From NCBI GenBank assembly GCA_027459485.1, contig DAIDIG010000001.1, positions 550,619 to 614,618 of the forward strand: a stretch of 64,000 nucleotides of DNA, given 5' to 3'. Of the stretch, positions 1 to 64,000 are shown piece by piece. A model generated the notes under the pieces. That model made no database searches, was not told the origin of the DNA, and worked only from the letters and a program-made list of their open reading frames with translations. A program made the translations under genes and the position numbers. The stretch is from Bdellovibrionales bacterium. GTDB lineage: Bacteria > Bdellovibrionota > Bdellovibrionia > Bdellovibrionales > UBA1609. The stretch's first letter is position 1, and the number at the start of each line of letters is the position of its first letter.

Positions 1-1206
1 AATTCGCGGGTAAACCAGCGCCACCGATAAAGCCGTGACCTGCCCCCACGACACAAGCACCATCTTCAGAGCAGAATACGTTTCATAGAACGCCCGATCG
101 TTAGGGTCTGTAACATAACGATTGTACTCATTCCAAAGTTCTGAGTTGCCCTTGTCCCAAGAATACTGTGCGAAGAAGCCCAGCAGTAAACTCATGCTGC
201 CTTTTGCGACGTAGCCACCGAATGTTGTAGCCATCGGTGTGCCCATCGTCTTGAGTAAAGATGCTTGAATGGCCATGAACCCGACCTCGATCAGGTTCCA
301 TTTTGTGATCGCGCTGGTTTCGTCGCCGAACTCCAGTACTTTTTGCGGGGGAATTCCGAGCCATTTCCAAAATTTTCGGGTTTTGAATTGCAACCAGTCG
401 GCGAACCGCTGATGGGTCAGCCACCCCATGTACAGGTTGTTGTAATACATGAGTGCCGCGGACATTGCCCCGGTCGCGACACCGTAGCCGAGTTTACCGA
501 CCATCGAAGCGCCCGAGCCGACAACTGATAAGAAGGTGCCGACCGCGTTGCCGCTGAACCTCGCGATCGACAGCCACTCTTTGTATTCGCCGGTTCGTCC
601 CCATCGCACGAATCGCGAATAATTTTGGGTCAAATATTGATCGCGCGCCGATTGAAAGTTTTCGTACGTCTTGCGTTCGATCCGTTCGACCAAATGGCGC
701 GAAAGGGGAATTTCATGCGAGTTCTTTCGTAACGACAGCGGCATCATTGAGATCAAATGTTGGTGTTGGGCCGCCCCCACCGCATCGTCGGCTGTAAAAT
801 CGATCACCATGGTGCGATCGGCTTTTCGGCTCAATTTGCCGGCGAATTTCAATACGGCCTTCGTTTCGGCATCGTTTTGCACGAGAACGTCGATACGGCT
901 GTAGGTGATGTCGCCGACCCCAGCGAAGTTATACGTCGCCGCGTACTGTGTGGCGGGCAGAGTGATGCCCCCGACGGGAGTCGGCGAGAGCGGCACATAG
1001 CGCTCATTGTTGGGCTTGGCGTCGCCTTGGATAACCTGTTCGTCGAGTGGCACTGGTGTGGCGGGTGCGGGTAGTGAAAGCGGCGGAATTTGCTCGGGCA
1101 TCGAACGCGGCACCGGAGTAGCGAACTGCGCGAAGGACGTGGCCGGGTATATTTGACTACAAATTAAAATGAACACGACAAGGGATCGTGGAAAACGCTT
1201 CGACAT
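1..1206 (-). CDS. Secreted/membrane hypothetical protein, 3' end beyond left window edge; paralogue of the next CDS
   Basis: Reverse-strand reading from ATG at 1206 (MSKRFPRSLVVFILICSQIYPATSFAQ...) stays open to the window edge. It shares PMATT.GGYV, W.KG...LW..Y and DPNDR.F..TYS.K-type segments with the 1255-2751 product. Confidence 0.75.
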   Translation of the reverse strand, partial: MSKRFPRSLVVFILICSQIYPATSFAQFATPVPRSMPEQIPPLSLPAPATPVPLDEQVIQGDAKPNNERYVPLSPTPVGGITLPATQYAATYNFAGVGDITYSRIDVLVQNDAETKAVLKFAGKLSRKADRTMVIDFTADDAVGAAQHQHLISMMPLSLRKNSHEIPLSRHLVERIERKTYENFQSARDQYLTQNYSRFVRWGRTGEYKEWLSIARFSGNAVGTFLSVVGSGASMVGKLGYGVATGAMSAALMYYNNLYMGWLTHQRFADWLQFKTRKFWKWLGIPPQKVLEFGDETSAITKWNLIEVGFMAIQASLLKTMGTPMATTFGGYVAKGSMSLLLGFFAQYSWDKGNSELWNEYNRYVTDPNDRAFYETYSALKMVLVSWGQVTALSVALVYPRI

Positions 1207-1254
1207 GGCCCGGCTGATTATGGGGCTATCCGCTTACGAAGTAAAACTGCGATA

Positions 1255-2751
1255 TCAGTTATTAACAAAGCGAAATGTCGCACGCATTGAACCGTTGCCA
1301 TAAACATGGCTTTGCACAACAACGCCCGGTGCAAATTGAAGACTTTGGGTGGCAGCTTTAAGAGGCGTCGAGCTCTCGCCAAGTATGCCTGCGCATGTAA
1401 ATTTCTTGCGGAGTGTTTCGGGTGATGTTTGTCCCACCACTTGCCGGTAACGATAGCCCATGATCCCCATCGCAACCAATAGCGAAATGCCGAGCGCGTG
1501 AGAGCCCAGAGCTATTGTCGCGGCTGTGGTCGCGGCGACTGAATCCAGCATTATCTTGAAGTCTGAGTATGTTCCGAAAAAGAGTCGATCGTTTTCGTCT
1601 TGAATGTGATTTACATATTTGGCCCACAGATCAGCGTGGCCCTTTTCCCACGGATACTGGGCGCCAATTGCTGAAATAAGCGTCGATGCCCCAACACCGA
1701 CATATCCGCCCGCAGTGGTTGCCATCGGCATGTCGGCAGCCGCTCGTTCGCTCGCTTGAAGAGCCAAAAATAATAACTCTGTGCCGCCCCATTTTGCCAG
1801 GGCACTTGATTCATTAATTGTTCCGGGTGAAACGGGAGCTGCGATTCGCGACCAAGTATTGAAATTAGAATCGTTGGCTGCAATTTTATCAATAAACCGG
1901 ACGCCGAGCTTTGCCATCACGCTTTGATAACCTGAATACAGCTTCGGCAGTGATCGATGATTTGTTAACCAATTCCGCAGCTTCGGATTGAGAACCATGA
2001 AACCCCAAGATAAACCGCCAGTAACGAGACCAAAGCCGACTTTGCCGACCCAACTAGCGGGTGCATTGAATACAGATAAAAGAGCGCCGCTAAAATTGCC
2101 GGTGAGTCTTCCGATTGCCATCCACTTGAGACCTTTACCCGTCTTGCCCCACCGAACGAAACGGTGATAATTCGCGCGAAGAAATCTGGCCCTCATCGCA
2201 TCGAATGTCCGATATACCTTGCCGTTGATAGTTTTGTCTCGAGCCGATTGACGGGCCATTAGACTTGGCGATAAACCAACGCCATAGAAACTCGCATTCA
2301 TTGTCTTCGGCACTAAGTTGTAAAAATCTCGAATTTGCTTTTGCCCACCTGCACCAGCCGGCACGTAATATGTGATAGTCGTGTGACTTGCCGTTCTGGC
2401 GAGTTGCCCAGCGAGCTTTAATACAGCACCTGTTTCAGCGGGCGATGACACCAAGATATCTGTTTCAGAATAGACGGCATCCGGAGCGCCTGGATAGGTT
2501 ATATGATAGCTAAAGGTGTACGACGGCATAACGTAATCACCGACTTGCATCGGTAAAAGCGGGATATCATATTCATTCGCATCAGTCGGCGTTTCGGTTG
2601 TGCTGGTCGCTTCAGTCAACGGAACAGTTTCCTGTTCGCCCGCTGGCGAGGCCGTTGGCGTTTGGGCAAGTGCAAGCATTGGCGCAAAAGCCAACTGAAC
2701 GCACAATAAAGAGGTCAACACGCGCATTTTCGGAATAGCAAACCGTACCAC
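1255..2751 (-). CDS. Secreted/membrane hypothetical protein (paralogue of 1..1206); start may be 2727
   Basis: 498-aa ORF, N-terminal signal peptide (MRVLTSLLCVQLAFAPMLALAQ), several hydrophobic segments. Confidence 0.8.
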   Translation of the reverse strand: MVRFAIPKMRVLTSLLCVQLAFAPMLALAQTPTASPAGEQETVPLTEATSTTETPTDANEYDIPLLPMQVGDYVMPSYTFSYHITYPGAPDAVYSETDILVSSPAETGAVLKLAGQLARTASHTTITYYVPAGAGGQKQIRDFYNLVPKTMNASFYGVGLSPSLMARQSARDKTINGKVYRTFDAMRARFLRANYHRFVRWGKTGKGLKWMAIGRLTGNFSGALLSVFNAPASWVGKVGFGLVTGGLSWGFMVLNPKLRNWLTNHRSLPKLYSGYQSVMAKLGVRFIDKIAANDSNFNTWSRIAAPVSPGTINESSALAKWGGTELLFLALQASERAAADMPMATTAGGYVGVGASTLISAIGAQYPWEKGHADLWAKYVNHIQDENDRLFFGTYSDFKIMLDSVAATTAATIALGSHALGISLLVAMGIMGYRYRQVVGQTSPETLRKKFTCAGILGESSTPLKAATQSLQFAPGVVVQSHVYGNGSMRATFRFVNN

Positions 2752-2949
2752 GGCATTCTCCTATGGCCCATTGTTCTACAGCGGTCGCCAGTATGACGCG
2801 GCCTAGAAAATAAGTAAATTTTTACGTCGAGTTTAATGTGTAAATAGTTAAAATAATACAAATAAGCGGTTCTAAACACCGATTTAACCTCCTCGCATAA
2901 GAGGTGTTTATGTGTCGTAAAAGGTCCAGTGAGGCATACAAGGAGTCTT

Positions 2950-4389
2950 ATGAAAATTTTAAATTTCATCGGCGGCGAGTATTCTGGGGCGCGATCGGGC
3001 AAATTCTTGAACAATACCAACCCGGCAACCGGTGAGGCGATGGGGGAGCTCCCTGATAGCGATGCGGTGGACGTCGTAATGGCGATTCAAGCGGCCCATC
3101 GCGCGGCTGAGAAATGGGCGAAAACGCCGTCGGCCGAACGGTCGCGATTGTTGAATTTGATAGCGGACCGTATCGAGCAGCGGGCTGATGAATTTGCCAA
3201 GTTAGAAGCACTCGACGTCGGTAAGCCGAAGTGGCTCGCGCGCGAGGTAGATGTGCCGCGCGCCATTCTCAATTTTCGTTTTTTCGCGGCTAAGATATTG
3301 ACCGAAGAGACGGGCGGCTTTGATAGCGACGGTGCACTTGTGCAGTATTCACTTAGGCAACCGGTTGGGGTCTGCGGCCTTATTTCGCCGTGGAACCTGC
3401 CACTATATCTTCTGACCTGGAAGCTCGCACCCTGCCTCGCCATGGGCAACGCGGCTGTTTGTAAGCCTTCAGAACTCACTCCCCTGACGGCTCATCTTTT
3501 GTCTGAGATCGTGAGCGACATATTACCACCCGGCGTGTGCAACATTGTTTACGGGCGTGGCGAAACGGCGGGAGCAGCCCTCGTACAACACCCAGGCGTT
3601 CCGCTTATCTCATTTACCGGCGGCACTGACACTGGCATTAAGATCACGCAGTCGTCGGCGCCACAGTTGAAAAAACTAAGCCTCGAACTTGGCGGTAAAA
3701 ATGCGAACATCGTGTGCAAAGACGCCGATCTGTCAGCAGCGGTGAAGGGGTCCATTCGGGCGGCGTTTTTAAACTCCGGTCAAATTTGCCTATGCGGCTC
3801 GAGACTCTATGTACAAGAAGACATTTATGACAGTTTTATGAAAGAGTTTCGCGAACAGACCGCGGCACTTAAAATCGGCGACCCGATGGCTGACGACACG
3901 TTTATCGGGCCGCTCGTGAACGGCCAGCAACGCGAAAAATCTTTGGCGGCGATTCAACAGGCGACCCGTGAAGGTGCAAAGGTGACAGTGGGTGGGCGCG
4001 TGCCAGAGACACTCCCGCAGCAGTTGCGCGGTGGGTTTTACCTTGAACCGACAGTGATCGAAGATCTCGATCACTGTTCGGATCTCTGGGCCAATGAGAT
4101 TTTCGGCCCAATCGTCACGGTGCAGACGTTTAAACTGCCGCAGGATGCAATCAAATGGGCGAACACGTCGACCTACGGTCTCTCGGCGAGTGTTTGGACG
4201 CGTGACGTTTCGCGTGCGCACAAGATGGCGCGCGAGATTCAGGCCGGCACGGTGTGGGTGAATACATGGGCGAAGCGCGACCCCCGCGTGCCGTTCGGGG
4301 GAGTGAAGCACTCCGGTATCGGGCGTGAAGGCGGCGACCATTCGCTCGATTTTTACTCGGAGTTGAAAACCGTTTGCCTCGCGACTTGA
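2950..4389 (+). CDS. Aldehyde dehydrogenase family protein (2-hydroxymuconic semialdehyde dehydrogenase-like)
   Basis: Full ALDH motifs: SPWNLPLYLLTWK, SFTGGTDTG, LELGGKNANIV, NSGQICLCGSR, NEIFGPIV, PFGGVKHSGIGREGG. AGGAG upstream of ATG at 2950. Confidence 0.95.
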   Translation: MKILNFIGGEYSGARSGKFLNNTNPATGEAMGELPDSDAVDVVMAIQAAHRAAEKWAKTPSAERSRLLNLIADRIEQRADEFAKLEALDVGKPKWLAREVDVPRAILNFRFFAAKILTEETGGFDSDGALVQYSLRQPVGVCGLISPWNLPLYLLTWKLAPCLAMGNAAVCKPSELTPLTAHLLSEIVSDILPPGVCNIVYGRGETAGAALVQHPGVPLISFTGGTDTGIKITQSSAPQLKKLSLELGGKNANIVCKDADLSAAVKGSIRAAFLNSGQICLCGSRLYVQEDIYDSFMKEFREQTAALKIGDPMADDTFIGPLVNGQQREKSLAAIQQATREGAKVTVGGRVPETLPQQLRGGFYLEPTVIEDLDHCSDLWANEIFGPIVTVQTFKLPQDAIKWANTSTYGLSASVWTRDVSRAHKMAREIQAGTVWVNTWAKRDPRVPFGGVKHSGIGREGGDHSLDFYSELKTVCLAT

Positions 4390-4446
4390 GGTTTGGCATA
4401 GTTTGTGGCTCATTACGTGCCGGCGCATTTGTGCCGACGCGATAAC

Positions 4447-4523
4447 GGAGTGGTAGTTAAGTTGGTTATAACGCTCGCCTGTCACGCGAGAGGCCGCGGG
4501 TTCGAGTCCCGTCCACTCCGCCA
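4447..4523 (+). tRNA. tRNA-Asp (anticodon GTC), CCA encoded
   Basis: GGAGTGG/CCACTCC acceptor stem, CTCGC-CTGTCAC-GCGAG anticodon arm, GGTTCGAGTCC T-arm, discriminator G + CCA. Confidence 0.95.
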
Positions 4524-4544
4524 ACTTGATTTTTGGTTTTGCTA

Positions 4545-4571
4545 AGCCCCGGAAATCCGGGGCTTTTTTTA
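4545..4571 (+). terminator. Rho-independent terminator downstream of tRNA-Asp
   Basis: AGCCCCGG-AAAT-CCGGGGCT followed by a T run. Confidence 0.9.
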
Positions 4572-4836
4572 CTTTAACTATTTGAAATTAGCGATTTGCG
4601 TTCTTTTGCGTTCCGCCAGTTTTGTGCTGGCTCATTCGTTCACTCAGTTTTTCAACCGCTGCTTGCAACGCTATATCTCTTGTCTTCGCGTACCGTGAAG
4701 GATTTCAAAACTCCTAACCCATTTTGTTTGGCCTGGTTACACAAAACTTTTTACACTCCCTGCGACCATGAAGCACATGTCACTGTGACAATTTCGCGGA
4801 GCAAAGCGCGACAATTTTTCGAACTTCCGGGCCTCA

Positions 4837-5469
4837 TTAATTTTTCACCGCTAATTTGCAGTTCATTGATGAACTGAGAGAATTAATCAAACTGAGATCT
4901 TGTTTTATTGCTTCTTTTATCTTTAATCCCAACGCTGAACACTCGCTATGATTTTTAGTGCTATGTTGCAAATCCTCGTTGGCATTAGCGGATGCTAATT
5001 GCAAGGTTCCGCAAGAGGGGCTGCCCCATGAGCATTCCGCCGCCTCTTCAGCGCTACAAGAAGCTATAGCCTGCGAAGCCGATACCGCCGCGCCAGTACA
5101 CTTTGCTTCGCAATTCACCTTTACTGCCGTGCAGGCTGCTATGAATCCATTTAATGCGGTTAGTGCAACTTCAGAGGCTTTTTCAAGATATTGACAACTT
5201 TGTTCAACGGACGCGGATCGCGCCTTATTGATATAGGACTGAATCGTCGGAATGACGCCGATAAAGGCTGAACTCTTGCTCCCACTGCAAGGGATTAGGG
5301 TGTCAGCATTAGCCAAGGCACACTGTATGTCGTTTGCGCGAGATCGCGTCGATTGCTGTAGACATTGAGCATAGGCAGAGTCAAACAGGAATGAAACGCA
5401 AAATAAGCAAATCGCCATGTTTAGTTTTGCGGCACATCTACGATTAAAAAACTCGAATGAAAACATCAT
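4837..5469 (-). CDS. Cysteine-rich secreted hypothetical protein
   Basis: 210-aa ORF with N-terminal hydrophobic signal region and numerous Cys. Confidence 0.65.
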   Translation of the reverse strand: MMFSFEFFNRRCAAKLNMAICLFCVSFLFDSAYAQCLQQSTRSRANDIQCALANADTLIPCSGSKSSAFIGVIPTIQSYINKARSASVEQSCQYLEKASEVALTALNGFIAACTAVKVNCEAKCTGAAVSASQAIASCSAEEAAECSWGSPSCGTLQLASANANEDLQHSTKNHSECSALGLKIKEAIKQDLSLINSLSSSMNCKLAVKN

Positions 5470-5797
5470 CTCCCCTTTAGCTGACGGCTATAGCTTTGAA
5501 TGCTATTCTCGAACAGTTTTGAAAAGCAAGTATAGCACCAATGCACGACAAAATAATCGCAACTTTAATAATCTTTGTTTTAATAATAATTAAAATGTGC
5601 AAACGAAGGGCCACATGAAAGCCAATTCTATGCTTATTTTAAGCAAATATTGCTTATTAATTGTTCGCTTGTAAAAAAATAATTTAACACTCCATTCAAA
5701 GATGTATCAAAATGGGATGAATCTGGGACGTCACTCCTGGCTGTCTTGACTAAGAAGACCAGCGGATAAGGCTGCGCCCCCGAGAGCCAGTTGTAAT

Positions 5798-5826
5798 TCA
5801 AGCTTACCGGATAATGTGCCGATAAG
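5798..5826 (+). promoter_or_regulatory. Sigma28/FliA-like promoter TCAA-N17-CCGATAAG
   Basis: TCAA 5798-5801, GCCGATAA(G) 5818-5826; same arrangement upstream of two other lipoprotein genes in the window. Confidence 0.6.
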
Positions 5827-5833
5827 ATAAGTT

Positions 5834-8242
5834 ATGGGCAAGCGGTACGTTTGTTTATTGGCTCTATCGCTACTTGCCTCCGGCTGCGGCAAGGTCTGGG
5901 TTTCGTTGTCGTATCGACAATCTCCGACAAATTCAGGGCCGATAAGTTATCATCTCGTATTTACCACTGAACCGTCTTCAAGCATTTCTGCGGGCGCAAC
6001 CCTCACAACGGGCGGGGTGATCGAGGTTGAAGATAACAACGGCAACCTCATTACCACTGGGGCGTTGTCCAACGCTACCATCACTTTGTCAGACTCAAGC
6101 GGCAACGGCGGCATTGCAGGCGTCACGAGCGTCACAGCGGCGGGCGGTATCGCTACGATTCCGAACAATACTTTAACGTTTGAAAAAACGGGCACAACCA
6201 GTTTATCCGCTACAACAACCGTCAGCGGATATGGAACACTCAGCGCGGCAAGCAGTTCGATTGCCATCGCGACATCGTCATTCAGCACAGTCTCGGCGTT
6301 TTCGGGCCCCGATGACCCAAACGGGTCGATAAATGGCACCGGCACTGCCGCGAGATTATGGAACCCATCCGCGCTCACGACTGATGGTATTAACGTGTAT
6401 ATTCTTGAAAATTATCCGAACTGCCTAATGCGTGAGTATAATATTTCGAATGGTGCGGTTACGACTCTCGCGGGGCAACTTTACAATTGTGGATATACCG
6501 ATGGCGCTAATGGCACGAGCACCCTTGGCGGATCCTTTAGTGGTCAAGGTGTTCAACAAATGGCGACTGACGGCACCTATGTTTATTTTGTCGACGGGCA
6601 CTCAATCCGAGCAGCGACAATCAGCAACGGCACTATCACGACGATCGCTGGCAGCCCAACATCTTCAGGTTATACGAATGCCGACGGGACAAGTGCACGC
6701 TTTGGTGCAATCGGTGGAATTTATATTAACGGTACAACTTTATATATTGCCGATAACGGCAACCATTATATTCGCGCCTTGAGCCTCACATCGCCGTACG
6801 CTGTAACGACTGTTGCGGGTAATGGCACAGGTGCTATTCAAGACAGCAGCCCTGGTCCAGCTGAAGTCGATAACATGGATTATTTTGCCGGCGATTCAAC
6901 CAATCTTTATTTCGTCGATTATAATGGTACGAATTACGATGTCCGGCAAATGAACTGGTCGACAGATACGCTAACTACAGATGCGACGGGGCTTAATAGT
7001 TCTTGCGGTAGCTCCGTTGGTTCGATTGCAGTCACCAGCACAACGATGTACCTGTCGTGCCAAGACGTCATAAAAGCTGCGACCATCGGAACTTGGACAT
7101 GGTCTGTCGTTGCGGGTGCCGGCTGGAGCGGTGGTGATGTGGACGGGAGCGCTGGCACCTCAAGGCTTGGTGGTGGTACTAGCCATGGTTATAATGGCGA
7201 CTTTCTCTCGCCTTACGGCACCGATATTTACATTGCCGATACCGTAAATGGCGCTCTTCGCGTACTTGGCACGTCAAACATCGTCACAACTTTGGCGGGT
7301 ATGCCCAATTCCGGATACGGTTCAGTACAGAACACGACGGCGGCGAATACTCGCTTTGAAGATCTGCAGGATCTCGTGAGCAACGGCACAAACCTATACG
7401 GCTTAGATTATCAGACCAATTTGTTTCCGATCATCTCGATGAGCAACGGTTCAAGCGGTCCACCAATGGGTTCAGGATGGGGGCTTCAATCGCCATACAA
7501 TCAAGTGCTCGCCTACATGAATGGCAAAATTTATTACCTCGATCCTTGTAAAATCTGGGAGGTTAATCCGACTGCCGATACTATTGCAGGTCTCGTCGGT
7601 AACAACAGCTCGTGCGTCGAAAACGAAGGGAGCTTTTCAGTAGCCACGTTTAAAGGTCTTAAAGCTATTGCATCGGATCAACAAAATTTATATGTGTTTG
7701 ACAACGATGTGATTAAAAAACTCGATTTGACCACCCAAACGGTCAGTGTGCTCTCGGGTCAAGCCGGCACGAGTGGGTGCATCACTGGTTCAGCATCAAC
7801 TTCGCGCTATGATGGTAGCACAGGTTTTATGGCCTACATGAATGGCAATCTTTATTTTACTGAGAACTGTAATCATGGTTCTGTTGTTCAGGTGAATACA
7901 CAAACGGGCGCTTCATCAATTGTGGCAGGTAACGGAATATACGGGTATGTGAACGGAACTTTGGCAAACGCCGAATTTAGCAGGTCTGGAGGGGGCATCA
8001 CAAGCGATGGGCAAAATTTGTATATTTATGACCTGGGTAACGGAGCGATTCGCGAAGTGAATATCAGCGGCAATTCCGTTACGACTTTATTCGGTTCGAC
8101 GAGTGAAATGTGGGATATCGATGGCTCGCTCGCCAACGCACGCGAAAGCGCGAATTCTTATACGGCCGGGCCATTTTCTATTTATTACGGTTACGGTAAA
8201 CTATATATCGTCAATAGTCGCGGAATCAGAGTGGTGCAATAA
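5834..8242 (+). CDS. Surface lipoprotein with Ig-like N-terminal region and NHL/beta-propeller-like repeats
   Basis: 802 aa; lipobox LLASGC; repeated 'DG..A.F....G...D...LYI.D..N..IR' units. Confidence 0.85.
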   Translation: MGKRYVCLLALSLLASGCGKVWVSLSYRQSPTNSGPISYHLVFTTEPSSSISAGATLTTGGVIEVEDNNGNLITTGALSNATITLSDSSGNGGIAGVTSVTAAGGIATIPNNTLTFEKTGTTSLSATTTVSGYGTLSAASSSIAIATSSFSTVSAFSGPDDPNGSINGTGTAARLWNPSALTTDGINVYILENYPNCLMREYNISNGAVTTLAGQLYNCGYTDGANGTSTLGGSFSGQGVQQMATDGTYVYFVDGHSIRAATISNGTITTIAGSPTSSGYTNADGTSARFGAIGGIYINGTTLYIADNGNHYIRALSLTSPYAVTTVAGNGTGAIQDSSPGPAEVDNMDYFAGDSTNLYFVDYNGTNYDVRQMNWSTDTLTTDATGLNSSCGSSVGSIAVTSTTMYLSCQDVIKAATIGTWTWSVVAGAGWSGGDVDGSAGTSRLGGGTSHGYNGDFLSPYGTDIYIADTVNGALRVLGTSNIVTTLAGMPNSGYGSVQNTTAANTRFEDLQDLVSNGTNLYGLDYQTNLFPIISMSNGSSGPPMGSGWGLQSPYNQVLAYMNGKIYYLDPCKIWEVNPTADTIAGLVGNNSSCVENEGSFSVATFKGLKAIASDQQNLYVFDNDVIKKLDLTTQTVSVLSGQAGTSGCITGSASTSRYDGSTGFMAYMNGNLYFTENCNHGSVVQVNTQTGASSIVAGNGIYGYVNGTLANAEFSRSGGGITSDGQNLYIYDLGNGAIREVNISGNSVTTLFGSTSEMWDIDGSLANARESANSYTAGPFSIYYGYGKLYIVNSRGIRVVQ

Positions 8243-8611
8243 ATATTGATAATGTCATCGGCGTCTTTGTGGCTAATAACGTAATTTATGCAGCGATGTT
8301 TGGCGGCCTTAGCGCCATGCTCGCACAGTAGCTGAAATTCTTTTGGACACGGCGATCAAGGAGCGGGCCTGACGCAGGCGTAAGTTGCAAAACGAGTGGG
8401 CATATCTTTGGCTCTGCCGCTACATCAAATTCAGCTTGAAATATCGGCTCCGAAAGAAATAGGGCAAGCATAGGCCCGCTAAATCTGCGCAAATAAAATG
8501 ATCTGCTCAAATACCAATCGCCCCGAGCTATCTAACAGTTTTATAATTTGGTTTTTTTAAGGGCTGTGATAGATGCCTTGTAACAACCTTTATTCGGTAA
8601 GGAGCCCTCTC

Positions 8612-9166
8612 ATGAAAGCATTCGTTATGCCTTTACTCTTTCTCTCAGCAAGTCACTTTGCCTTTGCGTCCACGGCAAGCACGGCCAAAGAAATGCCCAC
8701 ACAAAGCTTCATCGTTTCTTACGATTGCAGCCCTTACGGTAGAGTTGAACGCTCGCAATGGACGATTGTCGCTCAGACATCAGTTATGTCACAAGCCGAT
8801 GGCTATTACGACAGCTACGATGTTACCTTTCAAAGCAGCGACAAAAACCCGGGATTGTTTGTCGACGGCAATACCGTATATATGAACGTGCAGCCGATGC
8901 GCGCAGATTGGCCAGTACGCACTTTACCCATCGGTCAGTTCAATTTACAGGCGGCCGCGTGTGATGCCTCAGACGGTGGCAGTGGATACGGTCAATCTTT
9001 TGAAGCCAACAGCTTAGACGTACATTTGAGCAAGGGCATTTCGTCGTACATCACTCCGACAACAGAAAAGTGTGGCCCGAACGGTTCGAATTTAAATGCA
9101 TTAATCGTGAAAGCGCCTTACGGCACCTATCGCTTCGCCGAACAAAAACCGTCATCTTGTCAGTAG
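8612..9166 (+). CDS. Small secreted protein (family shared with 59339..59869)
   Basis: AAGGAG before ATG at 8612; signal peptide; clear similarity to the product at 59339. Confidence 0.8.
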   Translation: MKAFVMPLLFLSASHFAFASTASTAKEMPTQSFIVSYDCSPYGRVERSQWTIVAQTSVMSQADGYYDSYDVTFQSSDKNPGLFVDGNTVYMNVQPMRADWPVRTLPIGQFNLQAAACDASDGGSGYGQSFEANSLDVHLSKGISSYITPTTEKCGPNGSNLNALIVKAPYGTYRFAEQKPSSCQ

Positions 9167-9357
9167 GTCCCGTCGACGGGTAAGTTTGGCTCGCAATGGA
9201 TAATTCCTGGCTCTGCAATCAGCGCGAACCTTAATAGTTTTCCAACCATTGCGGGCCGGGTACTTTGCATACCGAAACCTTTCTCACTTCCAACGGCACA
9301 TCCGCTTGTGAAGTGAATAAGTTGCAAGGGACTGGACCCCATCAGGCCATTGAAAAA

Positions 9358-9732
9358 TCAGTCAAGATATTGCCAGGTGCTTGCCCCATCGAAATGGCGG
9401 ATGCGAATTGTTTCGATTTCAACGTTTGTAAAAAGCCGCGCATTTACGCCGATTCGATCGTTTTGATTAGGGTCTAAACTCCTCCAATGACTAAAGCAGC
9501 CACAATTACCGCATCGAACAAATGCGATACTCTTGTCGCCCCAAATATATTCATCAGTGAGACCAGACTCAGTAAAGATTTTAACTTTTGCGGGTGAATA
9601 ATAAGCCATTAAATCTCCGTACCGGCGACAGAGCGAACAATTGCATGAAGTCAACGTTTCAGGAACATCACCTTCGATCTGCAGCTTTACAGCACCACAA
9701 TGACATGAAGATTCAATTGATTGAGTCGGCAT
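9358..9732 (-). CDS. GFA family protein (glutathione-dependent formaldehyde-activating enzyme/CENP-V-like fold)
   Basis: CHCGAVKLQIEG, SCNCSLCRRYG, FVRCGNCGCFSHW zinc-ligand pattern. Confidence 0.85.
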   Translation of the reverse strand: MPTQSIESSCHCGAVKLQIEGDVPETLTSCNCSLCRRYGDLMAYYSPAKVKIFTESGLTDEYIWGDKSIAFVRCGNCGCFSHWRSLDPNQNDRIGVNARLFTNVEIETIRIRHFDGASTWQYLD

Positions 9733-9942
9733 AAGGTTAGTCCTAGTCGATGCGGGTTGATTCGTCATCAACCAAAAGCTCAGCAGGTACAAGTTGAAAT
9801 CGTGAGTTTACCGTTTTTATTCAGGCTCCGATTCGTTACCGTGATTCAGGCGTGACTGTATTAAATTCAATCCCGGTACGATGGTCGATACAGACCATTT
9901 TAGAAAATTGCATCACCCAATTTGCATGCTAGACTGAATTTG

Positions 9943-11277
9943 ATGAATCGGTCGAGGGGGATGAGACAACTCATTTTAGTATGCGTCTCGTATCTGAACA
10001 TTTTCGCTCTTTGCGGTTTTACACCGCTCAAGGTACTCACGCTTAATTTTAACTCTGAAGTCGTGCCGAGCGATTCTCACGATCGAATTCGCGATTTGCG
10101 CTACCACGCTCTTTTAGACTGGATAAAGAAAAATGACCCCGACATCGTTTTAATGCAAGAGGCCTGGAACTATCACGATAAACCTTCGGTCGCCGTCACT
10201 CTTGCCAAATCGCTCGGCTATAGTGTCGCCTACCGTCTCGGGATGGGGGTCTCGGGGTTTTTAATCGACAGCGACGCCATTCTTGCGAAGAAAAGGCTAA
10301 AAATGACGGACGAGCGCGACGTCAAATTACCGCATAGCGCGTTTGAAATCGGCGACGGAAAAACGTGGGTTGTATGTTTCGGCTCCGTCAGTTGGGCGGT
10401 CGGAGTCACACTATCCGGGTCAGATGGTAAGCCTATTTTTGTTTATTCTACACATTTAATCGGATCGAGCCTCAACGATCGCCGCGATCAAGCCGTCGCG
10501 CTTGCCAACGACGTTCGAAAGCGCGCGACTCGATATAAGGTCAGTTGGCAAAACGCCCAAGTCATTGTCGGCGGCGATTTCAATTCACAGCCGTCCGAGC
10601 CAGCGCCCGCCTATTTCACCCAATCCGGCTATTTCGATAGCTTCGCCGTCGCCCACCCCGAAAATGTAAGTTGTAGCGTTTGCGCGGATTATACTCAGCT
10701 TTACTTTGACCCCACGATCATCGGCGGCGATTTATTTCCGTCGCAGAATGGTTCAACTGGCGACGTCCGCTACGATTATATTTTTAGCCGCGGGCAAAAT
10801 CTTCGCCCATTGGCCAGTACACTGGTGTTTTCCGCGCCGATCGACGGCACATGGATGAGCGATCACTATGGGTTGTTTTCGGTTTTTGGTGATGAGAATT
10901 CTTCGCCGATTCCGAACCCTGTTCGCGACACGGTGTATTCAGAGCCCAGCCCGCCCGTCATTGATGTTTTTGATCGAGACCTTTATTGCGCAGACCAATC
11001 CGGCTTTTCTTGTCGAAATCAAATGCCGCCCGCAAACCCGGTTTGGGGAGCGAGCGGTTTTGTCGTTCACAATACGTCAGATTTCGTTGTTTCCGCGCAT
11101 GTCTATGGCCCCGGCGAGATTTTCACCGAATCAGATGCTACACTGAACCCTGGAGAGTCAGTCGATTTTACATTTAAATCACCCGGCACTTATAATTACG
11201 TCCTGCAGGCTGTGACGGTCGATAATTCTTACGACGCGAAGGCCGTCGGTACTGTGAACGTCACTGCTGGTTACTGA
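9943..11277 (+). CDS. Secreted endonuclease/exonuclease/phosphatase family protein with C-terminal extension (start could be 9961)
   Basis: EEP motifs LTLNFN, DPDIVLMQEAW, VGGDFNSQP, YDYIFSRG, MSDHYGLFSVF; N-terminal signal sequence. Confidence 0.85.
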   Translation: MNRSRGMRQLILVCVSYLNIFALCGFTPLKVLTLNFNSEVVPSDSHDRIRDLRYHALLDWIKKNDPDIVLMQEAWNYHDKPSVAVTLAKSLGYSVAYRLGMGVSGFLIDSDAILAKKRLKMTDERDVKLPHSAFEIGDGKTWVVCFGSVSWAVGVTLSGSDGKPIFVYSTHLIGSSLNDRRDQAVALANDVRKRATRYKVSWQNAQVIVGGDFNSQPSEPAPAYFTQSGYFDSFAVAHPENVSCSVCADYTQLYFDPTIIGGDLFPSQNGSTGDVRYDYIFSRGQNLRPLASTLVFSAPIDGTWMSDHYGLFSVFGDENSSPIPNPVRDTVYSEPSPPVIDVFDRDLYCADQSGFSCRNQMPPANPVWGASGFVVHNTSDFVVSAHVYGPGEIFTESDATLNPGESVDFTFKSPGTYNYVLQAVTVDNSYDAKAVGTVNVTAGY

Positions 11278-11407
11278 CTGACACGGTATCGCCATAGATT
11301 TTTCGGGCAATTCGCATGTGACGGGGTACATAGAATCTCAAGTACGCTCCGACATTTTATTACTAAATATTAGACGTTGCGCCAGTTTAAATTCATCATA
11401 TTTACGT

Positions 11408-11707
11408 TCATTTCTTATTGTAATGGGGAAGGGTCACAGTTCGTGGCATACCCGCGCAGATGAGTCTGGAGTCGAGGATGTTCCTGGCTCCCGTATAATA
11501 ACATGAGATGTCTTTGTAGAACCCGCCGAATTCCTTCTGGGCCTTCAATTGCGCATTATACACTTTAGGACCACCTAAAAAGGGGAATGTTTCAGCCAAT
11601 ATAATCACCGCGCCTGGCCGCAGTGTGGAGACGTCATCGTACGCCGCAAATAAATTTTGTGAGTATAAGACCGACAAAATGACGAAAATTGCCATTAGAG
11701 ACTTCAT
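11408..11707 (-). CDS. Small secreted hypothetical protein
   Basis: Signal peptide MKSLMAIFVILSVLYSQNLFA, then about 80 aa. Confidence 0.55.
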   Translation of the reverse strand: MKSLMAIFVILSVLYSQNLFAAYDDVSTLRPGAVIILAETFPFLGGPKVYNAQLKAQKEFGGFYKDISCYYTGARNILDSRLICAGMPRTVTLPHYNKK

Positions 11708-11839
11708 AAAAGCCACCTCATGAAACAAACAATGTTAACGCTACTACAGTGCAACGCTTATGCCAAAATGCGATTGGCGCAGACGACTACTCCGGCAAAA
11801 TAGAAGCAAATAAAAGCTCCGTGATCCGCAATTTCTCTC

Positions 11840-12673
11840 TTACAATGAAATCATCGCTTCGGTTGAGTATGGACTGCAAAGAGCTGTTCCGTTAGGTTGT
11901 GTCATGCAGGCCTTTACTGCCGCGTAGTAAGTGGTCCCACTTTGAAACGAATAAAAAATATTGTATGTAAACTGCTGACTCGAAAATACGCCTGAGGGAA
12001 TCGCGGGCGTGGTTTGAGTCGCGTTAACAGTTACGTTATTTTCAATATTAAAATTGGCTGAAGGCGACACCACACCGCTGCCGTCTAACTGAGACTGAGT
12101 CCCTAAAGAATATGTAATTTGTGATATGCTAACGCTGGGGTACGTGTTGTACAAAGCAAAGCCTAACGTAACCATGCCCGGCGATGAACCCGAACCTGAC
12201 GCGCTCGATGGCTGTGTATTAAATGTCAGAGGTAAATCGCCGTTAGTCGGCAACTGCAACGATTGACCGTAAATATCCAACAACGCGCTTCGAATGGTGA
12301 GGGTATACTGATCACCATATAATAAGGGGTCTATCGGTGTAACTTTTAGGGTCGGCCCAGAAACGCTAATGCTGATCGGAACATTACCGCGCTCTATATC
12401 ACCGGTTAGCATAATAACCGTTTCCGACGTAGACGCGTTTAAGTCGAGATTCGCTTGCGTTGAATTAATTGGATTAGAAAACGTCAACGTAATCGACAAT
12501 CCGGTAATTGGGACATTCGTTGCATTTTGTGGCAATGTCGCATCAAGAAATGTAAAGGCAGAATGCGCGCTTTGGTTTTGTTGCGATAACAACGGACCAC
12601 CACCCCCACCGCCACAGCCCACCAAACACGCAACAGAAAATAAAAGCTCGAATCCTGCAAAAATCTTTTTCAT
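11840..12673 (-). CDS. Lipoprotein with bacterial Ig-like (Big_5/SbsA-type) domain
   Basis: Lipobox VACLVGC; 'ATNVPITGLSITLTFSNPINSTQ...' Big_5-like pattern; ATGA overlap with upstream gene. Confidence 0.7.
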   Translation of the reverse strand: MKKIFAGFELLFSVACLVGCGGGGGGPLLSQQNQSAHSAFTFLDATLPQNATNVPITGLSITLTFSNPINSTQANLDLNASTSETVIMLTGDIERGNVPISISVSGPTLKVTPIDPLLYGDQYTLTIRSALLDIYGQSLQLPTNGDLPLTFNTQPSSASGSGSSPGMVTLGFALYNTYPSVSISQITYSLGTQSQLDGSGVVSPSANFNIENNVTVNATQTTPAIPSGVFSSQQFTYNIFYSFQSGTTYYAAVKACMTQPNGTALCSPYSTEAMISL

Positions 12674-13311
12674 TGACCACCTCTTATGCCGATAGAATCG
12701 GCAAGCTCGACGCAACGTAAATAACCCTTCGGCGAACCATCGGTGGCACTGTCGATCTCATTCAAAAATACGGTTGCGTTACGAATTAACCGGTTGGGCT
12801 CTTGAAGTGATAGCCCCGACAGCTCGGATTGAATTGCAGCCCATGGGCCATTCTCTAGCTTTAATGTGTGTTGCGGATCTAAAAATGTGGTCACAATCGC
12901 TTGATTTGGTAACGCCGATTCGATTTCGACCAATTTAGAATGAATTGATTTCTTTAACGCTAGGGCCGCAAAGAAGCGGCTTCGATAACGCCGCGCTTGT
13001 ACCGGAGGCGTGTACACGCCTCTACCTGGATGCGTGGCTAACTCCTGTTTAATTCTCGCATTAAATTCGATCACGCGCTCTTCGTCGCTAAGCGCCCGCG
13101 CGCATCGATGACGAATTTTATATAAGCCGCTTAGAATCACTTCTCCGTGAAATAAGTTGCTATTTTCAGTTTTGACTTTGTTAGCAACAGTCACAACAAC
13201 GCGAAGATCGCTCAAGTCTTGCGGCGATAGACTCTGAATACTTATTGGTCGGGCCGCCACGGATATACCGAGTAGTAGTGTCCCAATTAACAGGGCAGCA
13301 AGCCGTTTCAT
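12670..13311 (-). CDS. Secreted hypothetical protein
   Basis: 213-aa ORF, signal peptide, stop overlaps next ATG (ATGA). Confidence 0.65.
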   Translation of the reverse strand: MKRLAALLIGTLLLGISVAARPISIQSLSPQDLSDLRVVVTVANKVKTENSNLFHGEVILSGLYKIRHRCARALSDEERVIEFNARIKQELATHPGRGVYTPPVQARRYRSRFFAALALKKSIHSKLVEIESALPNQAIVTTFLDPQHTLKLENGPWAAIQSELSGLSLQEPNRLIRNATVFLNEIDSATDGSPKGYLRCVELADSIGIRGGQ

Positions 13312-13576
13312 TATGCCTCCTTAACTCACATTTAAGAAGAGCGCCACCGCAAGATACTATAACAAAATAAGGTCATTCTTGCGATTGCTATAATTTTGAC
13401 AGTAGATCTTTTCGACACCTGACAAAAATAGTCATCTCAGAAGTAAATAAGTTATGCTGAGAACAACATTCATTCAAAATGAAGTTGGTTACCTGTCAAT
13501 AAACTTACAGTCGCCAAGCAATCATCGATTTGGTAAATTGAAGACGACATTGTTTTTAGAGTAAGGAGAATTTGAA

Positions 13577-14005
13577 ATGAACTTTATGATCCGCGCGAGC
13601 TTACCAAAAATACTAATCGCGGGCCTTTTGTTGGTATCCATCCCGTCGTTTGTTGAAGCTCAAACAGTAACGGTGGGCCCAACATCCGCGTTTCTGCTGT
13701 GGACGATACCAACCACAAATACGGACGGCTCACCTCTGACAGATTTAGCTGGATTTTATATTTTCTACGGTTCTAGCCCCAGTTCTTTAACCAATATTAT
13801 TCCAATTGCAAACCCTAGGCAGAACTCCTATATGGTAAATAATCTTGCCAATGGAACTTGGTACTTTGTGGTAACAGCATATACGACTCAAGGGACGCAA
13901 AACGCACCCTCGAATGTTGTGAGCAAATCCATTCCCGCTGCCACGGTTACGGTACCAACTGTCATTCCAAGCCCACCAACCAACGTTACGTTAACTGCGC
14001 AATAA
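13577..14005 (+). CDS. Secreted fibronectin type III domain protein
   Basis: Signal peptide; LLWTIPTTNTDGSPLTDLAGFYIFYG...NGTWYFVVTAYTTQGTQNAPSNVVSK. Confidence 0.8.
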   Translation: MNFMIRASLPKILIAGLLLVSIPSFVEAQTVTVGPTSAFLLWTIPTTNTDGSPLTDLAGFYIFYGSSPSSLTNIIPIANPRQNSYMVNNLANGTWYFVVTAYTTQGTQNAPSNVVSKSIPAATVTVPTVIPSPPTNVTLTAQ

Positions 14006-14077
14006 TAATTCTGATTAACGGCCAAAAGCTAGAGAAGTGAATTCCACTTCCAGCTCGAAGGGAGCGTCGCTCCAATT

Positions 14078-16327
14078 CTAATGATCTGCAAAACTAGATG
14101 GTGACTTAGAAACAGTTTCTGTTGCGACTTTTTGATAGTAAAGTAACTTGGCTTCTAGCCGATCGAGCTCAACTCCCAACAGTAACTTCGAGTTTTCTGG
14201 TTTAAATGCTCTCACTGTCAACGGGATTGTCAGCGTCTCAACTTCGGAATGATTTGGCGAGAGGTCAATTTTAAAAATATTAGACTTCTCACCAGTCGGC
14301 TTAAAGTAACCGGCTTCTAAAGCTTCGCGCGCCGCTCTGACTGCTCGTAAAGCTCGGTTTGTATTTTTCAAGAATATACTTGGTGCTGCCTGTTGTAATC
14401 CAAGTTCATTGTATTTGATCGACCGACGCCACGCCGGCATTTCGTCAAAATCCATGTGGGCACTATAAGAGCCGGTAGACGCTGCATCGGCCAGATTGTT
14501 TCGGTAAACTGCGTACATTGGGCCACTCACCCCTCTTTCTAATCGACGCGCGTTCACCAAATGATGCACTTCGTGCAGAAAGGCGCTGTTTAATTCTAAA
14601 TTGCCGCGGCTTTCAACGATTGTGCTCGGGTTTAATGTAATGCACCCATTTCGGTATTCCCCGAGGTCGGATATTGAGGAGTCAACCTTCAAATATTCAA
14701 GCCCCCATTTGTCACGCAGTTGGCGCAACATCGGGGTCGAATTTAGGTCAATATAGGCCATGAAGTCATAGTTGCCTTTTTGAGACTCTTGCTTAATTTC
14801 ATCCGTCAGCATTTCAATATGGCGATGTGAAGAGTGAGCCAATTTAGCTGACATTTTATTGAGTTCAAGTTGCAGCGTCGCTCTTCTTTTGTTCTTCCAA
14901 ATTAACTCAGGATTTAGCCCTTTTTGCTTTAAGAATTCTTCCATCTCGCTACCGAGTTTACGGCTCGTCTCAACATACTTTTTGGATTTGGCAAATAACA
15001 TCGGAAAGTGAAGATTGTTGTCAGCAAATGTTTTGTAGGTGACCTTCATCGCGGCTTCAGCTTTTGACTCCGGTGCCGACATCGCCTTCGCTAAATTTTG
15101 CTTTCTACGAAAGGCGACAGGCGTCCGCTCTTCGGCAAGATCAAAATCGCTTCTCACGACGTCTTTAACCGCCGCCTGTAACGATCTATTATCAACCGTT
15201 TTTAGATGAACTGAGTCGGCTTTGGCTGCTTCTAGCGAATTTTCGGTCGACGTACTGATGACGGCTTCAAGGTTAGTCTTTTCGCCAACGACGTCTTCGA
15301 TCGCAGTCGAGACCCGTGCGGCTGAAGAGGCGCGCGCGGCCACCCCAAGAGCTTCACCCACATTAGCCGCAGCGCGCGCGAGACGCCATTTCTTTAAGGC
15401 TTTGAACAGAATCCCACCAGGCAAAAAAAGATTCGTAAGAATTTTACACACTGTCGCGACTTGGTAGCTTGGGCCGCAAGTTTTAAAATTCGTATAGGCT
15501 TTTGTAACCGCATTTCTTACGACGCGGTAAAGAGCGAGAGTGATGTCAATCGGATGACGAACAGCCGTCCAAGCGAGCGTCGCCGCTTTTGTCTCAAGAG
15601 AAAGTCGATAATTTGAATCTGCGCTGGTATTGAGCAGAAATTTGAGCACGGTGTAAGTGCCATTGACAAGCTGGACCACAGAAGTCGCAGCCCCTCGAAC
15701 GCACGAACTTTCAGCGGTTAAGTAGGTAAGAAATGTCGACTTCTGTTTTTGATCACATTTTGCACTGACCAAATTTTTGAGTGATTTCAAAAAATTTGTG
15801 ATCGGCATTTCAACGTCAGACAAGCAGTTGCACAAACCACCTTCTGTTGGCGCGTCAAGACTAGCGATACTTCTGCCGGCGAACGGATTTGCCGGAACGT
15901 CAGTGTTGTTACTATCGATTTCGTAAAGAAAAACTGTAAGCAACGCGCCGTCGTAAGTAATGACTTGTTTCGCACGCTCAAGTGCCCCGTCGTCGCCAAC
16001 GAGTGCCAATGTTTGATCCACTTCAAGTTTATTTTCAGAAAATTGAATCGACTCTTGTATCAGGCGGACGGGATTCGGGCCAAATACTGCTGCAAGATCT
16101 GAATCGTATTTGTTCGAATGAATGGCGGCCAACACCTGACGAAAATTCGCTTTCACATACGAGCGGTAGGCGACGACGACACGGTTTTCATATGGCGAAA
16201 AGGCGAATTTGAAATCAGGGTTACTGATCGCCCATGATTCATTGGCCTCTGCCGACGAAATCGACGAAAATAAATGAAAGGTAACGACCAATAAGGCCAA
16301 GGTCGCCCGTTGTGCCCAATTTGGCAT
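14078..16327 (-). CDS. Large secreted protein with C-terminal HExxH motif (putative metallopeptidase-like)
   Basis: 749-aa ORF, signal peptide, LNSAFLHEVHHLVNARRLERG. Confidence 0.7.
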   Translation of the reverse strand: MPNWAQRATLALLVVTFHLFSSISSAEANESWAISNPDFKFAFSPYENRVVVAYRSYVKANFRQVLAAIHSNKYDSDLAAVFGPNPVRLIQESIQFSENKLEVDQTLALVGDDGALERAKQVITYDGALLTVFLYEIDSNNTDVPANPFAGRSIASLDAPTEGGLCNCLSDVEMPITNFLKSLKNLVSAKCDQKQKSTFLTYLTAESSCVRGAATSVVQLVNGTYTVLKFLLNTSADSNYRLSLETKAATLAWTAVRHPIDITLALYRVVRNAVTKAYTNFKTCGPSYQVATVCKILTNLFLPGGILFKALKKWRLARAAANVGEALGVAARASSAARVSTAIEDVVGEKTNLEAVISTSTENSLEAAKADSVHLKTVDNRSLQAAVKDVVRSDFDLAEERTPVAFRRKQNLAKAMSAPESKAEAAMKVTYKTFADNNLHFPMLFAKSKKYVETSRKLGSEMEEFLKQKGLNPELIWKNKRRATLQLELNKMSAKLAHSSHRHIEMLTDEIKQESQKGNYDFMAYIDLNSTPMLRQLRDKWGLEYLKVDSSISDLGEYRNGCITLNPSTIVESRGNLELNSAFLHEVHHLVNARRLERGVSGPMYAVYRNNLADAASTGSYSAHMDFDEMPAWRRSIKYNELGLQQAAPSIFLKNTNRALRAVRAAREALEAGYFKPTGEKSNIFKIDLSPNHSEVETLTIPLTVRAFKPENSKLLLGVELDRLEAKLLYYQKVATETVSKSPSSFADH

Positions 16328-16515
16328 ACAAACTAATCGGTTAGGCTAGAAATTGACTTTACTAAATGTGCGCCCGTTTGGCTGCGAATTCCTAGCAAAT
16401 GTATAACTCGACCGACGGCCAGGTTGCTGCTAGATCGATAATGGATGCAGGGGAAAAATTAGAAAAAATCTCAGATGGCAAGATACAATTATCAGAAATA
16501 GAAAAATAGGCAACG

Positions 16516-17007
16516 CTAGGACGCTTTTCCGTTTTGCTCACTTAGTTCTTTCATCTCAAAATCGTAGCATTGCGCAAGCGATTTGGACTGAGAAAGGCTA
16601 TCATTATAATTTGCGCGGCACTGGCGCATAATGTTTGTAAACACGGGTTCGTTAAGAATCGAGATTGCCTTCTCGAAGCATCGCGACTGATATTGTCCCC
16701 ACTCAATCCAAGCGAAAAAATTGGTCGGGCCAAATGAGCCGCACGACGCGCCGATGAGTCCGGCTTTAAATCGCGAGAAATCGGTGGCGCTTTCGGGGAT
16801 TGACGAGTCCGAAATAAAGGTTTGAGCCGCCGACATGCAATCAGCTTCGGTAAGCGCGCCTGTAGTCTCATTCTGACAAGAGCGCCGAACGACCGAATTT
16901 AACAGTGCCTTTTGAGCGCTCCCAATGAAAATGAGTTCGTTACCGGCTGCCGGTATTGAGGTCAAAATCAAAATAATACTGCCAATAAGCAATTGGGGGA
17001 GTTTCAT
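16516..17007 (-). CDS. Secreted hypothetical protein with several Cys
   Basis: 163-aa ORF with signal peptide. Confidence 0.6.
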   Translation of the reverse strand: MKLPQLLIGSIILILTSIPAAGNELIFIGSAQKALLNSVVRRSCQNETTGALTEADCMSAAQTFISDSSIPESATDFSRFKAGLIGASCGSFGPTNFFAWIEWGQYQSRCFEKAISILNEPVFTNIMRQCRANYNDSLSQSKSLAQCYDFEMKELSEQNGKAS

Positions 17008-17184
17008 ATTTTTTCAGCCCTAATCAAAAACCATGCGATTCGCGTGCCGGGCTTAATTGATCAAAGATTTAACTTGAGGGCACATAGCCGGTTAATTTTA
17101 TAATTTTTGTGACGAAAAAGGCGTACCGGAAATTCAATTCGGCAGCGATTGAAAATCTGGCAAAACCACGTTATTTAACGTCTT

Positions 17185-17673
17185 ATGAAGGAAATGATGA
17201 TTTTTGCGGTTTTGCTTTTTGGGGTAAACGCGGCCGCGCTTGCGAAATCGTGTCAGCCCGCTCCTGCAGGATTTGATTTTAGACGAATTCAAATTCATTT
17301 GCGCACAAAATCATATGATTACCCCTATGAGTTCACATTTTACTTTCCTAAACTAGATGACGCGTGTTGGTCGATTGACGCTTCGGGAGTTGCGCACGCC
17401 CGCTTTGACGGAGCGATCATCCGATTTGTCGCGAGCTCAACCAATGACCCGACCCAGACTAACGTCGTTGACGAGTTTAAATTGTCGGAGCTCGCAATTT
17501 CACCGGGTCGACACCCTGGGGATTTCGCGCAGCTCATTACGCCACCGTCAGATCGGTACCACATTCGGCTGTTTATTAATTATTTAGCTGATAAGAAGTG
17601 GTATGGTTTAGCGACCGCGCAATTGCCGATTTTTGTGCCGTCAGACATTCGATCGATATCTTTTATCAAATAA
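17185..17673 (+). CDS. Secreted hypothetical protein
   Basis: 162-aa ORF with signal peptide (MKEMMIFAVLLFGVNAAALA). Confidence 0.6.
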   Translation: MKEMMIFAVLLFGVNAAALAKSCQPAPAGFDFRRIQIHLRTKSYDYPYEFTFYFPKLDDACWSIDASGVAHARFDGAIIRFVASSTNDPTQTNVVDEFKLSELAISPGRHPGDFAQLITPPSDRYHIRLFINYLADKKWYGLATAQLPIFVPSDIRSISFIK

Positions 17674-17888
17674 CTTCGTGGGTCGGTCCGTACGAACACG
17701 GTAAAGCAGAGACTGAAAGCGATTCATTAATACATCTAACTGCAAGAATTAAATTTTGTTCTCGGAAGCAATATAATTTTCAGTCTCTCAGTAGAATGAG
17801 CCATTCATTTTTTTCAATTTATCCATTTTTATAGCGCTTGTGTGTAATCGGCTATAGTCCGAGCGGGTGTAATTAAAGGGGGGGGGAT

Positions 17889-18776
17889 TTGCAATATCGA
17901 AGGGGTTTGTTAGCTATTGCTACAATTGCTATTTCCTGTTCAGCCCAGGCAATAGTCAACGGGCTGGATATTAGCGCAAAGGTATTCCCATCGGTCGCGA
18001 AAATTTTGATTACCGCATATAACTCAAATGCGAAAAAAATTGAGTATTCTTGTACCGGCGTTTTTTTGAGCGATTCTTTGCTTTTAACGGCCGGGCACTG
18101 CGCGCCTGGCGGGCGTTCTGGTATCCTGGTTAAACCCAACGGCATTGAACTATACTCATTTGGAGATAAGCCGCTGGCGCACCCGGTGCGTGCGGTTGCA
18201 ATCTATTCGAACTTTGATCTTTCGGCTGAAGAAATGGGTAAACGACTAACGAAGCGAGATCAAGGTTTAAAGCAATACGCAACTCAAGCACCGGGATGTT
18301 ACTCGGTTCGTGTTCCATTGTTATCGTTAGATACAGTCGATCTCTCAGTGGTAAAATTTCCGAAGAACACTTCGGCTAATTTTGAAGCGATTGATTTCGG
18401 TTATCGACCAAGGCTAACCGATAATGTTCAGTATGTGGGATTCGGTATTAACGTAAACCCATTTGACGGCTCTAGTTTTCTTTTGTTTTCGGGCCTTGAA
18501 ACTCAAAAACGCTTAGGTGCCGGCTCAATAATGCGCATTTCAGATATATACGCCGCGACTAAAGCGCCGGTTTACAAAACTTATGCCGCCCAAGGGGATT
18601 CTGGATCTCCTGTATTTTTTAAAAATAGGCTTATCGGTATAATGTCATATATCGATCAAAACTGTGAATCAGAGTATGGCGGTGATTATGGCATACTCAA
18701 TGCGTTCACTTATTTGTCGGCAAAAAAGTCTATCCAATTTCTCCAGAACGCTCTACACTTTCTGATCAAAATCTAA
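17889..18776 (+). CDS. Secreted trypsin-like serine protease
   Basis: LLLTAGHC, DLSVVKF, QGDSGSPVFF; signal peptide; TTG start right after a G9 tract. Confidence 0.88.
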   Translation: MQYRRGLLAIATIAISCSAQAIVNGLDISAKVFPSVAKILITAYNSNAKKIEYSCTGVFLSDSLLLTAGHCAPGGRSGILVKPNGIELYSFGDKPLAHPVRAVAIYSNFDLSAEEMGKRLTKRDQGLKQYATQAPGCYSVRVPLLSLDTVDLSVVKFPKNTSANFEAIDFGYRPRLTDNVQYVGFGINVNPFDGSSFLLFSGLETQKRLGAGSIMRISDIYAATKAPVYKTYAAQGDSGSPVFFKNRLIGIMSYIDQNCESEYGGDYGILNAFTYLSAKKSIQFLQNALHFLIKI

Positions 18777-18852
18777 CAGTTCCCCAATTGTAGTGGGGAC
18801 GCAGTCGAGTTAAGGGTAACCCATAAATCAATAAAGCGTTGAATTGTAATAA

Positions 18853-19542
18853 ATGAAATCAGCAATAGGAGCATTTAGACCGCAGTGCCCGTGGTCCGGT
18901 TTTCAGCCGGCAAATTTTGTGAGCTGCGAACCATTGCGATGTTCAATTGTTCGCGAACCGCTCAATACTTACACGAGCATTGCATACCTGGTTGTGGCAG
19001 TATTTCTCCTGCGGCGTTATTGGGTAAAATCCCAAAGGTCCGACTTAGAGTTTGGAATATTGGCCGGGATCATCGGAATCGCATCACTCTTAGGTCACGG
19101 TTCGTTCACGCGATTTTTCTTCTTTTTTGATTTTGCTGCACAATTCGTTTTCTTCGCATACCTAATATCGTATAACTTAAGCCGCCTTCGACCCATCTCC
19201 GCGCAAAACCGTTTGTTTATTGCGGGAGCACTAATATTTTTTTCGTCCTGGCCATACGCCGCATTTGATAGGTGGGGCGTACTGACGGTTGAAATTTTGG
19301 CCACATTTTATTTACTATTAGAGGTCGCTTGTTTTTTTAAAGATAAACTTCCGCAATATCGGGATCTCGTTTGGTGCGTCACCACATTCAGCGTGGGGTT
19401 TGTATTTTTCTTGCTTGATATTACAAAGATCATTTGCGTACATTCACATTACTTTCAGATGCATTCAGTTTGGCACATACTGAGTGCCATAAGCATTTAC
19501 TTTCTCGCCAATCACTATGCACAAACTGTAGGCGCAAAGTAG
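18853..19542 (+). CDS. Ceramidase-like (CREST superfamily) membrane protein
   Basis: C-E..IVREPLNTYTSIAYLV, GHGSFTRFF, HSVWHILSAISIYFLA in a multi-TM protein. Confidence 0.7.
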   Translation: MKSAIGAFRPQCPWSGFQPANFVSCEPLRCSIVREPLNTYTSIAYLVVAVFLLRRYWVKSQRSDLEFGILAGIIGIASLLGHGSFTRFFFFFDFAAQFVFFAYLISYNLSRLRPISAQNRLFIAGALIFFSSWPYAAFDRWGVLTVEILATFYLLLEVACFFKDKLPQYRDLVWCVTTFSVGFVFFLLDITKIICVHSHYFQMHSVWHILSAISIYFLANHYAQTVGAK

Positions 19543-19547
19543 TACAT

Positions 19548-21032
19548 TCAAGATTTATATAATCGTATAGCTTTGTCACGTTGGATGGAGTGATCAACTA
19601 TCGGTCGAGGGTAATTCCATTTGCTACGATCCGAATCAGCATCGTGGATGACTTCAGGTGGAGCGTCTTTAAGCTCTGATACAAACGTTTTTACATAGAT
19701 GCCTTCAGGGTCAAACTTTGCGCCCTGAAGCCAGGGATTAAAGACTCGAAAATATGGCTGTGGATCACAGCCGGTTGAGGCGGCCCACTGCCAACCTCCG
19801 TTATTGGGAGCAAGGTCACCATCGAGAAGTTCTTTCATGAAATGGTTTTCACCCCAACGCCAGTCGATAAGAAGATGTTTTGTCAGAAACGATGCCACTA
19901 TCATTCGCACTCGGTTATGCATCCACCCCGTTTTTAAGAGTTGCCTCATCCCGGCATCGACAATGGGGAAACCCGTTGCACCTTCTTTCCAGCGTTCAAA
20001 ATGATTCTTATTATTTTCCCATTTGAGATGTTCAAATTTAGGATTAAAGCTATGCTTTTCGACCTGTGGCTTATGATAAAGAATGGAGTAGTAAAACTCA
20101 CGCCATGCAATTTCCTTTGTGAATTGGTTTTTTCCGCCGGCTGCTTTCCAATTTCGTCCATCTAAGCTTAATGCGTCAATGACTTGGGCCGAAGACAGGC
20201 TCCCGTTTTTCAAAAAAATTGACAGCTTTGACGTTCCGCCGACAGAGGGGATGTCGCGCTTATCTTTGTAGGCATCAAGTCTTTTTTTAAAAGCGAGCAA
20301 CTGCTCATAAGCTGCGAAAAATCCGGCTTTTGGAATTTCGATGGTCACGTTTTTAGAGTTAAGATCTGAAAATCTAACTAACGAATCGACAAATGGAAAG
20401 TCTCGATTCTTAGCTATCTCAATCCATTTGATTTTAAAAAGATCAGATGTCCTGTTTTTCTTTGCAAAATAATCTTTAGCCGTTGCTTGATCTTTAATCC
20501 TTTTGACCCCCTCAGAACTTGCGAGGTTATCAAACCATTTTCGGGAAAAGGGCGAATAAACCTGGTAAAAGTCGCCTTGTTTTGCGCTCTTTAAAATTTC
20601 GTGAGGTTCAAATATAAGATGATCTCTAAAATCAGACGAGTTGACCCCTTCGTCTTTCAAGACTTTTTTGATCGTTGCATCTCGCTCGCGGGCGAATGGT
20701 TCGTAGTCTCGGTTCCAAGTAACGATTTTGGGTAGAGGAATATTTTTTGACCTACAATAATGAAAGAGCTTGGGAAATGCCTCATGCGGGAGGCAATCGA
20801 CTACGAGGAGGTCTCCTCCTTGTTCAGTTAAGTCCGCCTTAAGGGCCTTCAAAGTTTCTAAGAAAAACGCAAAGCGGTTGCTTGAAAAGTCGGGTCTTGC
20901 CAAAAACTTAGAGTCAAAACAAAAAATCCCAAGCGTTCGGCCTTGGACTTGCTTCCAGTTTTCTTTAAGCGCCTTGTTGCCGGGCACACGCAAATCGCGT
21001 CTAAACCAATGAAGCCCCCAATCGTCAATCAT
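19548..21032 (-). CDS. phrB: Cryptochrome/deoxyribodipyrimidine photolyase family protein
   Basis: LHWFRRDLRV...; FAD domain WREFYY, FPIVDAGMRQLLKTGWMHNRVRMIVASFLTKHLLIDWRWGE, GGWQWAASTGCDPQPYFRVFNP. Confidence 0.95.
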   Translation of the reverse strand: MIDDWGLHWFRRDLRVPGNKALKENWKQVQGRTLGIFCFDSKFLARPDFSSNRFAFFLETLKALKADLTEQGGDLLVVDCLPHEAFPKLFHYCRSKNIPLPKIVTWNRDYEPFARERDATIKKVLKDEGVNSSDFRDHLIFEPHEILKSAKQGDFYQVYSPFSRKWFDNLASSEGVKRIKDQATAKDYFAKKNRTSDLFKIKWIEIAKNRDFPFVDSLVRFSDLNSKNVTIEIPKAGFFAAYEQLLAFKKRLDAYKDKRDIPSVGGTSKLSIFLKNGSLSSAQVIDALSLDGRNWKAAGGKNQFTKEIAWREFYYSILYHKPQVEKHSFNPKFEHLKWENNKNHFERWKEGATGFPIVDAGMRQLLKTGWMHNRVRMIVASFLTKHLLIDWRWGENHFMKELLDGDLAPNNGGWQWAASTGCDPQPYFRVFNPWLQGAKFDPEGIYVKTFVSELKDAPPEVIHDADSDRSKWNYPRPIVDHSIQRDKAIRLYKS

Positions 21033-21096
21033 TTTGGTATCCACGGGAAGAATCGAATGGCAATTGCAAACTCGCAAATTAGTAGCTCTAAAGTGG

Positions 21097-22452
21097 TCAC
21101 CCAATTTCACCTTTGCGCTCAAGCTCCCTTATTTTCTCTTGGCGGAACTTGAAGATTTCGTTCACGTCCCTTCGTATGATGGGTAAAAGAAGTTTGCCAA
21201 AAATATGCCCGGGCGGTTGGAAGGTGACTTCATCAGAAATTAGAGTTCCACCGTTCACAGAGTCGAACGTATGCACATGATGCCATTTCTTATACGGACC
21301 CTTGAGCTGATCATCGACAAATTTGAACCCTGGCACCCATTCGCTGATGAGTGTTTTCCATTTTACGGTAACGCCGTGGATTTTTAACTTGTAATCGATG
21401 AGGCTGCCCTTCTGGATCTCGGGTGTTGATTTTTTATAAATATGAAAGTTGAGCCAGGGTGGCGTGAGGGTTTCAAGATTTTCCGCTTTTGCAAAGAACG
21501 GGAAAACTTTATCTTTTGCAAGAGGGATGAATTGCCTGGCTCGAAAAGCGTTGTCTAAAATCGATTTTCTTCCGATTAGGTCAGAGAGAGCCGATTCAAG
21601 ATTTTCATATTTGAAACGGAACCCGGTCGAAATTGTTTTTTTAGGTATCACTTTTTGATCGGCGAGTACGGCCTCACTCGCTTCACCCAAAACAAGCTTA
21701 AGAAGGGACGTTGGCGCCTTGCCCAAAACGGGAAGGCCCATCGACCTTGATAATAGCTTTGAAAATTCTCTGTTTGTGACGGGATTTGGTGCCACAATAT
21801 TATAAGCACCGCTAAGTTTTGGGTTTCTTAGCCCAAACTCAATAAAACTGATCATGTCTTCAATATGAACCCAACTCATCCACTGATTGCCACTTCCCAA
21901 AACAACCGGGGCAGACTTTTTAAGAAGCCCACCTTGATTTGAAAGAACAAGGCCCGTCCTTAAAAGGACGGTTCGTACTCCTAAGGTATTTGCTTTGAGA
22001 GCCTCGTTTTCCCATTCCACACAGAGATCGGCTAGAAATCCTTTTCCCGGCTTTGAGTCTTCAGTTTTTGTTTCAGTGCTTGAACCGTAAATTCCGATGG
22101 CGGAGCCAGAGATCAAAACTTTTGGCCTCTTTGGTTCCGGAAGATTTGCAATTGCGGAGATGAGATTTGTAGTACCAAAGATGCGAGAGTCTCGAAGCCT
22201 TTTTTTGCGTTCATTTGTCCAACGCTTGTCAACAATTCCTTCTCCGGCGAGATGAATCACGGCATCGCAGTCTGACAGAGCCTCTGGTGGGGGAGTTTTG
22301 TCGTCGGACCAAGAATAAATATTTTGTTCGGGGAGTTCTGTGAGCCTTTGAGGCGAGCGGGCTAGAGCCAAGACTTCATGGCCGTGGATGAGGAGCCTAT
22401 AAATTAGATTCCTACCAATAAGACCAGTTGCGCCGGTGACTAGAATCCTCAT
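21097..22452 (-). CDS. TIGR01777 family epimerase with C-terminal SRPBCC-like domain
   Basis: MRILVTGATGLIGRNL, VIHLAGEGIVDKRWTNERKK, SGSAIGIYG, W.HIEDMI; C-terminal KWKTLISEWVPGFKFVDDQLKGPYKKWHHVHTF. Confidence 0.92.
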   Translation of the reverse strand: MRILVTGATGLIGRNLIYRLLIHGHEVLALARSPQRLTELPEQNIYSWSDDKTPPPEALSDCDAVIHLAGEGIVDKRWTNERKKRLRDSRIFGTTNLISAIANLPEPKRPKVLISGSAIGIYGSSTETKTEDSKPGKGFLADLCVEWENEALKANTLGVRTVLLRTGLVLSNQGGLLKKSAPVVLGSGNQWMSWVHIEDMISFIEFGLRNPKLSGAYNIVAPNPVTNREFSKLLSRSMGLPVLGKAPTSLLKLVLGEASEAVLADQKVIPKKTISTGFRFKYENLESALSDLIGRKSILDNAFRARQFIPLAKDKVFPFFAKAENLETLTPPWLNFHIYKKSTPEIQKGSLIDYKLKIHGVTVKWKTLISEWVPGFKFVDDQLKGPYKKWHHVHTFDSVNGGTLISDEVTFQPPGHIFGKLLLPIIRRDVNEIFKFRQEKIRELERKGEIG

Positions 22453-22595
22453 TATTTAGGTCCCTTTTTTTGTGTCGTGCACTATTGGCGCCGGTTATTG
22501 CGCACATTCTCGGCAATCGCAAGATGCAATTTGAAAGGTGACAGCTGTTGCGGCAGCATTGTAAAATCTCAACTATTGTCGAAGGGTAGTCACCT

Positions 22596-23612
22596 ATGAA
22601 AGCAACTGTACTCTATGGGCCGAGAGATGTTCGCTATGAAGACGTTCCTGAGCCGACGATACAAGAGCCAACGGATGCGATCATCAAACTTTCGGCGAGC
22701 TGTGTTTGCGGGTCTGATCTGTGGCCGTATCGAGGGGCAAATCCGATTAACGAACCGATGCGCATGGGTCACGAATATTGCGGGGTCGTCGTTGAAGTCG
22801 GCAGCGGCGTAAAGACTGTCAAGCGGGGCCAGTTTGTTGTCGGTTCGTTTTGCATTTCTGATAACACATGCCCGCATTGTCAGTTCGGGTTTCAATCGTC
22901 GTGCGAACAACGAGAGTTCATGTCGGGCGGCCAGGCACCGATCGCACGAGTGCCTTTAGCGGATGGCACCTTGGTGGCGACTGAAGAGATGCCGCCTGAA
23001 GATTTAATTCCCAGCCTCCTTGCGGCGTCTGACGTTTTGGGTACCGGGTGGTACGCTGCCGATGCCGCTCGCGTTCAGCCGGGGTCAACGGTGGCGGTGG
23101 TCGGTGACGGCGCAGTCGGGCTGATGGGTGTTCTTTCAGCAAAACAAATGGGGGCCGAAAAAGTTATCGCTATGAGCCGGCACAAATCGCGACAAGAACT
23201 CGCTCTCGCATTTGGCGCAACCCACATAGTGACTGAACGAGGTGAAGCGGGGGTTTCGCAAATAAAGAAGATTACAAAAAATGTTGGAGCCGATGCCGTA
23301 CTTGAATGCGTGGGCACGCAAGAGTCGATGAATCAGGCACTTTACTGTGCCCGCCCAGGTGCGATGATCGGATACGTTGGTGTTCCGCACGGGGTTAAGT
23401 TTGACGGCCAAGAACTTTTCATGCTTCAACGCGGGATGATTGGCGGGCCCGCCCCCGTTCGCCGGTTTTTGCCCGATCTCATGGGCTTAATTTTGAACCG
23501 AAAAATTAATCCGGGCAAATTTTTTGACCTGAAAATCCCTATCAGGGACGTAGCCGAAGGGTATAAAGCGATGGACGAGCGTCGGGCGATCAAAGCTCTG
23601 TTGAGCGTTTGA
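22596..23612 (+). CDS. Zinc-dependent alcohol dehydrogenase family protein
   Basis: CVCGSDLWPYRG, GHEYCGVVVEVG, structural-Zn Cys cluster, GDGAVGLMGVLSAKQMGAEKVIAM. Confidence 0.95.
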   Translation: MKATVLYGPRDVRYEDVPEPTIQEPTDAIIKLSASCVCGSDLWPYRGANPINEPMRMGHEYCGVVVEVGSGVKTVKRGQFVVGSFCISDNTCPHCQFGFQSSCEQREFMSGGQAPIARVPLADGTLVATEEMPPEDLIPSLLAASDVLGTGWYAADAARVQPGSTVAVVGDGAVGLMGVLSAKQMGAEKVIAMSRHKSRQELALAFGATHIVTERGEAGVSQIKKITKNVGADAVLECVGTQESMNQALYCARPGAMIGYVGVPHGVKFDGQELFMLQRGMIGGPAPVRRFLPDLMGLILNRKINPGKFFDLKIPIRDVAEGYKAMDERRAIKALLSV

Positions 23613-23631
23613 GTTGGCGTACTTTAATCCT

Positions 23632-24276
23632 TCAATTCCCGTCACTTTGACCAACGGTGATAAACTGGCTTAGTGTCGAATTCAGCATCTGCCGCGAAAC
23701 AGATTGGACGACAGCATTGGGCGCACCAGAGGCCTGTAGCACGCGAAGGCCCCAAACATTACAAATTATAGACTTTGCAATTTCTTTAAATTTCGCATCA
23801 TCAAATGAGCCCGAGCTTTTTAAATATAAATAAATTTCATTTTCTATCAAATTTAAATAGTGACATGCCATTTTGTGTAAACGATTCTTGGCAACCGCGT
23901 TTTCGATGACCGTCTTTACCAAAAAACACCCTCTGCGTTGCGACTCTAATTTTTGCCGATTAATAATGGTTGCAAAAAAGTTTTTGATTCCGGCCGGCGC
24001 AGGCGCCGAGCGCAAAGATCTTTGGGCTTCAGCAACCGCGCGCTCGCCGTATAGTCGAAGAGTTGCTATGAATAAGTTCTCTTTATTCTTAAAAGTGCCG
24101 TATAGGCTGCCCGGCAGAAGTCCAGTCGATTGAACGAGGTCTGAAACAGCTGCGCCTTCGAATCCTCGGTCCCAGAACAATTCCAAAGCATTCTGTACGG
24201 CGGTGTGATGCTCGCGTTTGTGGGGGCGCCCAGCTTGCCTCAGAGGGTTCGATCGAGTTGTCCTTAGCTTTTTCAT
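23632..24276 (-). CDS. TetR/AcrR family transcriptional regulator
   Basis: ALELFWDRGFEGAAVSDLVQSTGLLPGSLYGTFKNKENLFIATL. Confidence 0.93.
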   Translation of the reverse strand: MKKLRTTRSNPLRQAGRPHKREHHTAVQNALELFWDRGFEGAAVSDLVQSTGLLPGSLYGTFKNKENLFIATLRLYGERAVAEAQRSLRSAPAPAGIKNFFATIINRQKLESQRRGCFLVKTVIENAVAKNRLHKMACHYLNLIENEIYLYLKSSGSFDDAKFKEIAKSIICNVWGLRVLQASGAPNAVVQSVSRQMLNSTLSQFITVGQSDGN

Positions 24277-24317
24277 TGTACCAATCTATCACAAATCCGC
24301 GCGCATTTGCACCATTT

Positions 24318-24333
24318 TTGACGGTTCGTTCAA
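24318..24333. promoter_or_regulatory. Candidate TetR operator 1: TTGACGGTTCGTTCAA
   Basis: TTGA-N8-TCAA in the divergent intergenic region. Confidence 0.5.
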
Positions 24334-24367
24334 TAATTATTGCTTTAAACTTCACGCCTTGCTATTA

Positions 24368-24383
24368 TTGAACGGTCACTCAA
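24368..24383. promoter_or_regulatory. Candidate TetR operator 2: TTGAACGGTCACTCAA
   Basis: TTGA-N8-TCAA, 50 bp from operator 1; one strand of each site begins TTGAACG. Confidence 0.5.
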
Positions 24384-24411
24384 AAAATAGAATCATTTTA
24401 AGGAGGTAATT

Positions 24412-25065
24412 ATGGTGAAGTTACGGCAGGCTCTGGCTGCTCATAAAACTGAGGTTAAAAATAAGGCCCCAAAGGACGTGTTGGCAGTAATGGAGAAAGC
24501 GACCATAAATCTCCGCGCCAGCGGAATCGAAAGCAAAGCACTGTTGACGGGCGATAAAATACCTAACTTTACCTTGCCCAATCAACATGGTGTCGCTCGA
24601 AGATTTAATGACTATCTAGCGCGTGGGCCGGTAGTCTTGAATATCTATCGAGGGGGATGGTGCCCTTATTGCAATCTGGAAATGAGAGCTTTGCATCAAG
24701 TCCTTCCAGAAATAAAAAAACGAGGTGCGCAGCTAGTGGCGATGTCGCCTGAGACGCCAGAAAAAGCGGAGCAGACTTCAAAACGTAACGAAATAGACAT
24801 AGACATATTAAGCGATTCGGGTAACCGCGTATCAGCTCAACTTGGCCTCGTATTTGAACTCCCTGAAGAGCTTAGACCAATATACGAAAAGTTTGGCATC
24901 GATATCCCGGGCTACAACGGAGATCGAACTTTTAAACTTCCGGTGCCAGCGACATATATTATTTCGAGAGATGGAATCATAAGGCACCATTTTGTAAATG
25001 CTGATTATACCGACCGTTTGGAGCCTGCCGAAATACTGGCCGCGCTAGATGCGATTCGGGAATAG
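24412..25065 (+). CDS. Peroxiredoxin-like (AhpC/TSA) family protein
   Basis: NIYRGGWCPYCNLEMRAL; SD AAGGAGG before ATG. Confidence 0.93.
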   Translation: MVKLRQALAAHKTEVKNKAPKDVLAVMEKATINLRASGIESKALLTGDKIPNFTLPNQHGVARRFNDYLARGPVVLNIYRGGWCPYCNLEMRALHQVLPEIKKRGAQLVAMSPETPEKAEQTSKRNEIDIDILSDSGNRVSAQLGLVFELPEELRPIYEKFGIDIPGYNGDRTFKLPVPATYIISRDGIIRHHFVNADYTDRLEPAEILAALDAIRE

Positions 25066-25091
25066 TCAATCAGTCCGGATTCAATTTGAAG

Positions 25092-26885
25092 TCAATTCGT
25101 TGTCCAGCCAAAATTGTTGATATAAAAAATCACGCTTTGGCTAGGCTGAATTGTTGATTTGTAAAAAGAAGTCCGACGGTAATACATTGTTTCGCTCGGT
25201 AGATTGGTTGTTGAATTTATGCCTGGCCCAGCAATTGTGAATTTACCTACTGCACCATTTTGGGCATAATTTATGATGTAGGTGCCTGAAGGCACACCAG
25301 GTCCGGTTATGAATCCACCAGCATCTACAATAGATGGCCCGGAGTTAATTTTTGTAACGGTTAAGGTATTGCCCGAAATTGAGCCGGTAAAGCTGCATGT
25401 TCCGATGCCAAGATCGACGAGTGGGATTTTGTAAGTTGCCCACGTGTTTGGTTTGGGTGTTGGCCCATAGGCAAAAACATTCGAAATTGAATTCCATCCG
25501 TAGACATCACCCGGCGGCAGACGTGACACGTGACTCAGAAAGAGGCTGTAGCCAGCCGTAGCGCCTGGGTTAATATCGATGGTGTAATAATTAAAGGCGC
25601 CGATTTCTAAATTATCTATTATTGCCATTGGGGCTGCCGCCACGGGATTAAGGCCGCCCCCGTTTGTCATATTTGCTTCAAGATCGAAAACTCCACCAAG
25701 CGGATTGCCATTTGAGCTGTTATAAGTCGAAATTGCGCCACCATAGTCAAAGTTGTATTCGCTCCAGTTTGAATAGCCATTTTGGTACCCATATGCTGAG
25801 TAGTTTGCCGTGAGCGGCCCTTCTCCGCCTTTAGTATCTACGGCAGAAACCGCATACGAGTAAGTGGCCGTTGCGGGGGCCGTGACATCTGGCACAGCAC
25901 TACCAGTCGCAGATGTGTCTTGAAATATCCAAGCGCTAAACGTGATCGGGGCAGTTGCGGTGCCGGCGGTTTGCGAAATATTCACGTGGTAAGTTCCAAC
26001 TCCGCCTGTTGATCCACTGAGTTGTGGTTGGTCAATCATTGTGCCGGCGGCTACACCCGCGCCTTGCCAACGAGCGCCCTCAATAAGATTGCCCGATAAA
26101 ACTGAAGTGACCGTAAGCATATTGCCCGAAATATATCCCTTAAACTGGGTCGGGGCAGACGCAGTCGCATAGGCAATACCGTTTCGATATATTTTATAAT
26201 GGTCGATCGGATTCGGACCAGGAGTCGCCGCTTGCCATTCAATCGCTTGATAATTTGATAATGCCATCGCAACGGCGCCATAGTTATTATTCAAATTAGG
26301 TCCGCCTTGGTTGACCAAATCAAGACCTGTTGGGGCTGAGGGCAGACTCGATGACCCACCTGATCCACTGATCGTAATAATCGCGCTTGCGAGCGCTATT
26401 GTTACGCCGCCTTTCGGATTGGAGAGCGAGATTGTAAAAGATTTTTGCCCAGAAAACGGGTTCACATTATTAATTGAAATTATAATTGTTTTTGTTGAAG
26501 AGTCACCGGCAGCCCAATTGAGCGTTCCGCCGATCGCCGTGTAGTCGCTCCCGGCGAGAGCCGTGCCATCAATTGTTGCATAATCAGCGCTAACGGCGCC
26601 TGCTGAGCCGGCAACTCGAGTGATCTGAATGGAAATGGAGCCCGCGCTTTGCGAAACCATCAAAGTGCTGTTAGCGAATTGCAAACTGCCAGATGATGTC
26701 GCGGACGATGTGCTAGAGCCATCTGAACTGCCCAAACTTGCTAAGCTCGAGTTTGCGCTAAAGCTGCCTGAACAATTATTAAACAAAACAAGTAACCCAG
26801 CCAAAATCCCAATTGCTGTAATAAACTTAGATTGCCTCAAATTGCCATTGTACCGCAATGCCACATAACACCCCCAGAATCGCAT
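25092..26885 (-). CDS. Surface lipoprotein with Calx-beta, FN3-like and phage-tail-like repeat segments
   Basis: LLVLFNNC lipobox-like; 'YATIDGTALAGSDYTAIGGTLNWAAGDSSTKTI' Calx-beta; two 'SGN.LTVT...SG...' repeats. Confidence 0.8.
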   Translation of the reverse strand: MRFWGCYVALRYNGNLRQSKFITAIGILAGLLVLFNNCSGSFSANSSLASLGSSDGSSTSSATSSGSLQFANSTLMVSQSAGSISIQITRVAGSAGAVSADYATIDGTALAGSDYTAIGGTLNWAAGDSSTKTIIISINNVNPFSGQKSFTISLSNPKGGVTIALASAIITISGSGGSSSLPSAPTGLDLVNQGGPNLNNNYGAVAMALSNYQAIEWQAATPGPNPIDHYKIYRNGIAYATASAPTQFKGYISGNMLTVTSVLSGNLIEGARWQGAGVAAGTMIDQPQLSGSTGGVGTYHVNISQTAGTATAPITFSAWIFQDTSATGSAVPDVTAPATATYSYAVSAVDTKGGEGPLTANYSAYGYQNGYSNWSEYNFDYGGAISTYNSSNGNPLGGVFDLEANMTNGGGLNPVAAAPMAIIDNLEIGAFNYYTIDINPGATAGYSLFLSHVSRLPPGDVYGWNSISNVFAYGPTPKPNTWATYKIPLVDLGIGTCSFTGSISGNTLTVTKINSGPSIVDAGGFITGPGVPSGTYIINYAQNGAVGKFTIAGPGINSTTNLPSETMYYRRTSFYKSTIQPSQSVIFYINNFGWTTN

Positions 26886-26889
26886 TTAA

Positions 26890-26918
26890 CTTATCGGAAT
26901 GGGCCTTCAGACACTTGA
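26890..26918 (-). promoter_or_regulatory. Sigma28/FliA-like promoter TCAA-N17-CCGATAAG
   Basis: Complement of CTTATCGG (26890-26897) and TTGA (26915-26918), 17 nt apart. Confidence 0.6.
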
Positions 26919-26956
26919 CTTATATCTTGTATCGAAACGAGAAAGGGCGGATTAAC

Positions 26957-26980
26957 TGTTTACAGACGCTTCTGTAAACA
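26957..26980. promoter_or_regulatory. 24-bp palindrome, perfect 10-bp arms (on minus strand TGTTTACAGA-AGCG-TCTGTAAACA)
   Basis: 38 bp upstream of the TCAA element; matched by 29678-29701. Confidence 0.65.
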
Positions 26981-27018
26981 CGCGTGCTTTTAGTGACGCC
27001 CAAATAAAAGTAACCTCT

Positions 27019-29604
27019 CTAATGAACCAGTACGTATTGTGGAGATGTAAACTGCCCGTTGCCCGTTCCGATACTACCAAATTTTGTTTGGTAAACACCG
27101 GCGGAATTGAAAATGTCAACGTAGCTATTGCTTTCATCTAAAACGTAAACGTTGCCCGCTGAATCAAACGACAGTGACGGCAAACCATTGCTAAATCCCA
27201 AATGATCGATCTGTGAAGCGTAGCTGCCGCTAGAGTCAAATTCTTCGACGCGAGCGTTGGCTTCGTCAGTCATGTACAAGTTGCCAAAACGGTCAAATGT
27301 TACTCCTCCAGGGTTACCAAACTGACCGTTGCCGCCACCAGATGAACCAATATTTTTTAAATATTTGCCGACGTAGTTAAAGACTTGGATTGTGCCATTT
27401 GCATAATCAGTAACGTAAACATTACTCGCGGAATCGACTGCTATCCCTGAGGGCACCTCAAATTGACCGACCCCAGTGCCCTTGGAGCCGAAGCTTAATA
27501 AATAATTGCCTGAAGCATCAAATGCCTCGATACGGTAATTACCTTGATCAATTACGTAGTAATCGCCAACTGAGTTGATCGCAATGGCCTGAGGGGTATT
27601 CAATTGACCATTACTTGAACCGAAAGTACCAAACGAACCAATTAAAGAACCTGATAAATTGAACTCGGCAATACGGTTGTCGCTTGAATCAGCAACCCAA
27701 ATGTTATTTGAAGTGTCGAAGATTAACCCCATTGGGTAATTTAACGAACTATTTCCGAACTGTGCTTGATAAGTGCCGCCCAAAGAGAATGTTTCTATTC
27801 TCATATCATTCGTGTCAGAAACATACACATACTGCGGACCGACCTTAACTGTTCCTGATAGATCATTATTGCTGACACTGTCAGGATCAGAGACAACGAC
27901 TGTGACGTTGTAAACATCACCGGCTGTAAGGCCCGTGACCGTTGCCGTAAAATTTCCCGCTTCAGTGCCTGTTTCGCTTGTGCGAATCATGGTTTGGCTT
28001 GCGCTATAGGGCGATGACTCGGCCGAGCAACCCGAGTGAGCCGTGTTGTCGCAATAATAAATAGTTGCTGAGTTATTGGCATTTGCGTCGCCGCTGAAAA
28101 GCGCTGTCGCTATTAAACTCGTCGTTGAATTACTCAAATTGAGACCTATCATCTCTGTCGCATTGCTTGAAGATGGCACGGCTTCACCGGCACCAATATC
28201 CCACCCAGCACCTTGCCCTCGAGCGCCCCCGGCAATGTCGTTGTTAAAAGGTAAGTTTGGATCGCTTGAAAGATTTTCGCCCTTATCTTGTGCCGCGGTA
28301 TCATACGAGGCTAGAAGATAGTTGCCGCTAGGAGCATCTGCAAATGCCACTGTGGCGTTTGTGATGTCGTGGGCACCACCGGTAGTCGTTGTGTCACTTG
28401 AAATATTGTAATCGCTGCCCAAAGCAAAGCCCCCATAGGCATACCCTTGCGACTTCGCTCCCTGCACGATATTGTTTTTCAACACGAGATTATTTTTAGT
28501 GCCGTTAAGAAAGAACCCGAAGTCAAACGATCCAACGACGGTGTTATTATAGGCATAAATATTAGCGGCATAGCTGGGACCAGCGCCACTAGATCCGTCT
28601 GCAATTCCTTGTTGACCTGAGGGAGATCCACCAAGCGGCATAAACACGACGTTGTTCTCGATGTAAACATTCCCCGCAAGATTGGCAGGGCTCGATGAAA
28701 TAAAAATGCCTTCTGGCCAAAAGGAACCTGGCGGCACTTCAATTATATTATCTTCGATGTATGTATCGCCCGCGCCCGAGATTCCGGTCCCGGGATCGTC
28801 AAAGCATAAGGCCGCACATCCTGAATAGGCACCGCCAAGCTTCAAACCGTCAACACGAATTGCATTGACTTGAATATTAATATCATAATTCCCACTCGAG
28901 GCATTTAACTGATACCCGCCCGAATTCCACGAACCGCTATGGCGTTGTGAGACGCCCACATCAGTCGACAGGTAGGGGGTAAAAATTCGCAGGTAATTAT
29001 TTAAGCCTGTCTTCCACCCAGCCGTATCGACAGCCGTCGTGTCGGTTCCGTCTGCGTAGCACGCGAAGTTCCATGCTTCGTTGTTTGCTACAAGATCATT
29101 ATTGCTGTTGAACGTATCAAAGCCACGCACCCCAACTGGAATGCTGGAGTTGGCATTCGTATATGAGTTGCCCGCCATTGCCTGCGCTAAACTTGTATAT
29201 GCGCGATAGATCGACCATGTCGTGTCGCCTGATGCCGTCACAGGTGTTCCACCGCTTGCGGACTGAAGTGTGTATTGAGTGCTTGACGTGCGGCCGCTAA
29301 TGAACGCGATCTTCGTGCCACTTGCATATACAACCGCGTCGCCAACTCCAATGTTGTTAGGCAGCGCTGACGCGAATGTCGCTGAGGTCCCTGAAATTGT
29401 AATTGCATTGGATGCGCCACTGGCAAGCGCAGAGGTGTTACCCGGCCCAATAGAGCGATAAATTTGAATGGTTGGGCCACCGCCAGCGCCACCCCCAATA
29501 CTTGGCGTTGAGTTCACTTTCAACTGGACCCAGACCTTGCCGCAACCGGTAAGACCAACCAGACTATATGCTAGTGCAAAGAGCAAAACGTTCAGTCCGT
29601 TCAT
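27019..29604 (-). CDS. Surface lipoprotein: right-handed beta-helix plus C-terminal NHL propeller
   Basis: Lipobox LVGLTGC; 'VYIENNVVFM..AYNNTVVG..NNLVLKNNIVQ' beta-helix; about six NHL units 'GTGVGQFEVPSGIAVDSASNVYVTDYANGTIQVF'. Confidence 0.88.
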   Translation of the reverse strand: MNGLNVLLFALAYSLVGLTGCGKVWVQLKVNSTPSIGGGAGGGPTIQIYRSIGPGNTSALASGASNAITISGTSATFASALPNNIGVGDAVVYASGTKIAFISGRTSSTQYTLQSASGGTPVTASGDTTWSIYRAYTSLAQAMAGNSYTNANSSIPVGVRGFDTFNSNNDLVANNEAWNFACYADGTDTTAVDTAGWKTGLNNYLRIFTPYLSTDVGVSQRHSGSWNSGGYQLNASSGNYDINIQVNAIRVDGLKLGGAYSGCAALCFDDPGTGISGAGDTYIEDNIIEVPPGSFWPEGIFISSSPANLAGNVYIENNVVFMPLGGSPSGQQGIADGSSGAGPSYAANIYAYNNTVVGSFDFGFFLNGTKNNLVLKNNIVQGAKSQGYAYGGFALGSDYNISSDTTTTGGAHDITNATVAFADAPSGNYLLASYDTAAQDKGENLSSDPNLPFNNDIAGGARGQGAGWDIGAGEAVPSSSNATEMIGLNLSNSTTSLIATALFSGDANANNSATIYYCDNTAHSGCSAESSPYSASQTMIRTSETGTEAGNFTATVTGLTAGDVYNVTVVVSDPDSVSNNDLSGTVKVGPQYVYVSDTNDMRIETFSLGGTYQAQFGNSSLNYPMGLIFDTSNNIWVADSSDNRIAEFNLSGSLIGSFGTFGSSNGQLNTPQAIAINSVGDYYVIDQGNYRIEAFDASGNYLLSFGSKGTGVGQFEVPSGIAVDSASNVYVTDYANGTIQVFNYVGKYLKNIGSSGGGNGQFGNPGGVTFDRFGNLYMTDEANARVEEFDSSGSYASQIDHLGFSNGLPSLSFDSAGNVYVLDESNSYVDIFNSAGVYQTKFGSIGTGNGQFTSPQYVLVH

Positions 29605-29610
29605 AAGCAA

Positions 29611-29639
29611 CTTATCGGAATTTGTTGAGAAAGTTTTGA
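29611..29639 (-). promoter_or_regulatory. Sigma28/FliA-like promoter TCAA-N17-CCGATAAG
   Basis: Complement of CTTATCGG (29611-29618) and TTGA (29636-29639), 17 nt apart. Confidence 0.6.
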
Positions 29640-29677
29640 CTTTAGATTTGGCTCAAAACGAGAGGAATTTCTACAAC

Positions 29678-29701
29678 CGTTTACCTAAACTTCTGTAAAC
29701 G
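29678..29701. promoter_or_regulatory. 24-bp palindrome (on minus strand CGTTTACAGA-AGTT-TAGGTAAACG)
   Basis: Same core and same 38-bp spacing to TCAA as 26957-26980. Confidence 0.65.
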
Positions 29702-29737
29702 ATCCATATTGAGTCAAAAGTCCATTGACGAGTTTTA

Positions 29738-30430
29738 TTAGACTTTTAAAAGACCTTCTCGATCTACGATCACGATTTTGCGTTTGTCACGTCGAATCAG
29801 GTTCGACTTTTCAAACTCAGTTAGAGTACGGGCTAAACTCTCAACAATTGTGCCCGAAAGTTCTGCTAGAGACCCTCGGTCGATATCCGCCACGATAATT
29901 CTGCCATTCGCGGAGTCCTTGCCAAATCGATCGCTAAGATAAACTAGGGTCGCGGCCACGCGACTTTTGAGATAGTAATCAGATAGTGTACTAATACGCG
30001 ACTCAGCTTTGATCATTTGTTGCTTCAAGCGAACAGCCATGCGGAGTAACAACTTCGGGTACTTAAGACACAACTCTTGAAACTGTTGTTTTGGAAAAAA
30101 ACAAACATGGGCGTGGGGGCTAATAACTTTAGTGGTGTACTCGTAGGTAGGAATATTATCGCAGTTATAGTTTACAAGAATGTCGCCGTAGCCATAAATA
30201 CTGACAACTTTTTTGCGTCCCGCTCGACCCGCGCTGAGCAATATTATACAGCAGCCAAGACAGTAAAATCCTTCTTTGCCATTATACCTAAAATCAAGCT
30301 TGTCCCCTCGTTTCACAGAGATAATCGTTTTAAGCTTATCCAACTCTTTTCCTTCGTCTTCAGATATATCAGCCAACCACGAAAGGATTCGGTTAGGGCA
30401 GGTACCACAACATGTTTCAGTACATTCCAT
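29738..30430 (-). CDS. Crp/Fnr family transcriptional regulator with N-terminal Cys cluster
   Basis: cNMP-binding-like fold, C-terminal 'RGSLAELSGTIVESLARTLTEFEKSNLIRRDKRKIVIVDREGL' HTH. Confidence 0.88.
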   Translation of the reverse strand: MECTETCCGTCPNRILSWLADISEDEGKELDKLKTIISVKRGDKLDFRYNGKEGFYCLGCCIILLSAGRAGRKKVVSIYGYGDILVNYNCDNIPTYEYTTKVISPHAHVCFFPKQQFQELCLKYPKLLLRMAVRLKQQMIKAESRISTLSDYYLKSRVAATLVYLSDRFGKDSANGRIIVADIDRGSLAELSGTIVESLARTLTEFEKSNLIRRDKRKIVIVDREGLLKV

Positions 30431-30662
30431 TTTTTCGAGAATATTCAGATATTTGCGGCAAAAGAAGTCCTGCTGTGAGGCGGCAATTTGATTATTAACA
30501 AAATCGCTTTAGGGATCTTTTCTGATGAAATTGCGCGACCGATGAATGGCTCAGTCAATTTGCAGCTCGGCCAAAAAATACTTTTGGCTTTGTGACAAAT
30601 TGGCAGTTGATTGCAACATAATTCGACTGAAGAGTGCATAAAAGTCACGTGATGGGGAAAAT

Positions 30663-31484
30663 ATGTCCAAGTTCAAAATCGAAATAAGAGATAAAACAAT
30701 TTTCGTCGCCTGCCCGGCGCAGCTCGACAAAATGAACGCCGACATTTTCTCATGCGAGTCTAAGGCTTGGCTTTTGCAGCCCGCCGAGAATCTAGTGATT
30801 GACTTTTCAGGAGTTACAGAAATCTCAAACTGCTTTTATAAATCAGTGCTTCAGCTGAAGGCCGCGCTGAAGCGTGATTCAAAATGTTTGTCGTCAATTA
30901 ACTTGTCACCTGGGCTGCTTCATCAGCTTCACGATGACGGGGTAAACCAAGCATTTCATCCAATTGAAAAAGTCGGGAATGGACCATGTGCATCAAAGCA
31001 TAAAACCCCTGAACTCAACGTTGAATTTTTGAATCCGTTTCTCTCTGCCATAATGAAAACATTTGAAGTGCAATGTCACATGCCGGTCAAAGTTCTTAAG
31101 CCTCAACCGAAAAAAGGGCCGATTGCTGATATTGCACTGGCTGGAGTTTTATCCCTCATCTCGAATGGCTTCTCGGGGAGTATTGTTTTGAGCTTTCCGA
31201 AAGACGTATTTCTCAAGATCTATGAAAATATGTTCAACGAGGTTCATGCTGAAATTACTCATGAACTCGAGGACGCGGCGGCTGAGCTTTTGAATATAAT
31301 ATATGGGCAAGCAAAAACAGATTTAAATCAAAAAGGTTATAATTTTCAAAAAGCTTTACCGACGGTTCTTGCTGGCGAAAAAATCACCGTTCACCAGAGC
31401 GGAATTAAACCGGCGGTGGTGCTCCCGGTTGAGTGTGCGCCTGGTATTTTCTATGTCGAAATCGAATTTGAAAACATAATTTAA
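30663..31484 (+). CDS. STAS-like domain fused to CheX-type phosphatase domain
   Basis: N-term 'LVIDFSGVTEISNCFYKSVLQLKAALKRDSKCLSSINLSPGLLHQL'; C-term 'MPVKVLKP...GSIVLSFPKDVFLKIYENMF...EITHELEDAAAELLNIIYGQAK' with ExxN motif. Confidence 0.75.
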   Translation: MSKFKIEIRDKTIFVACPAQLDKMNADIFSCESKAWLLQPAENLVIDFSGVTEISNCFYKSVLQLKAALKRDSKCLSSINLSPGLLHQLHDDGVNQAFHPIEKVGNGPCASKHKTPELNVEFLNPFLSAIMKTFEVQCHMPVKVLKPQPKKGPIADIALAGVLSLISNGFSGSIVLSFPKDVFLKIYENMFNEVHAEITHELEDAAAELLNIIYGQAKTDLNQKGYNFQKALPTVLAGEKITVHQSGIKPAVVLPVECAPGIFYVEIEFENII

Positions 31485-31495
31485 AGGAGAGCTTT

Positions 31496-31885
31496 ATGTT
31501 TGATACCAAAATTAAAGTCCTGATCGTCGACGACATGACGACGATGAGAAAACTCACTAAAAAGAGTTTAATGAACATGGGCTTTTCTGTATTTGTAGAG
31601 GCATCTGACGGCCAAGATGCCTGGGGTAAATTAAATGAGAATGTCGACACGGGACTTGTCATCTCGGACTGGAACATGCCGAAATGCACCGGGCTAGAGC
31701 TGTTGAAACGTGTGCGATCGGATTCTCGATTTAAAAAGTTACCTTTTGTACTTTTGACGGCTGAAGGTGAACAGTCACAAGTGGCTCAGGCAATTTCTGT
31801 CGGTGTAGACAATTACATCTTGAAACCATTCACCCATGATAACTTTGTTGAAAAACTTGAGCAGACTTATAAGAAAGTGGCCTAA
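31496..31885 (+). CDS. CheY-like response regulator
   Basis: KVLIVDDMTTMRKL, VISDWNMP, LTAEG, YILKPF. Confidence 0.95.
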   Translation: MFDTKIKVLIVDDMTTMRKLTKKSLMNMGFSVFVEASDGQDAWGKLNENVDTGLVISDWNMPKCTGLELLKRVRSDSRFKKLPFVLLTAEGEQSQVAQAISVGVDNYILKPFTHDNFVEKLEQTYKKVA

Positions 31886-31890
31886 TTCTT

Positions 31891-33240
31891 ATGGAGCCGT
31901 CGGACTCTAGTTTTGATCTCGTGGTCGCCGGCTTCGGTCCTATTCTCATGGACATTGTTGGGCCCCTCCTAAAGGGTCTAAAGGTTTTGCTTATACGTAC
32001 CGGCGAAGAGCTTGAAGCTCTTGTGGATAATTATGAGGCGAATTCGGGTCTCAAGGCCTTGGTGTCAGCTGAGGTCAATTGCTTGTCACAGCTCGAAGTA
32101 GCCCAACTCTTGTCGTCGTCGTTTACGGGCGCTGAGATTGTGTTTGTGACTCTTGAAAAGAGTCAGTTTAACGTCAAGGAACTCAAAAAAAACGGATTCA
32201 CGGATTGCTATTTGCTCCCGACGGATAGCCAATACTTAACGGATTTTATAACGAACGTGCGGGCTCGAACGAGCGGCGGAAGCATTCGTCGATTCAAATC
32301 GGTAAAGGTAATAGATATTCAGCCTGGCGTAGACCTCCCGTTTGAGTTGATGACATATCTGCCTCTTAATAACAAATACGTTGTTTTAACCGGGTCGGGG
32401 AAGTTATCAGACAAAAAGGCCGCACTTCTCAAACGGCAACATGTCAATTCAGTATTTATAGACTCGAACCAAATTGAAAAATTCTACGAATTTACAGCCG
32501 ATCGTCTCATCGCGATGACGGATGTTTCGAATAACTCCGTTTCTCAAACTGAGCGGGCTGAATTATTGCGTTCAAGCGTGCGAGAGCTGTACCATTCCGT
32601 ACTAGACCCTAGCCACGGTGCTAATGAATTCACTCACGGACGGGATCTTCTCGAGCAATCAAAAAAAGTTGTTGAGAGCTATGTGCAGAAAAAGACAGGT
32701 ATTGATTTAAAGGCATGCCTTGAATCTATGCTGGGTGAAGGTGACGACTCATACTCCCACGCTCAAACAGTCTCGACACTTGCATCGCTACTCAGCATGG
32801 GTACAGGAATCGGCCAGCCCGAAGATTTGGCAATCGCGGGTTTGTTTCATGATATTGGTATTACGGGCATGGCCGAACTCATTTCTCCTCTTGAGACAGA
32901 CCGACTTTCGGATGATGAGAAGGCAGTCTACTTTCAGCATCCGCGTACTTCGCTCAACCTTCTCAAAGAAAAACGAATCTCCGTGCCTCCGGCTGTCTTT
33001 GAAATAATTGAAAAGCATCACGAACGAATGGATGGCAAGGGCTTCCCGGCGGGGTTGGCGGCTCACCGAATACCTGAAGAAGCTCACTTATTAGCCTACG
33101 CCGACGCCCTCGAGTTCTTGAGCCGGACTCGACGCGGACAGCCGCGACTGACTTCGCGCGAAATTCATAAAGTCATATCAAGCAAATTAAGCTTGAATCC
33201 AGAAGTGACTCATAAAGTTGGCAAGTTTTTAGAAATCTAA
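31891..33240 (+). CDS. HD-GYP-type variant domain protein with N-terminal (pseudo)receiver-like region
   Basis: AIAGLFHDIGITGM, HPRTSLNLL, IIEKHHERMDGKGFPAGL, LLAYADALEFL. Confidence 0.82.
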   Translation: MEPSDSSFDLVVAGFGPILMDIVGPLLKGLKVLLIRTGEELEALVDNYEANSGLKALVSAEVNCLSQLEVAQLLSSSFTGAEIVFVTLEKSQFNVKELKKNGFTDCYLLPTDSQYLTDFITNVRARTSGGSIRRFKSVKVIDIQPGVDLPFELMTYLPLNNKYVVLTGSGKLSDKKAALLKRQHVNSVFIDSNQIEKFYEFTADRLIAMTDVSNNSVSQTERAELLRSSVRELYHSVLDPSHGANEFTHGRDLLEQSKKVVESYVQKKTGIDLKACLESMLGEGDDSYSHAQTVSTLASLLSMGTGIGQPEDLAIAGLFHDIGITGMAELISPLETDRLSDDEKAVYFQHPRTSLNLLKEKRISVPPAVFEIIEKHHERMDGKGFPAGLAAHRIPEEAHLLAYADALEFLSRTRRGQPRLTSREIHKVISSKLSLNPEVTHKVGKFLEI

Positions 33241-33373
33241 AAATAAAATATCGAAATTGATAATGATCAACATCTCGGGTTACGTGGGTGACAAAACTTC
33301 CCAAGCCTCTGGGCAGCGCGCCCATTGCTCAGTGCGTGCGAAAAATATTTTAAAAATTTAATTTTAATCTATC

Positions 33374-33390
33374 AAGTTCAGAGTGAACTT
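33374..33390. promoter_or_regulatory. Perfect palindrome AAGTTCA-GAG-TGAACTT upstream of cheA
   Basis: Read directly from sequence; lies in the 188-bp gap inside the chemotaxis cluster. Confidence 0.5.
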
Positions 33391-33428
33391 ACCGAAATTA
33401 ATTTTGCCACAGGGAAGGTAGAAGTTTA

Positions 33429-36419
33429 ATGGGTTTCACGGAACAAGAAATCGAAGAGTTTAAAACAGAAGCGACCGAAATGTTGGATGCTGCCGAACAC
33501 GGACTTTTAGGTTTAGATCGCGGCGGCAAATTCAAAGATATATATGATACTGTTTTTCGCGCTTTTCATAACCTAAAGGGTGGAGCTGCGATGATGGAGC
33601 TCGAACAGCTGCAACATCACACCCATCAGCTTGAAGATGCCCTGGTTGCTTTTAAGGATCATGACGAGATATCGAAAGAAAAAGTCAGTTGGTTTTTACG
33701 GGGTATCGACGCCGCACGCATGATACTTGAAAATAAAGAGGTCAATTTTGACTACGGGAATTCGCAATCAAATGCGGCAGTTGAGCACGCGGAACCCGCG
33801 GCAAAGCCATTGTCAGAAGTGGGCGAGCAGCCAAAGCTTTCTTCTGTGGCGATCGATGAATTTATTGCGGAATGTGACACCATTTCTGAAAATATCTTTT
33901 CGCGCCTCCGTCAATTGGAATCAAAAGAATTATGCAAAGACGATCTTCACGCCCTGTATCGAGATATTCACTCGTTGAAAGGCTCGGCCTATCTTTTCGG
34001 CTTTGCCGCTTTGGGCGATGTGGCCCACGCCATGGAAACGAGTTTAGATCGAGTTCGCGAAGGCACGCATTTGCCGTCGAAAGCGCTTATTGATTCGCTT
34101 TTTAAAAGTGCCGATTTTATCGAGAGCATAATTGAAAAAATTAAATCTAAATCGCTCGAACAAGCGCGGGGCGAGGAGGTTCAGTCAATTCGTCAACTGC
34201 TGGAGTCTGCCGCCAATGAATTGAGTCCTGTTTCTTCAATGCCAACCGTGGATGCCACCTGTAACGGTGATGCGAAGAAGAATTCTGAAGGCAATGGGTC
34301 AATTCGTGTTCCCGTCGCGCTGTTAGATAATTTAATGACGTTAATGGGTGAGATGGTTCTTGTTCGTAATCAGGTTTTGCAGTTTTCGGGCCGCAGTGAG
34401 GATCTTGAATTCGTCAGCATGAGCAAACGGCTGAACGTCGTTACAAGCGAGATTCAAGGCGAAATGATGAAAACACGGATGCAGCCTGTCGGGACGGTGG
34501 TTGGCAAATTTCACCGGGTTGTTCGTGATTTGGCTAATGAACTTGGCAAAAAAATAAAACTAAATATCTCTGGTGAAGAAACCGAGCTTGATAAATCTTT
34601 GCTTGAAGCAATCAAAGATCCGTTGACTCATATTGTGCGTAATTCGTGCGATCATGGAATTGAGCCCGCGGATATTCGCAAGAGTGCGGGCAAGTCGATA
34701 GAAGGCCGGATTGATATTAAAGCCTATCACGAAGGCGGTCAGGTTGTAATAGAAGTGATCGACGACGGAGGCGGTTTAAGAAAACAATTAATTTTAAAAA
34801 AGGCTCTTGAAAAAGGTTTGGTGCGAGAAGACCAAGCAGCAAAGATGTCGGATAAGGAAATTTATCAGCTCATTTTTGCACCCGGCTTTTCGACTGCCAC
34901 TAAGGTCACAAGTGTTTCGGGCCGTGGCGTCGGCATGGACGTGGTACGAACTAACATCGAACGTATTGGCGGCACGATCGATATCAACAGCGTAGCCGGC
35001 GCAGGCACGGATTTTAAAATTAAAATTCCTCTGACGCTTGCAATTGTGCCGGCACTTATCGTGGGCTGTGGAGACGGCAAGTTCGCCATTCCGCAAGTGC
35101 ATCTCGATGAACTCGTGCGTGTCGATCAGATGCACGAAAATAAAATTGAATATTTGCTTGGCACTCCTGTTTATAGGCTAAGAGGGAATGTCCTGCCACT
35201 CGTCGATCTCAATTCTGTTTTGGGCATCAAAAAGGAGGCGGATCGTGGTGGCGATGCGCGAGTGGTTAATATTGCCGTTTTAAATGCCGACAATCATCCG
35301 TTCGGACTTATAATCGACAAAGTCTTTGATACGGCTGACATTGTGGTGAAGCCCCTGAATCGGCTACTGAAATCACTTCAGGTTTACTCGGGGGCCACAA
35401 TTCTAGGCAATGGCGACGTAGCTTTAATTCTAGATGTTCATGGCATTTCGAAAGTTTCAAATTTGGGTCTAAAAAAGACGTCTGAGCTATCAACGTCTGG
35501 TGAATCATCCGAGAAAACTCGTTCGATTTCGGACCGCCAAGATTTTCTGCTAATTCGATTGAACTCGCCGACCAAACACGCAATTCCGCTGACGTATGTA
35601 CAAAGGCTTGAAGAATTCAAATCCTCTCAAGTCGAATGGTCGGGTAAGCAGCCAGTCATTCGTTATAGGGATATAATTCTGCCAATAATTCGTGTGGGGG
35701 ACCAATTGGGGTTTGAGCCACTAGCCCGCGATCGCGAGCTCATTCCAGTCGTGGTTATTCAGCGAGGCGGCAAATTATTTGGTCTTGAAGTCTCTGAAAT
35801 ATTAGACACTCTTTCGACCGCGTTGAGTTTAGATACTTCTCTTGTATCGAAGCCTGGCCTATTTGGGCACCTCAACACGACTGATGAGTTGGTTGTGGTT
35901 GTGGATCCATTTGCTATTATTTCAACGGCTTTACCAGAATTTTCACCTAACAAGTTAAATGAGCAAGCCAGCCCCATAGCCTTAAGTGCCCCGCCAACCG
36001 TATTTTCAAAGCACGATTCTTTTGACCTAACCGCTCCCAAAAAGATTCTCTTGGTTGAAGACACAGCATTTTTTAGAAAATCGATAAAGGCAGTCTTGGA
36101 ATCAGCCGGTTATGAAGTGCTACTGGCGTCCGACGGTCAAGACGCTATGGAGATGCTGAGTTCTGTAGGTGAAAAAATTGATCTAATTGTGTCAGATATC
36201 GAAATGCCGAGGATGAACGGATTTCAGTTGGCGGCGACGATCCGTCAGCATCCGGCCTACAACAAAACACCGCTTTTGGCTATCAGTTCTCGTGCAGACG
36301 ATAAATATGTGAATCAAGGTAAGAAGGTTGGCTTCGATTATTATTTGGAAAAGCTCCAGCCAGATGTGTTGTTGAACGCCATTTCGAATTTGGTGAATCA
36401 CCCGAGGGGAGCGGCATGA
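33429..36419 (+). CDS. cheA: Hybrid CheA: tandem HPt, kinase core, tandem CheW-like, C-terminal receiver
   Basis: AFHNLKGGAA and DIHSLKGSA HPt motifs; HIVRNSCDHGIE, GRGVGMDVVRTNIERIGG; LLVEDTAFFRKS...DIEMPRMNG. Confidence 0.95.
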   Translation: MGFTEQEIEEFKTEATEMLDAAEHGLLGLDRGGKFKDIYDTVFRAFHNLKGGAAMMELEQLQHHTHQLEDALVAFKDHDEISKEKVSWFLRGIDAARMILENKEVNFDYGNSQSNAAVEHAEPAAKPLSEVGEQPKLSSVAIDEFIAECDTISENIFSRLRQLESKELCKDDLHALYRDIHSLKGSAYLFGFAALGDVAHAMETSLDRVREGTHLPSKALIDSLFKSADFIESIIEKIKSKSLEQARGEEVQSIRQLLESAANELSPVSSMPTVDATCNGDAKKNSEGNGSIRVPVALLDNLMTLMGEMVLVRNQVLQFSGRSEDLEFVSMSKRLNVVTSEIQGEMMKTRMQPVGTVVGKFHRVVRDLANELGKKIKLNISGEETELDKSLLEAIKDPLTHIVRNSCDHGIEPADIRKSAGKSIEGRIDIKAYHEGGQVVIEVIDDGGGLRKQLILKKALEKGLVREDQAAKMSDKEIYQLIFAPGFSTATKVTSVSGRGVGMDVVRTNIERIGGTIDINSVAGAGTDFKIKIPLTLAIVPALIVGCGDGKFAIPQVHLDELVRVDQMHENKIEYLLGTPVYRLRGNVLPLVDLNSVLGIKKEADRGGDARVVNIAVLNADNHPFGLIIDKVFDTADIVVKPLNRLLKSLQVYSGATILGNGDVALILDVHGISKVSNLGLKKTSELSTSGESSEKTRSISDRQDFLLIRLNSPTKHAIPLTYVQRLEEFKSSQVEWSGKQPVIRYRDIILPIIRVGDQLGFEPLARDRELIPVVVIQRGGKLFGLEVSEILDTLSTALSLDTSLVSKPGLFGHLNTTDELVVVVDPFAIISTALPEFSPNKLNEQASPIALSAPPTVFSKHDSFDLTAPKKILLVEDTAFFRKSIKAVLESAGYEVLLASDGQDAMEMLSSVGEKIDLIVSDIEMPRMNGFQLAATIRQHPAYNKTPLLAISSRADDKYVNQGKKVGFDYYLEKLQPDVLLNAISNLVNHPRGAA

Positions 36420-36889
36420 ATTTCGAAGGAACTAAAGCTGTAGCGTCATCCACAAGTGAATTACTAACCACTTTTCATGTTGGTGAGCACTTTTTTGGGT
36501 TAGAGGTCATGAGGGTGCAGGAAGTGACCGGCCATCCGAGCGTTGTTCCGGTGCCACTTGCGCCGGCCTTTGTCTGCGGGTTAGTAAATTTGAGAGGACA
36601 AATCGCCACAGCAATCGCTTTAGGGGAATTATTTGGCTACGGCCGTGATACTACCCAGCAAATGTCGGTAGTTTGCCGCTTAGACGGCAACCTTGTTTCT
36701 CTGCTCGTGGATTCAATTGGAGATGTGGTCGAAGTTGAACATAGTCAATTCGAACCATCGCCACCAGCCTTGCCGGCATCAATCAAGCAGTTTGTTAAAG
36801 GCATTTATAAAATGGATAAACAGCTCTTGAGCGTTTTGGACTTAGAAGCCCTTGCGAAAGAACTTTCACCCAACCAAGAAATAAATTGA
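36416..36889 (+). CDS. cheW: CheW-like coupling protein
   Basis: FHVGEHFFGLEVMRVQEV...FVCGLVNLRGQIATAI; 4-bp overlap with cheA. Confidence 0.93.
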   Translation: MNFEGTKAVASSTSELLTTFHVGEHFFGLEVMRVQEVTGHPSVVPVPLAPAFVCGLVNLRGQIATAIALGELFGYGRDTTQQMSVVCRLDGNLVSLLVDSIGDVVEVEHSQFEPSPPALPASIKQFVKGIYKMDKQLLSVLDLEALAKELSPNQEIN

Positions 36890-36909
36890 GTAAATAAGGA
36901 GAACGTAAA

Positions 36910-38538
36910 ATGAACAAACCAGCTTTAAAAATTGAATCTAAAATTTCCGATGTGGAAATAATGAATGATAAAAAGTTAGCTGAGGCCAATAGTGACGCTC
37001 AGAATGATGCTATTCAGTCTGAAATGGGCGGCTGGATTAGGGCCATTCAGCGAGTGCAAGGGGTCATTGAGTTTAACCTCGATGGCACAGTCATCACGGC
37101 CAACGATAATTTTGTAAATTTACTCGGGTACCACCTGAACGAGATTCAAGGTAAGCATCATCGAATGTTTTGTGATTCTGCCTACGTGAACTCGCCGGCC
37201 TACCAAGAGTTTTGGGCACGATTAAACCAAGGGGATTTTCAGGCGGGGGAATTCAAGCGTGTCGGCAAGGGCGGCAAAGAGGTCCGGATCAACGCTTCGT
37301 ATAACCCAATTTTTAGCTCAGATGGTAAACTTTTGAAAGTTGTAAAATTCGCGGTGGATGTGACTGAACAGAAAAATAAGGCGGCTGAAAATCAAGGCAA
37401 GCTAACCGCTATATCAAAAGCTCAGGCGATTATCGAATTTAATCTGGATGGTACGGTGATCACGGCCAATGATAATTTTTTGCATGTGCTGGGTTATCAA
37501 TTGAGTGAAATTCAGGGCAAACATCACCGAATGTTTTGTGATTCCGCCTACGCGAATTCACCGGCATATCAAGCGTTCTGGGCAAAGCTGAATCGGGGCG
37601 ATTTTGATGCGGGGGAATTCAAGCGCATTGGCAGGGGCGGTAAAGAGGTCTGGATCAATGCTTCGTACAACCCGATCTTGGATGCCAATGGGCGCCCCTA
37701 TAAAGTGGTGAAATTTGCGACTGATATTACAGAGGTCAAAAAAATGATTTTTGCCGTTGAAGAAACGGCGGCCTCACTTTCAAGCGCTTCATCCGAACTC
37801 ACGGCAACAGCCACTGAAATGTCGAATTCGGCGTCCAAGACAAATCAAGAGTCACAATCGGCAGCCAGTGCAGCCGAAGAAGTTTCGGCGGGCGTTCAAA
37901 CCGTTGCGACTAACATGGAGGAGATGGTCGCCTCTATAAAAGAAATTGGTCGCTCGACAAGCGAATCTTCAGAAATGGCCAAATCTACCTTGATAAGGGC
38001 CCAGGAGTCGAATGCGACTATTACAAAGTTGGGGGCAAGCAGCCAGGAAATTGGTGACGTTATTAAAGTGATTAGTTCGATTGCTCAGCAGACAAACCTA
38101 TTGGCTCTTAATGCCACTATCGAAGCCGCGAGGGCGGGTGAAGCCGGCAAAGGTTTTGCCGTGGTAGCCAATGAAGTTAAAGAATTGGCAAAGCAAACGG
38201 CAAAAGCAACGGACGACATCACCCATAAAATTGGCGCTATCCAAACCGATACAAAGAGTGCCGTTGAGGCCATAGCGGGTATTTCGCAATCGGTTGAAAA
38301 GCTAAATTGTATTTCAGGGGTCATTGCCGCTGCTGTTGAAGAACAGACGGCCACAACGAATGAAATCTCTCGGGTTGTTCTTGAGTCTAAAAAAGGAGTC
38401 GAAAGCATAGCCGGAGCAGTGAAAACTGTGTCAGTGGCAGCTCAAGAAAATAGCGCAAGCTCAACTCAGACCCTTGAAGCGTCTAAACAGTTGGCAAATT
38501 TAGCTGAAAAGCTGAATGCCTTAATTAAAAAGGTTTAA
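36910..38538 (+). CDS. Soluble methyl-accepting chemotaxis protein with two PAS domains (BdlA-like architecture)
   Basis: Two near-identical PAS copies; MCP hairpin '[44 protein letters not shown]'; no obvious TM helix. Confidence 0.95.
37040..37740 (+). repeat. Tandem duplicated PAS coding segment (two copies of about 110 codons, approximate limits)
   Basis: [69 protein letters not shown] occurs twice. Confidence 0.9.
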
Positions 38539-38544
38539 TATTGA

Positions 38545-39621
38545 ATGAGCGCTATCAAAGTTGTGATTGCAGATGACTCAGCTGTTTATCGCTCGCAAAT
38601 TCGTGAAGCGCTCGAAACAATCAAAAATGTTAGAGTGGCCGCCTCCGCCTCAAACGGCAGGTTGGCCATCGAACAGGTGAAGTTGACGAAACCCGACCTT
38701 TTAATTCTTGATATGGAAATGCCAGAGCTAAATGGCATAGAGACTTTAGACGAATTGCAACGTCAGAGGTTAAAAGTATCGACAATCGTATTTGCATCAG
38801 CCGGCCGGCGGGGTGCTGAAGCCGCGATTGAAGCTTTAAAACATGGGGCTATCGACTTTGTTCCTAAACCTGCGAACGATGGGTCGTCTGAAATGCCAAT
38901 GCAAATGCCCTGTGAACGCATCAGAACGTTGTTAGAACCAAAAATTCAAGCGCTGTCTAAATCGAGCTCGGTTGTATCCAATTTAACCCAACCAAGGGGA
39001 GACAACAGTTCATATACGCACGTTCTGTGGGATTTTTTCAAACCTAAGCTGATTGTGATGGGCTCATCAACCGGTGGGCCTTCAATATTAGAAAATATTT
39101 TTAGTCAGATACGAAAACCGCTGAATTGCCCGATCATAATTGTTCAGCACATGCCACCGATATTCACCACGGCACTGGCCGAGCGCTTAGCAAAATGCAG
39201 CGGTCTACAAGTGGTTGAGGCAAAAGATAGGGAAGTGATTCAAGACGGTCATGTTTATGTAGCCCCAGGCGATTTTCATCTGCGTCTGAAGCTCAATGAG
39301 ACCTCGCTGGTTTGTAGATTGGATCGAGGTTCGCAAATCAATTCAGTACGACCGGCTGTCGATGCGCTTTTTGAATCTGTAGCGCCGATATTTAAAGAAC
39401 AGGTTTTGGCGTTTGTCTTAAGCGGCATGGGAGCGGACGGTTGTGCTGGGGCTCAAAAAATCAAAGAAGCTGGCGGCGCCGTGGTTATCCAGAACAAAAC
39501 CTCATGTGTCGTCTACGGTATGCCAGGTGCCGTCGAATCTGTCGGAGCTTTTGATCGAGTCGCGACGCCCAATGAGATCGCTGATTTAATCAACAAAAAG
39601 GCAACACCGACGATCGGCTGA
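38545..39621 (+). CDS. cheB: CheB protein-glutamate methylesterase
   Basis: Receiver domain plus MGSSTGGPSIL, IIVQHMPPIFTTALAERL, LSGMGADGCAGAQKIKEAGG. Confidence 0.95.
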   Translation: MSAIKVVIADDSAVYRSQIREALETIKNVRVAASASNGRLAIEQVKLTKPDLLILDMEMPELNGIETLDELQRQRLKVSTIVFASAGRRGAEAAIEALKHGAIDFVPKPANDGSSEMPMQMPCERIRTLLEPKIQALSKSSSVVSNLTQPRGDNSSYTHVLWDFFKPKLIVMGSSTGGPSILENIFSQIRKPLNCPIIIVQHMPPIFTTALAERLAKCSGLQVVEAKDREVIQDGHVYVAPGDFHLRLKLNETSLVCRLDRGSQINSVRPAVDALFESVAPIFKEQVLAFVLSGMGADGCAGAQKIKEAGGAVVIQNKTSCVVYGMPGAVESVGAFDRVATPNEIADLINKKATPTIG

Positions 39622-39650
39622 TAGTCGCTTAACCGGATAGGAGAGTTACG

Positions 39651-40034
39651 GTGATTCAACTGCTACTTGTAGACGACGCTAAGGCCATGCACATCTTTGT
39701 CAAAGATTTATTAAAGAGCATGCGACAAATATCCGTGACAAGCGCGGAAAATGGAAAAGAGGCTATCGACCTTTTTAGCGCAGGCCAAAGTTTTGACCTG
39801 GTTTTGCTCGATTGGATAATGCCTGTCATGGACGGACCGACTACACTTCAAAAATTCTTCAACTTGGGCATTGATTGGCCGGTTGTGATGATGACCGTAC
39901 GGAATAATCCAAACGACATTACAACTATGCTCAAAATGGGCGCACGCGACTACTTGATGAAGCCATTTACTGTCGACATCCTGATCGAAAAAATCATGAC
40001 AGGGGTAGGATGCCACAATGAACGAATCGCGTGA
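39651..40034 (+). CDS. CheY-like response regulator (GTG start)
   Basis: LLLVDDAKAMH, LVLLDWIMPVMDGP, YLMKPF. Confidence 0.95.
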   Translation: MIQLLLVDDAKAMHIFVKDLLKSMRQISVTSAENGKEAIDLFSAGQSFDLVLLDWIMPVMDGPTTLQKFFNLGIDWPVVMMTVRNNPNDITTMLKMGARDYLMKPFTVDILIEKIMTGVGCHNERIA

Positions 40035-40854
40035 CGAAATATTGAGCTTTTTCGCAAAATTTATTCATGCCACGCTGGGTATTGTCTATTCGAGCAGCAA
40101 TTATTTTCAGCTTGAAAATAGATTGAACGAAATCGCGAAATTAATTGGGGTTCAGTCACTCGAGCAACTCTATGCGACGGCGGTTCAAGGTATCGCGGGA
40201 TCTTTTTACGATTTGCTGTTGGACATTGCCACGAACAACGAAACCTCCTTTTTTCGAGATTCAAAGGTATTTGAGGCGATCGAAAAGGAGATCTTACCGC
40301 AGTTCAGTTCAGGCCGAACTTTGAACATTTGGTCAGCGGCGAGTTCAACGGGGCAAGAGTCCCTTTCGGTTTCGATCGTTGTCTTAGAATATTGTAAGAA
40401 ATATGGGCTCGAGATACCGTTTTCAGTTTTGGCGAGCGATATTTGTCAGCGAGTTTTGGATCGAGCAATCTCGGGAGAATATACTCAGTTAGAAGTGCAA
40501 AGGGGGCTGCCCGCACAATTTTTGGTAAAGTATTTTGAAAATAAGGCCGAGAGGCACTGGAAAGTGGTCTCACTATTGCAAAAGCATATTCAATACAAAA
40601 AAGTCAACTTAACACAGCCGTTTGGTTTCTTGCCAAAATTCGATTTGATATTGTGTCGGAATGTTTTGATTTATCAAACAGTCGAATCAAAACTAGATAT
40701 AATCGCACGAATGAGCAAACATCTACATGACGGCGGCCACCTCATTGTCGGCGCTGGCGAGAGTTTGCTGGGGCTATCAAGCGATTTTGAACTTAAGAAT
40801 GTCAGCGGTGCTATTTTATACCAAAAGAAAAATAGGATTCAAAACGCGGCATGA
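40018..40854 (+). CDS. cheR: CheR chemotaxis methyltransferase
   Basis: NNETSFFRDSKVFEAI, NIWSAASSTGQESLS, FDLILCRNVLIYQ; overlaps upstream CheY gene. Confidence 0.95.
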   Translation: MNESRDEILSFFAKFIHATLGIVYSSSNYFQLENRLNEIAKLIGVQSLEQLYATAVQGIAGSFYDLLLDIATNNETSFFRDSKVFEAIEKEILPQFSSGRTLNIWSAASSTGQESLSVSIVVLEYCKKYGLEIPFSVLASDICQRVLDRAISGEYTQLEVQRGLPAQFLVKYFENKAERHWKVVSLLQKHIQYKKVNLTQPFGFLPKFDLILCRNVLIYQTVESKLDIIARMSKHLHDGGHLIVGAGESLLGLSSDFELKNVSGAILYQKKNRIQNAA

Positions 40855-40863
40855 ATAGTGATG

Positions 40864-40884
40864 AATTGGGCACGGAACCCAATT
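40864..40884 (+). terminator. Possible stem-loop terminator of che operon (AATTGGG-cacggaa-CCCAATT)
   Basis: Perfect 7-bp stem just after cheR; no strong T tract. Confidence 0.3.
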
Positions 40885-40994
40885 AATTCGATAGGCCAGA
40901 ATGCAAGCGCTCGTGAACTAAAGCGTGTACGTTTAAAAGAGGCCCGCAAAGCAAGGTATTGACTACAGCTATTTTCATTACATAATTGTAAAAT

Positions 40995-41843
40995 ATGGGT
41001 CGGGCGGCATCTTTCATTTTTGTTTTCATTTCCCTTCTGTCGATTTCGCACCTGGCGTTTGCTTGGTGCGATAATTGTGGCGCGAATGGATGTTGCAGAT
41101 GCCCAACCGGGCAAGCGCAGTGTTTAGGTTCGTTTTCGTCATGTGAAGAAGCGTGCGGGCTAGTCGGCCCGACTGGTACGGGCGGCAGTTCAAATGTATG
41201 GTCGGGAGCACAAGGCGCGTTTTTGCAGGGATTTATGAACGGACTGCGCAACTCTCAAACCCAACGGCCTTTGACTCCATATCAAATCCAGCAGATGCAG
41301 ATTCAACAGCAACAACAGCAACAAGAAGAGATTGAAGCGCAAAAGGCCGAGCAAGAAAGACAGGAGAAGATTCAGACGTATCTGCAAGCCCAGCAAAGAG
41401 CCAAGCAGGAAAAGGCGGCAAAGCTGGATAATGAGGCTGAGAGTGGATTGAGCTTACTGGGCGCGACTTCAGCTTCTACGGGTATGACCGATCAACAGCT
41501 GTTAGGGCAAAGTTCAAATGCCAACGATACCAATACAACCAAAGGCTATCAAAAAGGTTTTGATCATGCGATTAATTGTATTTCTCGAAGCGCCGGCAGC
41601 AGTTGTTCAGCCGGCACGGCGCAACAAACCATTTCTTGTGTGCATGACTACAATGCCGGTTACGACTTAGGGTCAAAAAAAGTTCAGGCGTTGATCAGCG
41701 ATGCCTACCAAGCCGGTGAAACTGCCGGCCGAACGGGTCAAGTAAACAATGGTGCTGCGGATTCTCGTGCGAGCGGGGGCTGTCGTACTGAATGGATTGA
41801 ATCCTATAACCGGGGATATTTTGCAGGTAAACACTCAAACTAG
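40995..41843 (+). CDS. Secreted protein: Cys-rich N-terminus, Gln-rich coiled coil, YxxGxxxG-type C-terminal repeats
   Basis: Signal peptide; CDNCGANGCCRCPTGQAQC; IQQQQQQQEE; GYQKGFDHA / YNAGYDLGS / YQAGETAGR / YNRGYFAGK. Confidence 0.75.
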   Translation: MGRAASFIFVFISLLSISHLAFAWCDNCGANGCCRCPTGQAQCLGSFSSCEEACGLVGPTGTGGSSNVWSGAQGAFLQGFMNGLRNSQTQRPLTPYQIQQMQIQQQQQQQEEIEAQKAEQERQEKIQTYLQAQQRAKQEKAAKLDNEAESGLSLLGATSASTGMTDQQLLGQSSNANDTNTTKGYQKGFDHAINCISRSAGSSCSAGTAQQTISCVHDYNAGYDLGSKKVQALISDAYQAGETAGRTGQVNNGAADSRASGGCRTEWIESYNRGYFAGKHSN

Positions 41844-41858
41844 TGGAGCCATATTAAG

Positions 41859-42845
41859 ATGAAAACTAAATATTTCGTCGTCTTCATTCTGCTATTTGCA
41901 TCGCCTCTCGTACACGCTGACACGAATGACGTCGAGGTCATGCGGTTAAAGGCACAACAATTTATCGCCGCCAAAGATTGGTCTTCGGCTGAAAGTGAAG
42001 CGAAAGCGATAACTGATGCGGATCCAAAAAACCTGGACGGTTGGCTTATGTACGGAATTGTCGAGCAGCGGCTTGAAAAAAATGATTCGGCGGCGGTGGC
42101 TTATAAACATTATTTGGCTCTTAATCCACCTGAAGATAAAGCCGCAGCAGTTCGTCAACGTTTGGCTGAGGTTGAGGTTCGCGAGCAGAAATCTGATGAA
42201 AAAAAACTTACGAAGAGCCAAGAACATTATGGCTTGAAATCAAACGGCGTCTTTTTTGCGTTTGCGCCCATTTATCAGCCATCAACATCGACGGTTTTGA
42301 ACGGAAATGTAAACAGCAACTATCAGTTTGGGCTTCAGCTTCAACAGATGAATATCGGTATTATGTATGACGGTGGCAGTGTATCGCAAATGAGAGTTCC
42401 TACTGGTGGATCGAGCTATAAAATAGGTGGTCCTGCGAATTTATCAACGTGGACAATGTACCTCGAATACAATTACATTTTGACCGCCCCCTTTACGACA
42501 ATGGGGCCATTTTCTATATATATCCCAGCGCACCTCGGTTTTTTTGAAAATAGTCTTAGACTGAGTGACGGATCGAACTCATTTTCGAATATAGGAGCGG
42601 AAGTTGCGACCGGCATCGGAACGCAATGGTACAGCCGCACGCCAATTGTTATTGGACTATCCGCGCTTTATCATCAAGGTGTGGGTTTTGAAAATCTCAC
42701 AAGTGGATCAAACACCACCGAGGGAGTTGAAAATACTTCGGGCACCATCGCACATGGCGGAAATGTCGGCCCGGAAATTCGACTTACTTTTACCTACCTC
42801 TTTGAGCATACGAAGACACTGGCCGAAAAAGCGGGTATTCAGTAG
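41859..42845 (+). CDS. Secreted TPR-containing protein with beta-rich (outer-membrane-like) C-terminal half
   Basis: Signal peptide; TPR-like helices (AKDWSSAESEAKAITDADPKNLDGWLMYG); then beta-rich sequence. Confidence 0.7.
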   Translation: MKTKYFVVFILLFASPLVHADTNDVEVMRLKAQQFIAAKDWSSAESEAKAITDADPKNLDGWLMYGIVEQRLEKNDSAAVAYKHYLALNPPEDKAAAVRQRLAEVEVREQKSDEKKLTKSQEHYGLKSNGVFFAFAPIYQPSTSTVLNGNVNSNYQFGLQLQQMNIGIMYDGGSVSQMRVPTGGSSYKIGGPANLSTWTMYLEYNYILTAPFTTMGPFSIYIPAHLGFFENSLRLSDGSNSFSNIGAEVATGIGTQWYSRTPIVIGLSALYHQGVGFENLTSGSNTTEGVENTSGTIAHGGNVGPEIRLTFTYLFEHTKTLAEKAGIQ

Positions 42846-42974
42846 TATCCCGTTGAAATGTGATAACAGTTCTGGCGGGGCCAAGGTAACGCCGATGGTG
42901 CTGCCGTTTTTGAAGTTTGCCTAAGCAAACTTTACTCTGTCGAAAGACCCAAGGACCAGATATACTCTCGACCC

Positions 42975-44537
42975 ATGTGCGCGCGAGTTTTGCACGATAT
43001 TAAAGTTGCCCTCGACGACGAACTTGAAGAAAAGCTGGCTTGGCTATCGCCCGGATATGCCGCGCATCGCATTCTCAAAAAGTCGGTTGATGCGCGAAAG
43101 CGCCATGACCCACATTTCGTCTATACCGTCGAAGTTTATGATAAAGGCGAAGCCGTGCCGCCGCGCGAATACAAACTTGCTCCGGCTGATTATCGAGGAG
43201 AAAAACCGATCATTGTCGGCGCGGGGCCGGCAGGGCTTTTTGCGGCGCTGAGGTTTGTCGAACGCGGCGTGCCCTGTACGCTTCTTGAGCGCGGCTCATC
43301 GGCAGAGAAACGTCTGGTGAAAATCAACCGATTCTGGCGTACTGGCGAACTCGATCCGAATAACAACGTTTGCTTTGGCGAAGGTGGAGCGGGTCTTTAC
43401 TCCGACGGTAAGCTCATTACACGCATTAAATCACCTTACATCAATTACGTTATGAATCGGCTTGTGCGGTTTGGTGCGCCCGCTGAAATCGAGTACACGG
43501 CTAATCCGCACGTAGGCTCCGATCGCATCCGAAGAGTCATCCCACGCCTCCGAGAATTTCTTGTCGCCAACGGTTGCGAGATTCATTTCGACACAGCCGT
43601 CACTGAATTTTTGTGTGAAAGGAAAAACGGTGACACGTTTTCGATGACTGGAGTTTCAACTGTCGACGGTCGCGCTTTTGACTCTGATAAAATAATTTTA
43701 GCCACGGGGCATTCGGCGGCTGATATCTTTGAACGGCTGCAGGACGCTCGGGTCCATATGGAGGGTAAAAGTTTTGCAGTCGGTCTTCGCATTGAACATC
43801 CGCAAAAGCTGATCAATGAAATTCAATATCGTGCGAGCGAATCGCATCCGAAGCTCGGCGCCGCTAACTATCGGCTCGCCCACCATGAGCACCAAAGTAA
43901 TGTCGGCGTTTATAGCTTTTGCATGTGCCCCGGTGGCTACGTTCTCTCAAGCGGAACTGAAGACCACTCAGTCGTTTGTAACGGCATGAGCAACTACAAT
44001 CGGGGTTCGAAATTCGCCAATAGCGCCGTCGTCGTCAGTATAGACTTCGCCAAAACCTTCGGCACCGAAGATCGTTGGGCCGGGCTCAAATTCCGCACAA
44101 TGCTTGAGCGCAACGCATATGAAATGGTGGGCTCAAAAGAAATCCCGGCGCAAAGACTTGTCGATTTTTTAGAAGACAAATCGGGCCCTGTATTGCCATC
44201 GTCTTCACCTTCGCATGTAAAAGCGGCTCCGCTGCACAATTTGATGCCATACGCGCTGACAGCTCACTTCAAAAAGGGCATCGAAGAATTCGGCCGCAAA
44301 ATGAATGGCTTCATCTCTGAAGATGCGCAGCTGCACGCCGTCGAATCAAGGACGTCTTGCCCTATTCGTGTCACCCGCGATCGCGAAACTTTAGAATCTC
44401 TCTCGCACCGGGGGCTTTACCCGTGCGGCGAGGGCGCTGGGTACGCCGGAGGTATCACGAGCGCCGCCTGCGACGGTATTCGGATTGCCGAAAAAATAAT
44501 GGCGATTGAAGAACCTGCGCGCGTAAATGTCGATTGA
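42975..44537 (+). CDS. FAD-dependent dehydrogenase (COG2509-like)
   Basis: PIIVGAGPAGLFAALRFVERG, NNVCFGEGGAGLYSDGKL, ILATGHSAADIFERL, FCMCPGGYVLSS, GEGAGYAGGITSAACDGIR. Confidence 0.93.
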   Translation: MCARVLHDIKVALDDELEEKLAWLSPGYAAHRILKKSVDARKRHDPHFVYTVEVYDKGEAVPPREYKLAPADYRGEKPIIVGAGPAGLFAALRFVERGVPCTLLERGSSAEKRLVKINRFWRTGELDPNNNVCFGEGGAGLYSDGKLITRIKSPYINYVMNRLVRFGAPAEIEYTANPHVGSDRIRRVIPRLREFLVANGCEIHFDTAVTEFLCERKNGDTFSMTGVSTVDGRAFDSDKIILATGHSAADIFERLQDARVHMEGKSFAVGLRIEHPQKLINEIQYRASESHPKLGAANYRLAHHEHQSNVGVYSFCMCPGGYVLSSGTEDHSVVCNGMSNYNRGSKFANSAVVVSIDFAKTFGTEDRWAGLKFRTMLERNAYEMVGSKEIPAQRLVDFLEDKSGPVLPSSSPSHVKAAPLHNLMPYALTAHFKKGIEEFGRKMNGFISEDAQLHAVESRTSCPIRVTRDRETLESLSHRGLYPCGEGAGYAGGITSAACDGIRIAEKIMAIEEPARVNVD

Positions 44538-44570
44538 TTAAAGCTTCTTCTAGACAGCGCAATCGAGGTT

Positions 44571-46415
44571 TCAGCGGCGTTTTTCTAGTTCTGCCCAGCG
44601 TTTGTAATGTGCGTCGATGGTCTCCTGAAGTTTGGCCATTTCGGTATGAATTTTGCCTAGTTTCTGGTGATCGTGCATGAGGTCAGTTTGTAAACTTTGC
44701 GACGTAAGCGTTTCAAGTTCAGATTCAAGCCGCTGGATGGTCGACTCCATTTTATCAAGCTCCGATTTTTCCTTTGAAGTGAGGCGCGAAGAAGTCGAGG
44801 GCGACGGCTCAAGTAGTTTAGCCTTTGACCCTTCAGGGCCACCTTTTTTAATACTCGGGTTTCTATTTTGCGATTTGATGCCTTCGTACCAAGTCTCCCA
44901 CTGCAAAAAGCTCGAAAAGAGTTTGAGCGTCCGATCAGGGTGCCCTTCAGGTGCAAACGCTAAAATTTGATTTGAAACAGCGTCCATAAAATACCGGTCG
45001 TGAGTGACGATAATCACGGCGCCATTAAATTCAGATAGTGCATTTTCTAAGACTTCAAGCGTATCCGAATCTAAGTCGTTTGTCGGTTCATCCAATACGA
45101 GAACTTGTGCGTCCTTTAGCATCAGCTGGGCCAGTCGCAAACGAGCTTGTTCGCCACCCGAGAGTTTTGCTACGGGTAAATCCACTTTAGCACCCGAAAA
45201 CAAAAAGCGATCAAGATAACTGCGCGCGTGGATATGTTGCCCTCGATAGTCGACAAAATCACCATGCAGGCAGATATTTTTAAAAACGCTGAGATCAGGG
45301 TTCAGCGTCTCACGATTTTGCTCGAAATATGCGATTTTAACATCGGCAGCGACTGAAGATTCTGTCGCGCCGATTTTCACTCGTCCGGCGTCGGGTTTAT
45401 CGTAACCCAATATCGTGCGGATCAACGTCGACTTACCGCAACCGTTATGACCTAAGATAGCGAGTCGGGATTTCGGTGTAATCAATACATCGAGGTCCGA
45501 AAAAAGGTTTTCGCCGCCGTAGGACTTCGAAATGCCAATTGCCTCGATTAGCTTCTTCGGCGTCTTGCCAAGTTCGCCGAAGTCTAACGCCACCTTTTGC
45601 TGACGGTTCTTTGCCGCAAGATCACTCACATCTTCGGCGAGTTCATGAGCCGCCTCAATGCGTGCTTTTTGTTTCGTCTGCCTCGCCTTGGCCCCGCGAC
45701 GGAGCCATTCCGTTTCGCGACGAAGAGTATTTCGCAAAACTTTCTCGTGACGGGCCTGAGCATTTAACTCTTGCTCCTTAATTTCGAGGTACGAGAGGTA
45801 ATCTCCGGGCACATCGAGAAGTTCATTCGGGTTTCGTGGGTCGAGATCCATAATTCGCGTGACGACGCGCTGTAAAAAGAGGCGATCATGAGTGACAATC
45901 AGCATAGCTATCGGGAGTTCGCACAAATATTGCTCGAGCCACATGATACTTGCCACATCCAGGTGGTTTGTCGGTTCGTCGAGCAATAGCAATTCGGGCT
46001 CGCGCATCAGTTCACGCGCCAAGGCCAGGCGCTTTTGCCAACCGCCCGAAAGCTTGCGAGCCAAGAACGAGTCGCCAAAACGATAGAAATCCATTACTCC
46101 CATGATTTCGTACGCACGCGCATAGGCGTCATCTGGATCACTATGCTTCGAAATCAATGCGTCTAAAATGCTCTCATTTTGGCCGAATGTCGGTGTTTGT
46201 TCGAGGTACCCGATGCGAAGCCCTCTTTTTTTACTGATCTGACCGCTATCGAGATCGGTGACACCAGCCAAAATTTTGAGGAGCGTGGATTTGCCCGCGC
46301 CATTTGGACCCAGTAGACCGACGCGCTCGCCTTCATTCAGGCCAAAGTTAAGGCTGTGAAACAGCGTTTTGTTAGAGAAAGACTTTTCCAATTTATGGGC
46401 GTTAATTAAAATCAT
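44571..46415 (-). CDS. uup: ABC-F family ATPase (Uup-like) with C-terminal coiled coil
   Basis: Two Walker A (GPNGAGKST, GHNGCGKST), two signature motifs (KLSGGWQKR, KLSGGEQAR), LDEPTNHLD / LDEPTNDLD. Confidence 0.93.
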   Translation of the reverse strand: MILINAHKLEKSFSNKTLFHSLNFGLNEGERVGLLGPNGAGKSTLLKILAGVTDLDSGQISKKRGLRIGYLEQTPTFGQNESILDALISKHSDPDDAYARAYEIMGVMDFYRFGDSFLARKLSGGWQKRLALARELMREPELLLLDEPTNHLDVASIMWLEQYLCELPIAMLIVTHDRLFLQRVVTRIMDLDPRNPNELLDVPGDYLSYLEIKEQELNAQARHEKVLRNTLRRETEWLRRGAKARQTKQKARIEAAHELAEDVSDLAAKNRQQKVALDFGELGKTPKKLIEAIGISKSYGGENLFSDLDVLITPKSRLAILGHNGCGKSTLIRTILGYDKPDAGRVKIGATESSVAADVKIAYFEQNRETLNPDLSVFKNICLHGDFVDYRGQHIHARSYLDRFLFSGAKVDLPVAKLSGGEQARLRLAQLMLKDAQVLVLDEPTNDLDSDTLEVLENALSEFNGAVIIVTHDRYFMDAVSNQILAFAPEGHPDRTLKLFSSFLQWETWYEGIKSQNRNPSIKKGGPEGSKAKLLEPSPSTSSRLTSKEKSELDKMESTIQRLESELETLTSQSLQTDLMHDHQKLGKIHTEMAKLQETIDAHYKRWAELEKRR

Positions 46416-46437
46416 GGGAGTTTTCGTTTGAACATAA

Positions 46438-47466
46438 TTGAAGTATACTCGCTATATAGTTTTGAAAACTACAATAGAATTAGAAATTCAGAAATTTCAA
46501 GACTCAATTCATCGGCAGTCGCCATATTGTGCGGTTCACGAAGTGGCTCCGTTTGTCATTCGGGCCACGCCGACCGGCGTTCGTGCCGGCACGCAAGCTC
46601 GGTTGGGAGTTATCGCCCTCACTCACGGTAATGAAGTGATCGGGGCTCCTATTGTTAATCATTTGATCGAGTCTCTTTTGGCCGGCAGTTTGTCGCCCGG
46701 CTTTGAAGTTCAGTTTGCCCTGGGTAACGTCTCGGCCGCTCGGGCGAATCAGCGCTATATTGAGAATGACCTCAACCGGTCATTTGGGCTCAATTCGACT
46801 GAGAATCCAGAGACCATACGGGCGCGCGAAATCGAAACATTCTTCTTTGATAAATGCGATATTGTATTAGACCTTCACCAGACAATTCAACCGTCACTGT
46901 CGCCGTTTTTCTTCGCTCACTATTACTCTTTAAAAGAATTGGCATTTCTTGATTCGATTAATCCAGGGTTACCCGTGATTGTGACTTTAGACGATAAGTT
47001 GCACGGCCAAAAGGGTGAAACCACAAACGAATTTTTAAAGAGTCAGGATAAGTTTTGTTTGACAGTCGAATTAGGCCAAAAAGGTTTTTTCGAAGAGAGC
47101 TTCAAGTGCGGTGTGGAGGTCGCAAAAAACTTCATACGCGCGGTCGGTGAGCCAACGGAGCGGTTTGATCAATTGACGTTATCAGGCATTAAATCACGTC
47201 TTCTAAAGCTTGAAGTTGGTTACAGGGTTCAAGATCCAGGCTCGCGTCTCCACCCCGGTATCGTGAACCTTCAAGAGGTAAACAAAGGCGACGAGATTGG
47301 AGTTTCAGATCGGGGGCCGATCGTGGCGCCTATCTCGGGATATATCCTGTTTCCGAAATACAATTCGAATTTGACTATCGGGCAAGAATTATTTTGCCTC
47401 TGTCGTGAAATTCAACCCGGCGAATTATCACAACAAGGCAATACGGGTCGCTACAATATCCGCTAA
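46438..47466 (+). CDS. Succinylglutamate desuccinylase/aspartoacylase family protein
   Basis: LGVIALTHGNEVIGAPIV, RANQRYIENDLNRSFG, DLHQTIQP, VELGQKG. Confidence 0.9.
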   Translation: MKYTRYIVLKTTIELEIQKFQDSIHRQSPYCAVHEVAPFVIRATPTGVRAGTQARLGVIALTHGNEVIGAPIVNHLIESLLAGSLSPGFEVQFALGNVSAARANQRYIENDLNRSFGLNSTENPETIRAREIETFFFDKCDIVLDLHQTIQPSLSPFFFAHYYSLKELAFLDSINPGLPVIVTLDDKLHGQKGETTNEFLKSQDKFCLTVELGQKGFFEESFKCGVEVAKNFIRAVGEPTERFDQLTLSGIKSRLLKLEVGYRVQDPGSRLHPGIVNLQEVNKGDEIGVSDRGPIVAPISGYILFPKYNSNLTIGQELFCLCREIQPGELSQQGNTGRYNIR

Positions 47467-47527
47467 CGATTATACTGGTCAGTCGTCACTACAAAAAATT
47501 GTCGCTTTTACACTAAAACGTCAGGAT

Positions 47528-47545
47528 TTGGGCCTTTTGGCCCAA
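47528..47545 (+). terminator. Stem-loop TTGGGCC-TTTT-GGCCCAA (possible terminator)
   Basis: Perfect 7-bp stem downstream of 47466; weak T tract. Confidence 0.35.
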
Positions 47546-47601
47546 GAAAATTTAATTGCGTCTTAACAAATTAAAATTGCTTAACTGTTAAGATCGCTTA
47601 C

Positions 47602-48807
47602 ATGAAACCGAACAAACTGCGCACCCGCTTTAACACTTCAGTTTTTGCCGTTCTGTCGACTCTTGCTATTTTTCTGCCTACCCCCGCCCAGGCTCGGAAG
47701 AAAGACAATAAGCCGAGATATTCAAACGTCTGCGAGTATATTTTAACACGCGCGAATTTGCAGAATCGAGTGGCTGAAGCCCGTCGCGTAGCCGATGAAT
47801 TCAGCACACGCGAGTACCGTTACCTCGGCAACCACCTCGGTTTTTCGCTCAGCCGCACTAGGGAGCTCCACGATACAACAAAGCGAGAGTCGCGCTTTGT
47901 CTCTGTGCCGTCGCTACCTGGCGATTATCAACAGTCCGTAACTCGGCAATTTTGGCAGGCAAACGGAAAGAAATACCAGTTCGTCAACGTCGGCCTAAAA
48001 TCGCTCGAAGCGTATTCCGACCGAGTCAACCGAACTGTGTTTGCGCAATTGTTAACCCATCCCGACGACGATCTCATCGTATATTACGATGACTCACGGT
48101 TAGCGGTGGGCAAGCGACTTATGAAATACCGATGGGGCGTTCATGACGCCGTTCTTGAAATCTATAAAAGGAAAAAACCTTATTTGAGCGAAAATGATTT
48201 TCGCACACTCATTTACCTGAATAAAGTGAGCCAGAATAGCGACGTCTTGGCTTTGCTTTACCCGAAAACAATTGTGCCCGCGGCTCGCGGTGTTTCAAAT
48301 CGAGTGGCGCTTACGATTCAAATCAGCTACTTCGGTGACCGCCACTATTTTCGTCCATCAGTTGCCGAAATTGTTGACCCCGAGAGTATGCCGAACCCGA
48401 AAGACTTACTGCCGTTCGAATATCGTATACCGGTCGATCAACTGGCAGCGTTTCGTGCCGCGTTTTATTCTCGATTTCCGGCTCGCTATACCTGCGAGAT
48501 GCTGAGGTATGCATCGATGGATAATCAAATACCGCAAAGTATACGTGATCGTTTTCTTTTGACGGCCTTTCAGAAAGCTGAGCGAAGGGGCATGAAATAC
48601 GTCATTGCAGGCGCCGATAAATATACGGAGCGGCTCTACCGGCGCTACGGTTTTCAGATTTATTCGCCTTTGCCAAACGGTCAAATTGAAGAACCCGAGT
48701 ACGTTTTGTATTTGAGAATCGGCACACCCGAATATAGTGAAATGATCGCGAGACTACAGCGGAGCGCGATTATTGAAAATCAGCACAAGGGGCGGAACAT
48801 TCAATGA
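47602..48807 (+). CDS. Secreted protein with GNAT-like (N-acyl amino acid synthase-like) C-terminal segment
   Basis: Signal peptide; 'FLLTAFQKAERRGMKYVIAGADKYTERLYRRYGFQIYSPLP' resembles GNAT C-terminal motif. Confidence 0.65.
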   Translation: MKPNKLRTRFNTSVFAVLSTLAIFLPTPAQARKKDNKPRYSNVCEYILTRANLQNRVAEARRVADEFSTREYRYLGNHLGFSLSRTRELHDTTKRESRFVSVPSLPGDYQQSVTRQFWQANGKKYQFVNVGLKSLEAYSDRVNRTVFAQLLTHPDDDLIVYYDDSRLAVGKRLMKYRWGVHDAVLEIYKRKKPYLSENDFRTLIYLNKVSQNSDVLALLYPKTIVPAARGVSNRVALTIQISYFGDRHYFRPSVAEIVDPESMPNPKDLLPFEYRIPVDQLAAFRAAFYSRFPARYTCEMLRYASMDNQIPQSIRDRFLLTAFQKAERRGMKYVIAGADKYTERLYRRYGFQIYSPLPNGQIEEPEYVLYLRIGTPEYSEMIARLQRSAIIENQHKGRNIQ

Positions 48808-50498
48808 ACCCGATCGACCCTGAATTAAGTCGAGTTCAGTCCGAATACGAACATATCCGTCGAATATCAACTCTACTCGTGCGCCACGATACGGACGCCT
48901 GCATTCATACCGTGATCGTGCAACAGTGTGCGAGAGCTCTTGGCGCCGACGCTGTCTGCTTATTTTTTCTAAGAGATGATGAACATTATGAAATGGTCGA
49001 AGAAGTTGGCTGCACTCCTGAGTTCAAATCGCAATGGCGCCGAATCCCGAAGGATTATCTGCCGCTCCTTCAATTGGATGATCCACACGATTGTCTTTTC
49101 ATCGGGTCTGCCGATGAATTTAAAGCCGAATCGCCTACCGCGACCGATCTTGTGATCAACTCCAAACGCAAGGTGGTGGCCTATGCGCCGCTTGTCTTGA
49201 AGCAGATCCCGATAGGAGTCCTCGGTTTTTCATACAACCATGTGCCGAAGTCTCTGCCGGACCGCAAGTTTGTCAGCGCAATAGCCAATCTCGTGGCGCA
49301 GGCGATCGAACGTGTGAGGCTGTTTGAGCGAGAGCGGCACGCGCGCGAAGACGCCGAATGCGCAAATCGTGCCAAAACCAATTTTCTCGCGAATATCAGT
49401 CATGAAATTCGCACACCGCTCACGGCAATCAAAGGCTTCGCCGATTTGATCGCGAGTTCCGAAGGGTTATCTTCTGATCAAAAGCATTGGACGGATCGTA
49501 TTTTAAAAAACGCCAGACATTTGACGGGTTTGATCGGCGACATCCTAGATATTTCTAAAATCGAATCCGAAGCTGTTGAAGTCAATAGGTGTTACTTTTC
49601 ATTGGCTGAACTTATTGAAGATGTTCGCGCGGCCACCGTCGTGAATGCAAACGAAAAAAATCTATATTTGAATTTTACGTTCGACAGCACGATCGAGATT
49701 TACACCGACCCCGCGCATCTCAGGCAAATACTGATCAATCTGATTGGGAATTCAATCAAATTTACTCTAAAAGGTGGCATCGACGTAAGATTCGAAGTCG
49801 ACCGCCCGAGCTCAAAATCTGCCTCGAATTTGAAGATCACCGTACAGGATAGCGGCATCGGCATTTCACCCTCTGATCGCGAGAAGATTTTTGAGCCGTT
49901 TACCCAAGCGTTTCAACCGGGGCAGTTATTCGGCGGCACGGGGCTTGGGCTCTATATTTCAAAACGAATTGCAAGAATTCTAGGCGGCGAAATATCGCTT
50001 GAGCAGAGTACACCGGGGGCCGGTACAACTTTTTGCTTCAAATTGTTCTGCCCCACAACAGTTGCGCAACCGCAGGAATCGGGTGTGTCGCTCACGCGTC
50101 CATGTCTCGATGGCTTCACAATTCTTTTGGCTGAGGATGCTCCGGATAACCGCTATTTGCTCAACCATATTCTTTCGGGCCTCGGTGCGCAGATTGATTT
50201 TGCCGAAAACGGTCAAGAAGCAGTCGACAAGGCGACCGCGCAACCGTACGACGTGATCGTGATGGATATTCAAATGCCTGTGCTCGACGGTAATCAAGCG
50301 ACAGCCGAGTTGAGAGCGCGTGGCTTGAAAGTCCCCGTCATCGCCCTAACTGCCTGTGCTCTGGCCAGTGAACGTGAGAAGTCGTTACAGTATGGCGTTA
50401 GCGATTACCTGACAAAGCCGATCGACTTCATGAAACTCGTTCATGCCGTTGAACGCTACGGCACCGAAGCCAAACGATCAAAATTTCAAGAAATATAA
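48804..50498 (+). CDS. GAF-HisKA-HATPase-REC hybrid histidine kinase
   Basis: FLANISHEIRTPLTAIKGF, LINLIGNSIKFT, GGTGLGLYISKRI, ILLAEDAPDNRYL...VIVMDIQMPVLDG; ATGA overlap with upstream gene. Confidence 0.95.
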   Translation: MNPIDPELSRVQSEYEHIRRISTLLVRHDTDACIHTVIVQQCARALGADAVCLFFLRDDEHYEMVEEVGCTPEFKSQWRRIPKDYLPLLQLDDPHDCLFIGSADEFKAESPTATDLVINSKRKVVAYAPLVLKQIPIGVLGFSYNHVPKSLPDRKFVSAIANLVAQAIERVRLFERERHAREDAECANRAKTNFLANISHEIRTPLTAIKGFADLIASSEGLSSDQKHWTDRILKNARHLTGLIGDILDISKIESEAVEVNRCYFSLAELIEDVRAATVVNANEKNLYLNFTFDSTIEIYTDPAHLRQILINLIGNSIKFTLKGGIDVRFEVDRPSSKSASNLKITVQDSGIGISPSDREKIFEPFTQAFQPGQLFGGTGLGLYISKRIARILGGEISLEQSTPGAGTTFCFKLFCPTTVAQPQESGVSLTRPCLDGFTILLAEDAPDNRYLLNHILSGLGAQIDFAENGQEAVDKATAQPYDVIVMDIQMPVLDGNQATAELRARGLKVPVIALTACALASEREKSLQYGVSDYLTKPIDFMKLVHAVERYGTEAKRSKFQEI

Positions 50499-51299
50499 AA
50501 CCGCCGCGAATAAAAGACAGTACGCTCCGAAATACCCCCATTTGCCTTTTTCAAGCCAGCGCGACAACCATGTGATCGCAAATAGCCCGGCGATAAAACT
50601 AAAAACTAGGCCCACGAACCCTGGCATAAATTGAGGATGCACGTGCGCATGCTCCAAGCGAAGCACTTCGCGTGCGATCACCGGCGGAGTTAAAATGACG
50701 GCGAGAAGAAAACTGAATTGCTCAGAAAATCGTCTGGTCATACCGAAAATCATCCCGACCGAAATGGTAGCGCCTGATCGAGAAAATCCGCGAAACGGCA
50801 AACACAAACCTTGAACCGCGCCGATAAGAACGGCGACGGAATTCGAGTGATCTTTTGATTCTTGCGGCTTCCAGATTTTCAGGCTCGAAATCAAAATCAC
50901 AACACCGGCGGCGACAAGCGACGCGATGATGACTTTGACATTGCCAAAGAGATTTTCAATGGCGCGGCCGTGTAGAAAATAGTGTTCAATTATGTGTTTA
51001 AGAGTTAAGCCGACGACGCCGGTCGCACCGGTCGCAAGAATTGCCATCACGATCAGATTCTTGCGTCGAGCGGGGTTAAGGAGCAGCGCCTTCCAGTCCC
51101 GCCAGAAATAGGTGAGAACCGCGAACATCGTACCGGTGTGGAGCATTACCAATAAATACGTCATTTCGGGCGAGGTCGCGCTCAACCCCATGAGCTTTTC
51201 AGCAACGATGACGTGCCCTGAACTCGATATAGGCAGTAGCTCGGCCAAGCCTTGAACAATTGCAAGAACGACGATCTTAAATGTAGTCAATTGAGCCAT
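50478..51299 (-). CDS. uppP: Undecaprenyl-diphosphate phosphatase
   Basis: VQGLAELLPISSSGHVIV, GLCLPFRGFSRSGATIS. Confidence 0.95.
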   Translation of the reverse strand: MAQLTTFKIVVLAIVQGLAELLPISSSGHVIVAEKLMGLSATSPEMTYLLVMLHTGTMFAVLTYFWRDWKALLLNPARRKNLIVMAILATGATGVVGLTLKHIIEHYFLHGRAIENLFGNVKVIIASLVAAGVVILISSLKIWKPQESKDHSNSVAVLIGAVQGLCLPFRGFSRSGATISVGMIFGMTRRFSEQFSFLLAVILTPPVIAREVLRLEHAHVHPQFMPGFVGLVFSFIAGLFAITWLSRWLEKGKWGYFGAYCLLFAAVLYFLKF

Positions 51300-51362
51300 G
51301 TCACACGCCAGCCGCGGCTAACGCCTCCTTGAGTCACTATTTCAACACAGCTGAACCGACAT

Positions 51363-52016
51363 TCAATAAGTTTTTCGGCGCTTCACGTGTTTACGCCGGG
51401 CGGGCAGCGCTTTCTTCTTCAAGCGATTTTTCTGCAGAGAGGGTCGTTTTACCGTCGATCGCGCTTTTGACACCGCTTTTATTTTCAGCCGACCACGAGA
51501 CGATTTTTTCGATCTGCGTGACGCTGCTTTCTTGGGCCTGTTGATTTTCGTTCGAACTGACTGAGCATTTCGGGTGTCGGCTTGTCGCTCAACCACGATG
51601 CGGGTGAGAGCGAGGGTTCGTTCGAGCATTTGAATATGGCGTTCGAGGTCGTGAATTTTTGATTGCATGCTCGATTGCATTTCATCTAAGCGAGTTGAGA
51701 AATTGGTTGGCCCGATCACGTCAGGGCGGATGCCGCGCAATTCGAGGAGCCATCGTAAAGCCTGATAAACGTGCGGGGGAGCGTCGGTGCGAGTCCAGCG
51801 CGTCCACGCCGACGGATCGACTAGGAGAAGCCGGCACATCTGCCGCCGGTTGAGCCCGAGCTTCGATCGAATCTGATCGAGGTCGCCAATCTGTTCAGCA
51901 ATTCGTTTTTTTTCGGCGAAATATTCGTCGCGAAGATTCCGCTCCTTTTTTGCCGGTTCTAATGCCGATGCGCTGTCGTTTATTTCCATTTGAGAAATTC
52001 CCCCATCTTCCGTCAA
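51363..52016 (-). CDS. XRE-like HTH protein with highly basic (Lys/Arg-rich) C-terminal tail
   Basis: IRSKLGLNRRQMCRLLLVDPSAWTRWTRTDAPPHVYQALRWLLELRG; C-term KINRPKKAASRRSKKSSRGRLKIKAVSKARS...KRRKTY. Confidence 0.75.
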   Translation of the reverse strand: MTEDGGISQMEINDSASALEPAKKERNLRDEYFAEKKRIAEQIGDLDQIRSKLGLNRRQMCRLLLVDPSAWTRWTRTDAPPHVYQALRWLLELRGIRPDVIGPTNFSTRLDEMQSSMQSKIHDLERHIQMLERTLALTRIVVERQADTRNAQSVRTKINRPKKAASRRSKKSSRGRLKIKAVSKARSTVKRPSLQKNRLKKKALPARRKHVKRRKTY

Positions 52017-52270
52017 ATCGATGTTGCGAAATATGTTATTTATATTTTATATCACAACAATAAATATGGTGAAACACAATAAAAACTCAACAGTACAGTT
52101 AAATTGTGTCTTTTAGTTATAAGTTATATACATAAGTCATTGTAATTATTAGATTTATATACTACCTAAAAGTATGCACACTTTTTAAGCAAATAGAGAT
52201 TTTTGACTCACCGGTTTTGCAAATCGATTTTTTTTGACTCGAATCGGGGGGCCATAGACCATAATTCGAA

Positions 52271-52822
52271 ATGCCGACGTCGCGATACGCGCTCAACAAA
52301 AACAAATATCTGTTACCGGATGAACTCGAACGCTTTGAAAAGCTTCTGCACGATCATCTCGATCGCGACACGCGCGATTGCCTGCTGCTGCTTCTCGCTC
52401 TTCGCACTGGCGCCCGAGCGCAAGAGCTTCTGAATTTGAAGCACGCGAATCTCAATCACTACGAAAATTCGGTCTTCATACAGGGCCTCAAGGGCAGCAA
52501 CGATCGCGAGATCCCGCTTCATCAGCCGCTATTTCGCAAGCTCGTGAGTTACGCCGAAATGCTCCCCCGGCGAACCGACAAGTCGAATGGCGACCACTTA
52601 TTTCCGATCAGCTACAATCGACTCAGGCAAATTTGGGAGCTCTACAGGCCTGTCCCAAAAAAATTTCACTCGCTACGTCACACGTTTGCCATTCAGCTCT
52701 ACAAAAAGACGAAAGACATCCGCCTTGTGCAGGTGGCATTGGGGCATCGCAACGTCATGAATACTATGATTTACGCGGATTATGTGTATTCTCAAAGTGA
52801 ACTTAGAAAACTGATTCTCTAG
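52271..52822 (+). CDS. Minimal (catalytic-domain-only) tyrosine recombinase
   Basis: 183 aa with TGARAQELLNL, LKGSNDREIPL, FHSLRHTFA, LGHRNVMNTMIYADY (R-K-HxxR-H-Y set). Confidence 0.92.
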   Translation: MPTSRYALNKNKYLLPDELERFEKLLHDHLDRDTRDCLLLLLALRTGARAQELLNLKHANLNHYENSVFIQGLKGSNDREIPLHQPLFRKLVSYAEMLPRRTDKSNGDHLFPISYNRLRQIWELYRPVPKKFHSLRHTFAIQLYKKTKDIRLVQVALGHRNVMNTMIYADYVYSQSELRKLIL

Positions 52823-52944
52823 TAAGAACTACCGAATCGTAAAAGAGTTTCATCTGAAATTTTCGCAAAATCACGCAAAACCGTAAATTTCATCCAATAA
52901 CCAAACGTATCGTTTAACAGTGCGGGCTCGCGAGGGGGGCTTGG

Positions 52945-53760
52945 ATGGCGCTACGGGTCGTTTTCAGTTTCTTGGTTGTGGCATTTAGTACTACGGGATG
53001 GGCGCAGGGCGGCTCGAGCGCCATCGACTTTTTGAACGCGAACTACGTTTCGATAGCGCAGAGCGAACTTCGCCGCTGTTCGAATCGTACGTCGCCGACA
53101 TTGGGCCCCGAACTCGCGACCTACGTCACGGTCGCGCAGGCCAAAGTGATCACCGGCAATTTTCTGCCGCATTGTGAAGTGGCGCTCACTTTTGACGACG
53201 GGCCGCACCCGGTCTATGGCCCGCAAATCGTCAAGATTCTTCAAGCGCAGAACGTGCACGCGAACTTCTTTCAAGTCGGTGAAAATGTCGCGAGGTACCC
53301 GAACGTCACACTCATGGAGTATCACGCCGGTGAAGTGATCGGGACTCACACATGGTCGCATCCCGATTTGCAGCGATTGACCTTTGCGCAGGGCTCTCAA
53401 CAGATCGAGAAGGCATTCGACGAGGTCACGCAAATCTTGCACGTGTACACGCCATTTTTTAGATATCCGTACGGTGCCTCGACGCCCGAGATTCGCGCGT
53501 ATCTCGCCCATTTCGGTCGCGTCACTTTTTTTTGGAATGTCGATACGTTGGATTGGAAGATTCATGACCCTGTTCAACTCTACCGTTACGCTTTAACACA
53601 GGTCGATCAAGTGCAGCGCGGGATCATCCTCATGCACGAAATTCACCCGCAGACAGTCATCATGTTGCCGTATTTACTCGATGCTCTGAGGCGCGCCGGT
53701 TATCAACCGATCCTGTTTAAGCCCGGGCAGCAAACGGCATTGACCCTTCATGCTTCTTGA
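52945..53760 (+). CDS. Secreted polysaccharide deacetylase (NodB family)
   Basis: VALTFDDGPHPVYG, HANFFQVGENV, EVIGTHTWSHPDL, FFRYPYG. Confidence 0.94.
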   Translation: MALRVVFSFLVVAFSTTGWAQGGSSAIDFLNANYVSIAQSELRRCSNRTSPTLGPELATYVTVAQAKVITGNFLPHCEVALTFDDGPHPVYGPQIVKILQAQNVHANFFQVGENVARYPNVTLMEYHAGEVIGTHTWSHPDLQRLTFAQGSQQIEKAFDEVTQILHVYTPFFRYPYGASTPEIRAYLAHFGRVTFFWNVDTLDWKIHDPVQLYRYALTQVDQVQRGIILMHEIHPQTVIMLPYLLDALRRAGYQPILFKPGQQTALTLHAS

Positions 53761-54289
53761 AACGCTCGCCACAGCCTCGAATCGCGCCGGGCGACTGACT
53801 GAAATGAAAGACATCTTTTTTCTGTCGGCGGCTGAGCCGAACCGCAGCTCCGACGAAGAAACGCGTGAACGGTTTTGGCGGAGGTGGACGTCATATTACA
53901 TTGACCACTCCCCCAGCGAAGTTTTTTTTGCAATCGAAAACAAGCGCGCGGTCGGGTATCTCACGGGGTGTCGGGACAGTCGCGCCGCCGGTTCAGCTCT
54001 GGCCGCATCAATTAAGAGCTACGCGCTTTTTGAAGATCTTTTTGATTTATACCCCGCCCACCTTCACATGAATGTGCACCCGAGCGCGCGCGGTAAGGGT
54101 GTCGGCGCTGCTTTAATTGAACATTATATCGACCAATTGCAAGTATCGCGAACGCGTGGCGTTCATATCGTGACCGCGCCAGGCGAGCGAAACGTCGATT
54201 TTTACTTGCGCCATGAGTTTCAAGCCATCGAAGAGCGCGCGTTTAACGACCAACCTCTTCTTTTTATGGGGCGCGACCTGATCACTTGA
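53750..54289 (+). CDS. GNAT family N-acetyltransferase
   Basis: HLHMNVHPSARGKGVGAALIEHYIDQL...VDFYLRHEFQAIEE. Confidence 0.85.
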   Translation: MLLETLATASNRAGRLTEMKDIFFLSAAEPNRSSDEETRERFWRRWTSYYIDHSPSEVFFAIENKRAVGYLTGCRDSRAAGSALAASIKSYALFEDLFDLYPAHLHMNVHPSARGKGVGAALIEHYIDQLQVSRTRGVHIVTAPGERNVDFYLRHEFQAIEERAFNDQPLLFMGRDLIT

Positions 54290-55457
54290 GCATTAAAAAA
54301 TAAATCGTGCCGCGTTCAGCTTCAGTATCTGAAGTGTATTCGGCGTAATCGCCTTCGCCGAAATAAAGATCGGCGCGTGCTTTGCCACGAATGGCTCCGC
54401 CCGTGTCTTGGTCGACATAAAAACGCGAAAATGCCATGAAGGGGCGTGCGTCGCTTGATGGGTCGGGCTGCGTTTCGCTCGGGCGCGTGCTCGAAATAAA
54501 CGCGAGGCCGCCTTTAAATGGGTAATAATTGTGATCAGTTGCGATCGAACGATTGCCGGTGAGTGGGATGCCTTCGCTGCCTGCCGGGGGAGTGTTCGAG
54601 AGTCTGTAATAAACGTAAGCGGGGCAAGTAGAAAAAATTTGTTCTTGAAGTTCAGGGTGAGCTTTTAAAAACCGGCGCTGCGCCGTTATTGACCCGTCGG
54701 GGATCCACCCCTTTTTCATCATATACGTTTCAATGAAACGAAATGGCAAACCGTTTTGACCGGCGTACGAGATATATTGCGACACGAGCTTGTTCCCGTC
54801 TTTGACGAGCAGGTGGCCGCCGCCCTCAACTTGCATAAGGTAAAGGTTGAACAAATCACTGCCGTAGAAAAGATCGAGACCCCGATTTTCAAGAGCGTCG
54901 TGAAAATCAATTTGATCGCGGCTCTTTTGTTTAAGTGCCAAGCTTCGAGGCAAGGCGTAGATGCCGTGCTGAAAAACGCCGATGCGGGTTTTACTCACGG
55001 TCATCAGCGGCGTGTAATAAGCGGTGAAAAACGCCGGGTCATTTTCGCCGTAATGCGGGTCGCCCGGTACCAAGTGCGGTTGATAGAGATTGAATCGCCG
55101 ACGAAGTTCACGATTGACCCATTCGATGCACTTTACGCCGCCAGCGGGCGAGCAAGCTTGGTACTGTTCGACAATTGCAAGAAATCTTGAAAGTGAATCG
55201 CGAACTTTTGTGAGTGGGTATTGGTCCGCTCCATATTGAATGGTGCCGTTCAGGTTGACGGTTTTAAAACGATTCAACTGCCGGGTGAGTACGGTTTTGA
55301 GACCGACGAAATTCAAATCGTCGGTGAAAAACGGCCATTGCGAATTCGGTACTTTTTCGGTGGGAGTGACAACGGTGCCGGCGAAAGTCGGGCACGCAAA
55401 TGCGATCATAGTCAAAACGACGGCGAAAATTGCATGCTGAAGTATTCGTTGAAGCAC
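54282..55457 (-). CDS. mltA: Membrane-bound lytic murein transglycosylase A
   Basis: FFTAYYTPLM, FNLYLMQVEGGG, PLTGNRSIATDHNYYPFKGGLAFI, RFYVDQDTGGAIRGKARADLYFGEGDYAE. Confidence 0.93.
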   Translation of the reverse strand: MLQRILQHAIFAVVLTMIAFACPTFAGTVVTPTEKVPNSQWPFFTDDLNFVGLKTVLTRQLNRFKTVNLNGTIQYGADQYPLTKVRDSLSRFLAIVEQYQACSPAGGVKCIEWVNRELRRRFNLYQPHLVPGDPHYGENDPAFFTAYYTPLMTVSKTRIGVFQHGIYALPRSLALKQKSRDQIDFHDALENRGLDLFYGSDLFNLYLMQVEGGGHLLVKDGNKLVSQYISYAGQNGLPFRFIETYMMKKGWIPDGSITAQRRFLKAHPELQEQIFSTCPAYVYYRLSNTPPAGSEGIPLTGNRSIATDHNYYPFKGGLAFISSTRPSETQPDPSSDARPFMAFSRFYVDQDTGGAIRGKARADLYFGEGDYAEYTSDTEAERGTIYFLMLK

Positions 55458-55496
55458 GCTTTAAGTTTAGAAAGCATGCTCGCCTAAAGTGAATAT

Positions 55497-56900
55497 TTAA
55501 TATCCCGCTTTGTCTGAAATATAGACCTTGGTAGAGGCGGATAGTTGCAATTCGCGCCGTATTTTGAGCTTGTACAATAAATCTGAAAGCGTTTCGTTAC
55601 GCGAGAGAGGCAAATAGTCGTACACGTCGCCAAACGCCTGCGCTGCGGGCGATATTGGCATTGATTCGCCGTCGTTTTCGGCGAAAATGTGGGCCGTGCC
55701 CCGCGCGTAATCTTTTGCTTCATAAGTTTTGAGCACGAGCGGTAAGGTGACAATTCCGCCAAATGAATACAGCATAATCTGGCCGATTTTCGACATGCCG
55801 GGGATGAAACTCACAACCCGCCAAAAATTGGCCCAGCCCGCTCCGACCGTATCTAACTGATAGCGAAGAGTTTCTGACATTTCACCGCGATTGGCCGAGG
55901 TTTTCAGAGCTTGTTGCGCCAAATCGAATGCCAAAAAGTAGGCCGTGTTGACAAGCCAGCTTTCTTGAATCATTCGTAGTACCGAAAAATCGGTCACGTC
56001 TTCAATTTGTAAGGACGGAAAGCGCGGCTTTAAAAACCGCGCGGCAAGAAATTGGCTCGAATAAAGTAAAATAGAATAACCCCAGTTGACGATGTAGCTG
56101 TATACGTACGCTCGAGTCATGCCTCGAGTGCCGTCTAAGAGGTGATTGGCAACCCTTGTTAGATGATGAAGTTTTTGGCTCGCCGTTTGCCAGCGCCACG
56201 TGATGAGGCTTTTATTTTGCGAAAATACGCGATCCCATTGTGTGCTGAAAAGTCTAAATTGCAGATCTAAGGCCAGAACCGTAAACGATCGCACTAGGCT
56301 CGCGATCAATTCAAAATTGGCCGGGTTTGCGCCGGCTTCAAAAATCGTCACTGCAAAACCGATGAGAGGTAAAGTCGTGTCGCGCGCGATCTTCCAATCC
56401 CCATATAGTTTGACGTGTGAGGGCGCCGGTTGATTCATGGCCGGCAATGTTTTATCGACAATACCTTTGAATTGAATGAAATCGACGCCCGATTTAGTCA
56501 ATTGCTCGTTGGCGAAACGAACCATAGCTTCACCGCCAGGTGGTATGGTGACGCTCAACTCTTCATGTTTATATCCATTATTAGCATAAAACAAACGGCG
56601 CAGCGGAGTCAGTCGTAGGCCTTGATCCGCGCGCAGTCGCAAGTAGCGTGACATTGCCTGCGAGCCTTGCGTTTCTAGAATATCGCGTAGTTGCAGCGCG
56701 AGCTCATCGGCCTGCTCGCGAATCTGATCTAGGCTGGGTTTCATTTGGGTGCTTGAAGGTGGCGACTTTTCGGCACCAGTGATATTTTGGGGGGCTGCTT
56801 TGGTATAGGCAGTCGGGCTGATTAACTCCCGTTTTCTGGGCGTGGCTCTCCGGGCGCAGCCGATAAGACATCCTAATAGAAAGAAGCACGACCATTTCAT
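55497..56900 (-). CDS. Lipoprotein/membrane hypothetical protein
   Basis: MKWSCFFLLGCLIGCARRATP lipobox; long ORF with hydrophobic segments. Confidence 0.7.
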   Translation of the reverse strand: MKWSCFFLLGCLIGCARRATPRKRELISPTAYTKAAPQNITGAEKSPPSSTQMKPSLDQIREQADELALQLRDILETQGSQAMSRYLRLRADQGLRLTPLRRLFYANNGYKHEELSVTIPPGGEAMVRFANEQLTKSGVDFIQFKGIVDKTLPAMNQPAPSHVKLYGDWKIARDTTLPLIGFAVTIFEAGANPANFELIASLVRSFTVLALDLQFRLFSTQWDRVFSQNKSLITWRWQTASQKLHHLTRVANHLLDGTRGMTRAYVYSYIVNWGYSILLYSSQFLAARFLKPRFPSLQIEDVTDFSVLRMIQESWLVNTAYFLAFDLAQQALKTSANRGEMSETLRYQLDTVGAGWANFWRVVSFIPGMSKIGQIMLYSFGGIVTLPLVLKTYEAKDYARGTAHIFAENDGESMPISPAAQAFGDVYDYLPLSRNETLSDLLYKLKIRRELQLSASTKVYISDKAGY

Positions 56901-56953
56901 GCTCCCCCAGTATGGTGAATTTCGAGTATTATGAGATTTAATTTTTTCTTGAC

Positions 56954-58684
56954 GTGTCAACGTGGGTCGAAGTGGTTGAACATAGGAGCATGCGGGTGGA
57001 GTTTTTGAACCGATTCTCAAAGCAAATTTGGGAAACAAAATATCGCAATCGTGACGAAACTGTAGAAGACACATGGCGCCGTGTTGCCAAAGCCCTGGCC
57101 TCGATCGAGCCCCATCGCGAGTATTGGGAAAAACGGTTTTACAACCTCCTTGAGGGGTTTCGCTTTTTGCCCGGTGGGCGAATCATCGCAAGCGCCGGCA
57201 CGAAAAATCGCGCGACGCTTTTCAACTGTTTTGTCATGGGTGCCATCGAAGATTCGATGGACGGAATTTTCGACGCTCTCAAAGAAGGCGCGCTCACGAT
57301 GCAGCAGGGTGGCGGCGTCGGATACAATTTTTCGACTCTGCGGCCGAAAGGCATGCACGCGCACTCGACCGGTCGAATCGCTTCGGGGCCGGTCTCGTTC
57401 ATGCGGATCTGGAACACAATGTGCGCGACCGTTCTGACGACCGGTGCCCGGCGCGGCGCCATGATTGCGACTTTACGATGCGATCACCCTGATGTATTGG
57501 ATTTCGTTCGCGCGAAAGCAAAAGACGCGCGCGACCTCAATCATTTTAATTTATCTGTCATGATCACCGACGATTTTATGAAAGCCGTGCGCGACGGCGC
57601 GGACTGGGAGCTCGCGTTTCGCGGCATGCGAGGCGAGCACATCGGGCCTGCGAAAACCGTGTCGGCCCGAGAGCTTTGGCATGAAATCATGACTTGTACA
57701 TATAACAGCGCTGAGCCCGGCGTTCTTTTCATCGATCGTATCAATCGCGAAAATAATTTGTGGTATCTCGAAGAAATATCGGCCACCAACCCCTGCGGTG
57801 AAATTCCACTGCCGCCCTATGGCGCCTGCGATCTCGGCTCGCTCAATCTCACACAGTTTGTTGTCGATCCGTTCACTCCTCAAGCGCATTTTGACTTTGA
57901 GGCGCTCGCCGATTGCGTACCGGATTGCGTGCGCATGCTCGACAATGTGATTGACGTTTCGAGCTTTCCGCTCAGGCGGCAAGATAAACAGGCGCACCTC
58001 TCACGCCGAATCGGTCTCGGCGTGACGGGTCTTGCTGACGCGCTGGTTATGCAAGGCTTCGATTATCGCGACAGTAACGCCCGAGATTGGTCGGCCGGCG
58101 TGATGGAGCTCATTCGTAACCGCGCTTACGAGGCGTCAATCCAACTCAGTCGTGAAAAAGGGGCCTTCCCGCAATTTGAGAAGGATTCGTATTTAAAATC
58201 TCCGTTTATCGAACGGTTGCCGCATGCGATTCGCGACGCCATCGCTCGAGACGGGATTCGTAACAGTCACTGTCTCGCCATCGCGCCGACCGGGACGATC
58301 AGCCTGCTTGCGAACAACATCTCAAGCGGCATTGAGCCGATATTTTCTGAAAGTTTTCACCGTCGCGTGTTGCAAGTCGACGGCACGTACCTTGAGTACG
58401 ACGTCACGGATTATGCGGCGGCACAATGGCGCGAAAAGAACGGATCGGCGGCGCTGCCGCATTCGTTTGTCTATGCCGAGCAAATCGAACCGATGGATCA
58501 CTTGCTGATGCAGGCGGCGCTTCAACCGTACATCGACAATTCGATTTCGAAAACGATCAATGTGGCCGAGAGTTTTCCGTTTGAGCGCTTCGCCGAAATT
58601 TACGAACGCGCGTACGAATTAGGTCTTAAAGGTTGTACGACATTCCGGAGCAATCCGATCACGGGCTCAATCTTAAGGAGTTAA
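56954..58684 (+). CDS. nrdJ: Adenosylcobalamin-dependent (class II) ribonucleotide reductase; start may be 56990
   Basis: FLPGGRIIASAGT, LFNCFVMG, MQQGGGVGYNFS, NPCGEIPLPPYGACDLGSLNLTQFV, APTGTISLLANNISSGIEPIF. Confidence 0.92.
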   Translation: MSTWVEVVEHRSMRVEFLNRFSKQIWETKYRNRDETVEDTWRRVAKALASIEPHREYWEKRFYNLLEGFRFLPGGRIIASAGTKNRATLFNCFVMGAIEDSMDGIFDALKEGALTMQQGGGVGYNFSTLRPKGMHAHSTGRIASGPVSFMRIWNTMCATVLTTGARRGAMIATLRCDHPDVLDFVRAKAKDARDLNHFNLSVMITDDFMKAVRDGADWELAFRGMRGEHIGPAKTVSARELWHEIMTCTYNSAEPGVLFIDRINRENNLWYLEEISATNPCGEIPLPPYGACDLGSLNLTQFVVDPFTPQAHFDFEALADCVPDCVRMLDNVIDVSSFPLRRQDKQAHLSRRIGLGVTGLADALVMQGFDYRDSNARDWSAGVMELIRNRAYEASIQLSREKGAFPQFEKDSYLKSPFIERLPHAIRDAIARDGIRNSHCLAIAPTGTISLLANNISSGIEPIFSESFHRRVLQVDGTYLEYDVTDYAAAQWREKNGSAALPHSFVYAEQIEPMDHLLMQAALQPYIDNSISKTINVAESFPFERFAEIYERAYELGLKGCTTFRSNPITGSILRS

Positions 58685-58685
58685 T

Positions 58686-59168
58686 ATGTTTGGACACTGG
58701 TACATCGTCGCCGATCAGCGAACTGTTCGAATTTTTACTGAAAAACCGATGGCTGCGCGACCACCGCGCGCGGCTGGGCGGGCCAGCCTGAGATCTTTCG
58801 AGCTTGTGAAAAAAATAAACAACCCGCTCGGCAAGGCAAAGACTCGCGATTTGCTCCATCAAGAGCGAGGCATCGGCGTCAAATCTCTCGGGCATTTCGG
58901 TACTTCGGCTCGATACGCCGAAACAAAAAGGCGCAATCCCCACGAAGAAGCGGCCATTCAATTTGCAAAAAATGTGGTGGATTTCTTACAACACGAGCGA
59001 ATCGAAAAAAATTTTACCGACCTAACCGTTATCGCCGAGCCGCGCTTTTTGGGCAAACTGCGTTCTGCCATGAACGAGAAGCTCGAACGCCAAGTAACCC
59101 GATGGGTTCGGAAAGACTTACAAAAAGCGACTTCCGCGCAATTGGCTGCGTTTCTAACAAAATCATAA
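58686..59168 (+). CDS. Host-attachment-like (baeRF12-type) protein
   Basis: WYIVADQRTVRIFTE, spacer, RRNPHEEAAIQFAKNVVDFLQHERIEKNFTDLTVIAEPRFLGKLR, C-term DLQKATSAQLAAFL. Confidence 0.8.
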   Translation: MFGHWYIVADQRTVRIFTEKPMAARPPRAAGRASLRSFELVKKINNPLGKAKTRDLLHQERGIGVKSLGHFGTSARYAETKRRNPHEEAAIQFAKNVVDFLQHERIEKNFTDLTVIAEPRFLGKLRSAMNEKLERQVTRWVRKDLQKATSAQLAAFLTKS

Positions 59169-59338
59169 CTACTCGTCTGAATGCTCTGTGCTAGATGCTG
59201 TTGAGTAATCTTAACAGCAGCGCCCCCGCACCTAAGCTGGGAGGAGTTTGTGCAAGCTTTGCAAGTCATGGAAATGGCGGGGACTCAATTTCAAATTCAA
59301 CCTGGCCAATGCCAGTTTAACCAATGGGAGAACGAAAA

Positions 59339-59869
59339 ATGAAAAAAATTACAGTCACACTGCTGGTGCTCTTCGCAGCTCAGTTTGCATTCGCCGACGT
59401 CGCGGTACCGACGTCTCGATGGCCCGCAACGATGCACGTCTCATTTCATTGCAGCGAAAGCGGTCAACTCGATACCGCGCGCTGGACGATCGTCGCCACT
59501 TCCGCACAAGAGCCGAGCGCCGGCGCCTATGCCATGTTTCACGCTGCGACGGATTCGAGCATGTTCATCAGCAATGACACTTTATATTTACAATTACCGC
59601 AGATCCGAAAGGATTGGCCGACACGCGCATTCCCCATCGGGCATGTCTCAACTGAAGCTGCGGCTTGTGAACCATCGGATGATGCCGACGGCCACAATGG
59701 CTTTGTGAGCTCCGTATTGCCTGTACAATTGAACCAAATCGTAACTGTGGATCTTCAGCCGACAGGGGTGGCCTGCGCACCTGGCGTTCGCGATTCTTAC
59801 ATCATGAATTCGCTCGTTGTTCACATTGACGTTAAGTCCTACACGCTTCAACCGAAGGCCTGCTACTAG
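59339..59869 (+). CDS. Small secreted protein, paralogue of 8612..9166
   Basis: Signal peptide; ARWTIVATSA, KDWPTRAFPIGHVSTEAAACEPSDDADGHNGF match the other copy. Confidence 0.8.
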   Translation: MKKITVTLLVLFAAQFAFADVAVPTSRWPATMHVSFHCSESGQLDTARWTIVATSAQEPSAGAYAMFHAATDSSMFISNDTLYLQLPQIRKDWPTRAFPIGHVSTEAAACEPSDDADGHNGFVSSVLPVQLNQIVTVDLQPTGVACAPGVRDSYIMNSLVVHIDVKSYTLQPKACY

Positions 59870-59968
59870 GCTCAGATCTTTGCGCGCGGGCCGTCGCCTT
59901 CGCGCATTGCCTCTCGTCACTCAACTAGGCGCCTTGCCAAAACCAAGGCGCCGATGCAGACTTGATTC

Positions 59969-60664
59969 ATGACATTCTTAATCACTGGCGCCAATCGCGG
60001 TATTGGCCTTGAACTCGCGTTTTTCGCTCTTGAAAACAAACATCGCGTCTTGGCTCTTGTGCGCGACCCGGCCCAAGCCAGATCGCTTCATTATTCCATT
60101 AAAGAAAACCCCGAATACAGCGATCGTCTGGTCATTTTGAAATGTGACGTGACCGATGCCGGGCAAATCGCCGAAGTCAAAGAGGCGGTGGGTGGCGAAG
60201 CGATCGATGTTTTGATTAACAATGCGGGAGTACTTCTCGACGACGACGAGAAGTTTTCGAGTCTGCCGCTTGAAAAAATTCAACTGAACTTCAAAGTGAA
60301 TGCGCTCGGCTCGGTCGCGATCACGCAGGCTTTTTTGCCGAACCTTCTAAAATCGAGCGCCGCGAAGATGATTTGCATTACAAGCCAAATGGGTTCGATC
60401 AACGACAACCGTTCGGGCGGGTACTACGCCTATCGCATGTCGAAGGCCGCGCTTAATATGTTTGTGAAATCGTTTTCGGTCGATTATCCGCAGATCACCT
60501 CGCTTGTTTTACATCCGGGTTGGGTGCGCACCGAAATGGGTGGGCCAGAGGCACCCGTGCTGCCGCGTGAATCCGCTCGCGGTTTATTTAAAATCATCAC
60601 GGGCGCCACCCGCAACGAGACCGGTCACTTTTTTGATTACACCGGTAAACCCATTAGCTGGTGA
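59969..60664 (+). CDS. SDR family oxidoreductase
   Basis: FLITGANRGIGLELA, DVLINNAGVL, GYYAYRMSKAALNM. Confidence 0.94.
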   Translation: MTFLITGANRGIGLELAFFALENKHRVLALVRDPAQARSLHYSIKENPEYSDRLVILKCDVTDAGQIAEVKEAVGGEAIDVLINNAGVLLDDDEKFSSLPLEKIQLNFKVNALGSVAITQAFLPNLLKSSAAKMICITSQMGSINDNRSGGYYAYRMSKAALNMFVKSFSVDYPQITSLVLHPGWVRTEMGGPEAPVLPRESARGLFKIITGATRNETGHFFDYTGKPISW

Positions 60665-60707
60665 TTTTTTATGAGGCGGGTGATTACATGCGGCGGGTGA
60701 TGAGTTC

Positions 60708-61859
60708 ATGAAAACGCCACGCGATTTGTTTGCGCCATTTCGTTTTGCCTGCGGCCTTTCTTCGAAAAACCGAGTAGTGCTCGCGCCGATGACAAACGGC
60801 CAAAGTCCGACCACCGAATTGAGCGATGCCGAATTTCGCTGGCTCGATCAGCGCATTCGCGGCGGTTTCGGCATTGTCACAACATGTGCGACTCACGTTT
60901 TACCATCGGCTCAAGCATGGCCGGGTGAACTTGGCATTTTCAGCGATCGTCACACGCCGGGGTTTGCGCGGCTGGCGACGGCGGCCCGCGAATTCAACTG
61001 TCTTGTCATACCTCAACTTTTTCACGGCGGGTTTCGATGCCCGGCGAGCGTGACCGGCCAACAGCCGGTTTCGGCGAGCGAATTTAAATTGGATGTCCCC
61101 GATTTCGAGAAACCGCGCGCGCTTGAGGTGAGCGAAATTATCGAAATTGAAGATGCATTCGCCGCAGCGGCCGGGCGGGCGATCAAGGCCGGTCTGCCGG
61201 GAGTTGAAATTCACGGCGCGAACGGCTACCTGTTTTCGCAATTTTTGAGCCCGCAAACGAATCTGCGAAAAGACGAATGGGGCGGTAGTCTCGCGAATCG
61301 CTCACGCATTTTGATCGACACGGTCAAGAAGGTGCGTGCGGCAATCGGCCCCGCTCATATTTTGGGGGTGCGCCTCTCACCCGAAGATACCAAAGTCTTA
61401 ACTCTCGATATTGACGAGATGCTAGAAGTCGCGTCTGAGCTCTCGCAGCTCGGCGTCGATTATATTTCAATTTCATTGTGGAGTGCCGTCAAACTGCCGA
61501 ATAAATACCCAGACGGCGCCGAAACCGTGCTCGCGAAATTTCGAAAGGTCATATCGTCGTCGGTCGGGGTGACTGTATCCGGCCAAATTTGGACAGCTGC
61601 CGATGCTGTGGCGGCTCTTAACGAAGGCGCCGATTTTGTCGCCATGGCGGCGGCGGGTATTGCGAACCCCGATTGGCCCGAGCGATTGTTTGAATCCCTT
61701 TCATCGTCATCGAAGGCAGCTCGGGGTGTAGGCGGGCCACGAGGCAATGGGTCTTTTGAGCCGCACCGATTGCCGATGACCCCCAGCGAACTTCAAGAGC
61801 GCGCCGTGAGCGATTCATTTATAGAATATCTCAAAAAATTTAAGTATGTTCTCGACTGA
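60708..61859 (+). CDS. NADH:flavin oxidoreductase (old yellow enzyme family)
   Basis: NRVVLAPMTNGQS, GVEIHGANGYLFSQFLSPQTNLRKDEWGGSLANRSR. Confidence 0.95.
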   Translation: MKTPRDLFAPFRFACGLSSKNRVVLAPMTNGQSPTTELSDAEFRWLDQRIRGGFGIVTTCATHVLPSAQAWPGELGIFSDRHTPGFARLATAAREFNCLVIPQLFHGGFRCPASVTGQQPVSASEFKLDVPDFEKPRALEVSEIIEIEDAFAAAAGRAIKAGLPGVEIHGANGYLFSQFLSPQTNLRKDEWGGSLANRSRILIDTVKKVRAAIGPAHILGVRLSPEDTKVLTLDIDEMLEVASELSQLGVDYISISLWSAVKLPNKYPDGAETVLAKFRKVISSSVGVTVSGQIWTAADAVAALNEGADFVAMAAAGIANPDWPERLFESLSSSSKAARGVGGPRGNGSFEPHRLPMTPSELQERAVSDSFIEYLKKFKYVLD

Positions 61860-61880
61860 TTTTTAGATCAGGGGTGAAAC

Positions 61881-62486
61881 ATGCAAGATTTAGTTCGCGC
61901 GAAAAAGCACCTTATTAAAGCCGACGAGCGACTGGCGAGTTGGGTGAAGAAGTTAAAGTTGCAACCGATGGCGCTGCCTGCGGAGTCACCGTACGAGCGT
62001 CTCGCGCGCGCGATCGTCAGTCAGCAGATCAGCGTCGCCGCCGCTCGAACGATCTGGGGGCGCTTTAGCGGACTGTTCGACAATGGCGCCGTCGATTTCG
62101 AGCGGCTCGTGAAGCTTGAGGCCGAACACCTTCGAGCTGTCGGGCTTTCGAAACAAAAAATCGGGTACATTCAAGATCTCGCACAACGAGTGGTGAAGGG
62201 GGACGTGCCCGCGGTGCGCGAGCTCATCACACTCCCAGATCACGAAATTGTCGACGCACTTTTACCGATCAAAGGAGTGGGGGAGTGGACGGTGCAAATG
62301 CTTCTCATATTTCATCTGCAGCGCCCCGACGTTTGGCCCGTGAAGGATCTCGGCATGAAGAAGGGCTTTATGAAAGTTCACAACAAGCGCAAAATCCCTG
62401 AAGAAAAGTTTTTACAGAAATACGGCGAACGCTTCCGCCCCTTCCGCAGCTACGCCGCCCTTTATTACTGGAAAGCGCTGGAGTGA
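61881..62486 (+). CDS. DNA-3-methyladenine glycosylase II (AlkA-like, HhH-GPD)
   Basis: YERLARAIVSQQISVAAARTIWGRF, LPIKGVGEWTVQMLLIFHLQRPDVWPVKDLGMKKG. Confidence 0.93.
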   Translation: MQDLVRAKKHLIKADERLASWVKKLKLQPMALPAESPYERLARAIVSQQISVAAARTIWGRFSGLFDNGAVDFERLVKLEAEHLRAVGLSKQKIGYIQDLAQRVVKGDVPAVRELITLPDHEIVDALLPIKGVGEWTVQMLLIFHLQRPDVWPVKDLGMKKGFMKVHNKRKIPEEKFLQKYGERFRPFRSYAALYYWKALE

Positions 62487-62556
62487 TTTGGCCTTCGGGA
62501 GATCATGCGGAAAATTGTTGCAAGCTCCAGCAATCAGGCTACGAAGGGATTGAAAA

Positions 62557-63609
62557 TTATGGATTATATAGCTTTATCAGCCGCGAACCACGGGTTGTTA
62601 ATTCAATAAGAGCAACTGCTCGAATTGTTTCGCCATTTGACGCAAACCTCACGTGTCCTGTGACCCCTTCGTAAGCAGTTTGTCGTAGGTCGTGAATCAA
62701 TAATTTTCGATTAATAGTTTTTCTTTTTCTGATTATTGCAGCCAATCTATTTAAAAATTCATAGGTTAACATTGCGCCCGTATTTGGAAACACTCGCCCC
62801 TTAGTCGTAAGCTCCTGTAGGTCCTTCCGGGAGAGAGCATTATTTATATCTTTGTGCCAGTGATCAGTATAATAGAACTTGAATCGTCTAGGGGAATTCA
62901 TCTCGGCTGTAAAGATACCGGAGTTTTGATGATCAGCACCCCACCCATCACCACCCAGTAAAGTAATGTTAGAAAGATCGAGATTTTTGTAGAGGGTTCT
63001 AACTATAATAGCGGCATTGACCTTAATTTCCGGAATAAATATTAGATCTGGATTTTCTCTCTGTATTACCTTAATAATCTTGTCGAGAGGGATTTTGCTG
63101 TCGGCATAAGAAAATTGCTTCGACTTTATCTTAAATGCGTGGCTCAGGTGCTTAACAAAAAACGTTGAAAGGTCGTCGCTGTAAATATCAGATTTGTTAG
63201 TAAGAATAAGGATTCTTTTTGGTTTGACAGTCATTTCCACAAAATTTGCGAGTATTTTGGATTGCAAGTCGTCGTTGAAACAGATCTGAAATACGCTACC
63301 CTTGATTTTACCGAGCCTCACGTTAGTCGCATATGGTAAAGCGTAAATCCTATTTCTCTTTTTGTAGAGTGGCGCTATGTTGACAGCGATGTTGCTGGAC
63401 GAAATTCCAATTGTTAGGAGATTGTTCGGATCTTCAATTATCCTCTTAGTTTCAGCATAGCTTAATTCCAAATTTGATTGGTCATCTACAATTTTAAGTA
63501 CAAGTTTACGCCCCAGGAGGCCGCCAGAACGGTTCATCTTTTCGATGAATGCTTTTGCGGCGAGCTGTACCCCAGCTGGCATATCTGGCAAGTTGCGTGT
63601 GACGGCCAT
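62557..63609 (-). pseudogene. ABC transporter substrate-binding protein (Peripla_BP_6-like), apparently 5'-truncated
   Basis: GVQLAAKAFIEKMNRSGGLLGRKLVLKIVDDQSN fold start, but no signal peptide or 'IG.S.PLTG' strand. In-frame TAA at 63619-63621, just 3 codons upstream of ATG 63609. Confidence 0.6.
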
Positions 63610-63636
63610 GTCCCAGGTTTAGTTGAAATTTAAAGG

Positions 63637-63713
63637 TTGAGTGGCTCAACCCTTTCGTGTTTTCAATAAGTTACAACACTTTAGAAAGCGCGAAAAAGAA
63701 AGGAGCCACTCAA
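63637..63713 (+). promoter_or_regulatory. 11-bp perfect inverted repeat TTGAGTGGCTC ... GAGCCACTCAA covering the transposase SD/start
   Basis: Arms 63637-63647 and 63703-63713; second arm includes GAG of the SD and the A of ATG. Confidence 0.6.
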
Positions 63714-64000
63714 TGGCCAACGTAATAAAAGCAGTCAAAAAGATCAACCGCAAACCGCTTCGGCACGCGCAACATGACAACGTCATGGCGGATAAGTTCG
63801 AAGATCTCGAAGGACCGATCGAAACGCAGCATTTGTTGATCTCAACGCTTCTGCCGCCAGCGGTGAAGGCGTTTATCAAGCAATGTGACGACGAAGTGGA
63901 GCGGCTGTGCGGCGCCTTTTACAAGCATGGCAAACAGTGCCAGAGGTGGGGCTACCAAAATGGCTCGATCGTGCTCGCCAATCAACACGTCGCGATCGAG
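63713..64000 (+). mobile_element. IS256-like (mutator-type) transposase, N-terminal part, continues past right edge
   Basis: MANVIKAVKKINRKPLR...EVERLCGAFYKHGKQCQRWGYQNGSIVLANQHVAIE, typical RWG.Q.GS...L..Q.V.I pattern. Confidence 0.7.

Follow-up and report, generated by a model that had tools for sequence, protein, structure and literature searches.

A widely spaced palindrome in four copies as a candidate operator of FliA-type promoters before surface-protein genes of a Bdellovibrionales bacterium

In this study, we analysed a 64,000-nt stretch of DNA from a Bdellovibrionales bacterium (hereafter, the window) and propose that two 24-bp palindromes in it belong to a set of four genomic copies of an operator, TGTTTAC-N10-GTAAACA, for a dimeric regulator that would modulate FliA promoters of surface-protein genes. 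On the sequence evidence, we give this reading a probability of about 0.7. We regard the element as a putative operator that is undescribed but ordinary in kind; searching the literature for the motif letters returned nothing relevant among titles and abstracts. An earlier note on this DNA had suggested a conserved regulatory site that was previously undescribed, and this suggestion is supported by four exact intergenic copies, by FliA-type promoters at a set distance from them, and by palindrome arms that are kept between otherwise saturated paralogues.

Palindromes and FliA-type promoters in the window

Both palindromes are read on the minus strand. The first, TGTTTACAGAAGCGTCTGTAAACA (26957-26980), has perfect arms of 10 bp, and the second, CGTTTACAGAAGTTTAGGTAAACG (29678-29701), is perfect over its 7 outer bp and paired at 8/10 arm positions. 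Written out as operator copies 1 and 2, these correspond to TGTTTAC-AGAAGCGTCT-GTAAACA and CGTTTAC-AGAAGTTTAG-GTAAACG. A TCAA element starts exactly 38 nt downstream of each (at 26918 and 29639, minus strand) and is followed by N17-CCGATA, which places CCGATA 59 nt from the 3' end of the palindrome in both cases. The earlier note had described the two palindromes and their 38-nt spacing, and its coordinates and sequences proved exact. The pair is also above chance: allowing up to three mismatches, GTTTACAGAN4TCTGTAAAC is found in the window at the two palindromes only, where 0.01 occurrences would be expected, and the whole 2.75-Mb genome yields the same two places and no others. Likewise, the block said to be shared between palindrome and TCAA is present at the same offset in both and exceeds chance. 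The 38-nt spacers of copies 1 and 2 are identical at 19/38 positions (p ~0.002 in shuffles), including a run of 8 identical bases, TCTCGTTT, located 14 nt downstream of each copy (26935-26942 and 29656-29663, minus strand; p ~0.0005 in shuffles).

While the position of the TCAA element had been given correctly, it had been missed that TCAA and CCGATA together match the consensus of FliA (sigma-28), reported as TTAAG-N16-CCGATA from the attack phase of Bdellovibrio bacteriovorus, where FliA promoters are described as controlling cell-surface and chemotaxis genes (PMC3627812). The promoter downstream of copy 1, TCAAG-N16-CCGATA (26892-26918, minus strand), agrees with the consensus as published at 10/11 positions, and that downstream of copy 2, TCAAA-N16-CCGATA (29613-29639, minus strand), fits it as well (PMC3627812). 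A fliA gene is present in this genome (TIGR02479, 276.5 bits, above the curated cut-off), and a relaxed FliA pattern gave 51 genomic matches, compared to 16 for its reversed control. Since a further FliA-type promoter in the window (5798-5824) has no palindrome, the operator would not be a general part of FliA promoters here.

At many FliA-type promoters of this genome, the ATG is located only 6-10 nt past CCGATA, as seen in the window at 26875-26918, 29597-29639 and 5798-5836, and elsewhere at loci L034, L050, L051, L058, L060 and L061. Because of this short gap, leaderless mRNAs can be predicted for the FliA regulon of surface proteins.

Copy 1 is located upstream of a gene for a secreted or lipoprotein-like protein of 597 aa with a Calx-beta domain (25092-26885, minus strand; ATG 6 nt past CCGATA). 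When compared with the rest of the genome, this protein matches itself alone, and a homologue was not found. Copy 2 is located upstream of a gene for a lipoprotein-like protein of 863 aa with NHL beta-propeller repeats (27019-29610, minus strand; signal ...LTGCGKVWV). An 802-aa lipoprotein elsewhere in the window (5834-8242) carries the signal peptide of the NHL paralogues (MGKR...GCGKVWV) and has a FliA-type promoter and no palindrome, and another protein, at L058, has a related signal peptide (VTGCGRIW).

Copies of the motif in the genome and in the order

Across the genome, the conserved element is GTTTAC-N10-GTAAAC rather than the inner ACAGA bases. In the genome-wide search that the earlier note had called for, the full ACAGA form was confined to the two known sites, and the outer core added two more copies. 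Four exact copies of the latter occur in 2.75 Mb. About 0.15 would be expected, because the numbers of 1-mismatch and 2-mismatch sites (5 and 88) follow the chance ratio of 36:594, and by our own arithmetic the Poisson chance of at least four exact copies is about 2e-5. Copy 3, TGTTTACTCGTTTTTAAGTAAACA, is found on contig 4 upstream of a paralogue of the NHL gene, and keeps the outer GTTTAC/GTAAAC and not the inner ACAGA. Copy 4, CGTTTACCGGACAGTTGGTAAACA, is found on the same contig between rpoN and the gene for a 754-aa surface lipoprotein. The inner 10 bp of copies 1-4 read AGAAGCGTCT, AGAAGTTTAG, TCGTTTTTAA and CGGACAGTTG, leaving GTTTAC/GTAAAC alone constant.

All four exact copies are intergenic and lie 5' of large secreted or lipoprotein-like (surface-protein) genes. 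For copies 1-4, the distance from the 24-mer to the [CT]CGATA that follows it on the coding strand is 59, 59, 69 and 62 nt, respectively. The centre of the palindrome is ~85 bp upstream of the expected start for copies 1 and 2, ~95 bp for copy 3 and ~88 bp for copy 4. The distance from copy 3 to its -10 is exactly 10 nt, one helical turn, longer than in copies 1 and 2. Copy 3 also has a block like TCTCGTTT, namely GCTTGTTT, which matches at 6/8 bases and has the same 14-nt offset, suggesting that block and palindrome travel together; the additional 10 nt, roughly a turn of the helix, are inserted between block and promoter. For copies 3 and 4, agreement with the FliA consensus is limited to the -10, in which copy 4 has one mismatch. 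The -35 of copy 3 is poor, and the promoter of copy 4 is poorer in having TCGATA, a weak -35, and a distance of 62 nt that is out of helical phase with the other copies. Outside the palindrome, the spacer of copy 4 bears little resemblance to the others.

A relaxed scan with GTTT-N14-AAAC-N48-78-YCGATA retrieved the same four sites and three others that lack GTTTAC/GTAAAC, while the reversed control gave four. Of the 1-mismatch sites, 4/5 fall within open frames; the fifth (L091) is intergenic and lacks a CGATA at the required distance. As is generally expected of a transcription-factor operator, the element is enriched over chance, intergenic, constrained in its distance to a promoter, and found in all cases before surface-protein genes. 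The motif is common to non-homologous genes, given that the Calx-beta gene has no homologue in the genome, and with such genes among those downstream, simple co-inheritance with a single gene family does not account for it.

In a scan of 141 genomes of the order, any other genome had at most two copies of GTTTAC-N10-GTAAAC. The copies inspected in these genomes are nearly all inside open reading frames and none has [CT]CGATA at 59-69 nt downstream; as such, no other genome has the motif at this distance before a FliA-type -10 among the copies inspected. In other genomes, the NHL protein has homologues of 33-44% identity over parts only, and their tested promoters do not contain the motif; close orthologues of the downstream genes were not found in the order-wide comparison. 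The orthologous promoters that the earlier note had proposed for comparison therefore gave no conservation in the relatives tested. In several genomes from genera g33 and g47 (L099, L101, L102 and L103), GTTTAC-N10-GTAAAC occurs with similar centres and mostly inside reading frames, and these copies probably represent one conserved coding stretch.

The neighbouring Crp/Fnr-type protein and other explanations

Which protein would read this element? The earlier note had put forward the adjacent Crp/Fnr-type regulator (29738-30430, minus strand; N-terminal cysteines, recognition helix TIVESLAR), based on the Fnr-type geometry of ACAGA-N4-TCTGT. This regulator would then bind the palindrome and activate the FliA promoters in the manner of CRP at aer and trg. 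Its gene does end only 36 nt from copy 2, it is the sole Crp/Fnr-type protein found in the genome at E <= 1e-3, and there is a precedent for Crp-type activation of sigma-28 promoters, as CRP of E. coli directly activates aer and trg (PMC2859248). We nevertheless judge this protein an unlikely binder. Only the outer GTTTAC/GTAAAC are conserved, whereas copies 3 and 4 show free variation in the 5-N4-5 core (ACAGA...TCTGT), and an Fnr 5-N4-5 geometry was rejected for that reason. Moreover, these two copies are not beside the Crp/Fnr-type gene.

The recognition helix points in the same direction. The best solved relatives of the protein are FNR structures, and TIVESLAR aligns to TVETISR of FNR. 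Judging from E209, S212 and R213 of FNR, TTGA-type half-sites are expected for a helix of this kind, and since the helix of the present protein has E-x-x-A-R (E-S-L-A-R), TTGA-type sites are predicted for it too. The palindromes have no TGA where an E-x-x-[SAG]-R helix would read, and neither a conserved 5-N4-5 arrangement nor TGA-type half-sites, as looked for in an Fnr/Crp-type site, were found in them. Instead, FNR boxes adjoin cheA and the Crp/Fnr-type gene itself. An exact box, TTGATAATGATCAA (33257-33270, plus strand), is the sole intergenic one of eight exact TTGATN4ATCAA in the genome and a better candidate target. It is located ~160 nt before cheA (33429), and the Fnr-type gene is 2.8 kb away. 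A one-mismatch box, TTGATTATTAACAA (30488-30501, plus strand), is located just upstream of the Fnr-type gene, with the proviso that such boxes are not above chance in the window (7 versus 10 expected). Finally, the genome with the nearest relative of the Fnr-type protein (G051, 37%) has no copy of the palindrome motif. A search for related loci with this protein found no relative.

The proximity of an FNR box upstream of cheA to an Fnr-type gene does hint at oxygen control over chemotaxis genes. The window also contains a 23-nt inverted repeat, CGTTCAATAAT...ATTATTGAACG (24315-24386), upstream of a TetR-family gene (23632-24276), and this is possibly that gene's own operator.

It is very improbable that the palindromes are recombination or insertion sites which import surface-protein cassettes. 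The idea comes from contig 4, where copies 3 and 4 stand at the two ends of a gene pair and bound exactly this block. The block lies between hpf and rpoN, which are usually adjacent in Proteobacteria. The pair consists of the NHL paralogue and, convergent with it, the 754-aa surface-lipoprotein gene, directly behind which a lipoprotein-like reading frame of 65 codons is found; this arrangement (L083, 5266-10577) resembles the insertion of a surface-gene pair. On contig 1, however, each gene has one copy 5' of it and there is no copy past the last gene. Furthermore, the distance to the -10 is conserved, and the central 10 bp differ among the copies, while site-specific recombinases need identical crossover regions.

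We attach very little weight to RNA hairpins, in the form of terminators or 3'-end stabilisers of the upstream gene. Copies 1, 2 and 4 do lie ~20-38 nt past the stop codon of that gene, and copy 1 folds better than shuffles (z -2.6). However, no copy is followed by a T-run, and no transcript would end at copy 3, as its upstream neighbour hpf is divergent; intrinsic terminators were rejected on these grounds. In addition, folding is not significantly better than in shuffles for copies 2-4, copies 2 and 4 have minimum-energy structures in which the outer arms are not mutually paired as a simple hairpin, and terminators would not have a common arm sequence or a common spacing to a downstream -10.

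Hardly any credence is left for the notion that both promoters derive from a single ancestral promoter and are alike by descent only, without function, even though the NHL genes behind copies 2 and 3 are paralogous (66-67% identity) and the spacers of copies 1 and 2 resemble each other at the said 19/38 bases. The NHL paralogues agree at 33% of their four-fold sites (95/291), which are thus saturated, and a recent segmental duplication is thereby excluded. Yet copies 2 and 3 agree at all 12 GTTTAC/GTAAAC positions and throughout the 12-nt ATTCCGATAAGT, against 4/10 for the inner 10 bp, a pattern that, by comparison of sequences, indicates constraint on the palindrome arms and the -10. Copy 1, moreover, precedes a gene without a homologue in the genome, and the spacer of copy 4 has little in common with the others. 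Common descent alone is therefore largely refuted. The earlier note had named a recently duplicated promoter as its own alternative and had set a test between this and function; the saturated sites contradict the former, and the retained arms favour the latter.

Proposed mode of action and relation to known systems

In the operator reading that we prefer, a putative dimeric DNA-binding regulator probably reads both outer half-sites of 6-7 bp, with the operator ~85-95 bp upstream of the point at which transcription from FliA (sigma-28)-dependent promoters of large surface proteins is expected to begin. From there, the regulator would act on FliA-RNA polymerase, most likely by activation and less likely by repression; a location this far upstream fits an activator better than a repressor that works by simple blockage. 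As a consequence of such action from the operator, only the operator-bearing subset of the FliA regulon would respond to a second signal. For protein binding, the use of FliA and the direction of control at the operator, this is what we infer. With ~16 bp between its half-site centres, the palindrome has an unusual spacing for a simple helix-turn-helix dimer. In Bdellovibrio, FliA is regarded as the master switch for genes of the attack phase, and a third of the promoters concerned are described as having no known regulator (PMC3627812). A more specific version, which we put forward only tentatively and rate somewhat below even odds, is that a lineage-specific regulator with an unusual, widely spaced palindrome acts near -85/-95 on FliA-RNA polymerase to select the surface lipoproteins that this relative of Bdellovibrio displays as part of its motile (attack-phase) programme. 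If true, a second sequence-specific operator on a few FliA-type promoters for surface proteins would reveal how bacteria of this kind select the surface molecules they display. The palindrome also offers an exact 24-bp bait for finding its regulator.

Inverted repeats with wide spacing are known from CIRCE, the operator of HrcA (9-N9-9), and from the BirA operator (TTGTAAACC-N15/16-GGTTTACAA). The present palindrome resembles both in its widely spaced half-sites and shares the hexamer GTAAAC with that of BirA. However, the half-sites of BirA face the opposite way, the sequence of CIRCE is unrelated, and neither system has related target genes. With FNR boxes (TTGAT-N4-ATCAA), the palindrome has in common its dyad symmetry and the geometry proposed in the earlier note, but its conserved bases are mostly outside the 14-bp FNR core, and real FNR-like boxes are found elsewhere in the window. 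At aer and trg of E. coli, which are CRP-dependent sigma-28 promoters, a second regulator is likewise placed upstream, although CRP is centred there at -49.5 on TGTGA-N6-TCACA, whereas the palindrome is near -85/-95 and has no TGA core (PMC2859248). The closest likeness in promoters is to the FliA attack-phase regulon of B. bacteriovorus, with its reported TTAAG-N16-CCGATA promoters and its surface-protein and chemotaxis targets; the present host is related to Bdellovibrio and carries fliA as well. The description of the FliA motif in that study, which was derived from 50 bases upstream of starts, reports no operator further upstream, whereas four promoters in the genome analysed here carry one (PMC3627812).
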